51,873 nt of DNA, taken from positions 1 through 51,873 of the forward strand of contig JAAFIA010000026.1 of NCBI GenBank assembly GCA_013298545.1. Reading direction: 5' to 3'. Below the pieces are notes generated by a model. The model saw only the letters and a list, made by a program, of their open reading frames with translations, did not search any database and was not told the origin of the DNA. Of the stretch, positions 1 to 51,873 are shown piece after piece. A program made the position numbers and the translations under genes. Each line of letters begins with the position of its first letter. Position 1 is the stretch's first letter. This DNA is from Bacteroidota bacterium (lineage in GTDB: Bacteria; Bacteroidota; Bacteroidia; Palsa-965).

Positions 1-486
1 GGCTTCCGATTTTACAACGCTTTGTCCTTTGCCGGAAGATGACATGAGTGGTTTGACAACACACGGAATACCAATTTTTAAAACGGCATCCCGAAACGCT
101 TCGGCGGTTGTGGCGTATTCGTAATTTGCCGTGCGCAAACCAAGTTCGCGTGCAGCGAGGTCGCGGATGGCTTTTCGGTTCATGGTAAAATTGGCCGCTT
201 TCGCACTTGGTACTACTTGAATGCCTTGTTTTTCATAGTCGTAAAAACGTTCGGTGCGAATGGCTTCGATTTCGGGCACAATCAAATCGGGTCGATGTTT
301 GGCTACAAGCTGATCGAGCGCATCGCCATCGAGCATAGAAATAATTTCGCGCGCATCGGCTACTTGTTGGGCTGGAGCATTGTCGTAAGAATCAACGGCA
401 ATAATATATTGCCCGAGACGTTTTGCGGCAATTACAAATTCTTTTCCCAATTCGCCCGAGCCGAGCAACATTATTTTTTTGATCAT
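1..486 (-). CDS. purT: Formate-dependent GAR transformylase PurT (5' part only)
   Basis: Phosphoribosylglycinamide formyltransferase 2, a cytosolic ATP-grasp enzyme that makes formyl-GAR from GAR, formate and ATP in purine synthesis. Only the first 162 codons are in the window; the gene runs off the left edge. The protein begins [16 protein letters not shown], the PurT nucleotide-binding loop, followed in order by [15 protein letters not shown] and [12 protein letters not shown], with the ATP-grasp loop [11 protein letters not shown] at the edge. This order is typical of PurT rather than PurK or CarB. The first in-frame ATG (486) is used; a second at codon 6 is possible. It is transcribed divergently from the phosphatase gene at 621. 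The 134 bases between them show no clear signal. Confidence 0.93.
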
Positions 487-620
487 GATGGATTGATTTT
501 GAGTAAGCGAAGGTAAATCGAAAGCGGGAAAAACAAGTCGTACCGAAAGGAATTATATTGCGTTAAAATCTAGTTAATTGTCTTAAATTTACTTGCCTCC
601 AAACTCCTTCATTGACCCAA

Positions 621-2723
621 ATGATAAAAATACACCTTCGCTTTTTTGCAGTATTCCTTACGGTAATTCTTAGCCAAATACTTGTTTCCGCACAACCATC
701 TAGTGCCGACTCTTTAATTCGTATATACAACAAGGAAAAAGACCCAACACAGCGCGCCGTATTGGCTATACAGATATCCGATTTTTATGCTGGTGTGAAT
801 CAAACATTGACACTCGAATACATCAATAAAGCATTGACCGACGCTAGAAAAGGCCGTAATGATACTTTAATTGGTGATTTGACGATGAAACTCGCAACGG
901 CTTATTACATGAACGGCGATTTTGATCAGTCGCGGATTCATTATCTTCAAGGTACAGCGATTTATCGAGAAAGTGCTGACAGGTCAGGAACGGCAATTGC
1001 ACTATCCAATGTTGGACTCACTTACATCAATCAAGGACGGCTTTCGGAAGGCTTGAAATATCAATTCGAAGCCTTGGCGATATACGATAGTATTCAGGAT
1101 GAGAAGGGTGCTTCGCGATGTTATAATGCGATTGCTGTGGTTTACAACGAACTCGGCAACATTACAAAAGATAGAACAAATTACGATAATGCGTTGGTGT
1201 ATTTGCGCAAAAGTGTAAACATGAGTTTGAAAACAAATGATTCGACGGGGTATAATTATATGCTTACCAATATCGGGAATGTTTTTCGTGCCACCGATCA
1301 ATTTGATTCGGCCATGTATTATTACAAGAAGGCTGAAATTATTGCTATCCAGCGAAAAGATGAAACTGCAGAATCGACGAGTTTGGGAAATATGGCCGAG
1401 GTTTATTTGAAGCAAAAGAACCATACCAAAGCAATTGATGTTGGCGAGAAAGCCTTGCGATTAAAACAGCAATTGGGCGATCAGTTGGGTCAAACATCGA
1501 TGTTCATCATTTTATCAGAATGTTATCTGGCTACCAATAAAAATAAAAAAGCATTTGAGTATTTGCTGCAAGCCTACGATTTGGCTCAAAAAACAGACAT
1601 CATCACCGAACAGGCCACCGCTGCGAGGTTGCTGGCCAAACAGTATTCCGATAAAGGTGATTATTACGAAGCTTGGAAATTGCTCGATGCGTATGCTACC
1701 ATTCGCGATTCGATCACAGCGAAAGAAAACAAACAGTTGGTTACTGAATTGCAACGCTTCACGTTTGAAGATCAGAAAAAACAAATTGAATTGCTGACAC
1801 AAAAAAACCAGATTGCGGAATTGAAGTCAACACGCCAATCGCAATTGCTTATGTTTAGTGTGATTGGTTTTGTTTTGCTCTTGGTGATTGCGGCGATGAT
1901 CTACAGCCGTTTTCTGGTCAAGAAACGCGCGAATACAGATTTACAAAAAGCATACTCAACCATTGAAGAAAAAAACAAAAGCATTACGGATTCTATTCGT
2001 TATGCGAAAAATTTGCAAGAGGCTATTTTGCCTTCAACAGAAACGATTTTGCGTTTGTTGCCAGAGTCGTTTGTGTTGTACAAGCCGAAAGATATTGTAG
2101 CTGGAGATTTTTACTGGGTAGAAACGCACAATGATTTACTGTTTTTTGCAGCCGCAGATTGTACCGGACATGGCGTTCCGGGTGCAATGGTGAGTGTGGT
2201 TTGTTCAAAGGCATTGCAGGGTGCTGTTTTTCAATACGGAATCGTTGAGCCGGGTGCAATTCTAGACAAGGCAACCGAATTGGTTTTAGAAACATTTGCA
2301 CGAAATAAAAACGAAATCAATGATGGAATGGATATTTCGCTTGCTTGTTGGAATCCCCAAACACGGGAATTGAAGTGGGCGGGTGCATATAACCCATTGG
2401 TTGTGATTGATTCAGAGGCGACAACGATTATTCAGGCAGATAAGCAACCTGTTGGAAGAATGGAAAAACGCAAACCATTTACAACGCATGTGCTTTCGCT
2501 CAAAGAAAAAACGGTTTTATATTTATTTACCGATGGTTATGCCGATCAGTTTGGTGGTGAAAAAGGCAAAAAATTCAAACAGAAAAATTTGCTGGAGCGT
2601 TTGCAAAAAATAGCGCATCGTCCCATACAAGAGCAGCAAGAAACACTAGAACAAGAATTTACAAACTGGAAGGGCGAAATGGAGCAAGTTGACGATGTTT
2701 TGATTTTAGGTGTTCGCATTTAG
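621..2723 (+). CDS. Periplasmic TPR sensor with SpoIIE-type serine phosphatase domain (paralogue 1)
   Basis: About 700 aa. A hydrophobic N-terminus with a signal-peptide shape ends near VSAQ. TPR-like helical repeats fill residues ~30-360 (for example AIALSNVGLTYINQGRLSEG), a coiled coil follows, then one membrane helix at ~405-430 and a C-terminal PP2C/SpoIIE domain at ~480-700. The phosphatase motifs look intact: GDFYWV, ADCTGHGVPGA, NDGMDIS, TDGYADQFGG and a final VDDVLILG, supplying the acidic metal ligands. Proteins of this layout are taken to sense periplasmic or protein signals and dephosphorylate anti-sigma-antagonist-like partners; the partner is unknown here. ATG at 621 is preferred because it gives a clean signal peptide; an in-frame TTG at 612 would add three residues. 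Two paralogues lie downstream. Confidence 0.85.
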   Translation: MIKIHLRFFAVFLTVILSQILVSAQPSSADSLIRIYNKEKDPTQRAVLAIQISDFYAGVNQTLTLEYINKALTDARKGRNDTLIGDLTMKLATAYYMNGDFDQSRIHYLQGTAIYRESADRSGTAIALSNVGLTYINQGRLSEGLKYQFEALAIYDSIQDEKGASRCYNAIAVVYNELGNITKDRTNYDNALVYLRKSVNMSLKTNDSTGYNYMLTNIGNVFRATDQFDSAMYYYKKAEIIAIQRKDETAESTSLGNMAEVYLKQKNHTKAIDVGEKALRLKQQLGDQLGQTSMFIILSECYLATNKNKKAFEYLLQAYDLAQKTDIITEQATAARLLAKQYSDKGDYYEAWKLLDAYATIRDSITAKENKQLVTELQRFTFEDQKKQIELLTQKNQIAELKSTRQSQLLMFSVIGFVLLLVIAAMIYSRFLVKKRANTDLQKAYSTIEEKNKSITDSIRYAKNLQEAILPSTETILRLLPESFVLYKPKDIVAGDFYWVETHNDLLFFAAADCTGHGVPGAMVSVVCSKALQGAVFQYGIVEPGAILDKATELVLETFARNKNEINDGMDISLACWNPQTRELKWAGAYNPLVVIDSEATTIIQADKQPVGRMEKRKPFTTHVLSLKEKTVLYLFTDGYADQFGGEKGKKFKQKNLLERLQKIAHRPIQEQQETLEQEFTNWKGEMEQVDDVLILGVRI

Positions 2724-2729
2724 TTTTAG

Positions 2730-2759
2730 TTTCTGCTCCATACAATTTGCGTATTTTTG
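2730..2759 (+). promoter_or_regulatory. Bacteroidota-type promoter for kbl
   Basis: TTTC at 2730-2733 and TATTTTTG at 2752-2759, 18 nt apart, fit the -33 TTTG / -7 TAnnTTTG pattern with one mismatch in the upstream box. Transcription would start about 10-15 nt before the kbl ATG. Confidence 0.5.
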
Positions 2760-2778
2760 AAATCCAGAAATCAAACTT

Positions 2779-3969
2779 ATGTACGGAAAATTTCAAGAGC
2801 ATCTCCAAAACGAACTTCGCACGATTGACGAAGCTGGATTGTTTAAACGCGAACGGGTGATTACAACGGCACAAGACGCTGTTGTGAAAGTGAATGGCAA
2901 AGAAGTGATTATTTTCTGCGCCAACAATTACCTTGGTCTTTCCTCGCATCCGCGTGTATTGGAAGCGGCGCAACAAACGCTTGCTACGCACGGTTATGGC
3001 ATGTCTTCTGTGCGCTTTATTTGTGGAACGCAAGATATTCACAAAACCTTGGAAGCGAAAATCGCAGATTTTCTAGGTACAGAAGATACGATTTTGTATG
3101 CGGCATGTTTTGATGCGAATGGTGGTGTATTTGAGCCATTACTTGGCGAAGAGGACGCAATTATTTCGGACGAATTAAACCACGCTTCGATTATTGATGG
3201 TGTGCGGTTGTGTAAAGCAAAACGATTCCGTTACAAAAATTGCGACATGGCCGATTTGGAAGAGCAATTGAAAGCTGCCGAAGGTTGCCGTTTTAAAATG
3301 ATTGTAACTGATGGCGTTTTTTCGATGGATGGTTTTGTTGCACCACTTGATAAAGTATGTGATTTGGCCGATAAATACGGTGCGCTAGTTATGGTGGATG
3401 AAAGTCATGCCACAGGGTTTATTGGCAAAACAGGTCGCGGTAGTGTGGAGTTGCGCAATGTGATGGGCCGTGTCGATATTATTACCGGAACACTTGGAAA
3501 AGCGTTGGGCGGTGCGATGGGTGGTTTTACAACGGGAAAAAAAGAAATCATCGAATTGTTGCGTCAGCGCTCGCGCCCGTATTTGTTTTCTAATTCGCTC
3601 GCGCCACACATTGTTGGTGCATCAATTGCTGTTTTCGATATGCTTCGTGAAACCACAAGCTTGCGCGATAAATTAGAATGGAATATCAATTATTTCAAAG
3701 ACGGCATGCGCAAAATTGGTCTCGAATTTAAAAATGGTGATTCGGCCATTGTTCCGGTGATGTTGTACGATGCCAAACTTTCACAAACCTTCGCAAACAA
3801 ATTGCTTGAAGAAGGAATTTATGTGATCGGATTTTTCTTTCCAGTAGTTCCAAAAGGGCAAGCACGTATTCGTGTTCAACTTTCTGCGGCACACGAGAAA
3901 GCACATTTAGACAAAGCGATTGCTGCATTTGAGAAAGTCGGTAAAGAATTAGGTGTTATAAAAGCCTGA
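2779..3969 (+). CDS. kbl: Glycine C-acetyltransferase (2-amino-3-ketobutyrate CoA ligase)
   Basis: PLP enzyme of the alpha-oxoamine synthase family. It cleaves 2-amino-3-oxobutyrate with CoA to glycine and acetyl-CoA in threonine breakdown. Length is 396 aa, matching Kbl (~398). Visible are [13 protein letters not shown] near the N-terminus, [30 protein letters not shown], the PLP Asp/His region [12 protein letters not shown] and the Schiff-base lysine in [13 protein letters not shown] (~residue 245). Related synthases such as BioF and serine palmitoyltransferase share the fold, but these segments read as Kbl. No threonine dehydrogenase gene is adjacent. It sits between two phosphatase paralogues with its own promoter and terminator, so it is probably transcribed alone. 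Confidence 0.93.
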
Positions 3970-3992
3970 TACGTGTAACGCTCAAAACACCA

Positions 3993-4020
3993 AACGCCTT
4001 CATTTGCTGAGGGCGTTTTT
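3993..4020 (+). terminator. Rho-independent terminator after kbl
   Basis: Stem AACGCCTTC / GAGGGCGTT (one T:G pair) with a 7-nt loop followed by TTTTT, 25 bases after the kbl stop. Confidence 0.8.
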
Positions 4021-4047
4021 ATTTGGCAGAGAGTTTCCATAAAACGT

Positions 4048-4076
4048 TTTGCGGCTCAGAGATTTCCTTATTTTTG
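4048..4076 (+). promoter_or_regulatory. Bacteroidota-type promoter for the 4084 phosphatase pair
   Basis: Perfect TTTG at 4048-4051 and TATTTTTG at 4069-4076 with 17 nt between. The start codon is only 8 bases after the -7 box, so the mRNA would be nearly leaderless. Confidence 0.6.
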
Positions 4077-4083
4077 AAAAAGT

Positions 4084-6057
4084 ATGAATCCTGTTGTTTT
4101 TCGGTATTGCATTCTTGTTTTCGTTGCGCTTTTTGGGGCGGGTGTTGCACACGCGCAAGATAAAAAGCGGTTGCACGATGCTTTACTCAAACTGAAAACG
4201 GCCAAAGAAGATACCAATAAAGTTATTTGGTTGAATGATGTGGCTTGGGATAGTAGTTACGAAGACCTTTCTGCTGGAATTAAGTATGGCAAGCAAGCAG
4301 CAGAGCTTGCCTATAAATTACATTATACTCGTGGATATTCCAAAGCATTGAATGTCATTGGCGCAACCTATACCGATATGGGTGATGTTTCCAAAGCATT
4401 AGATACACACTTGGAAAATTTACGCTATTGCGATTCGTTGAATTTACAAGAAATGTTTGGCGCTATTTATATGAATATCGCCAATGTCTATTCTCGTCAA
4501 AATAATTATGAGCGTAATTTGTTTTACTTGAAAAAAGCAATTTCCGAATGCGAGCGTAAAAAAGCAGATAACGGACTTTGTACTTCATTAAATAATATTG
4601 GGACTACTTATTACCAAATGGATAGTCTTTCTAAGGCTCGTGAAGCATTTATACGAAGTATTTCCATCATCAAAAATCCAGATGCGAAGCTCAAAAGCCG
4701 CGAAACACAGACCTTGTATGCACTTTCTGGTTTGTCGTTAGTATATGCCCGCGAAGGTCTTTTTTCAGAAGCCGATTCGTGTATTCGCGCAGCAACAGTT
4801 CTTTTAGATTTGTTGCAAAGCGATTATGAACGCGGCCAAGCATATATAAGTTTTGGTGGTGTTCGTAGCATTCAAAAACGCTATTCGGAGGCCGAGTACT
4901 ATTTTCTAAAATCTGCCGAAATTTATCAGATCATGGGTATGCCCGATCAAGAGTCCATTGTATATGGCCAATTGTCGGAAATGTATATTTCGACCGGTAA
5001 TCATCGAGAGGGATTGACGTATTATAAAAAGTATATGCAGGCGAAGGACACGTTGTTTTCGGAATCGGTTTTTCGGCATCAAGGTGAAATGGAAACCCTG
5101 TACGAAAGTGAAAAGAAAGATCGCGAAATTGAATCACTCACGCAGGAAGAATCATTAAATCAAATTTATCTTTTTGGTTTGATTGGTGGTTGTGGAATTT
5201 TGGCGGTGATTGCATTTCTAATATGGAACAGAAGCAAATTGCGTCAACGCATCAATGATGAATTAGCTGCACGCAAATCGATAATCGTTGCAAAAAACAA
5301 AGACATTACCGATAGCATTACGTATGCGCGTCGCATTCAAACGGCTATGCTTCCTCCGGATGATGCATTTAAAAATTGGTTTGCCGATTCATTTGTCCTC
5401 AATCGTCCACGCGATATTGTCAGTGGCGATTTTTGGTGGGTGAACGAACGTGAAGGAGAATTGCTTTTTGCTGGCGCCGATTGTACGGGACATGGCGTTC
5501 CTGGAGGTTTTATGAGTGTGATGGGCGCAGCGTTTTTGAATGAAATTACCACAGAAAACGGAATCACCGATCCTGCCGAAGTTTTAGGCTTGCTCCGGCA
5601 CAAAGTTATTGGATCGCTTCACCAACAAGGCGATCAGGCGCGCTCGCAAGACGGAATGGATATTGTTTTTTGCCGTTATATCAAACAAACACGCCAGCTC
5701 GAATTTGCATGTGCAAATAACCCGTTATGGGTTGCGCGCGATGCAAAACTGTTGGAGTTCAATGCAGATAAATTTCCTGTTGGCATTCATCATGGCGACT
5801 TAAAACCATTTACCAAGCAAACGGTTGTACTCGAACCCAACGACAAGGTTTATGTTTTTACCGATGGATTTGCCGATCAGTTTGGCGGCCCACACGGAAA
5901 AAAATTTAAGTATAAACAACTTCGTGAGGTATTGCTTACAAATGCAACAAAAGCCATGAACGAACAGCACAACAAGCTCGAACAGGTTTTTGATGAATGG
6001 CGTGGAACGCTTGGCCAAGTTGACGATGTTTTAATTTTAGGTATTCAAATTGCATGA
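4084..6057 (+). CDS. Periplasmic TPR sensor with SpoIIE-type serine phosphatase domain (paralogue 2)
   Basis: 657 aa with the same layout as the gene at 621: signal peptide ending at VAHAQ, TPR-like repeats from ~30 to ~330, a membrane helix at ~358-380 (YLFGLIGGCGILAVIAFLIW) and a SpoIIE/PP2C domain at ~430-655. Active-site motifs are complete: GDFWWV, ADCTGHGVPGG, QDGMDIVF, TDGFADQFGG and VDDVLILG. The 'ITDSITYARRIQTAMLPP' segment between helix and phosphatase recurs in all three paralogues and is the usual linker ahead of SpoIIE domains. Its stop codon overlaps the start of the next gene (ATGA at 6054-6057), so the two are translationally coupled and likely act together. Confidence 0.87.
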   Translation: MNPVVFRYCILVFVALFGAGVAHAQDKKRLHDALLKLKTAKEDTNKVIWLNDVAWDSSYEDLSAGIKYGKQAAELAYKLHYTRGYSKALNVIGATYTDMGDVSKALDTHLENLRYCDSLNLQEMFGAIYMNIANVYSRQNNYERNLFYLKKAISECERKKADNGLCTSLNNIGTTYYQMDSLSKAREAFIRSISIIKNPDAKLKSRETQTLYALSGLSLVYAREGLFSEADSCIRAATVLLDLLQSDYERGQAYISFGGVRSIQKRYSEAEYYFLKSAEIYQIMGMPDQESIVYGQLSEMYISTGNHREGLTYYKKYMQAKDTLFSESVFRHQGEMETLYESEKKDREIESLTQEESLNQIYLFGLIGGCGILAVIAFLIWNRSKLRQRINDELAARKSIIVAKNKDITDSITYARRIQTAMLPPDDAFKNWFADSFVLNRPRDIVSGDFWWVNEREGELLFAGADCTGHGVPGGFMSVMGAAFLNEITTENGITDPAEVLGLLRHKVIGSLHQQGDQARSQDGMDIVFCRYIKQTRQLEFACANNPLWVARDAKLLEFNADKFPVGIHHGDLKPFTKQTVVLEPNDKVYVFTDGFADQFGGPHGKKFKYKQLREVLLTNATKAMNEQHNKLEQVFDEWRGTLGQVDDVLILGIQIA

Positions 6058-8015
6058 AGAGCCATTCCATCATATTCCTGTTGTTCACGCTACTTACGGG
6101 TGTTTCATTGCGAGCGCAGGATCAAAGAGAGATCGACTCGTTAAAGAACTTATTGAATACGGAGATTCCAGACGCTGTTCGTGCCGACGCGCTCTCGGGA
6201 CTGGGGTGGGAGGTTAGTTACGAAAGCCTTTCGGAGGGATTGGTCTATGCACAAAAAGGACTAGCACTTGCACAAAAAATCCAAAACAAGGAAATAGAAG
6301 CCCGCGCTTGGAATGTAATGGGTACAATTTATCTTGATCTTGGCGATTACATTCGCGCTACGGAAGCGCATCTCAATTCTATACGCATACGCGAAGCGCA
6401 AAACGATACGCGTGGTTTAGCTACCTCTTACCACAACCTTTCTCTTGTTTATAAAAGTCGCAACGATTTTCAGAAGAATCTTGAATACATGCGCAAATCT
6501 TTTTTTCTGCACCAGTCTATCGGAAATGAAGAGGGTTTAGCTGCGAGTTCTTCCAATTTAGGAAATGCTTATTTACGCATCGATAGTGTTGATCAAGCGT
6601 TGGCTGTATTTACCAACGGACTAGCATACAGCCGTAGAGCCAATAAACGTAAATGGGAAATGTCGAATATGATTGGCATTTCCGAATGTCTTGCTTTAAA
6701 CGAACAAAACGAAGCATCAGAAGATACGTTAAAACAGGCCCTGATTCTTGCTCGGCAATTGAACTCGGAATACGAAATGATTAAAATATACGCCGATGTG
6801 GCACGCATTCGATTGGTTCAGAAAAAATACGATTTAGCCCTTGCCTATGCCGATTCTAGCTTATGGCTCATTCGGAAAATTAAATCGCCCGATTCGGAAA
6901 AAGAAATATGGCAATCAATCGCAAAAATAAAAGAAGCACAAGGCGATTACAAAGGCTCGGTTCTAGCACTCACCCGTTTCCAACAATTAAAAGATAGTTT
7001 GTTGAGTGTGAATGTTCAAAAACACCAAAGCGAGTTGGAGACAGTTTATGAGAGCGAAAAGAAGGATTATGAGATCAATTCGCTCATCAAAAAGAAAAGC
7101 ATTCAGAATACCTATGTGCTTGTTTTAATTGTTGGATTTTTGTTGTTGCTTGGCCTCGCGCTTCTGTTGTTTAACCGCATCAAATTCCGACAACGCAGTA
7201 GCGTCTTGCTCGCCAAACAAAATGCCGAAATTGACGAAAAAAACAAAGACATTACCGATAGTATCAATTATGCCAAACGCATTCAGGAAGCCATGTTGCC
7301 CGAAGCAGAACAGCTTTATAAACAATTTCCCGAATCATTCATTCTCTATCAACCGAAAGATATTGTCAGTGGCGATTTTTACTGGACATTGGAGAAAGAC
7401 GATTTACACTTTTTAGTCGTGGCCGATTGTACCGGATACGGAGTTCCAGGCGGATTTATGAGTGTTATGAGTGCAGCGCTTTTGGCCGAAATTGTTACAG
7501 AACAAGGTATTTCCAATCCGGCTGAAATACTCGAACGCCTCCGTTCTAGAATTATATCGTCCCTCCGACAAGGCTCTAGTGAAGAAAATAATTCCGATGG
7601 CTTAAATATTGCTATCGCTGTTTTTGATGTTGCTAATCAGCAATTGAACTACGCTGCTACCAATTGCAACATTTGGAGGCTGCGCTATAAAACCATTGAA
7701 CGTCTCTCGCAAGACTCGATTTGTGTGGGATTTGAAAAAGGAGAAATGAAATCCTTTAGTAGTTTTGAAACGTCCCTCCTTGCCGGAGATTATTTTTTAT
7801 TCCACACAAACGGATTTACACGCCAACTTGCCGCCACAACGAAACAACAATTGGGTGCCAATGTTTTGGAATCCATTATTGAGGCAAACCACCAATTTCG
7901 CGGCGATGTTTTGAAAGAAAAAATCAGTGTCGAATTTGAGCAAGCAAAAGGAGAAATTGAGCAAACAGACGACATACTTATGATTGGTGTTGCAACGCCT
8001 GTTATACAGAAATAA
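6054..8015 (+). CDS. TPR / SpoIIE-domain protein, probable pseudophosphatase (paralogue 3)
   Basis: 653 aa: signal peptide ending LRAQ, TPR-like repeats, membrane helix at ~354-376 and a SpoIIE-like domain. It starts inside the stop codon of the preceding paralogue. The phosphatase domain keeps GDFYW and the terminal TDDILMIG. Elsewhere it departs from the two intact sisters: ADCTGHGVPG has become ADCTGYGVPG, DGMDI has become DGLNI, and the metal-binding TDGxADQFGG has become TNGFTRQL, so the Asp of that motif is Asn. PP2C-family enzymes need this Asp for metal binding, so catalysis is probably lost or much weakened. Coupling to an intact paralogue suggests a regulatory partner or signal-binding subunit. 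This is inference from sequence only. Confidence 0.82.
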   Translation: MKSHSIIFLLFTLLTGVSLRAQDQREIDSLKNLLNTEIPDAVRADALSGLGWEVSYESLSEGLVYAQKGLALAQKIQNKEIEARAWNVMGTIYLDLGDYIRATEAHLNSIRIREAQNDTRGLATSYHNLSLVYKSRNDFQKNLEYMRKSFFLHQSIGNEEGLAASSSNLGNAYLRIDSVDQALAVFTNGLAYSRRANKRKWEMSNMIGISECLALNEQNEASEDTLKQALILARQLNSEYEMIKIYADVARIRLVQKKYDLALAYADSSLWLIRKIKSPDSEKEIWQSIAKIKEAQGDYKGSVLALTRFQQLKDSLLSVNVQKHQSELETVYESEKKDYEINSLIKKKSIQNTYVLVLIVGFLLLLGLALLLFNRIKFRQRSSVLLAKQNAEIDEKNKDITDSINYAKRIQEAMLPEAEQLYKQFPESFILYQPKDIVSGDFYWTLEKDDLHFLVVADCTGYGVPGGFMSVMSAALLAEIVTEQGISNPAEILERLRSRIISSLRQGSSEENNSDGLNIAIAVFDVANQQLNYAATNCNIWRLRYKTIERLSQDSICVGFEKGEMKSFSSFETSLLAGDYFLFHTNGFTRQLAATTKQQLGANVLESIIEANHQFRGDVLKEKISVEFEQAKGEIEQTDDILMIGVATPVIQK

Positions 8016-8100
8016 CCTGCCTTTAACCGAACTTTTCACGAATATCAACGTACCAAGAATGGATTTTCTTGAGTGCGTAAGAATATATGAATTTAAATTC

Positions 8101-8130
8101 TTGTCGGAACCAAAAATTCGACTATCTTGG
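8101..8130 (+). promoter_or_regulatory. Probable promoter of the tandem T9SS-protein cluster
   Basis: TTG at 8101-8103 and TATCTTGG at 8123-8130 with 19 nt between match the Bacteroidota consensus with one mismatch in the -7 box. It leaves a leader of about 60 nt before the ATG at 8200. Confidence 0.4.
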
Positions 8131-8199
8131 CTCTGGCAAATTACAGAAGTACAGTATTCCAAAACAATTGTTTTGGAAATTTCAAAAAATCATAGACCC

Positions 8200-9813
8200 A
8201 TGAAAAAAGCACTCCTCTTTTTTCTCTTGTTTGGCTTGTCGTTTAGCGTAAACGCACAAAACATATTGTATCCCGGCGAGGTCGTTACAACTCGTTTTGC
8301 TGAACTTAGCGACACCGATTATATTGTCAAAGTATTTGACATTGCAGCACCTTCGCAAAACAATGCCCCTCTTGGAGGAAATTGGTACACACCTATGCGT
8401 GTTCCTGCTGGCCCTGCATCCTTGTCGGGATGGACACCGCGCCGGCTTGGACGTGTGTTTGGTGTTACGGTCGATACGGTCGGTAATATTTTTGTTACGG
8501 CAACAGGTATGACCACTTATTCCTTCAGCCAATACAATGCAGCTGGATTTGGTCCTGCTGGCGGTGGCGGTATTTATAAAATTGCAAACAACGGTTGGGG
8601 TGTTACCGATTTTGTAACCACACTTCCTGCCGCTTCTGGTAGTAGCGCAACACAAATTCCCAATACCGGAGTTGGTCTTGGGAATATCTGTTACGATAAA
8701 TGGAACGATCAGCTTTTTGCTACCAACATGGAAGATGGTAAAATTTATCGCATTTCCCCAACAGGAACTATTTTAAGTTCGTTTGATCCATTCAACGCAG
8801 ATAACGCATCAGCCGGAATTTCGCCACTCGGCGAACGGATATGGGGCATAAGTGTTTATGGTGGCGATACTGGCGAAGTCCGTGTTTATTTTGCGCGTTG
8901 GCGCGAAATGATGTGGCAGCCCTCGCAACGCAACGAAATTTGGTCTGTTGCGCTCGATGCTGCTGGAAATTTTGTGGGTACAGAACGTTTAGAAATTACG
9001 ATTCCGGCTATTCAACAAGGTAACGGCTCAAACCCAACAGCGGAAATTAATTTTTCCATAGATGGTAAAATGCTCTTAGCCGAACGCAGCATGTCAACCG
9101 ATAGCGCAACCGATTCACACTATTCCCGCGCGATGCTTTATACATACACTGCTGGCGTTTGGAATGGGCCACTCATCTACAACCAAGGAGAAGATCTTGT
9201 AACCGTTACTACAAACAGTACAAACTGTACAGGTGGTGCAGATTTTGGCTATGAGTTTGAAGATTCATTAGGTCGCCCTACTGGATGCGAACAATTGGTG
9301 TGGATGATGGCTGATGCCATTGTTTATGATTGGTCTTCTGCAAAATATATATACGGTTTAGCGGGTGTGCCGCTTGCCGGAACCAACTTGAGTACGACCG
9401 ACGTGAATAGTTATTATATGGACGAAACGAACGACACCACAACGGTTTCAAAATCCTATCTCGGTAGTTTGAAAGTATTCCGCAATTGCATTGATTCTAC
9501 GTTTACGCCCCCGCCGCCCCCACCGCCCCCGCCAGTTGATCCAATCCCTGATCCAATCTGCGAATCGCTTAATGCGGTAACACCAAACGCCGACGGAATA
9601 AACGATTATTTGCAATTTACCTGTGTGGACTCGCTCGGATGGAAAATAGAAATCTACAACCGTTGGGGCAATAAAATTTATGCAACCGATAATTACGCCA
9701 ATAATTTCCCAGGCGGCTTGCTGAGTGATGGGGTATATTATTACATCCTCGAAAGCTCCGATCTCGTTATCAGTCGCAGTGGATTTTTCCATGTTTGGAA
9801 CGGGCAACAATAA
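8200..9813 (+). CDS. Secreted propeller-like protein with T9SS (CHU_C) sorting domain, tandem copy A
   Basis: 537 aa. Signal peptide MKKALLFFLLFGLSFSVNAQ, then ~400 residues rich in repeated GxIYxI / ATNMEDGKIYRI / NEIWSVALD / KMLLAERSMS segments that look like blades of a beta-propeller. A run of nine prolines near residue 440 links this to a C-terminal CHU_C domain (NAVTPNADGINDYLQF, IYNRWGNKIYATDNY, SDGVYYYILES), the type B signal for secretion and surface attachment by T9SS. An upstream in-frame start exists, but the ATG at 8200 gives the signal peptide and sits behind a promoter. First of four tandem paralogues; its ligand or role is not known. Confidence 0.85.
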   Translation: MKKALLFFLLFGLSFSVNAQNILYPGEVVTTRFAELSDTDYIVKVFDIAAPSQNNAPLGGNWYTPMRVPAGPASLSGWTPRRLGRVFGVTVDTVGNIFVTATGMTTYSFSQYNAAGFGPAGGGGIYKIANNGWGVTDFVTTLPAASGSSATQIPNTGVGLGNICYDKWNDQLFATNMEDGKIYRISPTGTILSSFDPFNADNASAGISPLGERIWGISVYGGDTGEVRVYFARWREMMWQPSQRNEIWSVALDAAGNFVGTERLEITIPAIQQGNGSNPTAEINFSIDGKMLLAERSMSTDSATDSHYSRAMLYTYTAGVWNGPLIYNQGEDLVTVTTNSTNCTGGADFGYEFEDSLGRPTGCEQLVWMMADAIVYDWSSAKYIYGLAGVPLAGTNLSTTDVNSYYMDETNDTTTVSKSYLGSLKVFRNCIDSTFTPPPPPPPPPVDPIPDPICESLNAVTPNADGINDYLQFTCVDSLGWKIEIYNRWGNKIYATDNYANNFPGGLLSDGVYYYILESSDLVISRSGFFHVWNGQQ

Positions 9814-9836
9814 TACATTTCATAAAACCAAAACGC

Positions 9837-11453
9837 ATGAAAACATTTTTTAACCTCCGCAAACTACTCGCAATTTGTGCCCTTGTTTGGTTTTCGTCAG
9901 AATCCCTGAACGCGCAAAACGTGCTTTATCCCGGAAACGTAGTTATTACTCGTTTTGCCGAAACAAGCGATACGGATTATATCGTTAAGGTTTTTGATAT
10001 TGTTGCGCCAAGCTTGAATGGTGCAACGTATGGAAACAATTGGCTCACGCCAATTCGTGTTCCTGCCGGATCTGCCACCAATTCGGGATGGACACCTCGC
10101 CGACTCGGACGCGTTTTTGGTGTAACGATTGATGCCGACGGAGACATTTACGTTGCGGCTACGTCTATTGCAACGTATGGATTTCAACAATACAATGCCA
10201 CAGGTTATGGTTCTGCGGGATCTGGAGGCATATACAAAATTACAAACGGAACTTGGGCGGTAACCGATTTTGTAACCACACTTCCGGCAGCTTCGGGAAG
10301 TAGTACAACCCAAATTCCAAACGTAAAAACAGGTATTGGAAACTTGTGTTATGATCAATGGAACGATCAGCTTTTTGCTACCAATATGGAAGATGGAAAA
10401 ATTTACCGCATTGATATGAATGGTACAATCCAAAGCACATTCGATCCATTCAATGCCGACAATGCTACTCCCGGCTTCGCGCCATTCGGCGAACGTATCT
10501 GGGGCATTGCGGTTTATGGTGGCGATACAGGAACTACACGCGTCTATTTTTCACGTTGGTATGAAACGTTCTACTCGCCAAATCAACCCAACGAAATTTG
10601 GTCTGTTGCACTCGATGCAAATGGTAATTTTACAGGCTCTGCTAGACAAGAATTTATCATTGATGAATTTGATCCCAGCAACACATCAGGCGGAATGAAC
10701 CCTACTGCCCAGATTAATTTTTCTGACGATGGAAAAATGTTGCTTGCCGAACGGAGTATGTCGAATGATACATCTACTGATGCACATGCTTCGCGTACCA
10801 TGATTTATACATACAATGCAGGTGTTTGGAACGGGCCATCCATTTTTAATCATGGAAATGACATTGCAACATCACCTACGTTTACCTCAAACTGTACAGG
10901 CGGTTCGGATTTTGGCTATGAGCTTGAAGACTCAACTGGAATGCCCGCTGGATGTGATCAATTGGTGTGGTCTATGGCGGATGCCATTGTATTTTCTGGT
11001 GTTTATATCTATGGACTTACTGGAATGCCCGTTGCTGGGAATACGTTTTCTAATGCCGATGCCACAAGTTATTATGTTGACGAAAGCAATGACGTTACAA
11101 CCATTCCGAAATCGTATTTGGGGTGTATGAAAATTTTCCGCGATTGCAACGATAGCACATTCCAGCCACCACCTCCGCCACCACTTCCCGAAGTTCCATG
11201 CGAATTTTTAAACGCCGTAACACCAAACGCCGATGGACTAAACGATTTTCTAACATTCAGTTGCGTCGATTCGCTTGGTTGGAGAATTGTCATTTACAAC
11301 CGTTGGGGCAATAAAATTTATGCAACCGATAATTACGCCAACAACTTCCCTGGAGGTTTATTAAGCGATGGTGTTTACTATTATGTTTTAGAAAGCCCAG
11401 ATGCGGCAAGAAACCAAGCGGGATTTTTCCATGTTTGGAATGGGCAACAGTAA
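9837..11453 (+). CDS. Secreted propeller-like protein with T9SS sorting domain, tandem copy B
   Basis: 538 aa, same architecture as copy A. The signal peptide starts MKTFFNLRKLLAICALVWF and ends near LNAQ. It shares long segments with A (GGIYKI, CYDQWNDQLFATNMEDGKIYRI, FDPFNADNA). The proline linker is shorter. From FLNAVTPNADGLNDFL to the stop the sorting domain is nearly identical to those of copies C and D, while the propeller part is more diverged, as expected from gene conversion or recent exchange of the 3' end. Only 23 bases separate it from copy A. An alternative in-frame start at 9795 overlaps A and lacks a signal peptide. Confidence 0.84.
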   Translation: MKTFFNLRKLLAICALVWFSSESLNAQNVLYPGNVVITRFAETSDTDYIVKVFDIVAPSLNGATYGNNWLTPIRVPAGSATNSGWTPRRLGRVFGVTIDADGDIYVAATSIATYGFQQYNATGYGSAGSGGIYKITNGTWAVTDFVTTLPAASGSSTTQIPNVKTGIGNLCYDQWNDQLFATNMEDGKIYRIDMNGTIQSTFDPFNADNATPGFAPFGERIWGIAVYGGDTGTTRVYFSRWYETFYSPNQPNEIWSVALDANGNFTGSARQEFIIDEFDPSNTSGGMNPTAQINFSDDGKMLLAERSMSNDTSTDAHASRTMIYTYNAGVWNGPSIFNHGNDIATSPTFTSNCTGGSDFGYELEDSTGMPAGCDQLVWSMADAIVFSGVYIYGLTGMPVAGNTFSNADATSYYVDESNDVTTIPKSYLGCMKIFRDCNDSTFQPPPPPPLPEVPCEFLNAVTPNADGLNDFLTFSCVDSLGWRIVIYNRWGNKIYATDNYANNFPGGLLSDGVYYYVLESPDAARNQAGFFHVWNGQQ

Positions 11454-13257
11454 GCCGTTCGGTTCTGTACATTAACCGCTTGCTGAAAAACAATTCGACG
11501 AGGCAGGTTGTTAAGCTAATAGATCAATGTGTATGTTGATCATTTTCAAATACTGATTTTGATGACCGCTGTATCATGAAAAACAAAACGCCCCTTTTTA
11601 TTTTTAGTATTCTGTTTGTGCTTATCATGGGTAAGTATATGGGCGCACAGAATACCCTATTTCAGGGTCAGGTAGCCATTACACGTTTTGCTGAACTCAG
11701 CGATACAGATTATATTGTTAAGGTTATAGACATTCGTGGTCCAAGCCAAAACGGTGCGGTTTATGGCACAAACTGGAATACACCATTTATTGTGCCAACA
11801 GGTTCTGCTGCAAATTCAGGATGGACACCGAGTAGATTAGGCCGTGTTTTTGGAATCACCATTGATGCAGATGGTAATATTTATGTTGCGGCGACATTTA
11901 TTAGTGTTTATCCGTTGATCTCTTATACACAAACTATATTTGGATCTGCGGGTTCGGGAGGTATCTATAAAATTGAAAATGGAACTTGGGCAGTTACCGA
12001 TTTCGTAACAACCCTTCCTGCTCCTTCTGGTAGTAGTGCAACTCAAATCCCAAATGTAGGAGCAGGCATCGGAAATTTATGCTACGATCAATGGAACAAT
12101 CAAATTTTTGCTACCAACAACGAAGACGGTAAAATTTATCGTATTGATATGAATGGCAATATTCTCAGTACTTATGATCCTTTTGGTGTTGATAATGCAA
12201 CCGTTGGCTTTACTCCACTAGGCGAACGCCTCTGGGGTATTGCAGCTTATGGTGGTGATACAGGCACAACTCGGATTTATTTTTCAAGATGGCAAGAGAC
12301 CTTATATCAAAATGACAATGACCGAAATCAAATTTGGTCAATAGCTTTAGATGCAAATGGCGATTTTATAGGATCTGAGCAACTTGAGATTACTGTTCCA
12401 CGCTACGATTCTACAAGTTTCTTTACAGGATCTGAACCAACTGCGCAAATCAACTTTTCTGAAGACGGAAGAATGTTGCTCGCCGAACGAAGCATGTCTG
12501 ACGACTCGATTTCAGGAGCACATACCGCCCGCACCATGATTTATACATACAATGCGGGAGTCTGGAATGGGCCACTTATCTTCAGTCACGGAAATGATAT
12601 TTATACCATACCTACTTATGCTACGAATTGTTCTGGCGGTTCAGATTTTGCATACGAATTTGTGGATTCACTCGGTGAGCCAACTGGCTGCGACCAATTG
12701 GTCTGGTCGATAGGCGATGCACTGCAATACCCAACACCATTTCTTTATGGATTAATTGGGATGCCCGCTGCTGGCAATACAATTGCCAATGCCGATGCAA
12801 CAGGTTATTTTATTGACGAGGATAATTCTACAGCAACTGTTCCGAAGACGTACATGGGCTGTTTGAAAGTTTTTCGCGATTGTAACGACAGTATATTCAC
12901 CCCGCCACCACCTCCGCCACCACCACCAGTTCCCGAAATTCCTTGCGAATTTTTAAACGCTGTAACGCCAAACGCCGATGGACTAAACGATTTTCTAACA
13001 TTCAGTTGTGTCGATTCGCTCGGATGGAGAATTGTCATTTACAACCGTTGGGGAAATAAAATTTACGCAACCGATAATTACGCCAACAACTTCCCTGGAG
13101 GTTTATTAAGCGATGGTGTTTACTATTATGTTTTAGAAAGCCCAGATGCGGCAAGAAACCAAGCCGGATTTTTCCATGTTTGGAATGGGCAACAGTAAGC
13201 CGTTCGGTTCTATTCTTGACCGCTTCAAATACTGATTTTGATGACCGCTGTATCATG
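11451..13257 (+). repeat. Direct repeats flanking tandem copies C and D
   Basis: The sequence after the stop of copy B (11451-11486) recurs after the stop of copy C (13196-13230). The block before the start of C (11546-11590, TTCAAATACTGATTTTGATG...) recurs before D (13224-13269). The B-C gap has about 66 extra bases between the two blocks. This is the footprint of a tandem duplication that included flanking DNA. Confidence 0.8.
11576..13198 (+). CDS. Secreted propeller-like protein with T9SS sorting domain, tandem copy C
   Basis: 540 aa. Signal peptide MKNKTPLFIFSILFVLIMGK...MGAQ, then the same propeller-like body, a nine-proline linker and a CHU_C domain. It is closest to copy D: long stretches are identical at the protein level and much of the DNA, including the 5' flank and 3' flank, is shared. 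Copies C and D therefore look like the youngest duplication. The DFAYEFVDSLGEPTGCDQLVWS segment replaces DFGYE.. of A and B. Function beyond secretion is unknown. Confidence 0.84.
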   Translation: MKNKTPLFIFSILFVLIMGKYMGAQNTLFQGQVAITRFAELSDTDYIVKVIDIRGPSQNGAVYGTNWNTPFIVPTGSAANSGWTPSRLGRVFGITIDADGNIYVAATFISVYPLISYTQTIFGSAGSGGIYKIENGTWAVTDFVTTLPAPSGSSATQIPNVGAGIGNLCYDQWNNQIFATNNEDGKIYRIDMNGNILSTYDPFGVDNATVGFTPLGERLWGIAAYGGDTGTTRIYFSRWQETLYQNDNDRNQIWSIALDANGDFIGSEQLEITVPRYDSTSFFTGSEPTAQINFSEDGRMLLAERSMSDDSISGAHTARTMIYTYNAGVWNGPLIFSHGNDIYTIPTYATNCSGGSDFAYEFVDSLGEPTGCDQLVWSIGDALQYPTPFLYGLIGMPAAGNTIANADATGYFIDEDNSTATVPKTYMGCLKVFRDCNDSIFTPPPPPPPPPVPEIPCEFLNAVTPNADGLNDFLTFSCVDSLGWRIVIYNRWGNKIYATDNYANNFPGGLLSDGVYYYVLESPDAARNQAGFFHVWNGQQ

Positions 13258-14877
13258 AAAAACAAAACACCCCTTTTTATTTTTAGCATCCTGTTTGTGC
13301 TCGCCATGAGTAAATACATGGGCGCACAGAATACCCTATTTAAGGGTCAGGTAGCCGTTACACGTTTTGCTGAACTCAGCGATACAGATTATATTGTTAA
13401 GGTCATAGACATTCGTGGCCCAAGTCAAAACGGTGCGGTTTATGGCACAAACTGGAATACATCGTTTATTGTGCCAACAGGTTCTGCTGCAAATTCAGGT
13501 TGGACACTACGTCGTATGGGTCGTGTTTTTGGAATTACCATTGATGCAGATGGCAATATTTATGTAGCTGCAACAGGTATTAGCATAGCTTTTTTTCAAT
13601 CATTCTCAGCATCCATTTATGGTTCAGCTGGCTCTGGCGGTATTTATAAAATTACAAATGGAACTTGGGCTGTTACCGATTTTGTAACGACACTTCCTGC
13701 CCCTTCAGGAAGTAGTGCAACACAAATTCCGAATGTGAATACAGGGCTTGGAAATCTTTGTTACGACCAATGGAATAACCAACTCTTTGCGACCAATAAT
13801 GAAGACGGAAAAATTTACCGCATTGATATGAATGGTAATATTCTAAGTACGTTTGATCCATTTGGTTTAGACAATGCAACGGCGGGTCTTGTTCCCTATG
13901 GCGAACGTCTCTGGGGAATTGGAGCTTATGGTGGAGATACTGGAACAACTCGAATTTATTTTTCAAGATGGCAAGAAAACTTATATCAAAACAGCAACAA
14001 TAGAAATCAAATTTGGTCGGTGGCGTTAGATGCGAATGGAGATTTTATAGGATCGGAACAATTTGAACTTACGATACCACGCTATGATTCCGCTAGTTTT
14101 TTCCCAGGATCAGAACCCACAGCACAAATCAATTTTTCTGAAGATGGAAGAATGTTACTCGCCGAACGCAGCATGACGACTGACTCTACTACGGGTGCGC
14201 ATACTGCTCGTACCATGATCTATAATTACAATGCGGGTGTATGGAATGGGCCAATTATTTTCAGTCACGGAAATGATATTTATACCATACCTACTTATGC
14301 TACGAATTGTTCTGGCGGTTCAGATTTTGCATACGAATTTGTGGATTCACTCGGTGAACCAACCGGCTGCGACCAACTGGTTTGGTCAATGGGCGATGCA
14401 CTGCAATACCCAACACCATTGCTGTATGGACTAATTGGTATGCCTGCTGCGGGCAATATACTTGCTAACGCCGATGCAACCAGTTATTTTATAGACGAGG
14501 ATAATTTTTTAGGATCTGTTCCGAAAACCTTTATGGGTTGCATGAAAGTGTTCCGCGATTGCAACGACAGTACATTCACCCCGCCACCTCCGCCGCCGCC
14601 ACCACCAGTTCCCGAAATCCCTTGCGAATTTTTAAACGCTGTAACGCCAAACGCCGATGGACTAAACGATTTTCTAACATTCAGTTGCGTCGATTCGCTT
14701 GGATGGCGGATTGTTATCTACAACCGTTGGGGCAATAAAATTTATGCAACCGATAATTACGCCAACAACTTCCCCGGAGGTTTATTGAGCGATGGTGTTT
14801 ACTATTATGTTTTAGAAAGCCCAGATGCGGCAAGAAACCAAGCCGGATTTTTCCATGTTTGGAATGGGCAACAGTAA
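13255..14877 (+). CDS. Secreted propeller-like protein with T9SS sorting domain, tandem copy D
   Basis: 540 aa, near twin of copy C (signal peptide MKNKTPLFIFSILFVLAMSK). Differences from C cluster in a few loops, for example around residues 105-120 (TGISIAFFQSFSASIYG against TFISVYPLISYTQTIFG), which could be ligand-contacting and diversifying. The ATG at 13255 is chosen because the preceding 25 in-frame codons overlap the end of copy C and precede the signal peptide. It is followed by a strong terminator, which closes the four-gene cluster. Confidence 0.84.
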   Translation: MKNKTPLFIFSILFVLAMSKYMGAQNTLFKGQVAVTRFAELSDTDYIVKVIDIRGPSQNGAVYGTNWNTSFIVPTGSAANSGWTLRRMGRVFGITIDADGNIYVAATGISIAFFQSFSASIYGSAGSGGIYKITNGTWAVTDFVTTLPAPSGSSATQIPNVNTGLGNLCYDQWNNQLFATNNEDGKIYRIDMNGNILSTFDPFGLDNATAGLVPYGERLWGIGAYGGDTGTTRIYFSRWQENLYQNSNNRNQIWSVALDANGDFIGSEQFELTIPRYDSASFFPGSEPTAQINFSEDGRMLLAERSMTTDSTTGAHTARTMIYNYNAGVWNGPIIFSHGNDIYTIPTYATNCSGGSDFAYEFVDSLGEPTGCDQLVWSMGDALQYPTPLLYGLIGMPAAGNILANADATSYFIDEDNFLGSVPKTFMGCMKVFRDCNDSTFTPPPPPPPPPVPEIPCEFLNAVTPNADGLNDFLTFSCVDSLGWRIVIYNRWGNKIYATDNYANNFPGGLLSDGVYYYVLESPDAARNQAGFFHVWNGQQ

Positions 14878-14898
14878 TAGGCTCAACATAAAATTTAG

Positions 14899-14929
14899 AG
14901 GCGGCCTGAGTTATCGGGCCGCCTTTTTG
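14899..14929 (+). terminator. Terminator of the tandem T9SS-protein cluster
   Basis: Perfect 8-bp GC-rich stem AGGCGGCC / GGCCGCCT with a 10-nt loop and TTTTT. Confidence 0.88.
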
Positions 14930-14977
14930 ATAAAAAGCCCTAAAATCAGCGTTTTCAACATTTTATCGGTTGATAAG

Positions 14978-15008
14978 TTTGTCAGGTTGGAAAATCTGCG
15001 TATCTTTG
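14978..15008 (+). promoter_or_regulatory. Promoter of the rplM ribosomal operon
   Basis: TTTG at 14978-14981 and TATCTTTG at 15001-15008 with 19 nt between: an exact match to the Bacteroidota sigma-A consensus. It leaves a ~50-nt leader. Confidence 0.8.
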
Positions 15009-15064
15009 CAGCCCTATTTCGTATAGGGAATTCGTAATTATTAACATAAATAACTGAAAATCAA

Positions 15065-15532
15065 GTGGAAACCAACTCTTACAAAACTGTTTCGGTCAAT
15101 GCCGCCACAGTACAAAAAGGGTGGCTGTTGGTAGACGCCGAAAATGAAACGGTCGGTCGCCTGGCTTCTAAAGTCGCCTATTTGGTGCGCGGCAAACACA
15201 AGACTTCCTTTACACCTCACGTGGATTGTGGAGATAATGTGGTGATCATCAATGCCGAGAAAGTCCGTTTTACGGGCAAAAAAATGGCCGATAAGGTCTA
15301 TACTCGTCATACTGGATATCCAGGTGGTCAACGTTTTTCGTCACCAAAACAGTTGCTCAAAGAAGATCCTTCACGGATCCTCGAACTCGCAATCGGACGT
15401 ATGCTTCCGAAAAATCGCTTGGGCGATCGTTTGCGCGGTAACGTATTTATTTACGCAGGTACCGAACACAAGCAAACCGCACAAAATCCCAAGAAAATTG
15501 ATCTCAACACTGTTAAGGAACGTAACCGCTAA
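15065..15532 (+). CDS. rplM: 50S ribosomal protein L13
   Basis: 155 aa. L13 binds 23S rRNA early in large-subunit assembly. Family hallmarks are WLLVDAENETVGRLASKVA, RGKHKTSFTPHVDCGDNVVIINAEKV, YTRHTGYPGG and the C-terminal GRMLPKNRLGDRLRGNVFIYAGTEH. The start is GTG at 15065: no ATG lies near, and the extra N-terminal residues METNSYKT.. match other Bacteroidota L13 proteins. Five bases separate it from rpsI, the usual rplM-rpsI pair. Confidence 0.97.
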   Translation: METNSYKTVSVNAATVQKGWLLVDAENETVGRLASKVAYLVRGKHKTSFTPHVDCGDNVVIINAEKVRFTGKKMADKVYTRHTGYPGGQRFSSPKQLLKEDPSRILELAIGRMLPKNRLGDRLRGNVFIYAGTEHKQTAQNPKKIDLNTVKERNR

Positions 15533-15537
15533 ACCAC

Positions 15538-15924
15538 ATGGAAGTCATCAACACCCTCGGTCGTCGTAAGACCGCTGTTGCACGTGTGTACATGCAACGT
15601 GGAAACGGCGAAATCACGATCAATAACCGTGATATTAAGGACTATTTTTCTACCGATGTCCTTCGCAATAAGGTAAAGCAGCCTCTTGCTGCAACCAACA
15701 ACCTCGAACAATTTGACATTAAGGTCAATGTCGATGGTGGCGGTGTAACCGGACAAGCCGAAGCCATCCGCCTCGGAATTGCCCGCGCACTCGTAGAACT
15801 CGATGCCGAGCACAAACCAACGCTCCGCGCAGAAGGTCTCATGACCCGCGACCCACGCATGGTTGAACGTAAAAAGCCAGGCCGCAAAAAGGCTCGTCGT
15901 CGCTTCCAGTTCAGCAAGCGCTAA
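15538..15924 (+). CDS. rpsI: 30S ribosomal protein S9
   Basis: 128 aa, full length. S9 sits in the head of the small subunit; its C-terminal tail contacts P-site tRNA. Seen: NTLGRRKTAVARVYM at the N-terminus, GGGVTGQAEAIRLGIARAL in the middle and the basic tail ending KKARRRFQFSKR with the conserved final Lys-Arg. Second gene of the operon. Confidence 0.97.
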   Translation: MEVINTLGRRKTAVARVYMQRGNGEITINNRDIKDYFSTDVLRNKVKQPLAATNNLEQFDIKVNVDGGGVTGQAEAIRLGIARALVELDAEHKPTLRAEGLMTRDPRMVERKKPGRKKARRRFQFSKR

Positions 15925-15968
15925 TTCACACAGATCTTATCCGTTCCATACTCATCAACGAGAACGCA

Positions 15969-16865
15969 ATGTCAAGAACAAACTTCAACGAACTGCTCGA
16001 AGCCGGTGCTCATTTCGGTCACCTCAAGCGCAAGTGGAATCCCGCTATGGCGCCTTATATCTTCACCGAGAAGAACGGCATTCACCTGATCGACCTCAAC
16101 AAAACGGTCGTCAAAATCGACGAAGCCAGCGCGGCCCTCAAAGCCATCGCTCGCAGTGGAAAGAAAATCCTCTTCGTCGCTACAAAAAAACAAGCCAAGG
16201 ACATCGTTGCGATGAAAATCAAAGCAATCGGTATGCCTTACGTTACCGAACGCTGGCCCGGTGGCATGCTTACCAATTTTGCTACCATCCGCAAGGCGGT
16301 TCGCAAAATGACAAGCATCGACAAAATGGGCGTTGACGGTACACTCGACGTACTCTCTAAAAAAGAGAAACTCATGTTGTCGCGTGAGCGCGCTAAACTC
16401 GAGCACACGCTCGGTTCTATCGCCGATCTCACTCGCCTTCCTGCAGCCCTCTTTATCGTCGATATCGTTAACGAACACATCGCTGTTGCCGAAGCCAAAC
16501 GCTTAGGTATCCCAACTTTCGCTATCGTCGATACAAACGGCGATCCGAACCAAGTGGATTACGCGATCCCTGCTAACGACGACGCTTCTACTTCTATCAG
16601 CCTCATCATCGACGTTGTAGCGAAAGCTGTTGTCGAAGGTCTCGAAGAACGCAAAATCGACAAAGACAAAGGCGAAGAAGAAAAAGAAGAAGAAGAAGAC
16701 AACTTTGGTAAGAAATACTCCGACACCGAAGAAGGTGGCGAAGTAGAACGCTCCAAAGGACCTGCGAAAAAAGGCGCAGGTGCTAACAAAGGCGGAAACG
16801 CTGGCGGTGCAAACCGTCGTGGCGGTTCTGCTGGTGGCGGACAACGTCGTCCAACACGCGCTTAA
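15969..16865 (+). CDS. rpsB: 30S ribosomal protein S2 with C-terminal tail
   Basis: 298 aa. The S2 core is at ~1-235: LLEAGAHFGHLKRKWNPAM, YIFTEKNGIHLIDLNKT, LFVATKKQAKD, RWPGGMLTNF and VDTNGDPNQVDYAIPANDD. After ~residue 235 comes a low-complexity extension, first acidic (DKGEEEKEEEEDN) and then glycine/arginine-rich (AGGANRRGGSAGGGQRR). Such a tail is beyond the bacterial S2 core and probably disordered. S2 is the last protein to join the 30S subunit and helps recruit S1. The usual partner tsf follows. Confidence 0.96.
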   Translation: MSRTNFNELLEAGAHFGHLKRKWNPAMAPYIFTEKNGIHLIDLNKTVVKIDEASAALKAIARSGKKILFVATKKQAKDIVAMKIKAIGMPYVTERWPGGMLTNFATIRKAVRKMTSIDKMGVDGTLDVLSKKEKLMLSRERAKLEHTLGSIADLTRLPAALFIVDIVNEHIAVAEAKRLGIPTFAIVDTNGDPNQVDYAIPANDDASTSISLIIDVVAKAVVEGLEERKIDKDKGEEEKEEEEDNFGKKYSDTEEGGEVERSKGPAKKGAGANKGGNAGGANRRGGSAGGGQRRPTRA

Positions 16866-16900
16866 GTCATCTTAGTACTCATTCTTAGAAATTCATTCCA

Positions 16901-17722
16901 ATGTCAGTAACCATTACTGCTGCAGATGTCAACAAACTTCGCACCATGACCGGTGCTGGTATGATGGACTGCAAAAAAGCACTTACCGAAGCCAATGGCG
17001 ATTTTGACGCCGCTGTCGATTTTCTTCGTAAGAAAGGTCAGAAAGTAGCCGCAAACCGTAGCGATCGCGATGCCAAAGAAGGTCTCGTAATTGCTAAATC
17101 TAACGGAACACGCGGTACACTTACTGTACTCAGTTGCGAAACCGACTTCGTTGCGAAAAACGACGACTTCTTTAAAGTAGCCGATAATTTCGCGCAAATC
17201 GCACTCGATGCTGCTCCTGCTGATCAAGCTGCTTTGCTCGCTATTCCTTATGAAGGTATTACCATCGGCGAAAAAGTAATTGAACTCGTAGGCAAAATCG
17301 GTGAGAAAATTGAACTCTCGAAATACGAATCTGTGAATGCTGGTCAAGTGATTGCGTACAATCACCCCGGCAATAAAATTGCTTGTATTGTTGGTTTCAA
17401 CAAAGCAGTTAGCGAGCAAATGGGTAAAGACGTTGCTATGCAAGTAGCAGCGATGGCACCTGTTGCCGTTGACAAAAACGATGTTGATGCTTCTACACTC
17501 GAGCGCGAACTCGAAATCGCCCGCGAACAAATCCGTCAGGAAGGTAAGCCGGAAGATATGGTTGAGAAAATCGCGCAAGGCAAAATCAACAAATTCTACA
17601 AAGAGTCAACACTCCTTAATCAAGAATTTATCAAAGACAGCAAATTGACCGTTCTTCAGTATCTTCAGTCAGCCGACAAAGAACTTACTGTTACTGCGTT
17701 CAAGCGTATTGCTCTTGGATAA
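16901..17722 (+). CDS. tsf: Elongation factor Ts
   Basis: 273 aa. Nucleotide exchange factor that frees GDP from EF-Tu. The N-terminal UBA-like domain has KLRTMTGAGMMDCKKAL. The core contains the contact motif SCETDFVAKNDDF, and the dimer-like subdomains continue to the end of the protein at ~residue 273. 36 bases after rpsB, the classical rpsB-tsf pair. A strong terminator follows. Confidence 0.97.
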   Translation: MSVTITAADVNKLRTMTGAGMMDCKKALTEANGDFDAAVDFLRKKGQKVAANRSDRDAKEGLVIAKSNGTRGTLTVLSCETDFVAKNDDFFKVADNFAQIALDAAPADQAALLAIPYEGITIGEKVIELVGKIGEKIELSKYESVNAGQVIAYNHPGNKIACIVGFNKAVSEQMGKDVAMQVAAMAPVAVDKNDVDASTLERELEIAREQIRQEGKPEDMVEKIAQGKINKFYKESTLLNQEFIKDSKLTVLQYLQSADKELTVTAFKRIALG

Positions 17723-17737
17723 TTCAGTATTCGCATC

Positions 17738-17770
17738 AATCCCCTCTAAGTTTTTAGAGGGGATTTTTTT
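17738..17770 (+). terminator. Terminator after tsf
   Basis: Perfect 12-bp inverted repeat AATCCCCTCTAA / TTAGAGGGGATT around a GTTT loop, followed by a T tract. Confidence 0.9.
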
Positions 17771-17791
17771 TGACCCGTCAATAACACTCGT

Positions 17792-18499
17792 ATGAAATAC
17801 AAACGCATTCTTCTCAAACTTAGTGGCGAAGCCCTCATGGGCCAAAAACAATACGGCATCGAAAACGAAATTCTCGCTCAGTACGCACACGAAATAAAAC
17901 GTGTTGTCGAATCGGGTGTTGAAGTTGCTGTGGTGATTGGCGGTGGCAATATTTTCCGCGGCATCTCGGCTGGCGAAAGCGGAATCGATCGTGTTCAAGG
18001 CGATTACATGGGCATGCTCGCAACCATGATCAACAGCATGGCGCTTCAATCGGCCTTAGAAAAAGCAGGCGTAAGCACACGCTTGCAATCGGCCATTGAG
18101 ATGAAACAAATTTCAGAACCATTCATTCGCCGCCGTGCCGTGCGCCATCTCGAAAAAGGACGTGTTGTTATTTTCGGCGCAGGAACCGGAAACCCGTATT
18201 TCACAACCGATACGGCAGCCACACTCCGCGCCATTGAAATTGAAGCGGATGTGGTGTTGAAAGGAACACGCGTGGACGGCATTTATACTGCCGATCCAGA
18301 AAAAGACAAAAATGCTGTACGCTACGAAAACATTACGTTTGACGAAGTGTACGAGAAAAATTTGAATGTGATGGACATGACCGCATTCACACTCTGCAAA
18401 GAAAATAAATTGCCGATCATTGTGTTTGATATGAATAAAAAAGGCAATTTGCATGAAGTTGTTTCTGGCGAACGCGTTGGCACACTTGTTGGATTTTAA
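17792..18499 (+). CDS. pyrH: UMP kinase
   Basis: 235 aa. Phosphorylates UMP to UDP in pyrimidine nucleotide synthesis; amino-acid kinase fold, hexameric and cytosolic. Motifs: [14 protein letters not shown] at the start, [41 protein letters not shown] and [12 protein letters not shown]. It lies between tsf and frr, the common bacterial order, but is separated from tsf by a terminator, so it may need its own promoter or read-through. Confidence 0.96.
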
Positions 18500-18578
18500 T
18501 TTTTAAAAACAGCGCCACGCAGAAAACTTGTTTAACACGATTGAATCCTTAATTTTACGCAAGCAATACACTTGACTT

Positions 18579-19142
18579 ATGAACGAAGAACTTCAACTCA
18601 TTCTCGATACGACCGAAGAGTCGATGCAAGAATCGGTTTCGCATTTAGAGACAGCACTTTCTAAAATTCGTGGCGGTCGCGCTTCGGCCAATATGCTCGA
18701 CGGCATTTATGTTGACTATTACGGCAGCAGCACACCACTTTCGCAAGTTGCAAACGTCAGCACGCCTGATGCGCGCACCATTGCGGTTCAACCTTGGGAA
18801 AAAGCCATGATCGATCCGATTATGCGTTCTATTCAAGCAGCGAATCTCGGATTCAATCCAACGAATAACGGAACACTCGTTATCTGTTCCATTCCTCCGA
18901 TGACGGAAGAGCGTCGCAAAGCACTCGTGAAAAAAGCGAAGGAAGAAGGCGAAGAAGCCAAAGTGAGCGTACGCAATGCGCGCCGCGATGCAAACGAAGA
19001 AATTAAAAAAATGATCAAGGCCGGAATGCCGGAAGATGAAGGAAAAGAAGGCGAAGCCAAAGTGCAAGCCCTCACCGATAATTTCAGTTCAAAAGTGGAG
19101 AAACACCTCGAGGCGAAAGAGAAAGAAATTATGACGGTTTGA
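18579..19142 (+). CDS. frr: Ribosome recycling factor
   Basis: 187 aa, typical length. With EF-G it splits post-termination ribosomes. Seen are the three-helix bundle and the small domain: LETALSKIRGGRASANMLDGIYVDYYGSSTPLSQVANV (in part), ARTIAVQPWEKAMIDPI, NPTNNGTLVI and PPMTEERRKALVKKAKEEGE. 79 bases after pyrH. Followed by a terminator that closes the translation cluster. Confidence 0.96.
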   Translation: MNEELQLILDTTEESMQESVSHLETALSKIRGGRASANMLDGIYVDYYGSSTPLSQVANVSTPDARTIAVQPWEKAMIDPIMRSIQAANLGFNPTNNGTLVICSIPPMTEERRKALVKKAKEEGEEAKVSVRNARRDANEEIKKMIKAGMPEDEGKEGEAKVQALTDNFSSKVEKHLEAKEKEIMTV

Positions 19143-19164
19143 GGTTTTTGCAACAGGATAAAAA

Positions 19165-19198
19165 GAATCCCGCTACGTTTGGAGCGGGATTTTTTTTG
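19165..19198 (+). terminator. Terminator after frr
   Basis: Perfect 9-bp stem AATCCCGCT / AGCGGGATT, 8-nt loop, long T run. Confidence 0.9.
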
Positions 19199-19308
19199 GG
19201 TTATTGGATTGAAGTTTAGGGGTGAGTTAATATTTTTTTCTGATGATGCTTTTGATTGGGGATTGATGTTGCTTGTTTCGTGTCTTTATGCGTCAATCCC
19301 TCCGTTAT

Positions 19309-20361
19309 TAGAGGATTGTTTGTAAATTGTAGCGTCAATAAATGAGTTGACAATAATAGTAAGCAGAGCACAAACAAAAAGAGTATGAGTTACGATCTGT
19401 TTTTTTATAAACAAAAAGGGACCGAAATTTCAACGGACAAAATTTCAAAATATTTGTCAGATAAATTAGTTCCTGCGAATGAGGAGAACTCTCAATGGTT
19501 TTTTGAGAACGAAGACACTGAAGTATATTTTTCTTTTGACTATAATGAATCTGACGATGATATTGAAGTTGATGAAGAAATAGAGCAAATTGAAAATTTT
19601 GAGGATACTAATTTTACGTTCAACTTGAATTTTATGCGACCAAGTTTTTTTGGACTTGAAGCCTTTGTGTTTGTTGAACAATTTTGCAATGACCTAAATC
19701 TGTTTGTTTTAAATCCTCAATCTAATTCCGAACAACCATATAAGCCAAACAGTCAAGAACAGTTTGATACTTGGAACAAAACAAATTTGTGGGCAAGTAA
19801 AAACCATTATAAGAAAATGCATAGTTGTTACCTAAGTGAAGAAGATTGTAATAAAGTTTGGGAATACAATTCAAACAGACAGAATTTACAACAAAAAATT
19901 GGCGAAGAATATTTTGTTCCTAAAATTTTCTTTTTCAAGAAAAAACAAACGAATGAACCATTTACGCTAACTATTTGGGCAGAACATATTCCTATCATTT
20001 TACCGACAACAGATTACATTTTGCTCACAAGAGAATATAAAAAGTTTTTTAGAATAGTAAAAGACACCGCTTTAGTATCAAGAACGACACTTTTAAATGT
20101 GTTCGGAAATTACTTTGACAATTTTGACTTTCCAAATTGTAAGATAATTCATCAAGACAAAGCCGACCAAGTAAAAGACAAATTCAATGCAATAAAAACA
20201 GAAAAAGAATTTGACAAATTTGCGGAACGATTGGGAATGGAAAATTTATACAATACAAAACCAGATTGAAACTACTAATGTTAACAAGGGTTTGGCGCCA
20301 AGCCCTTATGTTTTGGAGGATTGTTTGTAAATTGTAGCATTAATTAATGGGTTATGCATAA
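19309..20361. repeat. Repeated ~40-bp boundary motif around the 19385 gene
   Basis: Copies at ~19310-19350 and ~20315-20354 share GAGGATTGTTTGTAAATTGT followed by AGC(G/A)T(C/T)AAT(A/T)AATG(A/G)GTT. They bracket the hypothetical gene 19385-20269, so the gene and one boundary copy behave like a cassette inserted after frr. No mobility gene is seen. Confidence 0.55.
19385..20269 (+). CDS. Hypothetical protein (MSYDLFFYK-type)
   Basis: 294 aa, cytosolic (no signal peptide or membrane helix). I do not recognise a functional family. It starts MSYDLFFYKQKGTEIS, has a very acidic stretch at ~57-75 (DDDIEVDEEIEQIENFED) and many aromatic residues. The gene is clearly more AT-rich than the ribosomal genes before it and is flanked by two copies of a ~40-bp repeat, which suggests acquisition. 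Stand-alone proteins with this kind of start occur scattered in accessory regions; an immunity-like role is possible but unproved. Confidence 0.6.
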   Translation: MSYDLFFYKQKGTEISTDKISKYLSDKLVPANEENSQWFFENEDTEVYFSFDYNESDDDIEVDEEIEQIENFEDTNFTFNLNFMRPSFFGLEAFVFVEQFCNDLNLFVLNPQSNSEQPYKPNSQEQFDTWNKTNLWASKNHYKKMHSCYLSEEDCNKVWEYNSNRQNLQQKIGEEYFVPKIFFFKKKQTNEPFTLTIWAEHIPIILPTTDYILLTREYKKFFRIVKDTALVSRTTLLNVFGNYFDNFDFPNCKIIHQDKADQVKDKFNAIKTEKEFDKFAERLGMENLYNTKPD

Positions 20362-20417
20362 GCCGTTGGGCAGACAACAGAAATTCACCAGTCTGCACGA
20401 CAGAATTAGCTCATAGT

Positions 20418-20711
20418 ATGAAAATAGATAGAAAATTATATTCCGAACAAATAAATACCGAAAATAAAAAAGTTACATATCCAGTATTGATAAAATATTT
20501 CGGAGGGAAGAAGGGAACTATTATCGCTCGACGCGAACTATTTATAGATCACCCACTGCCAAAAATTAAGGATCATTTTTTTTCAGCTGTGGATGCAGAA
20601 TCTTATTCGAAGTATAATCGAGAAAACTCTATCGAGTCTTTGGAAGACTGTGGGTATTTTGGAGATAAGAATAGCAAACCCGAATGGTATGATGGATATG
20701 TTTACGAATAA
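20418..20711 (+). CDS. Hypothetical protein, 97 aa
   Basis: Short AT-rich ORF beginning MKIDRKLYSEQINTENKK and ending KPEWYDGYVYE, with charged and aromatic composition typical of a folded cytosolic protein. No recognisable family, signal peptide or membrane helix. It sits in the accessory stretch directly after the second boundary repeat. The start ATG follows an apparently non-coding 60-base segment. Function unknown. Confidence 0.45.
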   Translation: MKIDRKLYSEQINTENKKVTYPVLIKYFGGKKGTIIARRELFIDHPLPKIKDHFFSAVDAESYSKYNRENSIESLEDCGYFGDKNSKPEWYDGYVYE

Positions 20712-20810
20712 AACGGCTGCCAACAGTACGTGCTCAATCAGCAAGGCCATGCGCTTTACAGATAATTTGCTTGTAGCCGAGGGTTTTGTGCGTCATATAA
20801 AAAAACGAAA

Positions 20811-20844
20811 CCCACTAGTTTGAATTGCTTCAGGGACTAGTGGG
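20811..20844 (-). terminator. Hairpin with T-run on the minus strand
   Basis: Perfect 9-bp inverted repeat CCCACTAGT / ACTAGTGGG. Read on the minus strand it is followed by TTTCGTTTTTTT. No minus-strand gene ends here, so it may be a relic of an earlier arrangement or part of a mobile repeat. Confidence 0.35.
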
Positions 20845-20946
20845 AATAAGATTAATTAAAGATAAAGCAAACTTTAACACACACATATGCAAGGTCAAAA
20901 ATAATTTGACCTTTACCACTAACGGTAGAAAGCTAACCGGCAAGGC

Positions 20947-21426
20947 ATGAGTATTTATAAAGAAATAAAAGGGAACGAATTGTATTTGTATATGAATGGA
21001 AAACTCATATACAAGCGCTGGCTAGATACCGGACAATCAAACGTTTTTGATGTTATGGCTTACAACAAATATACGTTGACGAGTTTGCGCGATCAGAAGT
21101 TTGAAAGAATGGACAATCTTTTTGTTAAGGCGCGGCTTAAATTAAATGATCATCGAAAAACTGGATTCAAAACAGGTTTCAGACCCAACCATGTATTTGA
21201 GTATTATCCTGACGGAATTGTAAGGACATTTATTGGAGAAATACGTTTTGAGGGAGATAGGCTTTTTATGCCCGGAGAAGAAGCAATTGTTACTGTTTGT
21301 TTTTTGCTGAGTCTGCCAATAGAACAATACATCCAAGTTGGTCAACGTTGGTTTATTCATGAAGGTCTTAATAAAATTGGTGATGCGGAGATCTTAGAAA
21401 TATTAGACGAAACATCGTGGGTATAA
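20947..21426 (+). CDS. Hypothetical protein, 159 aa
   Basis: Starts MSIYKEIKGNELYLYMNGKL and contains YFPDG-like YYPDGIVRTFIGE and a hydrophobic patch (EEAIVTVCFLLSLPIEQY). The last third (VGQRWFIHEGLNKIGDAEILEIL) resembles the end of small beta-barrel proteins of accessory regions, but I cannot name a family. No signal peptide. Its base composition is closer to the core genes than that of its neighbours. Function unknown. Confidence 0.5.
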   Translation: MSIYKEIKGNELYLYMNGKLIYKRWLDTGQSNVFDVMAYNKYTLTSLRDQKFERMDNLFVKARLKLNDHRKTGFKTGFRPNHVFEYYPDGIVRTFIGEIRFEGDRLFMPGEEAIVTVCFLLSLPIEQYIQVGQRWFIHEGLNKIGDAEILEILDETSWV

Positions 21427-21512
21427 AACTATCATTGCCAACCAATCCACACCCTTTTTTTGCGCAGTAATGTTCAAATACATAAATTAGACTTACGAAA
21501 AAACAAACCACC

Positions 21513-22556
21513 ATGAACAAACTAATCGTACTAATATTGACAGTACTTGTTTTTTCCTGTAAGGACAAGGCCAAAGACGATAGCAACGAGCAACTCATAT
21601 TTGACAGAATTGAGTTTGTCTATAACTTAAAACAAACGGTTGACGAAAAAACGTGGGCCAGTTTTAACGACAAAGAATACGATTTGCCATTGATTTATTT
21701 CACCGACACAAGTTCTTATATCGCCAATCCAACAGAAAAGTTCTTGAACACATTTAAATCAACGCTAGTTTTTCAAAACGGGCAAATCAAAATTTACAAG
21801 ACAAAAAGCAGAGTAGATAGTTTGCCCTTTCACATGGAAACCGGAATGACATTAGGTACTGCGACCGATAACTTTAATTATCATTCCCCCTTTATGATGT
21901 GCAGCAGTTTTGAAGAAACCAACAAAACTGTTCCCAAAGTTCGTTCAACAGAAGCGTGGTCAACAATGATCATGCACGAATACTTTCATGGCTACCAATA
22001 CAAACACAAATCATACATAGACTATTATGAAAAAGAAATTGTTCAAATTCAGCCCGATAGTTTAACTGCGCTTTACCAAAATAACAGTTGGTTTAAAAAA
22101 TCGATTGACGAAGAAAATCAATTGCTATTGAACGCATTAAACGAAAATGACAGCATAAAAACAAAAGCCACCCTTGCCGCATTTTTTGAATTGAGGAATC
22201 AACGCCGAAAGCAAGTTTCTGAGCAATTAAATTTTGATATTGCTAACTATGAAAAATGCTACGAAACCATGGAAGGAACAGCAAGGTATGTTGAGTTTTC
22301 GCTTTACACGCTTTTTGCTACAATGCAGTCGGATAATAAACTTTTGAAATCGGATACTGCTTTCAAGTCGTTTGGCAAGTTCCGAAAATACAACATCGAG
22401 CAAGACCAATGGTTGTATCAAACGGGAAAGGGGACATACTTTTATGCAACAGGGTTTAATATGGTAAGGCTTTTAGATAAATTAAAAATAGAATATAAAT
22501 CAAGGCTCTTCAAGGAAGGAAAAACAACACTGGAAGACCTACTACTTGAAAAGTAG
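21513..22556 (+). CDS. Lipoprotein with HExxH zinc-metalloprotease signature
   Basis: 347 aa. MNKLIVLILTVLVFSC is a lipoprotein signal with Cys at 16, so the protein is probably anchored to the outer membrane or in the periplasm. Around residues 154-158 is HEYFH, a HExxH zinc motif, in MHEYFHGYQYKH. About 95 residues later YETMEGTARYVEF places a Glu as a possible third zinc ligand, as in gluzincin-type peptidases with an 'EGxAxY' helix. That spacing and motif pair support a metallopeptidase, but the substrate is unknown and no precise family is assigned. AT-rich, in the accessory stretch. Confidence 0.65.
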   Translation: MNKLIVLILTVLVFSCKDKAKDDSNEQLIFDRIEFVYNLKQTVDEKTWASFNDKEYDLPLIYFTDTSSYIANPTEKFLNTFKSTLVFQNGQIKIYKTKSRVDSLPFHMETGMTLGTATDNFNYHSPFMMCSSFEETNKTVPKVRSTEAWSTMIMHEYFHGYQYKHKSYIDYYEKEIVQIQPDSLTALYQNNSWFKKSIDEENQLLLNALNENDSIKTKATLAAFFELRNQRRKQVSEQLNFDIANYEKCYETMEGTARYVEFSLYTLFATMQSDNKLLKSDTAFKSFGKFRKYNIEQDQWLYQTGKGTYFYATGFNMVRLLDKLKIEYKSRLFKEGKTTLEDLLLEK

Positions 22557-22650
22557 AAAGGTAGTTCATATCTTATCTTGCTTACAATTACGTTAATAAC
22601 TCAAACCCCACCCTGCAAAATAGTGCGCCTAATTAATCGACTACAAAAAC

Positions 22651-23022
22651 ATGACACCAAGCGAGCAAATAGTAGCATGTGAAAATAGACTTTTACAAGC
22701 CCTGAAAACAGGAGATACCAAGGTGCTTGATGAACTCATTCACGAAGATTTGATTTTTAATATTCCGACAGGAGAGACCATTACAAAAGCAATGGATATT
22801 CATAATTACAGTTCAGGGATTTTGATTGTTTCCGAAATACAGGCATCTGACCAAGTTGTCAAAGCTATTGACGATGTTTATAGTGTGGCGGTTACTCTTG
22901 AGTTAAAAGCAAAATATGCAGGTCAAAATATTGATGGAAAATACAGGTATTTAAGGGTATGGAAATTCACCGAAAATTCATGGAAAGTAATTGCTGGAAG
23001 CGGATTTCAAATCCATCGATGA
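22651..23022 (+). CDS. SnoaL/DUF4440-like (NTF2-fold) protein
   Basis: 123 aa cytosolic protein. The pattern 'ENRLLQALKTGDTKVLDELIHEDLIF ... YLRVWKFTENSWKVIAGSGFQ' is typical of the DUF4440 / SnoaL-like NTF2 fold: helix, HxDLxF, then a final strand pair WK..G.WKVI. Such proteins bind small ligands or act as minor enzymes; no catalytic assignment is possible here. Followed by a hairpin terminator 170 bases on. Confidence 0.7.
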   Translation: MTPSEQIVACENRLLQALKTGDTKVLDELIHEDLIFNIPTGETITKAMDIHNYSSGILIVSEIQASDQVVKAIDDVYSVAVTLELKAKYAGQNIDGKYRYLRVWKFTENSWKVIAGSGFQIHR

Positions 23023-23452
23023 ACACTACACAAAAACGAATCGCGAATTTCTTATTTGAATGATTACGGTATATGTACTCTTATGAAATCGGCCTTTATG
23101 AGCGCGCCATAACGCTACTGAAATTTTTCCAAGTAACAAATCATAGAATAGCTGAAAAAGAATAACCAAGCACCAACACCATCAGAACGCAAAGGGCGTG
23201 TCTGTTACACAGTAATAGATGCGCCCTTTTTTGCAGTATTTTAATGGCAGCGCATTGACGATATACCTTAACCATTATGCCGAAAATTTTAAAATCGATC
23301 AGTTCAATTTCTGAAAAAATTGGAGAAGTAAATGCCAATCACCTCAGCAAACAATCGCCCCAACTCCGAAAACAAAATCAAATTCATTCCTTTTTACAAA
23401 TCGAAGGCAAGGGCTTAAAAATAATGATCTCAAAATCAGCTAATTGGCCTTA
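23023..23452. other. Gene-poor spacer before the NAD salvage operon
   Basis: No convincing gene. A 30-codon ORF at 23073-23165 reads MYSYEIGLYERAITLLKFF, faintly like the start of IS3-type OrfA proteins, and may be a decayed insertion sequence end. A terminator-like hairpin is at 23191-23231. Confidence 0.4.
23191..23231 (+). terminator. Terminator-like hairpin
   Basis: AAAGGGCG / CGCCCTTT, 8 bp with a 23-nt loop, then TTTT. It separates the accessory stretch from the nrtR operon. Confidence 0.55.
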
Positions 23453-23473
23453 TAGGTGTAAAAAATACACTTT
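23453..23473 (+). promoter_or_regulatory. Putative upstream NrtR operator (O2)
   Basis: GTGTA-N5-TACAC at 23456-23470, the same GTGT-N7-ACAC core as the proximal site. Its centre is 53 bp (about five helical turns) upstream of the other operator's centre, a spacing that would put both on one DNA face. Confidence 0.5.
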
Positions 23474-23479
23474 GATTTG

Positions 23480-23509
23480 TTTGGCGTATTAAAAAGTAAA
23501 TTACCTTAG
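23480..23509 (+). promoter_or_regulatory. Probable promoter of the nrtR-nadM-nadV-prs operon
   Basis: TTTG at 23480-23483 and TACCTTAG at 23502-23509 (one mismatch to TAnnTTTG), 18 nt apart. The -7 box overlaps the proximal operator, so repressor binding would block polymerase directly. Confidence 0.45.
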
Positions 23510-23525
23510 TGTCATAATTACACTA
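23507..23525 (+). promoter_or_regulatory. Putative proximal NrtR operator (O1)
   Basis: 19-bp palindrome TAGTGTCATAATTACACTA with perfect 6-bp arms and matching inner AT pairs, ending 5 bases before the nrtR start codon. NrtR repressors bind such palindromes upstream of NAD genes, and the gene next to it encodes NrtR. Confidence 0.65.
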
Positions 23526-23530
23526 TTTAA

Positions 23531-24214
23531 ATGAAACGCCAAATCGCCAATTCCTTTTTAGCCGTCGATTCTGTAATCTTCGGTTTTGATGGCGAATGCT
23601 TACGTGTTTTGCTCACAAAGCGGTTAAACGAGCCTTATCTTGGTTATTGGTCGTTGCCCGGTGGTTTGGTGCGTGTAGATGAATCAACTGCCGCAGCTGC
23701 AGTTCGGGTTTTAGAAGAAAAGACGGGATTAAAAAAAGTATATCTCGAACAATTATATACGTTTAGTGATCCTGACCGTGACCCACGGCAACGGATTGTA
23801 TCGGTTGCGCATTATGCACTCGTACGTTCAACCGATCACGCAATTCACGCCGGACGACATACCGAATTGGCGGACTGGTTTGATCTCGACGAAAAAAAGA
23901 AACTCGCCTTTGATCATCGAAAAATTTTAGATCTTGCTATTGAACGTGTGCGAGGACAAATTCGCTACAAGCCTATCGGATTTGAATTACTTCCAACACG
24001 ATTTACCCTCACGCAACTTCAAAAATTATACGAAGCAATTCTCGGTACGGCATTAGACAAGCGAAATTTTAGAAAAAAAATCCTTGCCATGAACTTGCTC
24101 GAAGGACTTGAAGAAAAGGAAATAGGGGTGGGGAGAAAACCCGCCCAATACTGGCGCTTCGATAAGAAAAAGTACAATGAACTCACACAAAAAGGATTTG
24201 TATTCGAACTCTAA
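23531..24214 (+). CDS. nrtR: NrtR, Nudix-related transcriptional repressor of NAD metabolism
   Basis: 227 aa. The N-terminal Nudix-like domain (~10-140) binds ADP-ribose, and a C-terminal winged helix (~155-225, RFTLTQLQKLYEAILG) binds DNA. The Nudix box GLVRVDES...RVLEEKTGL lacks the catalytic REUxEE pattern (RV instead of RE, EK instead of EE), as in known NrtR regulators that sense but do not hydrolyse. ADP-ribose binding is known to release NrtR from operators. It is first in an operon with nadM, nadV and prs (12-nt, 12-nt and 3-nt gaps). The palindrome next to its ATG indicates autoregulation. Confidence 0.9.
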   Translation: MKRQIANSFLAVDSVIFGFDGECLRVLLTKRLNEPYLGYWSLPGGLVRVDESTAAAAVRVLEEKTGLKKVYLEQLYTFSDPDRDPRQRIVSVAHYALVRSTDHAIHAGRHTELADWFDLDEKKKLAFDHRKILDLAIERVRGQIRYKPIGFELLPTRFTLTQLQKLYEAILGTALDKRNFRKKILAMNLLEGLEEKEIGVGRKPAQYWRFDKKKYNELTQKGFVFEL

Positions 24215-24226
24215 ACAGCATATAAA

Positions 24227-25114
24227 ATGAGCGAAAAAAATTTTGACATTGGTATTGTTGTTGGCCGCTTTCAGGTCAACGATCTCCATCCCGGACACAT
24301 TAACCTCATTGAGTCGGTAAGTAGCCGACACAAACGGGTTGTTTTGTTTTTAGGTGTTTCTCCTGCTTTGGTAACACGCAACAATCCACTCGATTTTGTA
24401 ACACGGAAAGAAATGATTTTGCAACGTTTTCCCAATCTTTCTGTTTTATCGATCCCAGATATGGCTTCCGATTTTGATTGGAGTCGCGAACTTGATCACC
24501 GCATCCGTGAAGCATGTCCGGTAGGAAGCGTTTTGTTGTATGGTGGCCGAGCAAGTTTTATTTCTAGCTACCACGGTACTTTTGAAACAGCCGACCTGAA
24601 CCAAATTATCTCACCCGTTTCCGGAACAGATATTCGCAAAGAAGTTAGCCAGGAAGTTAAAGGCAGCTCAGATTTTCGCTCTGGTGTTATTTTCGCCGCC
24701 TATAATCAATACCCAAAAGTTTATCCAACAGTCGATGTTGCTATTGTCGATGGTGATCGTGTTTTGCTGGGCAGAAAACCACACCAAGAAAAATTTAGAT
24801 TTATCGGAGGATTTGCCGATCCCGAAGACGCTTGTTACGAAGATGCCGCAAAACGCGAAGCATCAGAAGAAACAGGATTAGAAATAGGTGAAGTAAGCTA
24901 CATCGGATCTGCCCGAATCGACGACTGGCGTTACCGCAGCGAACGCGATAAAATCATGACTTTGTTTTTTAAAGCCAATTATGTGTTTGGCAAGCCCGAA
25001 GCAAAAGACGATATCGCCGAATTGCGTTGGTTTGCAATAGATGAACTCGATAGTGAGAAAATTGTAAACGAACATCATGAACTGCTCCAACTCTTTTTGA
25101 AAAACATAAAATAA
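24227..25114 (+). CDS. nadM: Bifunctional NMN adenylyltransferase / Nudix hydrolase
   Basis: 295 aa. The N-terminal NadM-type nucleotidyltransferase (~8-175) joins NMN and ATP to NAD: GRFQVNDLHPGH carries the GRFQ..HxGH signature, and VSGTDIRKEV resembles the ISxTxxR loop. The C-terminal Nudix domain (~185-295) has GGFADPEDACYEDAAKREAS followed by EETGL, an active-type box with RExxEExGL and one extra residue relative to the standard spacing. This domain likely hydrolyses ADP-ribose, the NrtR effector. Fusion of the two activities is known for this family. It is located between the repressor gene and nadV. Confidence 0.92.
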   Translation: MSEKNFDIGIVVGRFQVNDLHPGHINLIESVSSRHKRVVLFLGVSPALVTRNNPLDFVTRKEMILQRFPNLSVLSIPDMASDFDWSRELDHRIREACPVGSVLLYGGRASFISSYHGTFETADLNQIISPVSGTDIRKEVSQEVKGSSDFRSGVIFAAYNQYPKVYPTVDVAIVDGDRVLLGRKPHQEKFRFIGGFADPEDACYEDAAKREASEETGLEIGEVSYIGSARIDDWRYRSERDKIMTLFFKANYVFGKPEAKDDIAELRWFAIDELDSEKIVNEHHELLQLFLKNIK

Positions 25115-25126
25115 AAACTTGTATTT

Positions 25127-26503
25127 ATGATACGCAACAACATCTTACTGCTGACCGACAGTTATAAAGTAAGTCATTACAAACAATATCCTGCCGGAAC
25201 AACAACCATTCACTCATATTTTGAGTCGCGTGGCGGACGATTTGATAATACCGTTTTCTTTGGTCTTCAGTATTATTTAAAAACATATTTAGAAGGTCCA
25301 ATCGTTACCCGTGAGAAAATTGAAGAGGCGGCAAAGCTTTACGCTGCACATTTTGGAAACGAAACACTTTTTTACCGCGAGGGTTGGGAGTACATTCTCG
25401 ATCAACATGCTGGCCATTTACCAGTTCGTATTCGTGCCGTAGAAGAGGGAACAGCTGTGCCCACGCACAATGTATTGATGACCATTGAAAATACCGATCC
25501 AAAATGTTGGTGGTTGACCAATTATCTTGAAACACTTCTTGTTCAGATTTGGTATGGGACAACTGTTGCTACACAATCGCGCGAAATAAAAAAACGCATT
25601 TTGCATTACCTCAACGAAACCGGAGATCCAACTACTATAAATTTCAAACTTCATGATTTTGGATTCCGTGGTGTTTCTTCTGTAGAGTCTGCTGCAATTG
25701 GTGGCGCGTCGCATCTAATCAATTTTAGCGGAACAGATACGGTTATTGCTTTAGCCATGATTCAAGATTGTTACAAGACCCAAGATGTTTTTGGATTTTC
25801 CATTCCTGCTGCAGAACACAGTACGATTACTTCTTGGACGCGCTCACGCGAAGCTGACGCGTACCGAAACATGTTGACACAATACCCTGAAGGATTAGTG
25901 GCTGTGGTAAGCGACTCGTATGATGTCTATCACGCATGTGAGAAAATCTGGGGCGAAGAATTGAAAGCGCAAATTCTGCAACGTAAAGGAACGCTTGTTG
26001 TTAGACCCGATTCTGGAATTCCCAAAGATGTGGTTTTACGGATTGTTGAAATTTTGGGCGACAAATTTGGTTATACAACGAATGCAAAAGGTTATAAAGT
26101 TTTGGATCCGCATGTTCGCGTGATACAAGGCGATGGTGTTGATTACGACAGCGTAGGCGAAATTTTAGAACACCTCAAAAAACAGGGCTGGTCGGCAGAT
26201 AATGTCGCATTTGGAATGGGTGGTGCTTTGCTTCAAAAATTAGATCGCGACACACAAAAATTTGCATTCAAATGCAGTGCCGCCATTGTTAATGGCGAAG
26301 CACGCGATGTATTTAAAGATCCAATTACGGATCAAGGCAAACGCTCGAAACGAGGTAAACTGAAATTGGTTTTAGAACATGGAACACTCATCACACGCCG
26401 TCTTGAGGAAGCTGGCGAAGATGTTATGAAAACCGTTTTCGAAAACGGTAAGATCCTTCAAACCACTACCTTTGAAGAAATTAAAAACCGCGCCTCACTT
26501 TAA
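25127..26503 (+). CDS. nadV: Nicotinamide phosphoribosyltransferase (NAMPT type)
   Basis: 458 aa. Makes NMN from nicotinamide and PRPP, the first salvage step; its product feeds NadM just upstream. Conserved segments are LLTDSYKVSHYKQYP at the N-terminus, HDFGFRGVSS, the catalytic His in IPAAEHSTITSW, the phosphoribosyl loop VVRPDSGIP, QGDGVDYDS and FGMGGALLQK. Length agrees with bacterial NadV. Three bases before prs, which supplies PRPP. Confidence 0.95.
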   Translation: MIRNNILLLTDSYKVSHYKQYPAGTTTIHSYFESRGGRFDNTVFFGLQYYLKTYLEGPIVTREKIEEAAKLYAAHFGNETLFYREGWEYILDQHAGHLPVRIRAVEEGTAVPTHNVLMTIENTDPKCWWLTNYLETLLVQIWYGTTVATQSREIKKRILHYLNETGDPTTINFKLHDFGFRGVSSVESAAIGGASHLINFSGTDTVIALAMIQDCYKTQDVFGFSIPAAEHSTITSWTRSREADAYRNMLTQYPEGLVAVVSDSYDVYHACEKIWGEELKAQILQRKGTLVVRPDSGIPKDVVLRIVEILGDKFGYTTNAKGYKVLDPHVRVIQGDGVDYDSVGEILEHLKKQGWSADNVAFGMGGALLQKLDRDTQKFAFKCSAAIVNGEARDVFKDPITDQGKRSKRGKLKLVLEHGTLITRRLEEAGEDVMKTVFENGKILQTTTFEEIKNRASL

Positions 26504-26506
26504 ATT

Positions 26507-27436
26507 ATGTCCATGCAACCCATCATCATCACCACAGAAGTTTATGCCTATCTCGGTCAAGAAATGATCGATGGCGGAAATTATGAAGCTGGAAGAATTG
26601 AAGTGAAATTATTTCCTGATGGAGAAAAATACCATCGTCTATTAAACAACCTAGAAGGTCGCGATGTGATTTTAGTTGGTGGTACAATTGACGATGCCTC
26701 AACATTGGAGTTGTATGATTTGGCTTGCGCAGCGGTGCAATACGGCGCGCAATCGCTTACACTCGTTGTGCCTTATTTTGGTTACTCCACCATGGAACGC
26801 GCCGTGCGCCCGGGCGAATTGGTGAAAGCACGCTCGCGCGCTTTGTTGCTCTCTTCTGCACCACGCGCTGTAAGAGGAAACCGCTTGCTCCTCGTCGATT
26901 TGCATACCGAAGGCTTGCCGTATTATTTCGGTCCAGAAATTCGTCCCATTCATGTATATGCCAAATCGGTGGTGATGGATGCCGCCAAAGAATTGGGCGG
27001 AACAAATTTCGTACTCGCAGCAACCGATGCCGGACGCGCCAAATGGGTAGAATCGCTCGCGAATGATTTGGGTGTAGCGGCTGCATTTGTGTATAAAGAA
27101 CGCATCAGCGGAAGCGAAACCAAAGTGAGTGGCATCAATGCCGATGTGCGCGGAAAAGAAGTGATTATCTACGATGATATGATTCGTACCGGAGGCTCAA
27201 TTGTTGGCGCCGCGCAAGCCTACCGCGATGCAGGAGCTTCCGGCGTGTCTGTCATCACCACGCACGGACTTTTTGTTGGAGGCGGCTTGGAGAAATTACG
27301 AAATTCAGGAATCATTCGTTCTGTTGTTTCTACCAACACACATCCCAACGCTGTTTTAGTGCAAGACAATTTTTTAACTGTAAAAAGTATTGCGCCCGTT
27401 CTCAATCGCGCTTTACAAAACCTCAACCATTGGTAA
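26507..27436 (+). CDS. prs: Ribose-phosphate pyrophosphokinase (PRPP synthetase)
   Basis: 309 aa. Makes PRPP from ribose 5-phosphate and ATP; in this operon it would feed Nad[19 protein letters not shown] corresponds to the PYFGYARQDR..RE ATP-flap region, [15 protein letters not shown] to the LHAxQ-like segment, and [13 protein letters not shown] to the PRPP loop (usual DDMIDTGGT). The variant loop and flap suggest an operon-dedicated, divergent enzyme rather than the housekeeping Prs. The alternative start at the second Met (26513) is equally possible. Confidence 0.85.
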
Positions 27437-27437
27437 A

Positions 27438-27857
27438 ATGATTCTGAACGCCATTCGCAACGCACTTGCTGCAAAAGAAAAACGCAACTGGGAAAAAACA
27501 TACTGGGCCGTTGATATTCACGGTACCATGATTTTACCAAATTACCAAGCCGGAAATATCCCCAAACAATTTTATCCTTTTGCAAAAGAAGCCTTACAAG
27601 AAATAAGCAAGCAAAAAGATATTTGCCTGATTTTATACACTTGCTCGCACCCGCACGAGATTGTTGAATACTTGGCCTATTTCAATTCGCTTGATATTCA
27701 TTTTCAATACGTCAACAAAAATCCCGAAGCCGAGAATACAGACTACGGCAACTACACCGATAAACTTTATTTCAATGTTTTGTTTGAAGACAAAGCCGGA
27801 TTCAACCCAGAAACCGATTGGGAAGGTGTTTTGAATTTTATGAAAACACGCACATAA
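27438..27857 (+). CDS. Small HAD-like protein of the NAD salvage operon
   Basis: 139 aa; starts one base after the prs stop, so it is translated with it. VDIHGTM at ~residue 27-33 resembles HAD motif I (DxDGT), but the second Asp, the usual acid/base, is His. YTCSHP could be motif II (Thr/Ser), the VNKNPE lysine motif III, and LFEDKAGF motif IV with ED for DD. If active, a phosphatase acting on NMN, PRPP or nicotinamide riboside phosphate would fit the operon, but no reaction can be assigned. The start at 27438 is taken because the upstream in-frame codons lie within prs. Confidence 0.7.
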   Translation: MILNAIRNALAAKEKRNWEKTYWAVDIHGTMILPNYQAGNIPKQFYPFAKEALQEISKQKDICLILYTCSHPHEIVEYLAYFNSLDIHFQYVNKNPEAENTDYGNYTDKLYFNVLFEDKAGFNPETDWEGVLNFMKTRT

Positions 27858-27913
27858 AAAAACCGAACACTCCATGTTCTGTCTGGGGAGACGAAAACAA
27901 CCGGAGCGTTCGG
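27856..27913 (-). terminator. Terminator of rtcB (convergent with the NAD operon)
   Basis: On the minus strand CCGAACGCTCC pairs with GGAGTGTTCGG (one G:U), followed by TTTTTTT. The 29-nt loop holds its own small hairpin GTCT-CCCC-AGAC. On the plus strand the stem has a mismatch and no T run. Confidence 0.75.
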
Positions 27914-27925
27914 CCACTACTTTAA

Positions 27926-27945
27926 TTAGTTGATAAATCAACCAT
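27926..27945. repeat. TTAGTTGAT-type palindrome over the rtcB stop codon
   Basis: TTAGTTGATAAATCAACCAT, imperfect palindrome overlapping the rtcB stop. Other copies lie at 30978-30997, 38551-38568 and 47221-47240. Confidence 0.5.
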
Positions 27946-29338
27946 CCATTCGGACAATTTTTGGTGTAAACATACCCAGAACCTCAACCAAATCTTCTTG
28001 CGCACGCATAACGGTATGAATGTCTTTGTACGCTTGCGGAGCTTCATCCGTTCCACCGCCAATCAAGGTTACGCCATGATCTTTGAGCATTGTTTTCAAC
28101 GCATTTGCGGTAACCGCCTGCATCGCTTTAGTTCGCGACATCTGACGACCAGCGCCATGCGAAGCCGATTGAATGGAAGCTACTTCACCTTTCCCACGCA
28201 CAACAAAACCTGGAGCCGTCATCGATCCCGGAATAATTCCGAGAACACCTTTTCCGGCAGGCGTAGCACCTTTGCGGTGAACAATCAATTCGCGTCCATC
28301 GACAATTTCTTTCCACGCAAAGTTGTGGTGATTTTCAATTCGCGCTAAAGGCTCGAAACCAATTGCTTTTGCAATGCGATCGTGAATACGGTGATGACAA
28401 GCCGAAGCATAATCACCCGCCAAGTTCATGGCCGCCCAGTATTCCAAACCTTCTTGCGTATCGAGTGAAAGCCACGCCAAATGTTTTGCCTCTTTTGGAA
28501 GCTGTGTCAACTTCATCGCCAAACGTGTATAATGTCCGGCAATGGTTGCACCCAATCCGCGCGAACCCGAATGCGACAACAACGCCACATATTTTCCTGG
28601 AGCAAGATTCATATCGTTATCGGCATGCAGAATTTCAATCAAACCAAATTCTACAAAATGGTTTCCAGAACCAGAAGTTCCCAACTGACGATACGCTTTG
28701 TTTTGCAGTTCGCGCACCAATGGAATTGTTTTGAATTCGTCGCGTTCAAAAATCGCATGTTCACTACGCTCTTTGATTTCGCCACCCGTTCCAAAATTCG
28801 TGTTGTCGAGCAACGCTTTTTTAAGTGGCGACGCATAACGCGCAAACACCTCTTCCGACATGTCGAAAACAGTCATACACATACGACAACCAATATCAAC
28901 ACCAACACCGTATGGAATCACTGCGTTTTCAGTGGCCAACACACCGCCAATCGGAAGGCCGTAACCTTGATGCGCATCAGGCATCAAAGCTCCTGCAACA
29001 GAAACTGGCAGACGAATGGCAATATCCATTTGCGAACGTGCACCAGCATCGATATGCGCTTCGCCGTAAATCGCATATTCACGCGCTTCGTCAACCAATG
29101 AAAATGTAAGTCCGTCTTGAATTTTTTTACCAATCAAGGCAACCGCAATTTTTCCAAGAAATTCATCTTCCGTAAATGCCTCTGGATTTTCTAAAACTTC
29201 TTTCAAAACCACCAAGGCATCTTCCAACGAATGATGTTTGTAATGCTGATGCATTACTTGAATAGCTACGCCAATGGCTTTGTTTTGTGGGTAACCAATT
29301 TTTCGCAAGTCTTTACCTTGCAGTTTTAATTTAGCCAT
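27938..29338 (-). CDS. rtcB: RNA-splicing/repair ligase RtcB
   Basis: 466 aa. GTP- and Mn-dependent ligase that joins 2',3'-cyclic-phosphate (or 3'-phosphate) and 5'-OH RNA ends, as left by tRNA-cleaving toxins. All signatures are present: MPDAHQGYGLPIGGVLA, GVGVDIGCRMCM (metal Cys), GTSGSGNHFVEFG, HSGSRGLG, ENHHNFAW, IIPGSM and SASHGAGRQMSRT with the His that takes GMP. It is the last gene of the minus-strand unit rsr / tRNA-like array / TPR gene / rtcB. No rtcA cyclase and no RtcR regulator gene is in the window. A 52-codon ORF ends one base before its start. Confidence 0.96.
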   Translation of the reverse strand: MAKLKLQGKDLRKIGYPQNKAIGVAIQVMHQHYKHHSLEDALVVLKEVLENPEAFTEDEFLGKIAVALIGKKIQDGLTFSLVDEAREYAIYGEAHIDAGARSQMDIAIRLPVSVAGALMPDAHQGYGLPIGGVLATENAVIPYGVGVDIGCRMCMTVFDMSEEVFARYASPLKKALLDNTNFGTGGEIKERSEHAIFERDEFKTIPLVRELQNKAYRQLGTSGSGNHFVEFGLIEILHADNDMNLAPGKYVALLSHSGSRGLGATIAGHYTRLAMKLTQLPKEAKHLAWLSLDTQEGLEYWAAMNLAGDYASACHHRIHDRIAKAIGFEPLARIENHHNFAWKEIVDGRELIVHRKGATPAGKGVLGIIPGSMTAPGFVVRGKGEVASIQSASHGAGRQMSRTKAMQAVTANALKTMLKDHGVTLIGGGTDEAPQAYKDIHTVMRAQEDLVEVLGMFTPKIVRMDG

Positions 29339-29339
29339 A

Positions 29340-29498
29340 TTATTTTTTTTGGATCAACTTGATCCGAGCTAGTTGTGTGAATAATTTAGAAACGAAATTA
29401 CGTTTCCCTTCGAAAGGTGCTGTATAAAGTTTATCTCCATACATGCAAACCGGTTGGTTGCCCTTGACGGGCGAACGAAGTAAAAAAGAATTTTTCAT
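29340..29498 (-). CDS. Small ORF directly upstream of rtcB (52 aa)
   Basis: Begins MKNSFLLRSPVKGNQPVCMY and ends ARIKLIQKK; its stop codon is one base before the rtcB ATG, which favours coupled translation. Composition is protein-like and basic. The frame stays open upstream, and a GTG start at 29591 would give 83 aa. No family is recognised. Its last codons contain a perfect 7-bp inverted repeat (29351-29365) that could form a hairpin over the rtcB start region. Confidence 0.4.
   Translation of the reverse strand: MKNSFLLRSPVKGNQPVCMYGDKLYTAPFEGKRNFVSKLFTQLARIKLIQKK
29351..29365. promoter_or_regulatory. Perfect inverted repeat just upstream of rtcB
   Basis: GGATCAA-C-TTGATCC, 7-bp arms around one base, 12 bases before the rtcB start. 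It could be an operator or a small RNA hairpin that controls rtcB translation. Confidence 0.35.
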
Positions 29499-29521
29499 CG
29501 ATTGCAAAATTGAAGGGTGAA

Positions 29522-29668
29522 TTAATACAGGAATAGACCAACAATAAGGTGTGCCAACAGATAAGCTAAAATTACTTTTTCCAGCACACACAATCGGTTT
29601 AGAAGATTTCGCACGAAACCTTTCAAACGGATTTTTTCGAGTACACGATTTATGCGTATTGTTTTCAT
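29522..29668 (-). CDS. Candidate small membrane peptide (48 aa) with perfect Shine-Dalgarno
   Basis: ATG at 29668 is preceded by AGGAGG (29675-29680) with 6 nt spacing, striking in a genome where most genes lack such a site. The product starts MKTIRINRVLEKIRLKGF, basic and amphipathic, and ends EKVILAYLLAHLIVGLFLY, a hydrophobic helix long enough to insert in a membrane. It lies 34 bases after tRNA-Tyr and before the 52-aa ORF and rtcB. It looks like a small membrane-active or toxin-like peptide, but conservation has not been tested and chance is possible. Confidence 0.4.
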   Translation of the reverse strand: MKTIRINRVLEKIRLKGFVRNLLNRLCVLEKVILAYLLAHLIVGLFLY

Positions 29669-29701
29669 TTGAAACCTCCTTTCTTTTTTATTTTTTGTTT
29701 G

Positions 29702-29785
29702 TGGATGCAGTAAGAATCGAACTTACTCAGCCCGAAGGCACAGGTTTTACAGGCCCGCACGGCTCTCCAGCTCCGTGGTACATCC
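29702..29785 (-). tRNA. tRNA-Tyr(GTA)-like, last element of the array
   Basis: 84 nt. Acceptor GGATGTA/TGCATCC (one wobble), anticodon loop CTGTAAA (GTA), class II variable arm GCC-TTCG-GGC as expected for bacterial tRNA-Tyr, T-loop TTCGATT on a perfect GTAAG/CTTAC stem. The anticodon stem has a C-A mismatch. No CCA encoded. Confidence 0.75.
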
Positions 29786-29831
29786 AAAATGTATTTTGTA
29801 AACGTGTTATGAATACGCATACAAAAACCCT

Positions 29832-29880
29832 CCTCAGCGTTTGAAACGCGGAGGCACGAGATTCGCGTTTGTAACGCGAA
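29832..29880. repeat. Two REP-like hairpins, 3' side of the tRNA array
   Basis: CCTC-A-GCGTT-TGA-AACGC-G-GAGG (29832-29854) and TTCGCGTT-TGT-AACGCGAA (29862-29880). They share the GCGTT-loop-AACGC core with three hairpins at 32481-32636. Confidence 0.6.
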
Positions 29881-30036
29881 AATTCATTTGATTTCAAAAT
29901 CGTATCGCTAGCCTGATACTAATGAATCTCAGAAATGCTTATTTCATCCCAATGAATTGTGAGAAGACTAGATTTTTTGTCAGACAATACTACTTTTTGC
30001 TTTAAGACAAGCATGCAAGCACGATTTAATTTTGTG

Positions 30037-30109
30037 GGGCATCAAGAGGGATTCGAACCCAAAACTCCAGCTTCACAGGCCAGCGTGTTACCATTACACC
30101 AGTGATACC
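30037..30109 (-). tRNA. tRNA-His(GTG)-like
   Basis: 73 nt. Acceptor GGTATCA/TGATGCC, anticodon loop CTGTGAA (GTG), discriminator C as in bacterial tRNA-His, T-loop TTCGAAT. The T-stem is imperfect, and the base before position 1 is T, so the encoded G-1 identity element is missing. 3' flank CAC, no CCA. Confidence 0.75.
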
Positions 30110-30139
30110 ATGATGTTGTGTTTGGCACAACAAAAAATG

Positions 30140-30211
30140 TGGACAAAGCAGGACTCGAACCTACACGCCCCCGTCTTCAGCGGGGCGCTCTACCATTGGA
30201 GCTATTTGTCC
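30140..30211 (-). tRNA. tRNA-Phe(GAA)-like
   Basis: 72 nt. Perfect acceptor GGACAAA/TTTGTCC, D-arm TAGCTCCAATGGTAGAGC, perfect anticodon stem CCCCG/CGGGG with loop CTGAAGA (GAA), T-loop TTCGAGT, discriminator A. The most canonical member together with Asn. No CCA encoded. Confidence 0.85.
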
Positions 30212-30217
30212 TAGTGC

Positions 30218-30294
30218 TGCTGGCCGGAAAGGGCTTTCACCTTTACCGTTCTCGTACGAATGAGCCGCTCTTCTGTTTGAGCTACACGGCCAGC
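30218..30294 (-). ncRNA. Degenerate tRNA-like RNA with perfect acceptor stem
   Basis: 77 nt. Acceptor GCTGGCC/GGCCAGC is perfect, but the D-loop lacks GG, the anticodon loop is 8 nt (ATTCGTAC, CGT if read as Thr) on a 3-bp stem, and the T-loop TGAAAGC departs from TTCRANY. The acceptor is kept while decoding parts are worn, so translation is unlikely. Confidence 0.6.
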
Positions 30295-30298
30295 AATG

Positions 30299-30370
30299 CG
30301 GGAAAAGAAGGGATTGAACCTCCGACATGTTGCTTAACAGGCAACCGCTCTACCACTGAGCTATTTTCCC
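30299..30370 (-). tRNA. tRNA-Asn(GTT)-like
   Basis: 72 nt. Perfect acceptor GGGAAAA/TTTTCCC, D-arm TAGCTCAGTGGTAGAGC, perfect anticodon stem GTTGC/GCAAC with loop CTGTTAA (GTT), T-loop TTCAATC, discriminator G. No CCA encoded; four bases from the previous element. Confidence 0.85.
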
Positions 30371-30395
30371 AAAACAGATGATCTGTTTGATAAAG

Positions 30396-30469
30396 TCGGG
30401 ATGATTGGACTCGAACCAATACGCTCCTGCTTATGAGGCAGGTGATCTTACCAGATGATCTACATCCCA
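30396..30469 (-). tRNA. tRNA-Met(CAT)-like
   Basis: 74 nt. Anticodon stem CCTGC/GCAGG with loop CTCATAA (CAT), D-stem GATC/GATC, T-stem ATTGG/CCAAT with TTCGAGT. The acceptor begins with T (TGGGATG against CATCCCG), unusual for any tRNA. A CAT anticodon could also be Ile2 after lysidine modification. Confidence 0.75.
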
Positions 30470-30489
30470 ATGATGTATTTATTTTTTTG

Positions 30490-30561
30490 TCGGGATAGCT
30501 GGACTCGAACCAGCAGCTTCCGGTTTCCAAAACCGGTGTGCAGCCTTTGCACTTCATCCCG
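30490..30561 (-). tRNA. tRNA-Pro(TGG)-like
   Basis: 72 nt. Acceptor CGGGATG/TATCCCG, D-stem GTGC/GCAC, anticodon stem CCGGT/ACCGG with loop TTTGGAA (TGG), T-stem GCTGG/CCAGC with TTCGAGT. First base C, as in bacterial tRNA-Pro. Positions 8-9 are AA instead of TA. Confidence 0.78.
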
Positions 30562-30620
30562 TTATTTATTATTTCTGCTGCATTTCAAAAATTCGGAAAG
30601 AAACAGATTTTTAATGTGTT

Positions 30621-30693
30621 GACGATCTGGAAGGATTCGCACCCTCGTCTTCAGGTTCGTAGCCCGAGATTCTTCTGCTGAACTACAGATCGT
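30621..30693 (-). tRNA. tRNA-Arg(ACG)-like
   Basis: 73 nt. Perfect acceptor ACGATCT/AGATCGT with unusual first base A, anticodon loop CTACGAA (ACG, the codon box read after A-to-I editing), T-loop TGCGAAT rather than TTCGAAT, discriminator C. The D-loop AGCAGAAGAA lacks the GG pair. Confidence 0.7.
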
Positions 30694-30701
30694 ATAATGT
30701 G

Positions 30702-30775
30702 TTGACCCGGCTGGACTCGAACCAGCAACCCCCGTGTTAAAAGCACGGTGCTCCACGCAATTAAGCTACGGATCA
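30702..30775 (-). tRNA. tRNA-Lys(TTT)-like
   Basis: 74 nt. Acceptor TGATCCG/CGGGTCA, anticodon stem CCGTG/CACGG with loop CTTTTAA (TTT), T-stem GCTGG/CCAGC with TTCGAGT. First base T. The 32 bases at 30700-30731 (3' half and flank) are identical to 30796-30827 in the neighbouring Ile-like element. Confidence 0.78.
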
Positions 30776-30797
30776 GTATGGTGCATTGCTGCACATG

Positions 30798-30870
30798 TTG
30801 ACCCGGCTGGACTCGAACCAGCAACCCTTGTCGTATCAGGACAATGCGCTAACCATTACGCTACAGATCA
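30798..30870 (-). tRNA. tRNA-Ile(GAT)-like
   Basis: 73 nt. Acceptor TGATCTG/CGGGTCA with two wobbles, D-arm TAGCGTAATGGTTAGCGC, perfect anticodon stem TTGTC/GACAA with loop CTGATAC (GAT), T-arm identical to the Lys-like element. First base T. It shares its 3' half with the Lys-like element but not its 5' half: a mosaic. Confidence 0.78.
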
Positions 30871-30977
30871 ATTTTTGTTTTTGATTTATCCATTGATCCA
30901 AAGCCTTAAGCGAACCCTCTTCAACAAGGATCAGATGGAATAATCTTTCGTTTAATCGTTTTCATGTTTTTATTTTA

Positions 30978-30997
30978 TTAGTTGATATATCAACTGA
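30978..30997. repeat. Perfect AGTTGATATATCAACT palindrome inside the tRNA array
   Basis: TTAGTTGATATATCAACTGA; the central 16 bp are a perfect palindrome in the 166-base gap between the Ile-like and Leu-like elements. It resembles MarR-type operators (GTTGA..TCAAC). Confidence 0.5.
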
Positions 30998-31036
30998 TTT
31001 GTTTTTAATCGGTCTGATAAACTCAAACCATTTCAG

Positions 31037-31122
31037 TAAGTCTGGAGGGATTCGAACCCGCACTAGATGGTTTCTAAGACCATTGCCTCTGCTCCCGATA
31101 ACTATCGGGAGGCTACAGACCT
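31037..31122 (-). tRNA. tRNA-Leu(TAG)-like with a hairpin inserted in the D-loop
   Basis: 86 nt. Acceptor AGGTCTG/CAGACTT, anticodon stem ATGGT/ACCAT with loop CTTAGAA (TAG). The variable region is only 5 nt, although genuine tRNA-Leu is class II. The extra length is in the D-arm: GCCT..AGGC encloses a 9-bp hairpin (31092-31111, CTCCCGATA / TATCGGGAG), a palindrome that looks like an inserted short repeat. Confidence 0.7.
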
Positions 31123-31128
31123 ATTTTG

Positions 31129-31215
31129 CGGAGAGCGAAGGAATCGAACCTTCACCGCTGTTACGCGAAACACCTTAGCAGGATGCCCCGACAAGCCAAT
31201 ATCCGGCTGCTCTCC
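31129..31215 (-). tRNA. tRNA-Ser(GCT)-like
   Basis: 87 nt, class II. Perfect acceptor GGAGAGC/GCTCTCC, anticodon loop CTGCTAA (GCT) on a GCATC/GGTGT stem with wobbles, variable arm CGC-GTAACA-GCG, T-stem GAAGG/CCTTC with TTCGATT, discriminator G. Confidence 0.82.
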
Positions 31216-31225
31216 AATTGTTTTG

Positions 31226-31312
31226 CGGAAGGTGAAAGACTCGAACTTTCAACGGTTTTGATACCGACGGCAGTTTTCAAGACTGCTGCATGACCAGTTA
31301 TGCTAACCTTCC
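31226..31312 (-). tRNA. tRNA-Ser(TGA)-like
   Basis: 87 nt, class II. Perfect acceptor GGAAGGT/ACCTTCC, D-stem GCAT/ATGC, perfect anticodon stem GCAGT/ACTGC with loop CTTGAAA (TGA), variable arm CGGT..ACCG, T-stem GAAAG/CTTTC. Discriminator G followed by CAAAA, like the Ser(GCT) neighbour. Confidence 0.82.
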
Positions 31313-31318
31313 ATGGTG

Positions 31319-31389
31319 CGGAGATGAAGGGAATCGAACCCTCTCTACCCGAGAGACAATCGGGCGTTCTACCACTGAACTACACCTCC
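31319..31389 (-). tRNA. tRNA-Asp(GTC)-like
   Basis: 71 nt. Acceptor GGAGGTG/CATCTCC, D-arm TAGTTCAGTGGTAGAAC, perfect anticodon stem CCCGA/TCGGG with loop TTGTCTC (GTC), T-loop TTCGATT, discriminator G. First array element after the TPR gene. Confidence 0.83.
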
Positions 31390-31395
31390 AAAGGC

Positions 31396-31430
31396 GGCGG
31401 CGTTTCGCGCACCGGACCGCACACGCCGCC
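31396..31430 (-). ncRNA. GC-rich hairpin between the TPR gene and tRNA-Asp
   Basis: GGCGGCGT / ACGCCGCC, 8-bp perfect stem with a 19-nt GC-rich loop, in a locally AT-rich context. No T run, so it is more likely an RNA structure (processing or stability) than a terminator. Confidence 0.45.
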
Positions 31431-31485
31431 ACATGCTGATCCTGAATTTGTCATACGAATAGAATCCATAAGTATCCTTTCTTAT

Positions 31486-32001
31486 TTACTGATTAAAACA
31501 ATACGGAAGCTGATCGATTTCTTTATTTCGGATACGGTCGATGGCTTCCTTGGCTTTTTCCGTATCGCGGGCACAGAGTGATTCGCGTTTGGCAAATCGG
31601 TAATGTCGTAGTGCTTCTTCGTACTCGTGTTTTTTTTCAAACGACAAACCGATTTCCAAACCAACACAAGCATTGCATACTTCTGCATGTTTCAATGCCA
31701 GTTCACCGACTTCCAATAAACGCGCGTGTTTCTGTTGTGCGTTTAAGATTTCTAGCAAACTCATGTAAGTCCAACTTAACTGCGGATCGAAACGAAGGGC
31801 AAGTTCCAAGTGTCGTTCGGCTTTCTGCGAATTGCCAAACTCTTCGGAGTGAATCATCGCCAACTCGTAATGCGCTTTCGCGTGAGAAGGTTCTTCTTCC
31901 AGCACTTCTTCCAACAACCGCAACGCTTTTACCGTATTTCCGTAATCGCGTTTTTGCGCTGCTTTCAAGTATTTTTCTTCTATTGAAAGATAGATGTTCA
32001 T
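31486..32001 (-). CDS. TPR protein encoded inside the tRNA-like array
   Basis: 171 aa, cytosolic (no signal peptide). Helix pairs with TPR spacing: VKALRLLEEVLEEEPSHAKA, YELAMIHSEEFGNSQKAERH, LELALRFDPQLSWTYMSLLE, VGLEIGLSFEKKHEYEEALR. Cysteines occur at CNAC and near the C-terminus (YCFNQ). TPR proteins bind other proteins, so it may connect Rsr, RtcB or a tRNA-processing enzyme. Its ATG is 20 bases after the Gln-like element and its end is 96 bases before the Asp-like one, on the same strand as rsr and rtcB, so it is almost certainly co-transcribed with them. No named family is recognised. Confidence 0.8.
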   Translation of the reverse strand: MNIYLSIEEKYLKAAQKRDYGNTVKALRLLEEVLEEEPSHAKAHYELAMIHSEEFGNSQKAERHLELALRFDPQLSWTYMSLLEILNAQQKHARLLEVGELALKHAEVCNACVGLEIGLSFEKKHEYEEALRHYRFAKRESLCARDTEKAKEAIDRIRNKEIDQLPYCFNQ

Positions 32002-32021
32002 TGTTCTGTTTTTTTTAACTG

Positions 32022-32092
32022 ATGCCGGAACAGGTATCGAACCTGTATGCTCAGAATCAAAATCTGATGTCCTACCGTTAGACGACCCGGCA
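32022..32092 (-). tRNA. tRNA-Gln(TTG)-like
   Basis: 71 nt. Acceptor TGCCGGG/TCCGGCA with first base T (bacterial tRNA-Gln often has U1), anticodon stem TCAGA/TCTGA with loop TTTTGAT (TTG), T-stem ACAGG/CCTGT with TTCGATA. The 3' end is 20 bases before the TPR start codon. No CCA encoded. Confidence 0.82.
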
Positions 32093-32098
32093 ATGTTG

Positions 32099-32150
32099 CC
32101 GGATAGCTGTGGCGTTTTTGTTTTTTTGTATTCCGCTACATGTTATCCAG
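32099..32150 (-). ncRNA. Hairpin RNA of tRNA-like length
   Basis: On the minus strand CTGGATA pairs with TATCCGG and, inside, TGTAGCG with CGCCACA (one mismatch), leaving an A-rich loop of ~19 nt. It ends 6 bases before the Gln-like element. It could be a collapsed tRNA whose arms were lost while an acceptor-like stem remains. Confidence 0.4.
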
Positions 32151-32212
32151 TTTGCGGAAAGGTTGTTTATTGAAGTTCATTTTTCGGTTTTTTAAATGCG
32201 TTAATAAATGAA

Positions 32213-32270
32213 GATTGGGCAAAAAGCGAAATGGATTTCTTTGTAATGCTCTACCACTGAGCTACCCGAT
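32213..32270 (-). ncRNA. Truncated tRNA-like RNA (58 nt) with intact D-arm
   Basis: Perfect D-arm TAGCTCAGTGGTAGAGC and an acceptor-like pair ATCGGGT / GCCCAAT, but no recognisable anticodon arm or T-loop; a GAAAT-CC-ATTTC hairpin takes their place. Confidence 0.5.
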
Positions 32271-32278
32271 TGCATACA

Positions 32279-32350
32279 CAACCGGAGCACGACTCGAACG
32301 TGCGACCATTGCATTAGAGTGCGAAGTATTCCATCTCTACGACACCAATC
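32279..32350 (-). ncRNA. Degenerate tRNA-like RNA with 6-nt anticodon loop
   Basis: 72 nt if the acceptor is GATTGGT/TCCGGTT; a 58-nt form starting at 32336 without D-arm pairs equally well. T-arm GCACG-TTCGAGT-CGTGC is perfect. The anticodon hairpin GCA-CTCTAA-TGC has only six loop bases, one fewer than the related Gly element, so it cannot decode normally. Confidence 0.55.
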
Positions 32351-32372
32351 TTTTTTCTGTTGTGAATTGTTG

Positions 32373-32444
32373 AGCAGAACGTGAGAGTCGAACTCACTCC
32401 TTCGCATTGGAAGTGCGCGATGCCGCCATGAACACCTGTTCTGC
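32373..32444 (-). tRNA. tRNA-Gly(TCC)-like
   Basis: 72 nt. Perfect acceptor GCAGAAC/GTTCTGC, anticodon loop CTTCCAA (TCC) with stem GCGCA/TGCGA (one mismatch), perfect T-stem GTGAG/CTCAC with TTCGACT. Discriminator T. The D-arm is weak. Confidence 0.75.
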
Positions 32445-32480
32445 TTGTGTGTGATTTTTTGCGTAGTGCGTGAGGATAAC

Positions 32481-32636
32481 TTCTACGCGTTTGCAACGCG
32501 TAGAAACGAAATTCGTTAGCCTTGGGCTAACAACGCGAAATCAGAAATCATGAAAGGCATAAATTAGTTAAACGAAAAATTCATCTAACGCGCGTTGCAA
32601 ACGCGCTTCTGATGCATACGCGTTGCAAACGCGTAT
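32481..32636. repeat. Cluster of REP-like hairpins inside the tRNA array
   Basis: TTCTACGCGTT-TGC-AACGCGTAGAA (32481-32505, 11 bp), GTTAGCC-TTG-GGCTAAC (32515-32531), GCGCGTT-GCA-AACGCGC (32590-32606) and ATACGCGTT-GCA-AACGCGTAT (32616-32636). The 252-base gap between Gly-like and the next element holds these and little else. Loops TGC and GCA show that copies lie in both orientations. Confidence 0.65.
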
Positions 32637-32696
32637 GAGCCCTTATTCTAACGCACCAAAAAATCATTGAAGTAAAAAGCAGATCTGCTTTCATTT

Positions 32697-32754
32697 GCCG
32701 AAGCAAAGGATGGATTCGAACCATTTGAGCCAGAAGTATCAGATCTATACGACA
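32697..32754 (-). ncRNA. tRNA-like fragment (T-arm plus shared 5' element)
   Basis: T-arm ATGG-TTCGAAT-CCAT is clear and the 5' part is one copy of the ~24-nt shared element, but the anticodon arm and a matching acceptor are absent. Probably a recombined remnant. Confidence 0.4.
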
Positions 32755-32891
32755 TTCAATGAGGTCAAACAAGTTGCGCGTAATGAATGTGTGTATTGTT
32801 GATTTCGTTAAGAGCGAAGAACTACACAACAACGACAGCACAACTTGTAAGTCATTAAAAACAGAGCAACAAAACCATAGCTATTTAATAC

Positions 32892-32968
32892 TATTCCCTA
32901 CCGGAATCGAACCGGCTGCTTGTTCTTTAAAACAAATCGACACCTTATGAAGTCGAAATTTTTGGAAT
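32892..32968 (-). ncRNA. Degenerate tRNA-like RNA with 6-nt anticodon loop
   Basis: 77 nt. T-arm GCCGG-TTCGATT-CCGGT is good, D-stem TCGAC/GTCGA has 5 bp, anticodon stem TTGTT/AACAA is perfect but the loop TTAAAG has six bases. Acceptor ATTCCAA/AGGGAAT pairs at five of seven positions. Confidence 0.5.
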
Positions 32969-33081
32969 TTGAAGTTTTCACTTGAAACTTGAAATTTCTA
33001 CATATCAGGGAGCGAAGTAAGCCATGCTACGACATCTGTTTTATAAATTATACAGCAGCAAAAGCGAGGTGAAGCGGAGAT

Positions 33082-33149
33082 TCTCGTATAGGGATTTGCA
33101 CCCTTCCCGAATGATAACATTCAGGCCCTTCTCCTGGTTGCGACGAAGG
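33082..33149 (-). ncRNA. Degenerate tRNA-like RNA with over-long anticodon stem
   Basis: 68 nt. T-arm AAGGG-TGCAAAT-CCCTA; the central hairpin CCTGAAT-GTTATC-ATTCGGG has 7 bp and a 6-nt loop instead of 5 bp and 7 nt. Acceptor CCTTCGT/ACGAGAA is partial; no canonical D-arm. Confidence 0.45.
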
Positions 33150-33181
33150 AAATCACTTCTACGGCATGCTGTATATTTCAA

Positions 33182-33263
33182 GGTCTCCTCGCCGGGATTC
33201 GAACCCGGAACTTTCATCTAGCAATGAAATCGTCTGACTCTAAATGCGCTTCCCTACTGAGAC
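33182..33263 (-). ncRNA. Degenerate tRNA-like RNA with GCT-like anticodon
   Basis: 82 nt. Strong T-arm CCGGG-TTCGAAT-CCCGG; outer stem GTCTC/GAGAC with two extra bases on the 3' side; central hairpin TTTCA..TGAAA with TTGCTAGA loop (8 nt, GCT if T33 is kept). The D-region is long and irregular. Confidence 0.5.
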
Positions 33264-33317
33264 TTTTGTCAGGTTCGGTGCTTCTGCAAAATCTACCCAT
33301 AACAGCGCGCAGCCGTT

Positions 33318-33387
33318 ACCGGAATATTCAGACTTGACACGGTTCATGAACTTTTTCCGCCGCTTTGCCTTTTAAGCTACGAAGAGG
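33318..33387 (-). ncRNA. tRNA-like remnant with D-arm only
   Basis: A D-arm-like TAGCTTAAAAGGCAAAGC at 33362-33379 (minus) follows CTCTTCG. A T-loop-like TCTGAAT is downstream, but no acceptor closes the element. Boundaries are approximate. Confidence 0.3.
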
Positions 33388-33493
33388 AATGGATGTACTT
33401 GTTTTTTTTCACAACAGTATTTCAAAGAACGAGTTTTACTTTTTAATAATTGGGCAACAGTCGAAAAGTCGATTTTTTTGAACTACATCGCTT

Positions 33494-33565
33494 GCGCGAA
33501 GACGTGATTTGAACACGCATCCTCCAGTTTACGAAACCAGCGTTCTACCGAAGTAATACTTCTCT
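33494..33565 (-). tRNA. tRNA-Thr(CGT)-like, first element after rsr
   Basis: 72 nt. Anticodon stem CTGGT/ACTGG with loop TTCGTAA (CGT), T-stem GCGTG/CACGT with TTCAAAT. Acceptor AGAGAAG/CTTCGCG pairs at five of seven positions and starts with A. The D-arm is shortened to TTC-GGTA-GAA. Confidence 0.6.
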
Positions 33566-33587
33566 ACGACACCAATTATTCGGGGTT

Positions 33588-33623
33588 ATCATTCCCGCGC
33601 ACCTCGCAGCGCGCGGGAGTGAT
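33588..33623 (-). other. Strong hairpin at the rsr stop codon
   Basis: 13-bp inverted repeat ATCATTCCCGCGC / GCGCGGGAGTGAT with one mismatch, overlapping the rsr stop. There is no T run, so it may stop 3' exonucleases or mark the processing boundary between the rsr mRNA and the tRNA-like array. Confidence 0.55.
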
Positions 33624-35143
33624 TACAATTCAATCGATTCAATTGCATCAAGTGTCTGACCACCTGCCTCGATGGATGCAAGCACATCGAAAATTTTATC
33701 AGACCAACCTGCGATGAGAAATACATCGTTCTTGTTGATTTGGAGTGGAGCGTTTCCGTATCCGGCCAAATCAAAAATGTACAACTTCGCTTGTGGTGCG
33801 ATTTTTTTATAATCGGTCCATGCTTTTTGCATCGAGTCGAAACCAATATTGCTGTTCCAGATTTGCGTATCGGTGAAGACAAAAACTTTATCTACTACCC
33901 GACCACGTTGCACCAAATCGCGAACAACTAAATGTCCGTTTGTGGAGTAGCCAACTTCGCCTTCGCGACGGTGAAACTCAAGCACATTCGCAAGTACGTT
34001 TGTTTTTGCAACGGCTATTGTTTTCCAAACATCACCAAACATGCCTACTGCAACATTTTTGCAACGCACTTGCAAAAGCATACCAAGCAAAAGACCGATG
34101 TCGTAATTCTGAATCGTACTTTTTGCGCTGATGTTTCGCTGCATGGATCCTGAAACGTCGCACGCAATAACTACGCGTGTGTTGTTTTCAAAACCAGCAA
34201 TGTTTGCTGCGCTATTCAATGCGGCTACATCAACGGCGGCCATCAATGCTTTGGCTTGTGGCTGAGGCATTTTTGACAATTCGCGGTATGCAGACAAAAA
34301 TCGAAATGGCAATTGCTTTGAACGTTTAACTTGTTCTGCATCGCTAATTTGCGCTGCAAGTTTCAAGATATGATCAAACGAAACGTTTGCTTCAACGATG
34401 TTTCGCATGTTACGAAGCAAGGCCATGTAACCAATTTTTCCGCTATCGATCAACTCTTCCCATTTGTTAGTAAACGCTTTTTGTCGTGCATCAGCTGATT
34501 CAAATTTTTGCTGACCTAAAGCCGACAATTCGGTTTCCCAAGTGTAAGGCGTTGCGAGTGTATCGTTTGCAATTTTGTTGAACAAGTTTTGCTGTGTTTC
34601 GTCTTTCGCTTTTGGGTGAACGAGAAACAAGGCATCGCGAAGTTTAACGGCCGCATCGCGGTTGTATTTTGCAAACTGATATTCATCAAACTTGTTGAAC
34701 GACTGGCGAAGTCCTGATTGAATTTGCTTCGAGAGCTTATTCAGTTTTTTAACTTCTTTGCGTTCGTTGGCCAATTGGTAGTAAGCCAAAAGTTCGGTGA
34801 TTTCATCGGCGCGCTGAACAACACGGCTCGTCAATGTCGAAACAAGATTTGTTCCGCGGTGTACTTTGGCAAGTTCAACGGTCAAGACCAATGGAACAGA
34901 ACGCAAGTACATTTTTTCACGCGCATAAACCGCGAGTTTTGCAACAAATGCTGGATCGTTTTTGGCGACAAGGTTACGAAGACGTTCGAGGCGTTCGCCA
35001 CCGGTTTCGTAAAATTTATCGCTGAGCGTAGTGGTTACCGTTGCTGCATACAAATCGGTTTTAGGATTGTATTGAAATGCTTGCGCGCCTTCGGCATTGG
35101 TAACTTTTTCAGCTTTGTTTCGATTTCGAAGATTGAAGAACAT
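33623..35143 (-). CDS. rsr: Ro60/Rsr orthologue (TROVE + vWA domain RNA-binding protein)
   Basis: 506 aa. The N-terminal TROVE module (~1-330) is a ring of helical repeats that holds misfolded RNA ends and Y RNAs: LERLRNLVAKNDPAFVAKLAVYAREKMYLRSVPLVLTVELA (seen in part), MALLRNMRNIVEANV, LPFRFLSAYRELSK. The C-terminal vWA-like domain (~335-500) has an intact MIDAS DxSxS in ACDVSGSMQ and later FVFTDTQIWN. Bacterial Rsr works with Y RNA and exonucleases in RNA quality control, and in some species sits in an operon with rtcB. Here it heads a minus-strand unit with ~25 tRNA-like RNAs, a TPR protein and RtcB. No gene for PNPase or RtcR is nearby. Confidence 0.93.
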   Translation of the reverse strand: MFFNLRNRNKAEKVTNAEGAQAFQYNPKTDLYAATVTTTLSDKFYETGGERLERLRNLVAKNDPAFVAKLAVYAREKMYLRSVPLVLTVELAKVHRGTNLVSTLTSRVVQRADEITELLAYYQLANERKEVKKLNKLSKQIQSGLRQSFNKFDEYQFAKYNRDAAVKLRDALFLVHPKAKDETQQNLFNKIANDTLATPYTWETELSALGQQKFESADARQKAFTNKWEELIDSGKIGYMALLRNMRNIVEANVSFDHILKLAAQISDAEQVKRSKQLPFRFLSAYRELSKMPQPQAKALMAAVDVAALNSAANIAGFENNTRVVIACDVSGSMQRNISAKSTIQNYDIGLLLGMLLQVRCKNVAVGMFGDVWKTIAVAKTNVLANVLEFHRREGEVGYSTNGHLVVRDLVQRGRVVDKVFVFTDTQIWNSNIGFDSMQKAWTDYKKIAPQAKLYIFDLAGYGNAPLQINKNDVFLIAGWSDKIFDVLASIEAGGQTLDAIESIEL

Positions 35144-35191
35144 GGGATTGTATGTTTAATTTTTTTTGACGATTTTGATTTTTCAGGCCAT

Positions 35192-35229
35192 AAAAAAACC
35201 CGATCTTACTGGATGAGCAGGACCGGGTT
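35192..35229 (-). terminator. Terminator/attenuator hairpin directly before rsr
   Basis: Minus strand: AACCCGGTC, 15-nt loop, GATCGGGTT, then TTTTT. It starts 22 nt after the stop of the 50-aa ORF and ends 48 nt before the rsr ATG. With no clear promoter in between, rsr must be reached by read-through, so this looks like an attenuator. Confidence 0.7.
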
Positions 35230-35251
35230 GGATTTCGGAGGAGAAAAGGAT

Positions 35252-35404
35252 TTAGGTTTTCTCAATCGGAATGAACTCAGTTCCTGAAAAGCGGAGGCGA
35301 TCGCCTGCTTCAATTTGCACAAACGCCATAAACAGCTCGGGCTTGTATGAGCCAGAGTCGGCAGCCTTGTGCCAATAACTGTTTATTCTTGAAAAATTAT
35401 TCAT
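35252..35404 (-). CDS. Small ORF upstream of rsr (50 aa)
   Basis: Product MNNFSRINSYWHKAADSGSY.. ending SGTEFIPIEKT; soluble, mixed charge, protein-like composition. It lies between two terminator-like hairpins in the rsr leader. Its stop is exactly 22 nt before the second hairpin, the same distance as between the 32-aa ORF and the first hairpin. It could be a true small protein of the repair system or a regulatory leader ORF. No family recognised. An in-frame ATG at 35524 would give 90 aa but would read through the first hairpin. Confidence 0.5.
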   Translation of the reverse strand: MNNFSRINSYWHKAADSGSYKPELFMAFVQIEAGDRLRFSGTEFIPIEKT

Positions 35405-35431
35405 GCGGTTGTTTGGTTTTAAAAATTTGGA

Positions 35432-35461
35432 TAAAAAAATACCCGGCTTTTTCGGGCCGGG
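35432..35461 (-). terminator. Terminator/attenuator hairpin in the rsr leader
   Basis: Minus strand: CCCGGC, loop CCGAAAAA, GCCGGG, then TATTTTTTT. It begins 22 nt after the stop of the 32-aa ORF. Confidence 0.75.
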
Positions 35462-35481
35462 CGTGTTATTTATGCTGCAAC

Positions 35482-35497
35482 ATTCATGCGCATGAAT
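35482..35497. repeat. Perfect 16-bp palindrome over the end of the 32-aa ORF
   Basis: ATTCATGCGCATGAAT; the ORF's stop codon lies inside it. As RNA it could form a short hairpin that competes with the terminator downstream; as DNA it could bind a dimeric regulator. Confidence 0.45.
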
Positions 35498-35582
35498 TAC
35501 AATACCGGCCACAGGCACGATCAAAGGGCATATTGCCTAGCTCTGATCTGCGTGCTATTGATTGTTTGCTGTGGCGTAACAT
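35484..35582 (-). CDS. Leader ORF of the rsr unit (32 aa)
   Basis: First ORF after the strong promoter, about 29 nt from the likely transcription start. It begins MLRHSKQSIARRSELG and ends ACGRYCNSCA, with three Cys codons among its last eight. Its stop is 22 nt before a terminator hairpin, the geometry of a leader-peptide attenuator. A role as a translated sensor (ribosome stalling when a tRNA is cut or missing) is inference; it may also be a small Cys-containing protein. Confidence 0.45.
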   Translation of the reverse strand: MLRHSKQSIARRSELGNMPFDRACGRYCNSCA

Positions 35583-35617
35583 GATGTTTTGTTTTTTTAT
35601 TTTCTGTGATTGCGCTG

Positions 35618-35650
35618 CAAAGATATGATCGGATTTTTTAATAAAACAAA
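35618..35650 (-). promoter_or_regulatory. Promoter of the rsr / tRNA-like array / rtcB unit
   Basis: Minus strand TTTG (35647-35650) and TATCTTTG (35618-35625), 21 nt apart: exact boxes of the Bacteroidota consensus. No sigma-54 type GG-N10-GC element, as used in enterobacterial RNA-repair operons, was noticed here. Confidence 0.6.
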
Positions 35651-35749
35651 TCTTTTTGAAAAATATTTTTTTTCGTGCCAAGTGTAGTAGTGTTGAAACG
35701 CTTTCCTGTAAAGGGATTCAGCGGCATAAAAAATTTTTTAAAAAAATAC

Positions 35750-35809
35750 GCCTCGCGCGTGTGCGATGTGCGTGGGCGTAACGCGCAGGTGTATGCGCGT
35801 ACGCGAGGC
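35750..35809 (-). ncRNA. GC-rich structured element, possible small RNA
   Basis: Closing stem GCCTCGCG / CGCGAGGC (8 bp) around 44 nt of GC-rich sequence with further pairing potential (TGCG..CGCA). On the minus strand it is followed by GTATTTTTTT. It stands out from the AT-rich surroundings and lies ~100 bases upstream of the rsr-unit promoter. It could be a Y-RNA-like or other small RNA, or a second terminator. Confidence 0.35.
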
Positions 35810-35825
35810 AGAAAAATTGGGGCAT

Positions 35826-35861
35826 AAAAAAACACCCGTTCAGCAATTCCGAACGGGTGTT
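35826..35861 (-). terminator. Terminator of the 35882 gene
   Basis: 11-bp stem AACACCCGTTC / GAACGGGTGTT, 9-nt loop, T run on the minus strand, 20 bases after the stop codon. Confidence 0.85.
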
Positions 35862-35881
35862 TTGAATTTTTTAGAATTGAC

Positions 35882-36478
35882 TTAGCGAACAATTATATTT
35901 TTAGAGAAATAATTTTGGTCAGAGCAAGCCACGATGTGATAGGTAACTCCTTTGGTGAGTTCTTCTTCTAAATCAAGAACAGCAAGTGGATCAGAGCTTG
36001 AGGTGATTTCAATTTTTGAAAAATATTCGGCACCACTTTGATCGCGCACAACAACGAGAATGCCATCAGAACTTGTGTTCGAGTTTTTCACGTCAGTAAC
36101 GGTAGGTGATACACCTTTCCCATCCATAAATTTGACAGGAACCATGTTTGAGTAGCGAACTTGTCCGGCGTTGTCAACAAGACGCAAACGGTAATAAGAT
36201 AAACCATCAAATGGCAGAAAATCGGTCTCTAGAAATTCAACTTGCGATGTGCTGGCTTGTGTGCGCGAAACCTCAATAAATTCATTGCCATTTTTCGAAC
36301 GTTCAACAATGTAATTCCCAGACGTAAATTGTGTGTCGGGTGTCCACGTTAATTGAACATAAGCACCATTGGGAACTGCGTTTAAACTATTCAACGTGAT
36401 TGTTTCTTGCAGCTTATTTTGTGCCCATGAAGCACCAAGAATGGAAGTAAAAACGAGACTGAAAAAAAACTTTTTCAT
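35882..36478 (-). CDS. Secreted fibronectin-III-like protein with possible T9SS tail
   Basis: 198 aa. Signal peptide MKKFFFSLVFTSILGASWAQ. Residues ~25-110 look like an Fn3-type beta-sandwich (VQLTWTPDTQFTSGNYIVERS, FDGLSYYRLRLVDNAGQVRYS). The C-terminal ~80 residues end YFSKNIIVR, like short type A T9SS sorting tails. Such proteins are usually surface or secreted; ligand unknown. Single gene with its own terminator, divergent from the hydrolase gene at 36604. Confidence 0.7.
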   Translation of the reverse strand: MKKFFFSLVFTSILGASWAQNKLQETITLNSLNAVPNGAYVQLTWTPDTQFTSGNYIVERSKNGNEFIEVSRTQASTSQVEFLETDFLPFDGLSYYRLRLVDNAGQVRYSNMVPVKFMDGKGVSPTVTDVKNSNTSSDGILVVVRDQSGAEYFSKIEITSSSDPLAVLDLEEELTKGVTYHIVACSDQNYFSKNIIVR

Positions 36479-36603
36479 GATCTTTTTTGTATTCGGGGGC
36501 GTTCAACTCTAACAAATATAGAAAAGTCTGTGATATATGCTAATGTTCCTGATTTTGAAGTTTTTAACATGGTGTGTTCAAACACAATAATTACCTTGCA
36601 GAC

Positions 36604-37482
36604 ATGAAAATCAGGTGGATGCCATCGCTTAAGTTCGTCTTTGTTTTTGCTCTGTTTGTCGATGGAATGGTGCTTCTGTCGGGTTGTTTTCGGAAATACA
36701 TCATGACTGATCGTGAAATTGAAGCGCATTATCAAGCGTTGAAAATTCGCCCTCGATTTTCTTTTGATACGCTAAGTTCTGGACGCAAAATCCATTATGC
36801 TGAAGCGGGAAACGATTCGATGCCTTTGCTTGTATTTATTCATGGCGCACCGGGTGCATGGTATGGCTACATGAATTACGTGGATGATTCGATCTTGCAA
36901 AAACGATTTCACATACTTGCTATCGACCGTCCGGGTTATGGAAAATCGGACTACGGAAAATCACTTGTCTCCATTGCAGAACAAGCCGAATCGCTTGCGC
37001 CATTGATTGCAAAAAAGAAAAATAAACAACACGTTATTTTAGTTGGCCGTTCGTATGGCGGGCCAGTTGCTGCGCATGTTGCCATCAGTCATCCTGAACT
37101 AGCAGACGCTGTTATCCTGCTTGCGCCCGCGCTCGATCCCACGCACGAAAAATTCTGGTGGTTTAGCAAACCCGCCAATTCACGCATCATGCGGTGGATG
37201 TTGCCCAAAGCAGTCAATGTGGCATCTGACGAAAAATTTGCACACGTTGCCGAACTCACGGCCATGCTTCCGCTTTGGGCAAAACTAAAAACACCCGTTA
37301 CCGTTGTGCAAGGAAGCGAAGATCAAATTGTTGATACTACTAATTTCTCATTTGCAAAGCGCGTTATTCCTGCATCCAATGCACGTTTTATTTGGCTCAA
37401 AGGCGAAGATCATTTCATTGCGGCCCATCAGCCCGAGTTTGTCAAACAATTGATTTTTCAATACGTCGATTCGTTGAAATAA
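36604..37482 (+). CDS. Alpha/beta-hydrolase lipoprotein
   Basis: 292 aa. The N-terminus carries a hydrophobic segment ending VLLSGC, a lipobox, so it is probably membrane anchored. Alpha/beta-hydrolase features: HGAPGAW (oxyanion HG), DRPGYGKSD, nucleophile Ser in GRSYGG, acid in QGSEDQIVD and catalytic His in KGEDHFI. Likely an esterase, lipase or proline-iminopeptidase-like enzyme; substrate unknown. ATG at 36604 is chosen over an upstream in-frame ATG because the signal starts there. Confidence 0.82.
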   Translation: MKIRWMPSLKFVFVFALFVDGMVLLSGCFRKYIMTDREIEAHYQALKIRPRFSFDTLSSGRKIHYAEAGNDSMPLLVFIHGAPGAWYGYMNYVDDSILQKRFHILAIDRPGYGKSDYGKSLVSIAEQAESLAPLIAKKKNKQHVILVGRSYGGPVAAHVAISHPELADAVILLAPALDPTHEKFWWFSKPANSRIMRWMLPKAVNVASDEKFAHVAELTAMLPLWAKLKTPVTVVQGSEDQIVDTTNFSFAKRVIPASNARFIWLKGEDHFIAAHQPEFVKQLIFQYVDSLK

Positions 37483-37506
37483 ATCCATTTCATGCCGCTT
37501 TCGGAT

Positions 37507-37514
37507 TATCTTTG
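37507..37514 (+). promoter_or_regulatory. -7 box close to the endonuclease gene start
   Basis: TATCTTTG ends 4 bases before the ATG at 37519, so a transcript from it would be leaderless. The -33 region is weak. Confidence 0.35.
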
Positions 37515-37518
37515 AAGC

Positions 37519-38553
37519 ATGAAAAAAATGGCCCTTCTTGCTTCATTTGCATTTCTTTTTTTTGCTTCCTGCGCGGATGCACAACCGCCCGTAAAAAAAA
37601 CAAAAGAAACAATTCGTATCGCATTTTATAATGTCGAAAATTTGTACGATACCAAAGACGATCCGAAGGTCAAAGACGAAGAATTTCTTCCTGACGGAAA
37701 AAACAAATGGACCGAAGAACGCTATAAAACGAAGCTCGATAATTTAGCGAAAGTCATTCTCGCGATTGGCGATGGAAAAGGCCCAGCAATTCTTGGTATG
37801 GCTGAAGTTGAAAATAAAGGCGTACTCGAAGACTTGACTCAAAAAACAGCATTGAAAGAACAACAGTACGGCATCGTGCATTACGATTCTCCCGATGGGC
37901 GTGGAATCGACGTTGCGATGATTTATAAAAAAGCAAAATTTCAAGTGCTCGATTCCAAATCATTAACCATGCCTAAGCTATCCGATACACTCCTGCCTAC
38001 GCGCGATGTCTTGCTCGTCAAAGGAATTGTTGGTGGTCGCGATACACTTTACATCATGGTCAATCATTGGCCTTCGCGTAGAAATGGCACAACCGAAAGC
38101 GAACAAAGACGCATTGTTGCCGCAAACTTTATCAAACACATTGAAGATAGTTTGCAAAAAGAAAATCCAAACGCACAAGTCTTGGCTATGGGCGATTTAA
38201 ACGATGAACCAACAGATGAAAGTCTTCGCGGAATTACACATGCTGCCGATCAAACACGACAAGATGGATTTGTAAACATGATGTGGTCGTTGAAGAAAAA
38301 TGGCGACGGTACACATTATTACAAAGGTGAAAAAAGCATGTTTGATCAGATTTTAGTTTCGCCATCGTTACTCCGTAAGCGCGGTTATTATACCGAAGAA
38401 TCAAATGCGCGCATCTTCCGGCCAGATTGGGTGATGGGCGAAGTGTATAAAGGCGATCCGCCTTCGCCGATGCGTACATTTGCGGGCAGCCGTTATCTCG
38501 GCGGATATAGCGACCATCTAGCCGTTTATATTGATCTTGTCTTTTCGAAATAG
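37519..38553 (+). CDS. Secreted endonuclease/exonuclease/phosphatase-family protein
   Basis: 344 aa. Signal peptide MKKMALLASFAFLFFASCADAQ, with a possible lipobox Cys at ~18. EEP-fold motifs: FYNVENLYDT (metal Asn), MAEVENK (metal Glu), HYDSPDGRGIDVAM, VNHWPSRRNG, GDLNDEPTD and the final SDHLAVY with catalytic Asp-His. This family hydrolyses phosphodiesters in DNA, RNA or lipids; in the periplasm of Bacteroidota a nuclease or phospholipase-like role is likely. 36 bases after the hydrolase gene and 17 bases before the helicase gene. Confidence 0.87.
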   Translation: MKKMALLASFAFLFFASCADAQPPVKKTKETIRIAFYNVENLYDTKDDPKVKDEEFLPDGKNKWTEERYKTKLDNLAKVILAIGDGKGPAILGMAEVENKGVLEDLTQKTALKEQQYGIVHYDSPDGRGIDVAMIYKKAKFQVLDSKSLTMPKLSDTLLPTRDVLLVKGIVGGRDTLYIMVNHWPSRRNGTTESEQRRIVAANFIKHIEDSLQKENPNAQVLAMGDLNDEPTDESLRGITHAADQTRQDGFVNMMWSLKKNGDGTHYYKGEKSMFDQILVSPSLLRKRGYYTEESNARIFRPDWVMGEVYKGDPPSPMRTFAGSRYLGGYSDHLAVYIDLVFSK

Positions 38554-38568
38554 TTGATCTATCAAATA
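38551..38568. repeat. TAGTTGAT-type palindrome at the endonuclease stop
   Basis: TAGTTGATCTATCAAATA overlaps the TAG stop of the endonuclease gene and precedes the helicase start; partial copy of the palindrome family seen at 27926, 30978 and 47221. Confidence 0.4.
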
Positions 38569-38570
38569 TT

Positions 38571-40517
38571 ATGTCGTCTGCACGTGAATCGCTTTTGCGA
38601 TTGGTCGATTTGTTGTCTTTAGAAAAGACAGAAGATCATAAGCAATACCTCGAACAGTTTGAACGCCACAGCATTGCGGCGCGCCGTAAGAATGGCGTAA
38701 CGTGGTATCCAGTGGTAATCAGTTCCGAAGAAATTGGCCCTAGCGATAACCTCATCATTGAGATCGAACGGACACAGGGTCAAAATGAACTGCACCAATT
38801 TTCAAACGGAAAAGTAATCGAGATTTTTAGCAATACGGGCGATAAAGAGGCGGAATTTTGGAAACTTAACGGAACAGTTCGGAATGCCATTGGAAATAAA
38901 ATGCGCATTGCGTTGAATGTGGATGAATTGCCTGGCTGGACTGATCGGGGAAAATTAGGCATCAATTTATTGTTTGATGAAAATAGTTACCGCGAAATGC
39001 TCATCGCGATTCAAAAAACGATTGATGCAGATCGCTCACGCTTGGCCGAATTGCGCGATATTATTTATGGCGATAAACCAGCAACATTTGAAAAAAAGGA
39101 TGAAAATATTATCGTTCATAGTTTAAATCGTTCGCAAAACGAAGCCTTACGAAATGTTGTTGCAGCAAATGATGTAGCCATCATCCACGGGCCTCCAGGA
39201 ACTGGAAAAACAACAACGCTTGTTCAAGCCATTCGGTTGACGTTGATGAAAGAAAAGCAAGTTTTAGTTTGTAGTCCAAGCAATACGGCCGTTGATTTGC
39301 TTACCGAAAAATTATCGCGCGAAGGAATTAATGTCTTGCGCCTTGGCCATCCCGCGCGCATTTCAGACGATGTGTTAAATAATACATTGGATGTTAAAAT
39401 GACGCGACATGCTTCGTACAAAGATTTAAAAGCGTACCGTAAAAAAGCAGAAGAGTATTTTTCGTTAGCCAAAAAATACAAGCGAAGCTTTGGCCATCAA
39501 GAACGCGAACAACGGAATTTACTTTATACCGAAGCTCGTCAATTGTTGAAAGATGCCGTTGCGTTGGAAGATTATATTTTGTGGGAACAATTTGAACAAG
39601 CACAAGTGATCGCTTGCACGCCTGTGGTGTCGTCGGGCAAGCTCATGCGCGACAAACGATTTGGAACAGTGTTTATAGACGAAGCGGCGCAAGCACTTGA
39701 GCCTATGAGTTGGATTCCGATTACACGGGCCGAACGTGTTGTTTTTGCAGGAGATCATTGCCAGTTGCCACCAACTGTAAAATCGAAAAAAGCCGAAGAT
39801 GGTGGTTTAAAATTTACGTTGTTTGAACGCGTTGTGAAAACGCAACCCTTAGCCACTGTTCTCTTGCAAACACAATACCGCATGCACGAGCACATCATGG
39901 GTTTTTCAAACCGTCAGTTTTACGAAAGTAAATTGCTTGCTGATGCTACGGTAAAAGAACATGCGCTTACGCACGATGAAGCAGAAGATTTGCTCGTGCG
40001 TCCGGTTGAATTTATTGATACAGCAGGTTGTGGTTTCAACGAACAACAAAATCCTGAATCGTTGAGCCTGAGCAATCCAGAAGAAGGCGATTTGTTGTTG
40101 AAACAATTAGGTCGTTTGTTAAAGCAATACGATCAAAACCATACGGAAAAATTGACCATTGGGATTATTGCGCCATACAAACAGCAAACAGAATATCTGA
40201 CAGAACGTTTAGAACAACAAGAGTGGAAAAACGATAGCCCACATCACTTTGCCGTAAAAACGGTTGACGGATTTCAAGGGCAAGAGCGCGATGTGATGTG
40301 CATTAGTTTGGTGCGTAGCAATGATGCTGGCGATATTGGTTTTTTAGCCGATACGCGGCGCATGAATGTTGCGCTTACACGCGCACGAAAAAAACTGCTC
40401 GTTTTTGGCGACAGTGCGACACTTGCCAATCATGGATTTTACAAAGCCTTTTTAGATTATGTCGAGGAAATTGGAGCTTACAAAAGTGCGTGGGAGATAC
40501 TGTACGAACCCGAGTAA
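38571..40517 (+). CDS. Superfamily 1 DNA/RNA helicase (IGHMBP2/Upf1-like)
   Basis: 648 aa. An N-terminal beta-barrel-like region (~1-190) precedes two RecA-like domains. Walker A GPPGTGKTTT at ~209-218, TNTAVDLL-like PSNTAVDLLTEKL, Walker B FIDEAAQALEP, AGDHCQLPPT (motif III), QYRMHEHIM (motif IV), TVDGFQGQERDV (motif V) and NVALTRARKKLLVFGD (motif VI). The set is that of the Upf1/SMUBP-2 branch, which unwinds RNA or DNA 5' to 3'. Its exact role in Bacteroidota is not established. Confidence 0.9.
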   Translation: MSSARESLLRLVDLLSLEKTEDHKQYLEQFERHSIAARRKNGVTWYPVVISSEEIGPSDNLIIEIERTQGQNELHQFSNGKVIEIFSNTGDKEAEFWKLNGTVRNAIGNKMRIALNVDELPGWTDRGKLGINLLFDENSYREMLIAIQKTIDADRSRLAELRDIIYGDKPATFEKKDENIIVHSLNRSQNEALRNVVAANDVAIIHGPPGTGKTTTLVQAIRLTLMKEKQVLVCSPSNTAVDLLTEKLSREGINVLRLGHPARISDDVLNNTLDVKMTRHASYKDLKAYRKKAEEYFSLAKKYKRSFGHQEREQRNLLYTEARQLLKDAVALEDYILWEQFEQAQVIACTPVVSSGKLMRDKRFGTVFIDEAAQALEPMSWIPITRAERVVFAGDHCQLPPTVKSKKAEDGGLKFTLFERVVKTQPLATVLLQTQYRMHEHIMGFSNRQFYESKLLADATVKEHALTHDEAEDLLVRPVEFIDTAGCGFNEQQNPESLSLSNPEEGDLLLKQLGRLLKQYDQNHTEKLTIGIIAPYKQQTEYLTERLEQQEWKNDSPHHFAVKTVDGFQGQERDVMCISLVRSNDAGDIGFLADTRRMNVALTRARKKLLVFGDSATLANHGFYKAFLDYVEEIGAYKSAWEILYEPE

Positions 40518-40520
40518 AAC

Positions 40521-40716
40521 TTAGAAGCTGTTTGAAATTTGTCCCGAAGCATCTGGATTGAGAATTGTTATGATGGATTTTTGTGCCAGACGAGGCGCGT
40601 TTTGCAGGCCATAGTAGAACGACTAAGGTCAAAAAACGCAACGAAGTATGGTGCAAAAAGACACATAACAATTCCGAGGCTTCGGAACGAAGGATGAAAT
40701 TTAAACAGCTTCTTAA
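40521..40716. mobile_element. MITE-like element with terminal inverted repeats
   Basis: About 195 bp. The left end TTAGAAGCTGTTTGAAATTT matches the reverse complement of the right end AAATTTAAACAGCTTCTTAA with one gap and one mismatch. The inside can form a long imperfect hairpin (TTTTTGTGCCAGAC ... GTATGGTGCAAAAA and CGCGTTTT ... AAAAACGC). No coding capacity. Its right end supplies the stop codon of the polyprenyl synthase gene. Confidence 0.65.
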
Positions 40717-41690
40717 TGTTCGCGGTGCAACAATTGATCGGCAAATTGGCGTAAAATTTCTTTTTTGCTTTCGCTGATGGTTAATTCGCTGATGGCTTCG
40801 AACGCTTGTTGCTGATGCGCCAGCATAAATCGATTGGCTTCTTCACGTGCATTTGAACGGTTGAAAATTCCAATTACAGCTGCAATTTTTTCTTGTGGCT
40901 GATCGGTTGTTGTGCTATACCACACACGCAATTCATCGCGATCAGTTGCAGAGCCATTTTCGAGCGCAAGTAAAACCAAAACAGTTTTTTTATTGGCTAA
41001 AATATCTCCGCCGCGTTGCTTGCCTACTTTTTCTGAGTCTCCAAACGTATCTAGAATATCGTCCTGCAATTGAAACGCCATGCCAATGTGCAATCCAAAC
41101 GTATAAAGCCGTTCGGCATCTTGAGCAGAAGCACCACCGCACAACGCGCCAATCTTGAGGGCTGCGGCAGGAAGAACAGCAGTCTTCAATCGGATCATGT
41201 TTAAGTATTCGTCAACATGGAGTGTCCGACGTTGCTCAAAATCCATATCCAATTGTTGCCCTTCACATACCTCGATCGTTGTTTGACTAAATAAATCTAA
41301 AATATCGTGCAAGGCAAAAACGGGCGATTTACTCATCAACTTAAATGACTCCGCAAACAAGGCGTCGCCACTTAAAATCGCGATATTGGTATTCCACTTT
41401 TTGAATACGGTTTCGCGGCCACGACGCAGGGGGGCATTGTCCATAATATCGTCGTGCAACAAAGTGAAATTGTGAAACAATTCAATGCCAAGAGCAGCCG
41501 GAACAGCGGCCTCAACAGAATCAGAAAAAATGCCACAACCTGTTAGTGCCAAAATCGGACGCATACGTTTGCCGCCATGTTCGAGGGTATAACGTAAAGG
41601 CGCATATAAATTTTCAGGCTCTTCGGGCAGATTGGAAATCCATGTCCGTAGTTCCTGTTCGATGCGTTCCTGATACGAAGCGATGTTCAC
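40713..41690 (-). CDS. Polyprenyl (farnesyl/geranylgeranyl-type) diphosphate synthase
   Basis: 325 aa. Trans-isoprenyl diphosphate synthase: adds isopentenyl diphosphate units to an allylic diphosphate. First Asp-rich motif LLHDDIMDNAPLRRG, GGKRMRP upstream, and second Asp-rich motif FQLQDDILDTFGD. Chain length cannot be fixed safely; the small residues before the first motif (ELFHNFTLL) suggest a geranylgeranyl or longer product, as needed for quinones or carotenoids. The stop codon lies within the terminal repeat of a MITE-like element, so the original 3' end may have been altered slightly. Confidence 0.9.
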   Translation of the reverse strand: MNIASYQERIEQELRTWISNLPEEPENLYAPLRYTLEHGGKRMRPILALTGCGIFSDSVEAAVPAALGIELFHNFTLLHDDIMDNAPLRRGRETVFKKWNTNIAILSGDALFAESFKLMSKSPVFALHDILDLFSQTTIEVCEGQQLDMDFEQRRTLHVDEYLNMIRLKTAVLPAAALKIGALCGGASAQDAERLYTFGLHIGMAFQLQDDILDTFGDSEKVGKQRGGDILANKKTVLVLLALENGSATDRDELRVWYSTTTDQPQEKIAAVIGIFNRSNAREEANRFMLAHQQQAFEAISELTISESKKEILRQFADQLLHREH

Positions 41691-41701
41691 GAAAATTCAG
41701 A

Positions 41702-42655
41702 TTAAAGAATGTGTTGTGTGTTGTTGAGAATGCGCCGAATGCCCTCTTCAAGCGAAATTGGATTGCGACGCAGCAATTGTTTCATCTTGGAGGCATCGGG
41801 TAAACGGCGTGTCATGTCGCCTTCTTTTAAAGCGGGGCCATTGACAATCACCGACGATGATTTTGTTTCGCGGATAACGAGTTGCGCCAATTCAATAATG
41901 GTCATTTCCTGATCGCTGCCGATATTTACAACATCATCTACAAATAAATTTTCGCGCATGGCGGTAATGCAAGCGTCTGCGTTGTCATCAACAAAACAAA
42001 ACGTGCGTGTCTGACGACCATCGCCATTGACGACAATAGGTTCGTTCTTCAAGGCATTGGAGATAAAACGCGAGATGACAAAATCACGACTTTGTTTTGG
42101 GCCATAGGTATTGAAAAAACGGAAGATGGTATAAGGCAAACCATATTCCTTGCGGTACGATTTCAAATACGCTTCGCCAATATTTTTCACAATGGCGTAG
42201 GGTAAACGTGAATTGAGTGGCGTGGTATCTTCGTTTTGCGGAAGCTCAACTGGTTCGCCATAAACCTCAGAAGAAGAAGAATAAAATACACGTTTGACGC
42301 CATTGTTTTTTGAAAGCTCCAGAATATTGCGGATGCCATCAACATCGTTCAACACCATCACGGGATTGTCGAGTGTGCGCTGAACACCAACAACCGCAGC
42401 ATAATGAAAAACGTAATCGAATTTATAAGCAAAAAACAGCGGAGAAATATCGGATAGTTTATTCACATCGCCCTGAATGAAACGGACGTTTTGATGCGCT
42501 GATTGCGGAATTTTATGAATTGATCCGGTCAGTAAATTATCGATGATGACTACAAAATTTGAAGCATCAACTGCTAGTTTTTCAGCTATCGCACTTGCAA
42601 CAAATCCGGCGCCACCGGTAATCAGAATATATGTCTTGAAAGGTTCAGCATTCAT
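41702..42655 (-). CDS. NAD-dependent sugar-nucleotide epimerase/dehydratase
   Basis: 317 aa extended SDR. Rossmann motif TGGAGFVAS near the N-terminus, FHYAAVVGVQRTL, SSSSEVYGEP and the catalytic LPYAIVKN (YxxxK). RFFNTYGPKQ and NGDGRQTRTFCFVDD are typical of UDP-glucose 4-epimerase / UDP-glucuronate decarboxylase-like enzymes. The exact sugar is uncertain. 14 bases after rfbA on the same strand, so it probably works with RfbA on activated sugars for surface polysaccharide. Confidence 0.87.
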   Translation of the reverse strand: MNAEPFKTYILITGGAGFVASAIAEKLAVDASNFVVIIDNLLTGSIHKIPQSAHQNVRFIQGDVNKLSDISPLFFAYKFDYVFHYAAVVGVQRTLDNPVMVLNDVDGIRNILELSKNNGVKRVFYSSSSEVYGEPVELPQNEDTTPLNSRLPYAIVKNIGEAYLKSYRKEYGLPYTIFRFFNTYGPKQSRDFVISRFISNALKNEPIVVNGDGRQTRTFCFVDDNADACITAMRENLFVDDVVNIGSDQEMTIIELAQLVIRETKSSSVIVNGPALKEGDMTRRLPDASKMKQLLRRNPISLEEGIRRILNNTQHIL

Positions 42656-42669
42656 AAAATCAGGATAAA

Positions 42670-43530
42670 TTATTTTATTTGATTTATCAAGTAATCACCA
42701 TAGCCACTTTTGCGCAAAGGTTCTGCAATAGCGCGCAATTGATCAGCGGTAATGAATCCCATTCGGTACGCTACTTCTTCGATACAACCAATTTTTAATC
42801 CTTGTCGTTCTTCAATAACCTGAACAAATTGTCCGGCTTGCATCAACGATGCAAATGTTCCCGTATCGAGCCATGCTGTGCCGCGTTGTAGGATTCCAAC
42901 TTTCAATTTCCCAAGTTCGAGATACCGTTTGTTGACATCCGTAATTTCGTATTCGCCTCGTGCACTTGGTTGTAAGTTTTTTGCAATTTCTACAACAGAA
43001 TTATCGTAAAAATATAATCCTGGAACCGCATAATTTGATTTGGGTTCTTTGGGTTTCTCTTCGATTGAAAGCACACGACCATCTTGGTCAAAATCAACAA
43101 CGCCATAACGTTCTGGATCAGAAACGTGGTACGCAAACACAACACCACCTTCTGGGTTGTTGTTGTCTTGAAGGAGTTTTGAAAACCCTGCACCATAAAA
43201 AATATTGTCGCCGAGGATCAGCGCTACTTTGTCGTTTCCGATGAATTTTTCGCCAATGACAAATGCTTGCGCAAGGCCGTTGGGTACTTGTTGTTCTTCG
43301 TAGCTAAACGAGCATCCCAATTGTTTTCCATCGCCCAATAAGCGTCGGAAATGCGGTAAATCGTGTGGTGTAGAAATGATTAAAATCTCACGAATACCAG
43401 CCATCATCAATGCCGAGAGTGGATAATAAATCATGGGCTTGTCGTACACGGGCATCAGTTGTTTGCTGACAGCGAGTGTGAGTGGATGAAGGCGTGTTCC
43501 AGAGCCACCGGCAAGAATAATTCCTTTCAT
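42670..43530 (-). CDS. rfbA: Glucose-1-phosphate thymidylyltransferase
   Basis: 286 aa. Makes dTDP-glucose from dTTP and glucose 1-phosphate, the first step to dTDP-rhamnose and related sugars. Seen: [17 protein letters not shown] (nucleotide-binding loop), [59 protein letters not shown] and [14 protein letters not shown]. Length and motifs match RmlA. rfbB, C and D are not in the window. Same strand as the epimerase gene. Confidence 0.95.
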
Positions 43531-43550
43531 AAACGTTGCGTTTGTGCGTA

Positions 43551-46046
43551 TTAAGCGCGTTGCGTATCGGTTTGAATCGTCAGTTTATCGGCATCGATGT
43601 CTTCTTCCTCGTCGTAAATGTCAATCAACGGCTCTTTCATCAAGGCGCGTGTGGCCATACGTTTTTCCAAGGAAAGCAAAATACACGGCAACAATACCAG
43701 ATTTGTAACCAACGATACGAGTAATGTGATCGAAAGTAAGATTCCCAAAGCTGCTGTTCCACCAAAACTCGATGCGATGAAAATGGCGAAACCGCTAAAC
43801 AAAATGACATTGGTATAAATCATGCTCAGGCCTGTTTCGCGGATGGCATTGGAAACAGCTTTGGATGCGTTGGCTGCAGAGAGTTTACGCAACTGATTGC
43901 GGTATTCCGTTAGAATATAAATCGTTCCGTCAGAGGCAATGCCAAACGCAATAGAGAAAATTAGAATGGTTGATGATTTGAATGGAATGCCGAGATAACC
44001 CATGACTCCGGCAGTCATTACGAGTGGAATCAAACACGGTGCTTTTGACAAGACAATGATCGCAACTGAGCGGAACAAAACCATTCCGATCAATAGAATG
44101 AGAATGATCGCAATTAACAAACTAACAAAAAGGTGATGCAGCAAATAATCGAAACTCTTAAGAAACATCAAACTGTTTCCAGTCATATCTACTTTGAAGT
44201 ATGATTTTGGGAACAAAGAATCGACAACAGGTTTGATTTGTGCTGCAATTTTTTTCGCACTATCAGAACCCACATCAGCCATCTGGAAACTGACACGCGT
44301 GTGCGTTTTGGTGCTATCGATAAATGTATTTAGTTTTTGTTGTTGCCCGCTGACGGTGCTGCTGTAATCAGCAAGCGCTTTGAGGTCGCCACGATTTCCG
44401 GGCAGGCGATAGGCGCGTGGGCGGCCATCTTTGTATGCTTGATACGAAAATTTTAGTGCTTCAACAATGGAGATTGGTTTTGAAAATTCGGTACGGCGGT
44501 TGATGAAGCGTTGTAACGAATCAATTTTATACAACACATCACCTTCCTGATCGAAAAGTGTTTTTGGTCCAAGTGAATCGCTGGCGTAACGTTCCAGTAC
44601 GCTTTTATCCAATTTCCCAGATTTAACATCGGCTAGTACCGAAGCTGGTGCAACTTGTTTCACTTCAATGGCTACTTCAAATGGAAGGATGCCATGAAAG
44701 TTTTTCTCATAAAAATGCAAATCTTCTGTAACCGGATCGCCGTTCGGCAAATCATCAACCACATAACCGATGACATGGATACGGAAAAAACCAATCAAGG
44801 AAATAACGGTTACGGCCAATACACTGATGTAAATTTTTCGCCGGTGATTGTGTACTAAATTATCAACCAAATCAAGTATGCCATTGATGCGCGAATTGTT
44901 TAAATGTTTCGCATGTTTCAATTTTGGTTCGGGCAGCCAACTGAAAAATATCGGTGTCAGAATCATGGCAATAGCATAGGTCGTCATCACCGAGATGGAA
45001 GCAACGATGCCAAATTCAACTAACAATGAACTTTGCGTAAAGTAGAAAACGAAGAATCCAATGGCTGTTGTTACGTTTGCAAGAAAATTGGAGAGGCCAA
45101 CTTTTTGAACCATGCGTCCCAATGCCTTGGCTTTGTTGCCGTGCTTGAGGAGTTCTTCTTGGTATTTGTTGATGAGGAAAATACAGTTCGGCAGTCCAAT
45201 GATGACAATGAGCGGTGGAATCAATCCAGAAAGTACGGTGATTTTATAGCCAAAGAGCACCATGATGCCGAGCGACCAAATAACACCAACAATCACAACA
45301 ATGAGGGAATAGAAAACGGCATTGAAATAGCGGAAAAACAAAATCAGAATTAAGGCTGTAACAACGAGCGAGAGAATCGAAAACAATTTCATCTCACTGC
45401 TGATTTTACGCATATACTCGGTGCGAATGTATGGCATGCCCGAATAGCGCATTTGGATATTGGTTTTCGCGCCAAAAGCTTGAGCCTTTTCTTTTACTTG
45501 CTGAACAATGTCGATACGGTTTTTGGAATTGAGATCGGATTGTTTGAACGTAACAACCATGACGGTTGTTTTTGTTTTTTTATTCAGGATTAGGCCTTCG
45601 TAAAACGGCAACGAAACGATTTTCTTTTGGAGCGAATCGGCGTCGGCTTGTGTTGTTGGGCGTGCACTAATGAGTGGTACTACATCAAATTTTTCGAGGC
45701 TATCGTTGCGCAACAAGTTATAGCAGCGTGTGATCGACATCACATCTTGAATGCCTGGGATTTTCCGAACAGATTCGGTCAAGTCATACCATCCTTGCAC
45801 ACGATCGAGGCGAAACAGGTTGGAGTCCTGAAATGCTACCACCATCACATTGCCGTCTTCACCGTAACGCGCCTTAAATTCTTCGTAGGCTATACCTGCA
45901 GGATCATCGGCAGGAAGAACGCGAGCGTATTTGTAAGAAAGTTCGAGGTGAGTTGCTTGCCAGCCCATGACGGCTGTAATCAACAGCATGCCAATGAGTA
46001 TTGGCATCCTGTGGCGTAAAATCAAATGGGAAATGCGTGCCCACAT
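43551..46046 (-). CDS. MMPL/RND-family transporter
   Basis: 831 aa inner-membrane exporter. Two homologous halves each have one helix, a large periplasmic domain and five further helices. First half: helix at ~14-32 ([16 protein letters not shown]), helices from ~220 to ~370 ([19 protein letters not shown]). Second half: helix at ~405-425 and helices from ~640 to the end ([19 protein letters not shown]). The layout resembles HpnN/MmpL-type lipid or hydrophobic-compound exporters, without the AcrB-type membrane-fusion partner nearby. Substrate unknown. 20 bases before rfbA on the same strand. Confidence 0.85.
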
Positions 46047-46203
46047 AGTGTTTTGGTCGAGTGCTTTTTGGCAGGGTTCGGATCGAGAATTCCGGCTGGC
46101 AAAAGTGGTCTAAAAGTACAAAAATCTGTGATAGGCCCGATGGATTTTATGGATTGGCGTGGAATCGTCTTCCGTTCGTATCTTTCGGCTGTTTAGACGA
46201 AAT

Positions 46204-47220
46204 ATGGCCATTTCCAATACATTCAACCTGCTTTCCAAACTCACGCTGCGCCGCAGCTGGAACGGAATGCGCGTTGTGGCGGGCTATTTTTGGTCGAAAT
46301 GGACGAAGAAGCCTTATCAATGGGGGCTTCCGGTGAGTGTTTCCATTGAGCCAACCACATCCTGCAACTTGCGTTGTCCTGAATGTCCGAGCGGATTACG
46401 CAGTTTTACACGGCCAACCGGAATGCTCGAAGAAACGCTATTCCGAAAAACAATTGATGAACTGGCCCCGCACCTGACTTGGTTGACGTTCTACTTTCAA
46501 GGCGAACCGTATTTGCATCCAACCTTTACCGATTTGGTCAAGTATGCGTCGCAGAAAAAAATATATACAACAACGTCCACCAACGCGCATTACCTCGATA
46601 GTGCCCAAGCGCGTAAAACCGTGGAGTCGGGCCTTGATCGGTTGATTATTTCGATTGATGGCACTACGCAAGAAACCTATTCTGCCTATCGGGTAGGCGG
46701 CAAACTTGAAAAAGTGCTGGAAGGAACGCGCCAAATTGTGCATTGGAAAAAAGAATTGCGTTCGCGCACACCACATCTTGTGTTTCAGTTTTTGGTGGTT
46801 CGGCCAAATGAACATCAAATCAACGAGGTGAAAAAATTAGCGCGCGAACTGGGTGTTGACGAAGTGGCCTTGAAAACTGCACAGGTATATGATTACGAAA
46901 ACGGCAACGAACTGATTCCGCAAAATTCGCAATACGCCCGTTATGCGCAAGATGATGCTGGTCGGTGGAAAATTAAAAATCCACTCAACGACCATTGCTG
47001 GAAAATGTGGCACTCGTGTGTCATCACGTGGGATGGGGCAGTAGTTCCTTGTTGCTTTGATAAAGATGCGCAACATAAACTAGGCAACATGCAAACGGAT
47101 ACCATGAAAAATTTATGGCAGAGTGAGCCGTATCGAAAATTTAGAGCTAGCGTGTTGCGTTCGCGGAGCGAAATTGAGATGTGTAAAAATTGTTCCGAGG
47201 GGTCGTTGGTGTGGCGGTAA
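46204..47220 (+). CDS. Radical SAM protein with SPASM domain
   Basis: 338 aa. CxxxCxxC cluster motif in TSCNLRCPECPSG (~60), then the SAM-binding GEPYLHP, STNAHYL and RLIISIDGTTQETY segments. C-terminal SPASM Cys set: HCWKMWHSCVITWDG, PCCFDKDAQHKLGNM and MCKNCSEG, which hold auxiliary 4Fe-4S clusters. SPASM enzymes mature peptides or modify small molecules; no precursor peptide gene is seen next to it. The start at 46204 is chosen because upstream in-frame codons lack protein-like content. Confidence 0.88.
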   Translation: MAISNTFNLLSKLTLRRSWNGMRVVAGYFWSKWTKKPYQWGLPVSVSIEPTTSCNLRCPECPSGLRSFTRPTGMLEETLFRKTIDELAPHLTWLTFYFQGEPYLHPTFTDLVKYASQKKIYTTTSTNAHYLDSAQARKTVESGLDRLIISIDGTTQETYSAYRVGGKLEKVLEGTRQIVHWKKELRSRTPHLVFQFLVVRPNEHQINEVKKLARELGVDEVALKTAQVYDYENGNELIPQNSQYARYAQDDAGRWKIKNPLNDHCWKMWHSCVITWDGAVVPCCFDKDAQHKLGNMQTDTMKNLWQSEPYRKFRASVLRSRSEIEMCKNCSEGSLVWR

Positions 47221-47240
47221 TTAGTTGATATGTCAACTAA
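47221..47240. repeat. TTAGTTGATATGTCAACTAA palindrome after the radical SAM gene
   Basis: 20-bp palindrome imperfect only at the centre, starting at the base after the stop codon. Confidence 0.5.
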
Positions 47241-47271
47241 TTATGTTTTGTTGTAATTTATTCATAGAATT

Positions 47272-47718
47272 TTATTTTTCAATCAAATGCACTTCAATTT
47301 TCTGACCGAAGGCATAATCGGTGTATTCGCCCCAGACCTCTTTGTCTTTGAGTTTTAAAATTTGCCACACTTCGGCACCGCCACTCCAAATGGTATTGCC
47401 TTCGGGCAAAAATTTGACGACATCTTTTTCTCCAGCCAAGTACCAACGTCCTTTTTCAATTGTGGAATCGTTGCTATACATGGTAATGGAATACTTATCG
47501 TCTTTGCCGATCGTCAACGTATAGTTTGGGAATGCCGTGTTGAAATCGGATGTCCGATCTTGGCTATCGATCATATATTTCCCAACACGCCAAACATTGA
47601 CCATGCGCGCTTTTTTAGTGCGAAAACTAACGAGAGGCCCTTCTGGATACTTTTTACAAGAGCTAATCAACAGCGAAAGTCCGAAGAGGACAAGCAAGGG
47701 GCGAATGGTTGTGTTCAT
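47272..47718 (-). CDS. Small lipocalin-like lipoprotein
   Basis: 148 aa. Signal with lipobox LLISSC (Cys ~21). The remainder has alternating beta-strand pattern: MVNVWRVGKYMID, YTLTIGKDDKYSITMY, IEKGRWYLAGEKDVVKFLPEG, VWQILKLKDKEVWGEY. This resembles the 'lipocalin-like' DUF lipoproteins frequent in Bacteroidota. Ligand unknown. Convergent with the radical SAM gene. Confidence 0.7.
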   Translation of the reverse strand: MNTTIRPLLVLFGLSLLISSCKKYPEGPLVSFRTKKARMVNVWRVGKYMIDSQDRTSDFNTAFPNYTLTIGKDDKYSITMYSNDSTIEKGRWYLAGEKDVVKFLPEGNTIWSGGAEVWQILKLKDKEVWGEYTDYAFGQKIEVHLIEK

Positions 47719-47786
47719 GATATTGTGGGGAATAAGGTGATTTTGCAGTTAAAGATACAAAATAGCGCTTTTAGGAATTTTGATGA

Positions 47787-48872
47787 TTACTGAATTTCAA
47801 AGCGCACAAACGAAGTTCCTTGCAATCGGCAAACACCGCGTTCTGTGCCAAACCAAAGTTCGCCTTTTTTGTCTTTATAAATTGTATTTACGGTATTGCT
47901 TGGAAGGCCGTCGGTGGTTGTGAAATTGATTAAATTTTTTCCATCGTAACGCCAAACGCCAGCATCAATTGTTGCAACCCACAACACACCATTTTTATCT
48001 TCGTTGATGCTCCAAACGCGCGCGAGGGTGTGTGGTGCTCCCACACCGGAGTTGAAAAACGCATCGTTGCTCAATCCTTTTTCACGCGTAAAATTGGTCA
48101 ACGTTTTTCCGTCGTAACGAAATAGACCACCACCATTGTTGCCAAACCAGAGTATGCCATCTTTGTCTTCAAATAATGCACGAACGGCTGGCCCGCCCAA
48201 TCCTTCTGCCGAAAACCAGTTAAACGATTTTCCATCGTACTTGCATACGCCTAACGTTTGTGTGCCGAACCAAAGATTTCCGGCGCGGTCTTTCATGGTT
48301 TGATAAACGGTAAATTGATTCATCCGGCTCGTTGTTGTTTGCGCAAAATTTGAATCTTGCGGTGTGCTTGGCAAAGGCAAATACAAAAATGATTTTCCAT
48401 CGAAACGATAAACACCACCAGCTATTTCAAACCACAAATCGGTTGGTTCATTTTTCCATTTTTTGGTACTACTTGTATTTTCGGCAATTTCGGAATTGGG
48501 GAGTGTTGTAAATTTTTTTCCATCGAAGCGTGAAATGCCATTGCCTGTTCCAAACCAGAGATTGCCTTGTGTATCTTCTTGAATGGTGCGAATTTGGTGG
48601 TTACATAAACCATCTTTTTGTGTGTATTGTGTAAACAACTTTCCATCGTACCGAAAAATTCCTTCGTCTTCCGATCCAAACCAATACACACCTTTCGAGT
48701 CTTCAAAAATCACGCGTACATTTCGAGGTGTGCTCGAGGTGGTATCTGTTTGTGCTGTTGGCAACGATGTGATCGCAATGCTGTTTTCAGCCGCACTTTT
48801 TTTAGTGGAAGCTTGATTGTTGCAAGCAAGTAGAAGGGTGGAAAGAAAGAGGGATGTGAAAAATTTGTTCAT
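47787..48872 (-). CDS. Seven-bladed Reg_prop lipoprotein
   Basis: 361 aa. Lipobox LLLAC with Cys at ~17. Seven repeats of the two-component-regulator propeller (Reg_prop) are visible: YWFGSEDEGIFRYDGK, LWFGTGNGISRFDGK, LWFEIAGGVYRFDGK, LWFGTQTLGVCKYDGK, LWFGNNGGGLFRYDGK, LWVATIDAGVWRYDGK and LWFGTERGVCRL. Seven copies make one complete propeller. In hybrid two-component systems this fold senses glycans, but here there is no kinase domain, so it is a stand-alone surface or periplasmic binder. 68 bases upstream of the lipoprotein gene on the same strand. Confidence 0.85.
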   Translation of the reverse strand: MNKFFTSLFLSTLLLACNNQASTKKSAAENSIAITSLPTAQTDTTSSTPRNVRVIFEDSKGVYWFGSEDEGIFRYDGKLFTQYTQKDGLCNHQIRTIQEDTQGNLWFGTGNGISRFDGKKFTTLPNSEIAENTSSTKKWKNEPTDLWFEIAGGVYRFDGKSFLYLPLPSTPQDSNFAQTTTSRMNQFTVYQTMKDRAGNLWFGTQTLGVCKYDGKSFNWFSAEGLGGPAVRALFEDKDGILWFGNNGGGLFRYDGKTLTNFTREKGLSNDAFFNSGVGAPHTLARVWSINEDKNGVLWVATIDAGVWRYDGKNLINFTTTDGLPSNTVNTIYKDKKGELWFGTERGVCRLQGTSFVRFEIQ

Positions 48873-49336
48873 TGCGTTTCAGGTAAAGATACTCCTTGCG
48901 AAAGTTCGTCTTTTTTGGAGGTAGAGCAAAAAAATCCTTTTGAATGGGTTTTGTCTAATTGCTGTTTTGGGGCATTTCGAAATCTAAGCTTTATATGACG
49001 TAAATATTTTCAATAAATGTCAGTAAATTTGTTTCGTGATGCTTGGTCAAGCCTCTTGTCTTCGGATAACGTAACCAAGTTATAGAATTAGGACTTGTCA
49101 GAAATGGCAGGTCTTTTTTTGTGGTTAGTATCGTGTGTGCTTTGACTTTAAATTGTTTAAAATATGGCTTAAGAATTCCCAACTGCTTTCGTCTTAATTT
49201 GTCGCATTAATAATAACTGACTGTGTTAATGAAAACAAAATAGTATAACAAACCTAAATTATTTCGACTAAAACACAAAAAAATTGCCCCCGAAAATTTC
49301 CGAAGGCGATTTTAAATTTTATGCAGGTGAAAAAAA
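48873..49336. other. Intergenic region without a convincing gene
   Basis: 464 bases between the propeller lipoprotein and pdhC. The only clear element is a plus-strand hairpin with T run at 49092-49120; short ORFs here have no protein-like composition. Confidence 0.5.
49092..49120 (+). terminator. Orphan plus-strand terminator
   Basis: GACTTGTC / GGCAGGTC (8 pairs with two G:U), 6-nt loop, TTTTTTT. No plus-strand gene ends within 1.8 kb upstream, so it might end a small RNA or be a relic. Confidence 0.5.
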
Positions 49337-50605
49337 TTAAGCCAACATCGTAACTGGGTTTTCCAACATGGCTTTCAGCGTTTGCAAGAATGCCGCGCCG
49401 CTTGCACCGTCCACCACACGATGGTCGCAAGAGAGGGTTACTTTCATGATTTTTCCGGGAACAACAGCTCCGTTTTTCACAACAGGAACATCTTTGATGC
49501 CGCCTACTGCAAGGATGCACGCATCGGGCGGATTGATGATGGCCGTAAATTCATCGATACCAAACATGCCGAGGTTGGAAATGGTAAATGTATTTCCTTC
49601 CCAGTCTGCGGGTTGTAATTTTTTGTCTTTGGCTTTTTGTGCAAATGTTTTGACTTCGGAAGCAATTTGCGCCAAGGATTTTTGATCGGCGAAACGCACT
49701 ACCGGAACAAGCAAGCCATCTTCAACCGCAACGGCAACACCAACATGCACATGGTTGTTGTAGCGAATTTTATCGCCGAGCCAAGAAGAATTAACTTTTG
49801 GATGGCGGCGCAGAGCCGTAGCGCAAGCACGAAGAACCAAATCGTTGAAGGAAACTTTTATAGGTGCAATGGCGTTGATGGCTTCGCGTGCTTTTACAGC
49901 TTCTTCCATGTCAATTTCCATGGTGAGGTAAAAATGCGGCGCAGAGAATTTGCTTTCAGCCAAACGACGTGCGATGGTTTTGCGCATCTGCGAAACCGAT
50001 TCTTCGGTATAGCTTTCTTGTCCGTTGACAACGGGTGCAATGTAGGAATTGCCTTGTTGCGCCATAGACGGATGCCATGATTCTACATCGCGTTTAACGA
50101 CACGGCCAAAATCGCCACTACCTTTTACTTGGTTGAGGTCGATGCCTTTTTCGGCAGCAAGTTTTTTGGCAAGTGGAGAAACTTTCATTCGTGCATCGCC
50201 ATTTTCTTCGGCATGAACGAGTATGGGTTGAGCAACAGTTTTAGCAGCAACAGGTTCTGTTTTAGCAACAACGGGAGCAGCTTTTTCTTCAACTTTTGCA
50301 GCAGGCTTTTCTTCAACTTTAGGTGTAGGATTTTGTTCTGCAGCCAAAAGTGCACTGATGTCTTCGCCAGCTTTTCCGAGAATGGCGAGGATGCCATTGA
50401 CAGGAGCACTTTTTCCTTTTTCTACGCCAATATGAAGCAATACACCGTCTTGAAACGATTCAAACTCCATAGTTGCTTTATCGGTTTCGATGTCGGCAAG
50501 TAGTTCGCCTGATTTTACGGTATCGCCAACTTTTTTATGCCATGCAGCAACAACACCATCGGTCATGGTATCGCTGAGTTTGGGCATTCGGACAATTTCT
50601 GCCAT
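49337..50605 (-). CDS. pdhC: Pyruvate dehydrogenase E2, dihydrolipoamide acetyltransferase
   Basis: 422 aa. One N-terminal lipoyl domain (1-80; lipoyl Lys in DKATMEF), an Ala/Pro/Lys/Val-rich linker (~82-130), a peripheral subunit-binding domain (VSPLAKKLAAEKGIDLNQV, ~140-175) and the C-terminal acetyltransferase with the catalytic SCDHRVVDGASGAAFL. It transfers the acetyl group from E1 to CoA within the complex. E1-alpha lies 45 bases upstream on the same strand. No E1-beta gene lies between them, so in this genome alpha and beta are apparently encoded apart. Confidence 0.94.
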   Translation of the reverse strand: MAEIVRMPKLSDTMTDGVVAAWHKKVGDTVKSGELLADIETDKATMEFESFQDGVLLHIGVEKGKSAPVNGILAILGKAGEDISALLAAEQNPTPKVEEKPAAKVEEKAAPVVAKTEPVAAKTVAQPILVHAEENGDARMKVSPLAKKLAAEKGIDLNQVKGSGDFGRVVKRDVESWHPSMAQQGNSYIAPVVNGQESYTEESVSQMRKTIARRLAESKFSAPHFYLTMEIDMEEAVKAREAINAIAPIKVSFNDLVLRACATALRRHPKVNSSWLGDKIRYNNHVHVGVAVAVEDGLLVPVVRFADQKSLAQIASEVKTFAQKAKDKKLQPADWEGNTFTISNLGMFGIDEFTAIINPPDACILAVGGIKDVPVVKNGAVVPGKIMKVTLSCDHRVVDGASGAAFLQTLKAMLENPVTMLA

Positions 50606-50650
50606 AATGTATTTTGTTGCTTTATTTGAAAGGGAATGAATGCTGAAAGA

Positions 50651-51679
50651 TTAATCCATGATGTATGGATAATCTTGCTGCACATAAACGTCTTTGTACA
50701 ATTCTTCGGCTGCTGGGAATGGAGATTCTTCAGCAAACTGCACCGATTCTTCTACAATGGCTTTGATCTTGGCTTCCATTGCTTCGACACCTGCATCGTC
50801 GATCCATTTGTTTGAACGGAGTACGGTAAGCACTTGTTCAATCGGATCTTGTTTTTTGTACGATTCAACTTCTTCTTTGGTGCGGTAGCTCGCCGGATCG
50901 GACATGGAGTGACCACGGTAGCGGTACGTTTTCATTTCGAGCAATGTTGGTCCATCGCCTTTGCGGGCGCGGGCAACAGCGCGGGCGGTTGCTTCGTGTA
51001 CGGCTTCGCAACTCATGCCATCAACAGGTTCTGCGGGCATGTCGTACGATTCGCCGAGGGTGTAGAGGTCGCGGACATTGCTAGTGCGTTCTACGGAAGT
51101 ACCCATGGCGTAATTGTTATTTTCGATGATGAAAATAACGGGCAATTTCCAAAGCATGGCCATGTTGAAGGCTTCGTGCAATGCGCCTTGACGCACGGCA
51201 CCATCGCCCATGTAACAGAGGGTTACACGGTCGTTGCCAGAATACTGATCGGCCATAGCCATACCAGCACCAAGCGGAACTTGTCCGCCAACAATGCCGT
51301 GTCCACCGAAGAAATTAAATTCTTTGGAGAAAAGGTGCATGGAGCCGCCTTTGCCTTTTGAGCATCCGGTGCTTTTGCCATACAATTCGGCCATGATGTA
51401 TTTGGGATGCAAGCCACGTCCGATGGGGTGGGCATGATCGCGGTAAGCAGTAATGACGCGGTCATCTTTGCGAATAACGCTTTCGGTTCCGGCTACCAAG
51501 GCTTCTTGTCCGATATATAAATGACAGAATCCGCGGATTTTTTGTTGGATATACATTTGCCCGCAGCGTTCTTCAAAACGACGCATGAGCAACATGGATT
51601 CGTACCAATTGAGGTAGGTGTTTTTGTCAAAAGCAGATTTAGCAGCCGCTTTTGTTTCTTTCTGAGTTTTCGTAGCCAT
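50651..51679 (-). CDS. pdhA: Pyruvate dehydrogenase E1 component, alpha subunit
   Basis: 342 aa. Thiamine-diphosphate-dependent decarboxylase subunit. TPP motif GDGAVRQGALHEAFN..ENNNYAMGT, substrate-loop YRDHAHPIGRG, KGKGGSMHLF, and the phosphorylation-loop-like region KTYRYRGHSMSDPASYR. The N-terminus is Lys/Ala-rich (MATKTQKETKAAAKSAFD). First gene of the pdhA-pdhC pair, linking glycolysis to acetyl-CoA. Confidence 0.95.
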   Translation of the reverse strand: MATKTQKETKAAAKSAFDKNTYLNWYESMLLMRRFEERCGQMYIQQKIRGFCHLYIGQEALVAGTESVIRKDDRVITAYRDHAHPIGRGLHPKYIMAELYGKSTGCSKGKGGSMHLFSKEFNFFGGHGIVGGQVPLGAGMAMADQYSGNDRVTLCYMGDGAVRQGALHEAFNMAMLWKLPVIFIIENNNYAMGTSVERTSNVRDLYTLGESYDMPAEPVDGMSCEAVHEATARAVARARKGDGPTLLEMKTYRYRGHSMSDPASYRTKEEVESYKKQDPIEQVLTVLRSNKWIDDAGVEAMEAKIKAIVEESVQFAEESPFPAAEELYKDVYVQQDYPYIMD

Positions 51680-51750
51680 GGATTGGGCTTATGATTGAAC
51701 TTGCAAATTTAACAGAATACTTGGAATTGGTTGTGTTTTTATGGCGATTA

Positions 51751-51873
51751 TAGACACAGGCGGTTTTGAGAGAAATTTCAAGTTCCAAATTTCCAAGTTC
51801 CAAAGGGTTTCGATTTATAGACACAGGCGGTTTTGAGAGAAATTTCAAGTTCCAAATTTCCAAGTTCCAAAGG
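51751..51873. repeat. 67-bp tandem repeat upstream of pdhA
   Basis: One full copy (51751-51817) and most of a second (51818-51873) that leaves the window. Each starts TAGACACAGGCGGTTTTGAG and contains two smaller CAAGTTCCAAA units. Confidence 0.85.

Follow-up and report, generated by a model that had tools for sequence, protein, structure and literature searches.

Amino-acid attenuators of the trp, his and ilv type share a common plan, in which a short leader ORF is followed by an antiterminator that competes with an intrinsic terminator, and then by the operon itself. In the known leader ORFs of this kind, codons are repeated for whichever amino acid, or few amino acids, the operon produces. 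For Flavobacterium psychrophilum, clues to leader-peptide attenuation at amino-acid operons have been inferred (PMC9723704). Stalled ribosomes are also used by antibiotic-sensing uORFs, where a ribosome stalled on the uORF relieves premature termination; as far as the accessible parts of these reports go (PMC12121999; VmlR, PMC9226507), the targets are resistance or toxin-antitoxin genes, and amino-acid completeness of the uORF is not described there.

Here we analysed a 51,873-nt stretch of Bacteroidota DNA (GCA_013298545.1, contig JAAFIA010000026.1), referred to as the window, in which a leader precedes a tRNA array and RNA-repair genes. This leader resembles the amino-acid attenuators in its plan of leader ORF, antiterminator and terminator, a plan that also occurs at hisG and metY in this genome. 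Unlike them, it samples nearly all 20 amino acids, consists of two serial units and has a tRNA array with RNA-repair genes as its target. Our full-text literature search of open-access papers found no description of such an all-codon attenuator leader. Based on the sequence comparisons below, we propose that the leader is probably a tandem ribosome-mediated transcription attenuator, the two sORFs of which sample almost the whole genetic code so that it would sense almost any tRNA loss.

Leader architecture and downstream operon

On the minus strand, the order of elements is promoter, ORF32, terminator, ORF50, terminator and rsr, and all elements that an earlier sequence-only reading of this DNA had placed ahead of rsr (the promoter at 35618-35650, both sORFs and both terminator hairpins) are present. 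The promoter is of the Bacteroidota type and was recognised by its sequence, with TTTG at 35650-35647 and TATCTTTG at 35625-35618; this motif class, of the form TTTG...TAnnTTTG, recurs ahead of other leaders. The putative first sensor sORF, ORF32 (35484-35582), encodes MLRHSKQSIARRSELGNMPFDRACGRYCNSCA and contains 17 distinct amino acids. It is followed by intrinsic terminator 1 (35441-35462), which reads GCCCGGC, 8 nt and GCCGGGT and is followed by ATTTTTTT with its T tract. The putative second sensor sORF, ORF50 (35252-35404; MNNFSRINSYWHKAADSGSYKPELFMAFVQIEAGDRLRFSGTEFIPIEKT), contains 19 distinct amino acids and precedes intrinsic terminator 2 (35197-35229; AACCCGGTC...GATCGGGTT plus a T tract), in the hairpin of which one pair is G-U and the large loop is itself partly paired. 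Together, ORF32 and ORF50 contain all 20 amino acids, and a Pfam search assigned neither of them to a family. No further TAnnTTTG motif was found within 700 nt upstream of rsr, including 35192-35143, where a separate promoter would speak against an attenuator, and leader and rsr therefore appear to form a single transcript.

Several details of the leader had been singled out by the same reading. The palindrome at the end of ORF32 is real (ATTCATGCGCATGAAT) and spans the stop codon. Three Cys codons were said to lie among the last eight codons of ORF32, but there are actually two, and three are reached only within the last nine. As to the claimed identical spacing of 22 nt between each sORF and its hairpin, the short gap range is conserved, while the gaps themselves are 21 and 22 nt (with the hairpin boundaries used here) and the stop-to-hairpin gaps in relatives are 19-33 nt. 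Exact equality is thus incidental, and it was dropped as a signature.

The downstream unit, also on the minus strand, starts with rsr (33623-35143, ATG at 35143), encoding a Ro60-type protein with TROVE and Ro60 vWA domains (PF05731, PF25045). It continues with an array of 14 tRNA genes (detected by ARAGORN) and degenerate tRNA-like copies (29701-33565), followed by the RNA ligase gene rtcB (27938-29338; PF01139), and thus joins a Ro60-type protein gene and an RtcB ligase gene within one unit. Outside the array, this genome has 38 distinct tRNAs, which make up a full housekeeping set. All 14 array anticodons already occur in that set, the identity of the array tRNAs to it is only 53-75%, and most of them differ from the housekeeping tRNAs near the anticodon or in the anticodon loop. 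Since phage tRNAs with an altered anticodon loop escape host anticodon nucleases, according to one report (PMC10264068), it is a reasonable possibility that the array would serve as a spare, nuclease-resistant tRNA set.

Other sequences were noticed within the array. Degenerate tRNA-like sequences lie on the minus strand of the window at 33494-33565, 30221-30291 and about 33180-33400. The last of these has the stretch GTAGGGAAGCGCATTT in common with the DNA just upstream of rsr in another locus (L012) and possibly represents an additional RNA of the tRNA-like or Y type. A YrlA (Y RNA)-like candidate was found at 32226-32336 on the minus strand (Rfam RF02553, 39.4 bits, E 2.5e-6, which does not reach the gathering score of 69), and another candidate, with a weaker match, lies at 30719-30852, where it overlaps the tRNA genes for Lys and Ile.

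Conservation and amino-acid content of the leaders

For comparison, rsr relatives were drawn from genome and viral collections. Leaders of a like plan head tRNA-array and RNA-repair operons in many Bacteroidota, and many of them are tandem like the one in the window. Of the 31 rsr loci that have three or more tRNA genes, 22 carry a leader, compared with 5 of the 77 loci with fewer (Fisher p 2e-11), and an unfiltered scan of rsr loci gave 19 promoter-sORF-terminator modules, all but one on the rsr strand. Nine loci have at least three tRNA genes and no detected leader; in three or four of them the reason is that the array starts close to where the retrieved sequence ends. The leader comparison suggested by the sequence-only reading showed that ORF and hairpin are kept as a pair in relatives even though their sequences are not. 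Rfam searches of the leaders at seven loci returned no known RNA family, with only tRNAs and one unrelated Flavo-1 as matches.

The leader travels with the array rather than being tied to rsr. In L011, L012 and L056 a divergent WYL-type regulator adjoins rsr and the leader is placed ahead of the tRNA array, while in L158 the leader lies in front of an RNA ligase gene and a tRNA array. At most Flavobacterium loci, rsr-rtcB stands beside a divergent WYL-type regulator and has no leader. Some further features of these loci were recorded. The WYL-type regulator is divergent from rsr in L002-L006, L009, L014-L025 and others, and many such loci have operator-like repeats of the GCGCAA/TTGCGC or TACGCAA type between the two genes. 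Two Flavobacterium loci share a conserved promoter-sORF-terminator module (MILSV...) at +8607 (L024) and +8450 (L032) relative to rsr. A gene for a 432-aa protein lies between leader and tRNA array in L026, L033 and L039, and in L033 and L039 an RNA-ligase-like gene is also found there. The viral contigs L092 and L095-L097 carry an rsr relative and tRNA genes, and no sORF-terminator leader was detected on them.

The amino-acid content of the sORFs was compared over leaders collected by one pipeline. Every ATG sORF of 18-70 codons with a stop 14-38 nt before a terminator was taken, provided that the next feature after the terminator was rsr, a tRNA gene or an RNA-repair gene; amino-acid diversity was no criterion. 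Overlapping frames were merged per terminator and then clustered, which resulted in 35 families. Two probably false calls (L079 and L156) were kept in the tests, which are therefore conservative. The families had a mean of 18.1 distinct residues. The expectation was 16.3 with proteome composition (sum z 8.1), 16.7 when the pooled residues of the leaders themselves served as background (z 6.4) and 16.6 with the composition of control sORFs (z 7.1). The 39 control sORFs obtained with the same pipeline gave a z of -0.9, and the leaders exceeded these controls in completeness (Mann-Whitney p 5e-7). When each sORF's own DNA was shuffled with preservation of dinucleotides, the excess remained (z 8.7). 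The excess is located exclusively upstream of the last ten codons, with a z of 9.4 there versus 0.25 in the last ten, and permutation of residues among leaders gave z values of 8.7 and 0.06 for these two parts. Loci that were fetched after the idea arose, with families resembling earlier ones taken out, provided 16 new families with the same tendency (z 3.7, p 2.5e-4).

Completeness was stronger at loci with tRNA arrays (z 9.0 versus 2.6). Of 20 tandem leaders, 17 cover all 20 amino acids when both sORFs are taken together, where 3.6 such leaders are expected by chance; in one family with few tRNA genes, the second sORF was not clearly above chance in richness. Most leader sORFs of relatives have 17-20 different residues, and most sORF groups stay in this range while the residues themselves change. 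The pN/pS ratios of nine sORF groups were 0.54-0.94, mostly 0.54-0.73. For the window itself the excess is small (ORF32, 17 versus 15.6 expected; ORF50, 19 versus 17.7 expected). The sequence-only reading had drawn attention to the Cys codons and to the equal spacing; the signal would instead be encoded by peptides that cover nearly all amino acids.

The same layout was found elsewhere in this genome. A directed look at hisG revealed a leader peptide with five His residues (MSTMLFTSLHHHHHFFAQAR), separated by 30 nt from a terminator (L169, G000:C114, 1188-1307). Ahead of metY, which we take to encode an O-acetylhomoserine sulfhydrylase judging from the translated sequence, a tandem leader (L133, G000:C77, minus strand, about 5940-5569) has the two sORFs MNKNYNTMCTCMRLFAEGCCICAC and MNLNTPYTTPANIAMMMCCMRFSDGERC, with a terminator after each of them. 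Because the His-rich hisG leader and the Met- and Cys-rich metY leaders carry codons that match their operons, the layout in this genome most likely represents ribosome-mediated transcription attenuation. A trpE family was also sought as a control and was not found in this genome. The genome-wide frequency of the module was estimated from a 600 kb sample, which gave six raw matches versus none in a Markov control; most of the six seem to be ends of longer frames, and one precedes metY.

Predicted antitermination and rival explanations

Over the 35 leaders, duplex energies show that the sORF tail (the last ten codons) pairs with the gap and the 5' arm of the terminator, so that a competing antiterminator is predicted across the set. 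These tail-arm duplexes were more stable than those with dinucleotide-shuffled tails (Wilcoxon p 6e-7) and than those formed with the tails of other leaders (KS p 3e-6), with 18 of 35 in the best tenth. In unit 1 of the window, the antiterminator 5' arm is formed by the last codons of ORF32 (35490-35510, minus strand; GGCCGGTATTGTAATTCATGC, that is GGCCGG-TAT-TGTAATTCATGC), and the 3' arm (35455-35475, minus strand; GCATAAATAACACGCCCGGCC, that is GCATAAATAACACGC-CCGGCC) includes the 5' arm of terminator 1. The duplex of 35510-35490 with 35475-35455 has an energy of -23.8 kcal/mol including flanks versus -13.2 kcal/mol for the terminator 1 hairpin. By the comparative measures, the unit 1 antiterminator is moderate (z -1.9, and a rank of 0.09 in the comparison with swapped leaders) and that of unit 2, competing with terminator 2, is weak (z -1.43). 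The minimum-free-energy fold also places a stem inside ORF32, between GCCACAG in its first codons (35569-35575, minus strand) and CTGTGGC (35514-35508). This stem overlaps the antiterminator arm, and in the model it may act as a protector stem as in classical attenuators.

One family with twelve leaders allowed a deep alignment. Here, one base pair of the terminator stem occurs as A-U, G-C or C-G. Three pairs also covary in a hairpin that lies within sORF1, and none of 500 shuffles reached the covariation score. No covariation was seen for the antiterminator in this family; its positions are always paired and nearly invariant, which makes the alignment uninformative on this point.

The following sequence of events would connect these elements. 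With all tRNAs present, a ribosome would reach the end of the sORF and mask the tail, the terminator would form and transcription would stop. With a tRNA missing, cut or uncharged, the ribosome would stall before the tail; the free tail could then pair with the gap and the terminator 5' arm as antiterminator, and the polymerase would continue past the terminator into rsr, the array of spare tRNA genes and rtcB. The serial arrangement of the two units would correspond to an AND gate, with read-through requiring stalls in both, and such a gate would account for the near-complete amino-acid set in each sORF alone. Fifteen amino acids (ADEFGHIKLMNPQRS) occur in both sensor parts of the window. Since Cys, Thr, Val, Trp and Tyr are absent from one or both of these parts, loss of their tRNAs may go unsensed in the window if both units must switch. 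We infer the translation of the sORFs, the stalling, the switching, the AND logic and tRNA damage as the natural signal from the features described above. The tandem sORF-terminator attenuator postulated by the sequence-only reading, with a stalled ribosome turning on the repair unit and tRNA loss as the signal, is thus supported at the sequence level by the conserved sORF-terminator pair and by the matching codons at hisG and metY. Its idea that the stall prevents hairpin formation agrees with this as far as the stall as switch is concerned; the action would most likely proceed via the sORF-tail antiterminator rather than by the ribosome directly obstructing the hairpin.

Other explanations were weighed against this attenuator. 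Any slow or drug-stalled ribosome might induce the operon, which would make the leader a general translation-inhibition attenuator that was not selected to respond to tRNA loss. The leader layout would indeed answer drugs too, uORFs sensing several ribosome-targeting antibiotics are known (PMC12121999), and in a cyanobacterium, antibiotics that act on translation induce a tRNA operon (PMC10272220). Completeness would be superfluous for drug sensing, however, and the strong excess before the tail would be left unexplained, for which reason we consider this possibility unlikely. Composition also bears on a classical attenuator for a single amino acid, such as cysteine in view of the three Cys codons near the end of ORF32. 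Such attenuators have counterparts at hisG and metY in the same genome, and Cys is present in 86% of leader sORFs versus 32% expected. Yet no single residue recurs in runs in the peptides, Cys is missing from ORF50 and, in ORF32, falls within the tail, and most leaders of relatives combine many different residues, so that this reading has very little probability, and a cysteine attenuator was rejected on peptide composition.

The first module could alternatively be a small RNA gene, for instance for a Y RNA bound by Rsr, that ends at terminator 1 and contains ORF32 as a chance frame. The leader RNA at 35613-35435 has a more stable fold than all 200 dinucleotide shuffles (z -3.65), and Y RNAs are located near rsr in other bacteria (PMC7790460), both of which would fit such a gene. 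What relatives retain is the sORF and terminator and not the RNA sequence, the amino-acid excess and pN/pS values below 1 point to translation, and the YrlA-like candidate sits in the tRNA array rather than in the leader; we regard a small RNA gene as highly improbable. A Y RNA in the leader was discarded as a candidate, with no significant Rfam match there and none to RF02553. The open frames and the pN/pS values would also be expected if the sORFs were functional small proteins with their own terminators that precede the operon by chance. That one architecture extends over 35 sequence families, that ORF32 and ORF50 belong to no Pfam family and that the sORF tails are complementary to the terminators makes this extremely improbable.

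Biological role and related repair operons

We lean towards a still broader interpretation of the tandem attenuator as a general tRNA-pool sensor, in which the all-codon leader peptides and the AND gate would free divergent tRNAs and repair enzymes when phage-defence nucleases or toxins of rivals destroy any tRNA. If true, this would be a simple, RNA-only way of sensing the loss of any tRNA that is coupled directly to genes for tRNA replacement and repair. It makes the induction signal and the role of bacterial tRNA arrays testable, and the codons predict which tRNA losses each leader can sense.

Two described operons are close to this locus in content and differ in their control. The Salmonella rsr-yrlBA-rtcBA operon with RtcR shares Rsr, RtcB and tRNA damage as the signal (PMC7790460), but there the signal is read by a CARF-domain activator, RtcR, which binds tRNA fragments (PMC7790460) and works with sigma-54 rather than through a leader. 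The Anabaena trn operon likewise provides extra tRNAs that are normally silent and induced by translational stress, with rtcB in the regulon (PMC10272220); in contrast to the leader proposed here, it is controlled by the RHH repressor TrcR, and attenuation is not mentioned (PMC10272220).
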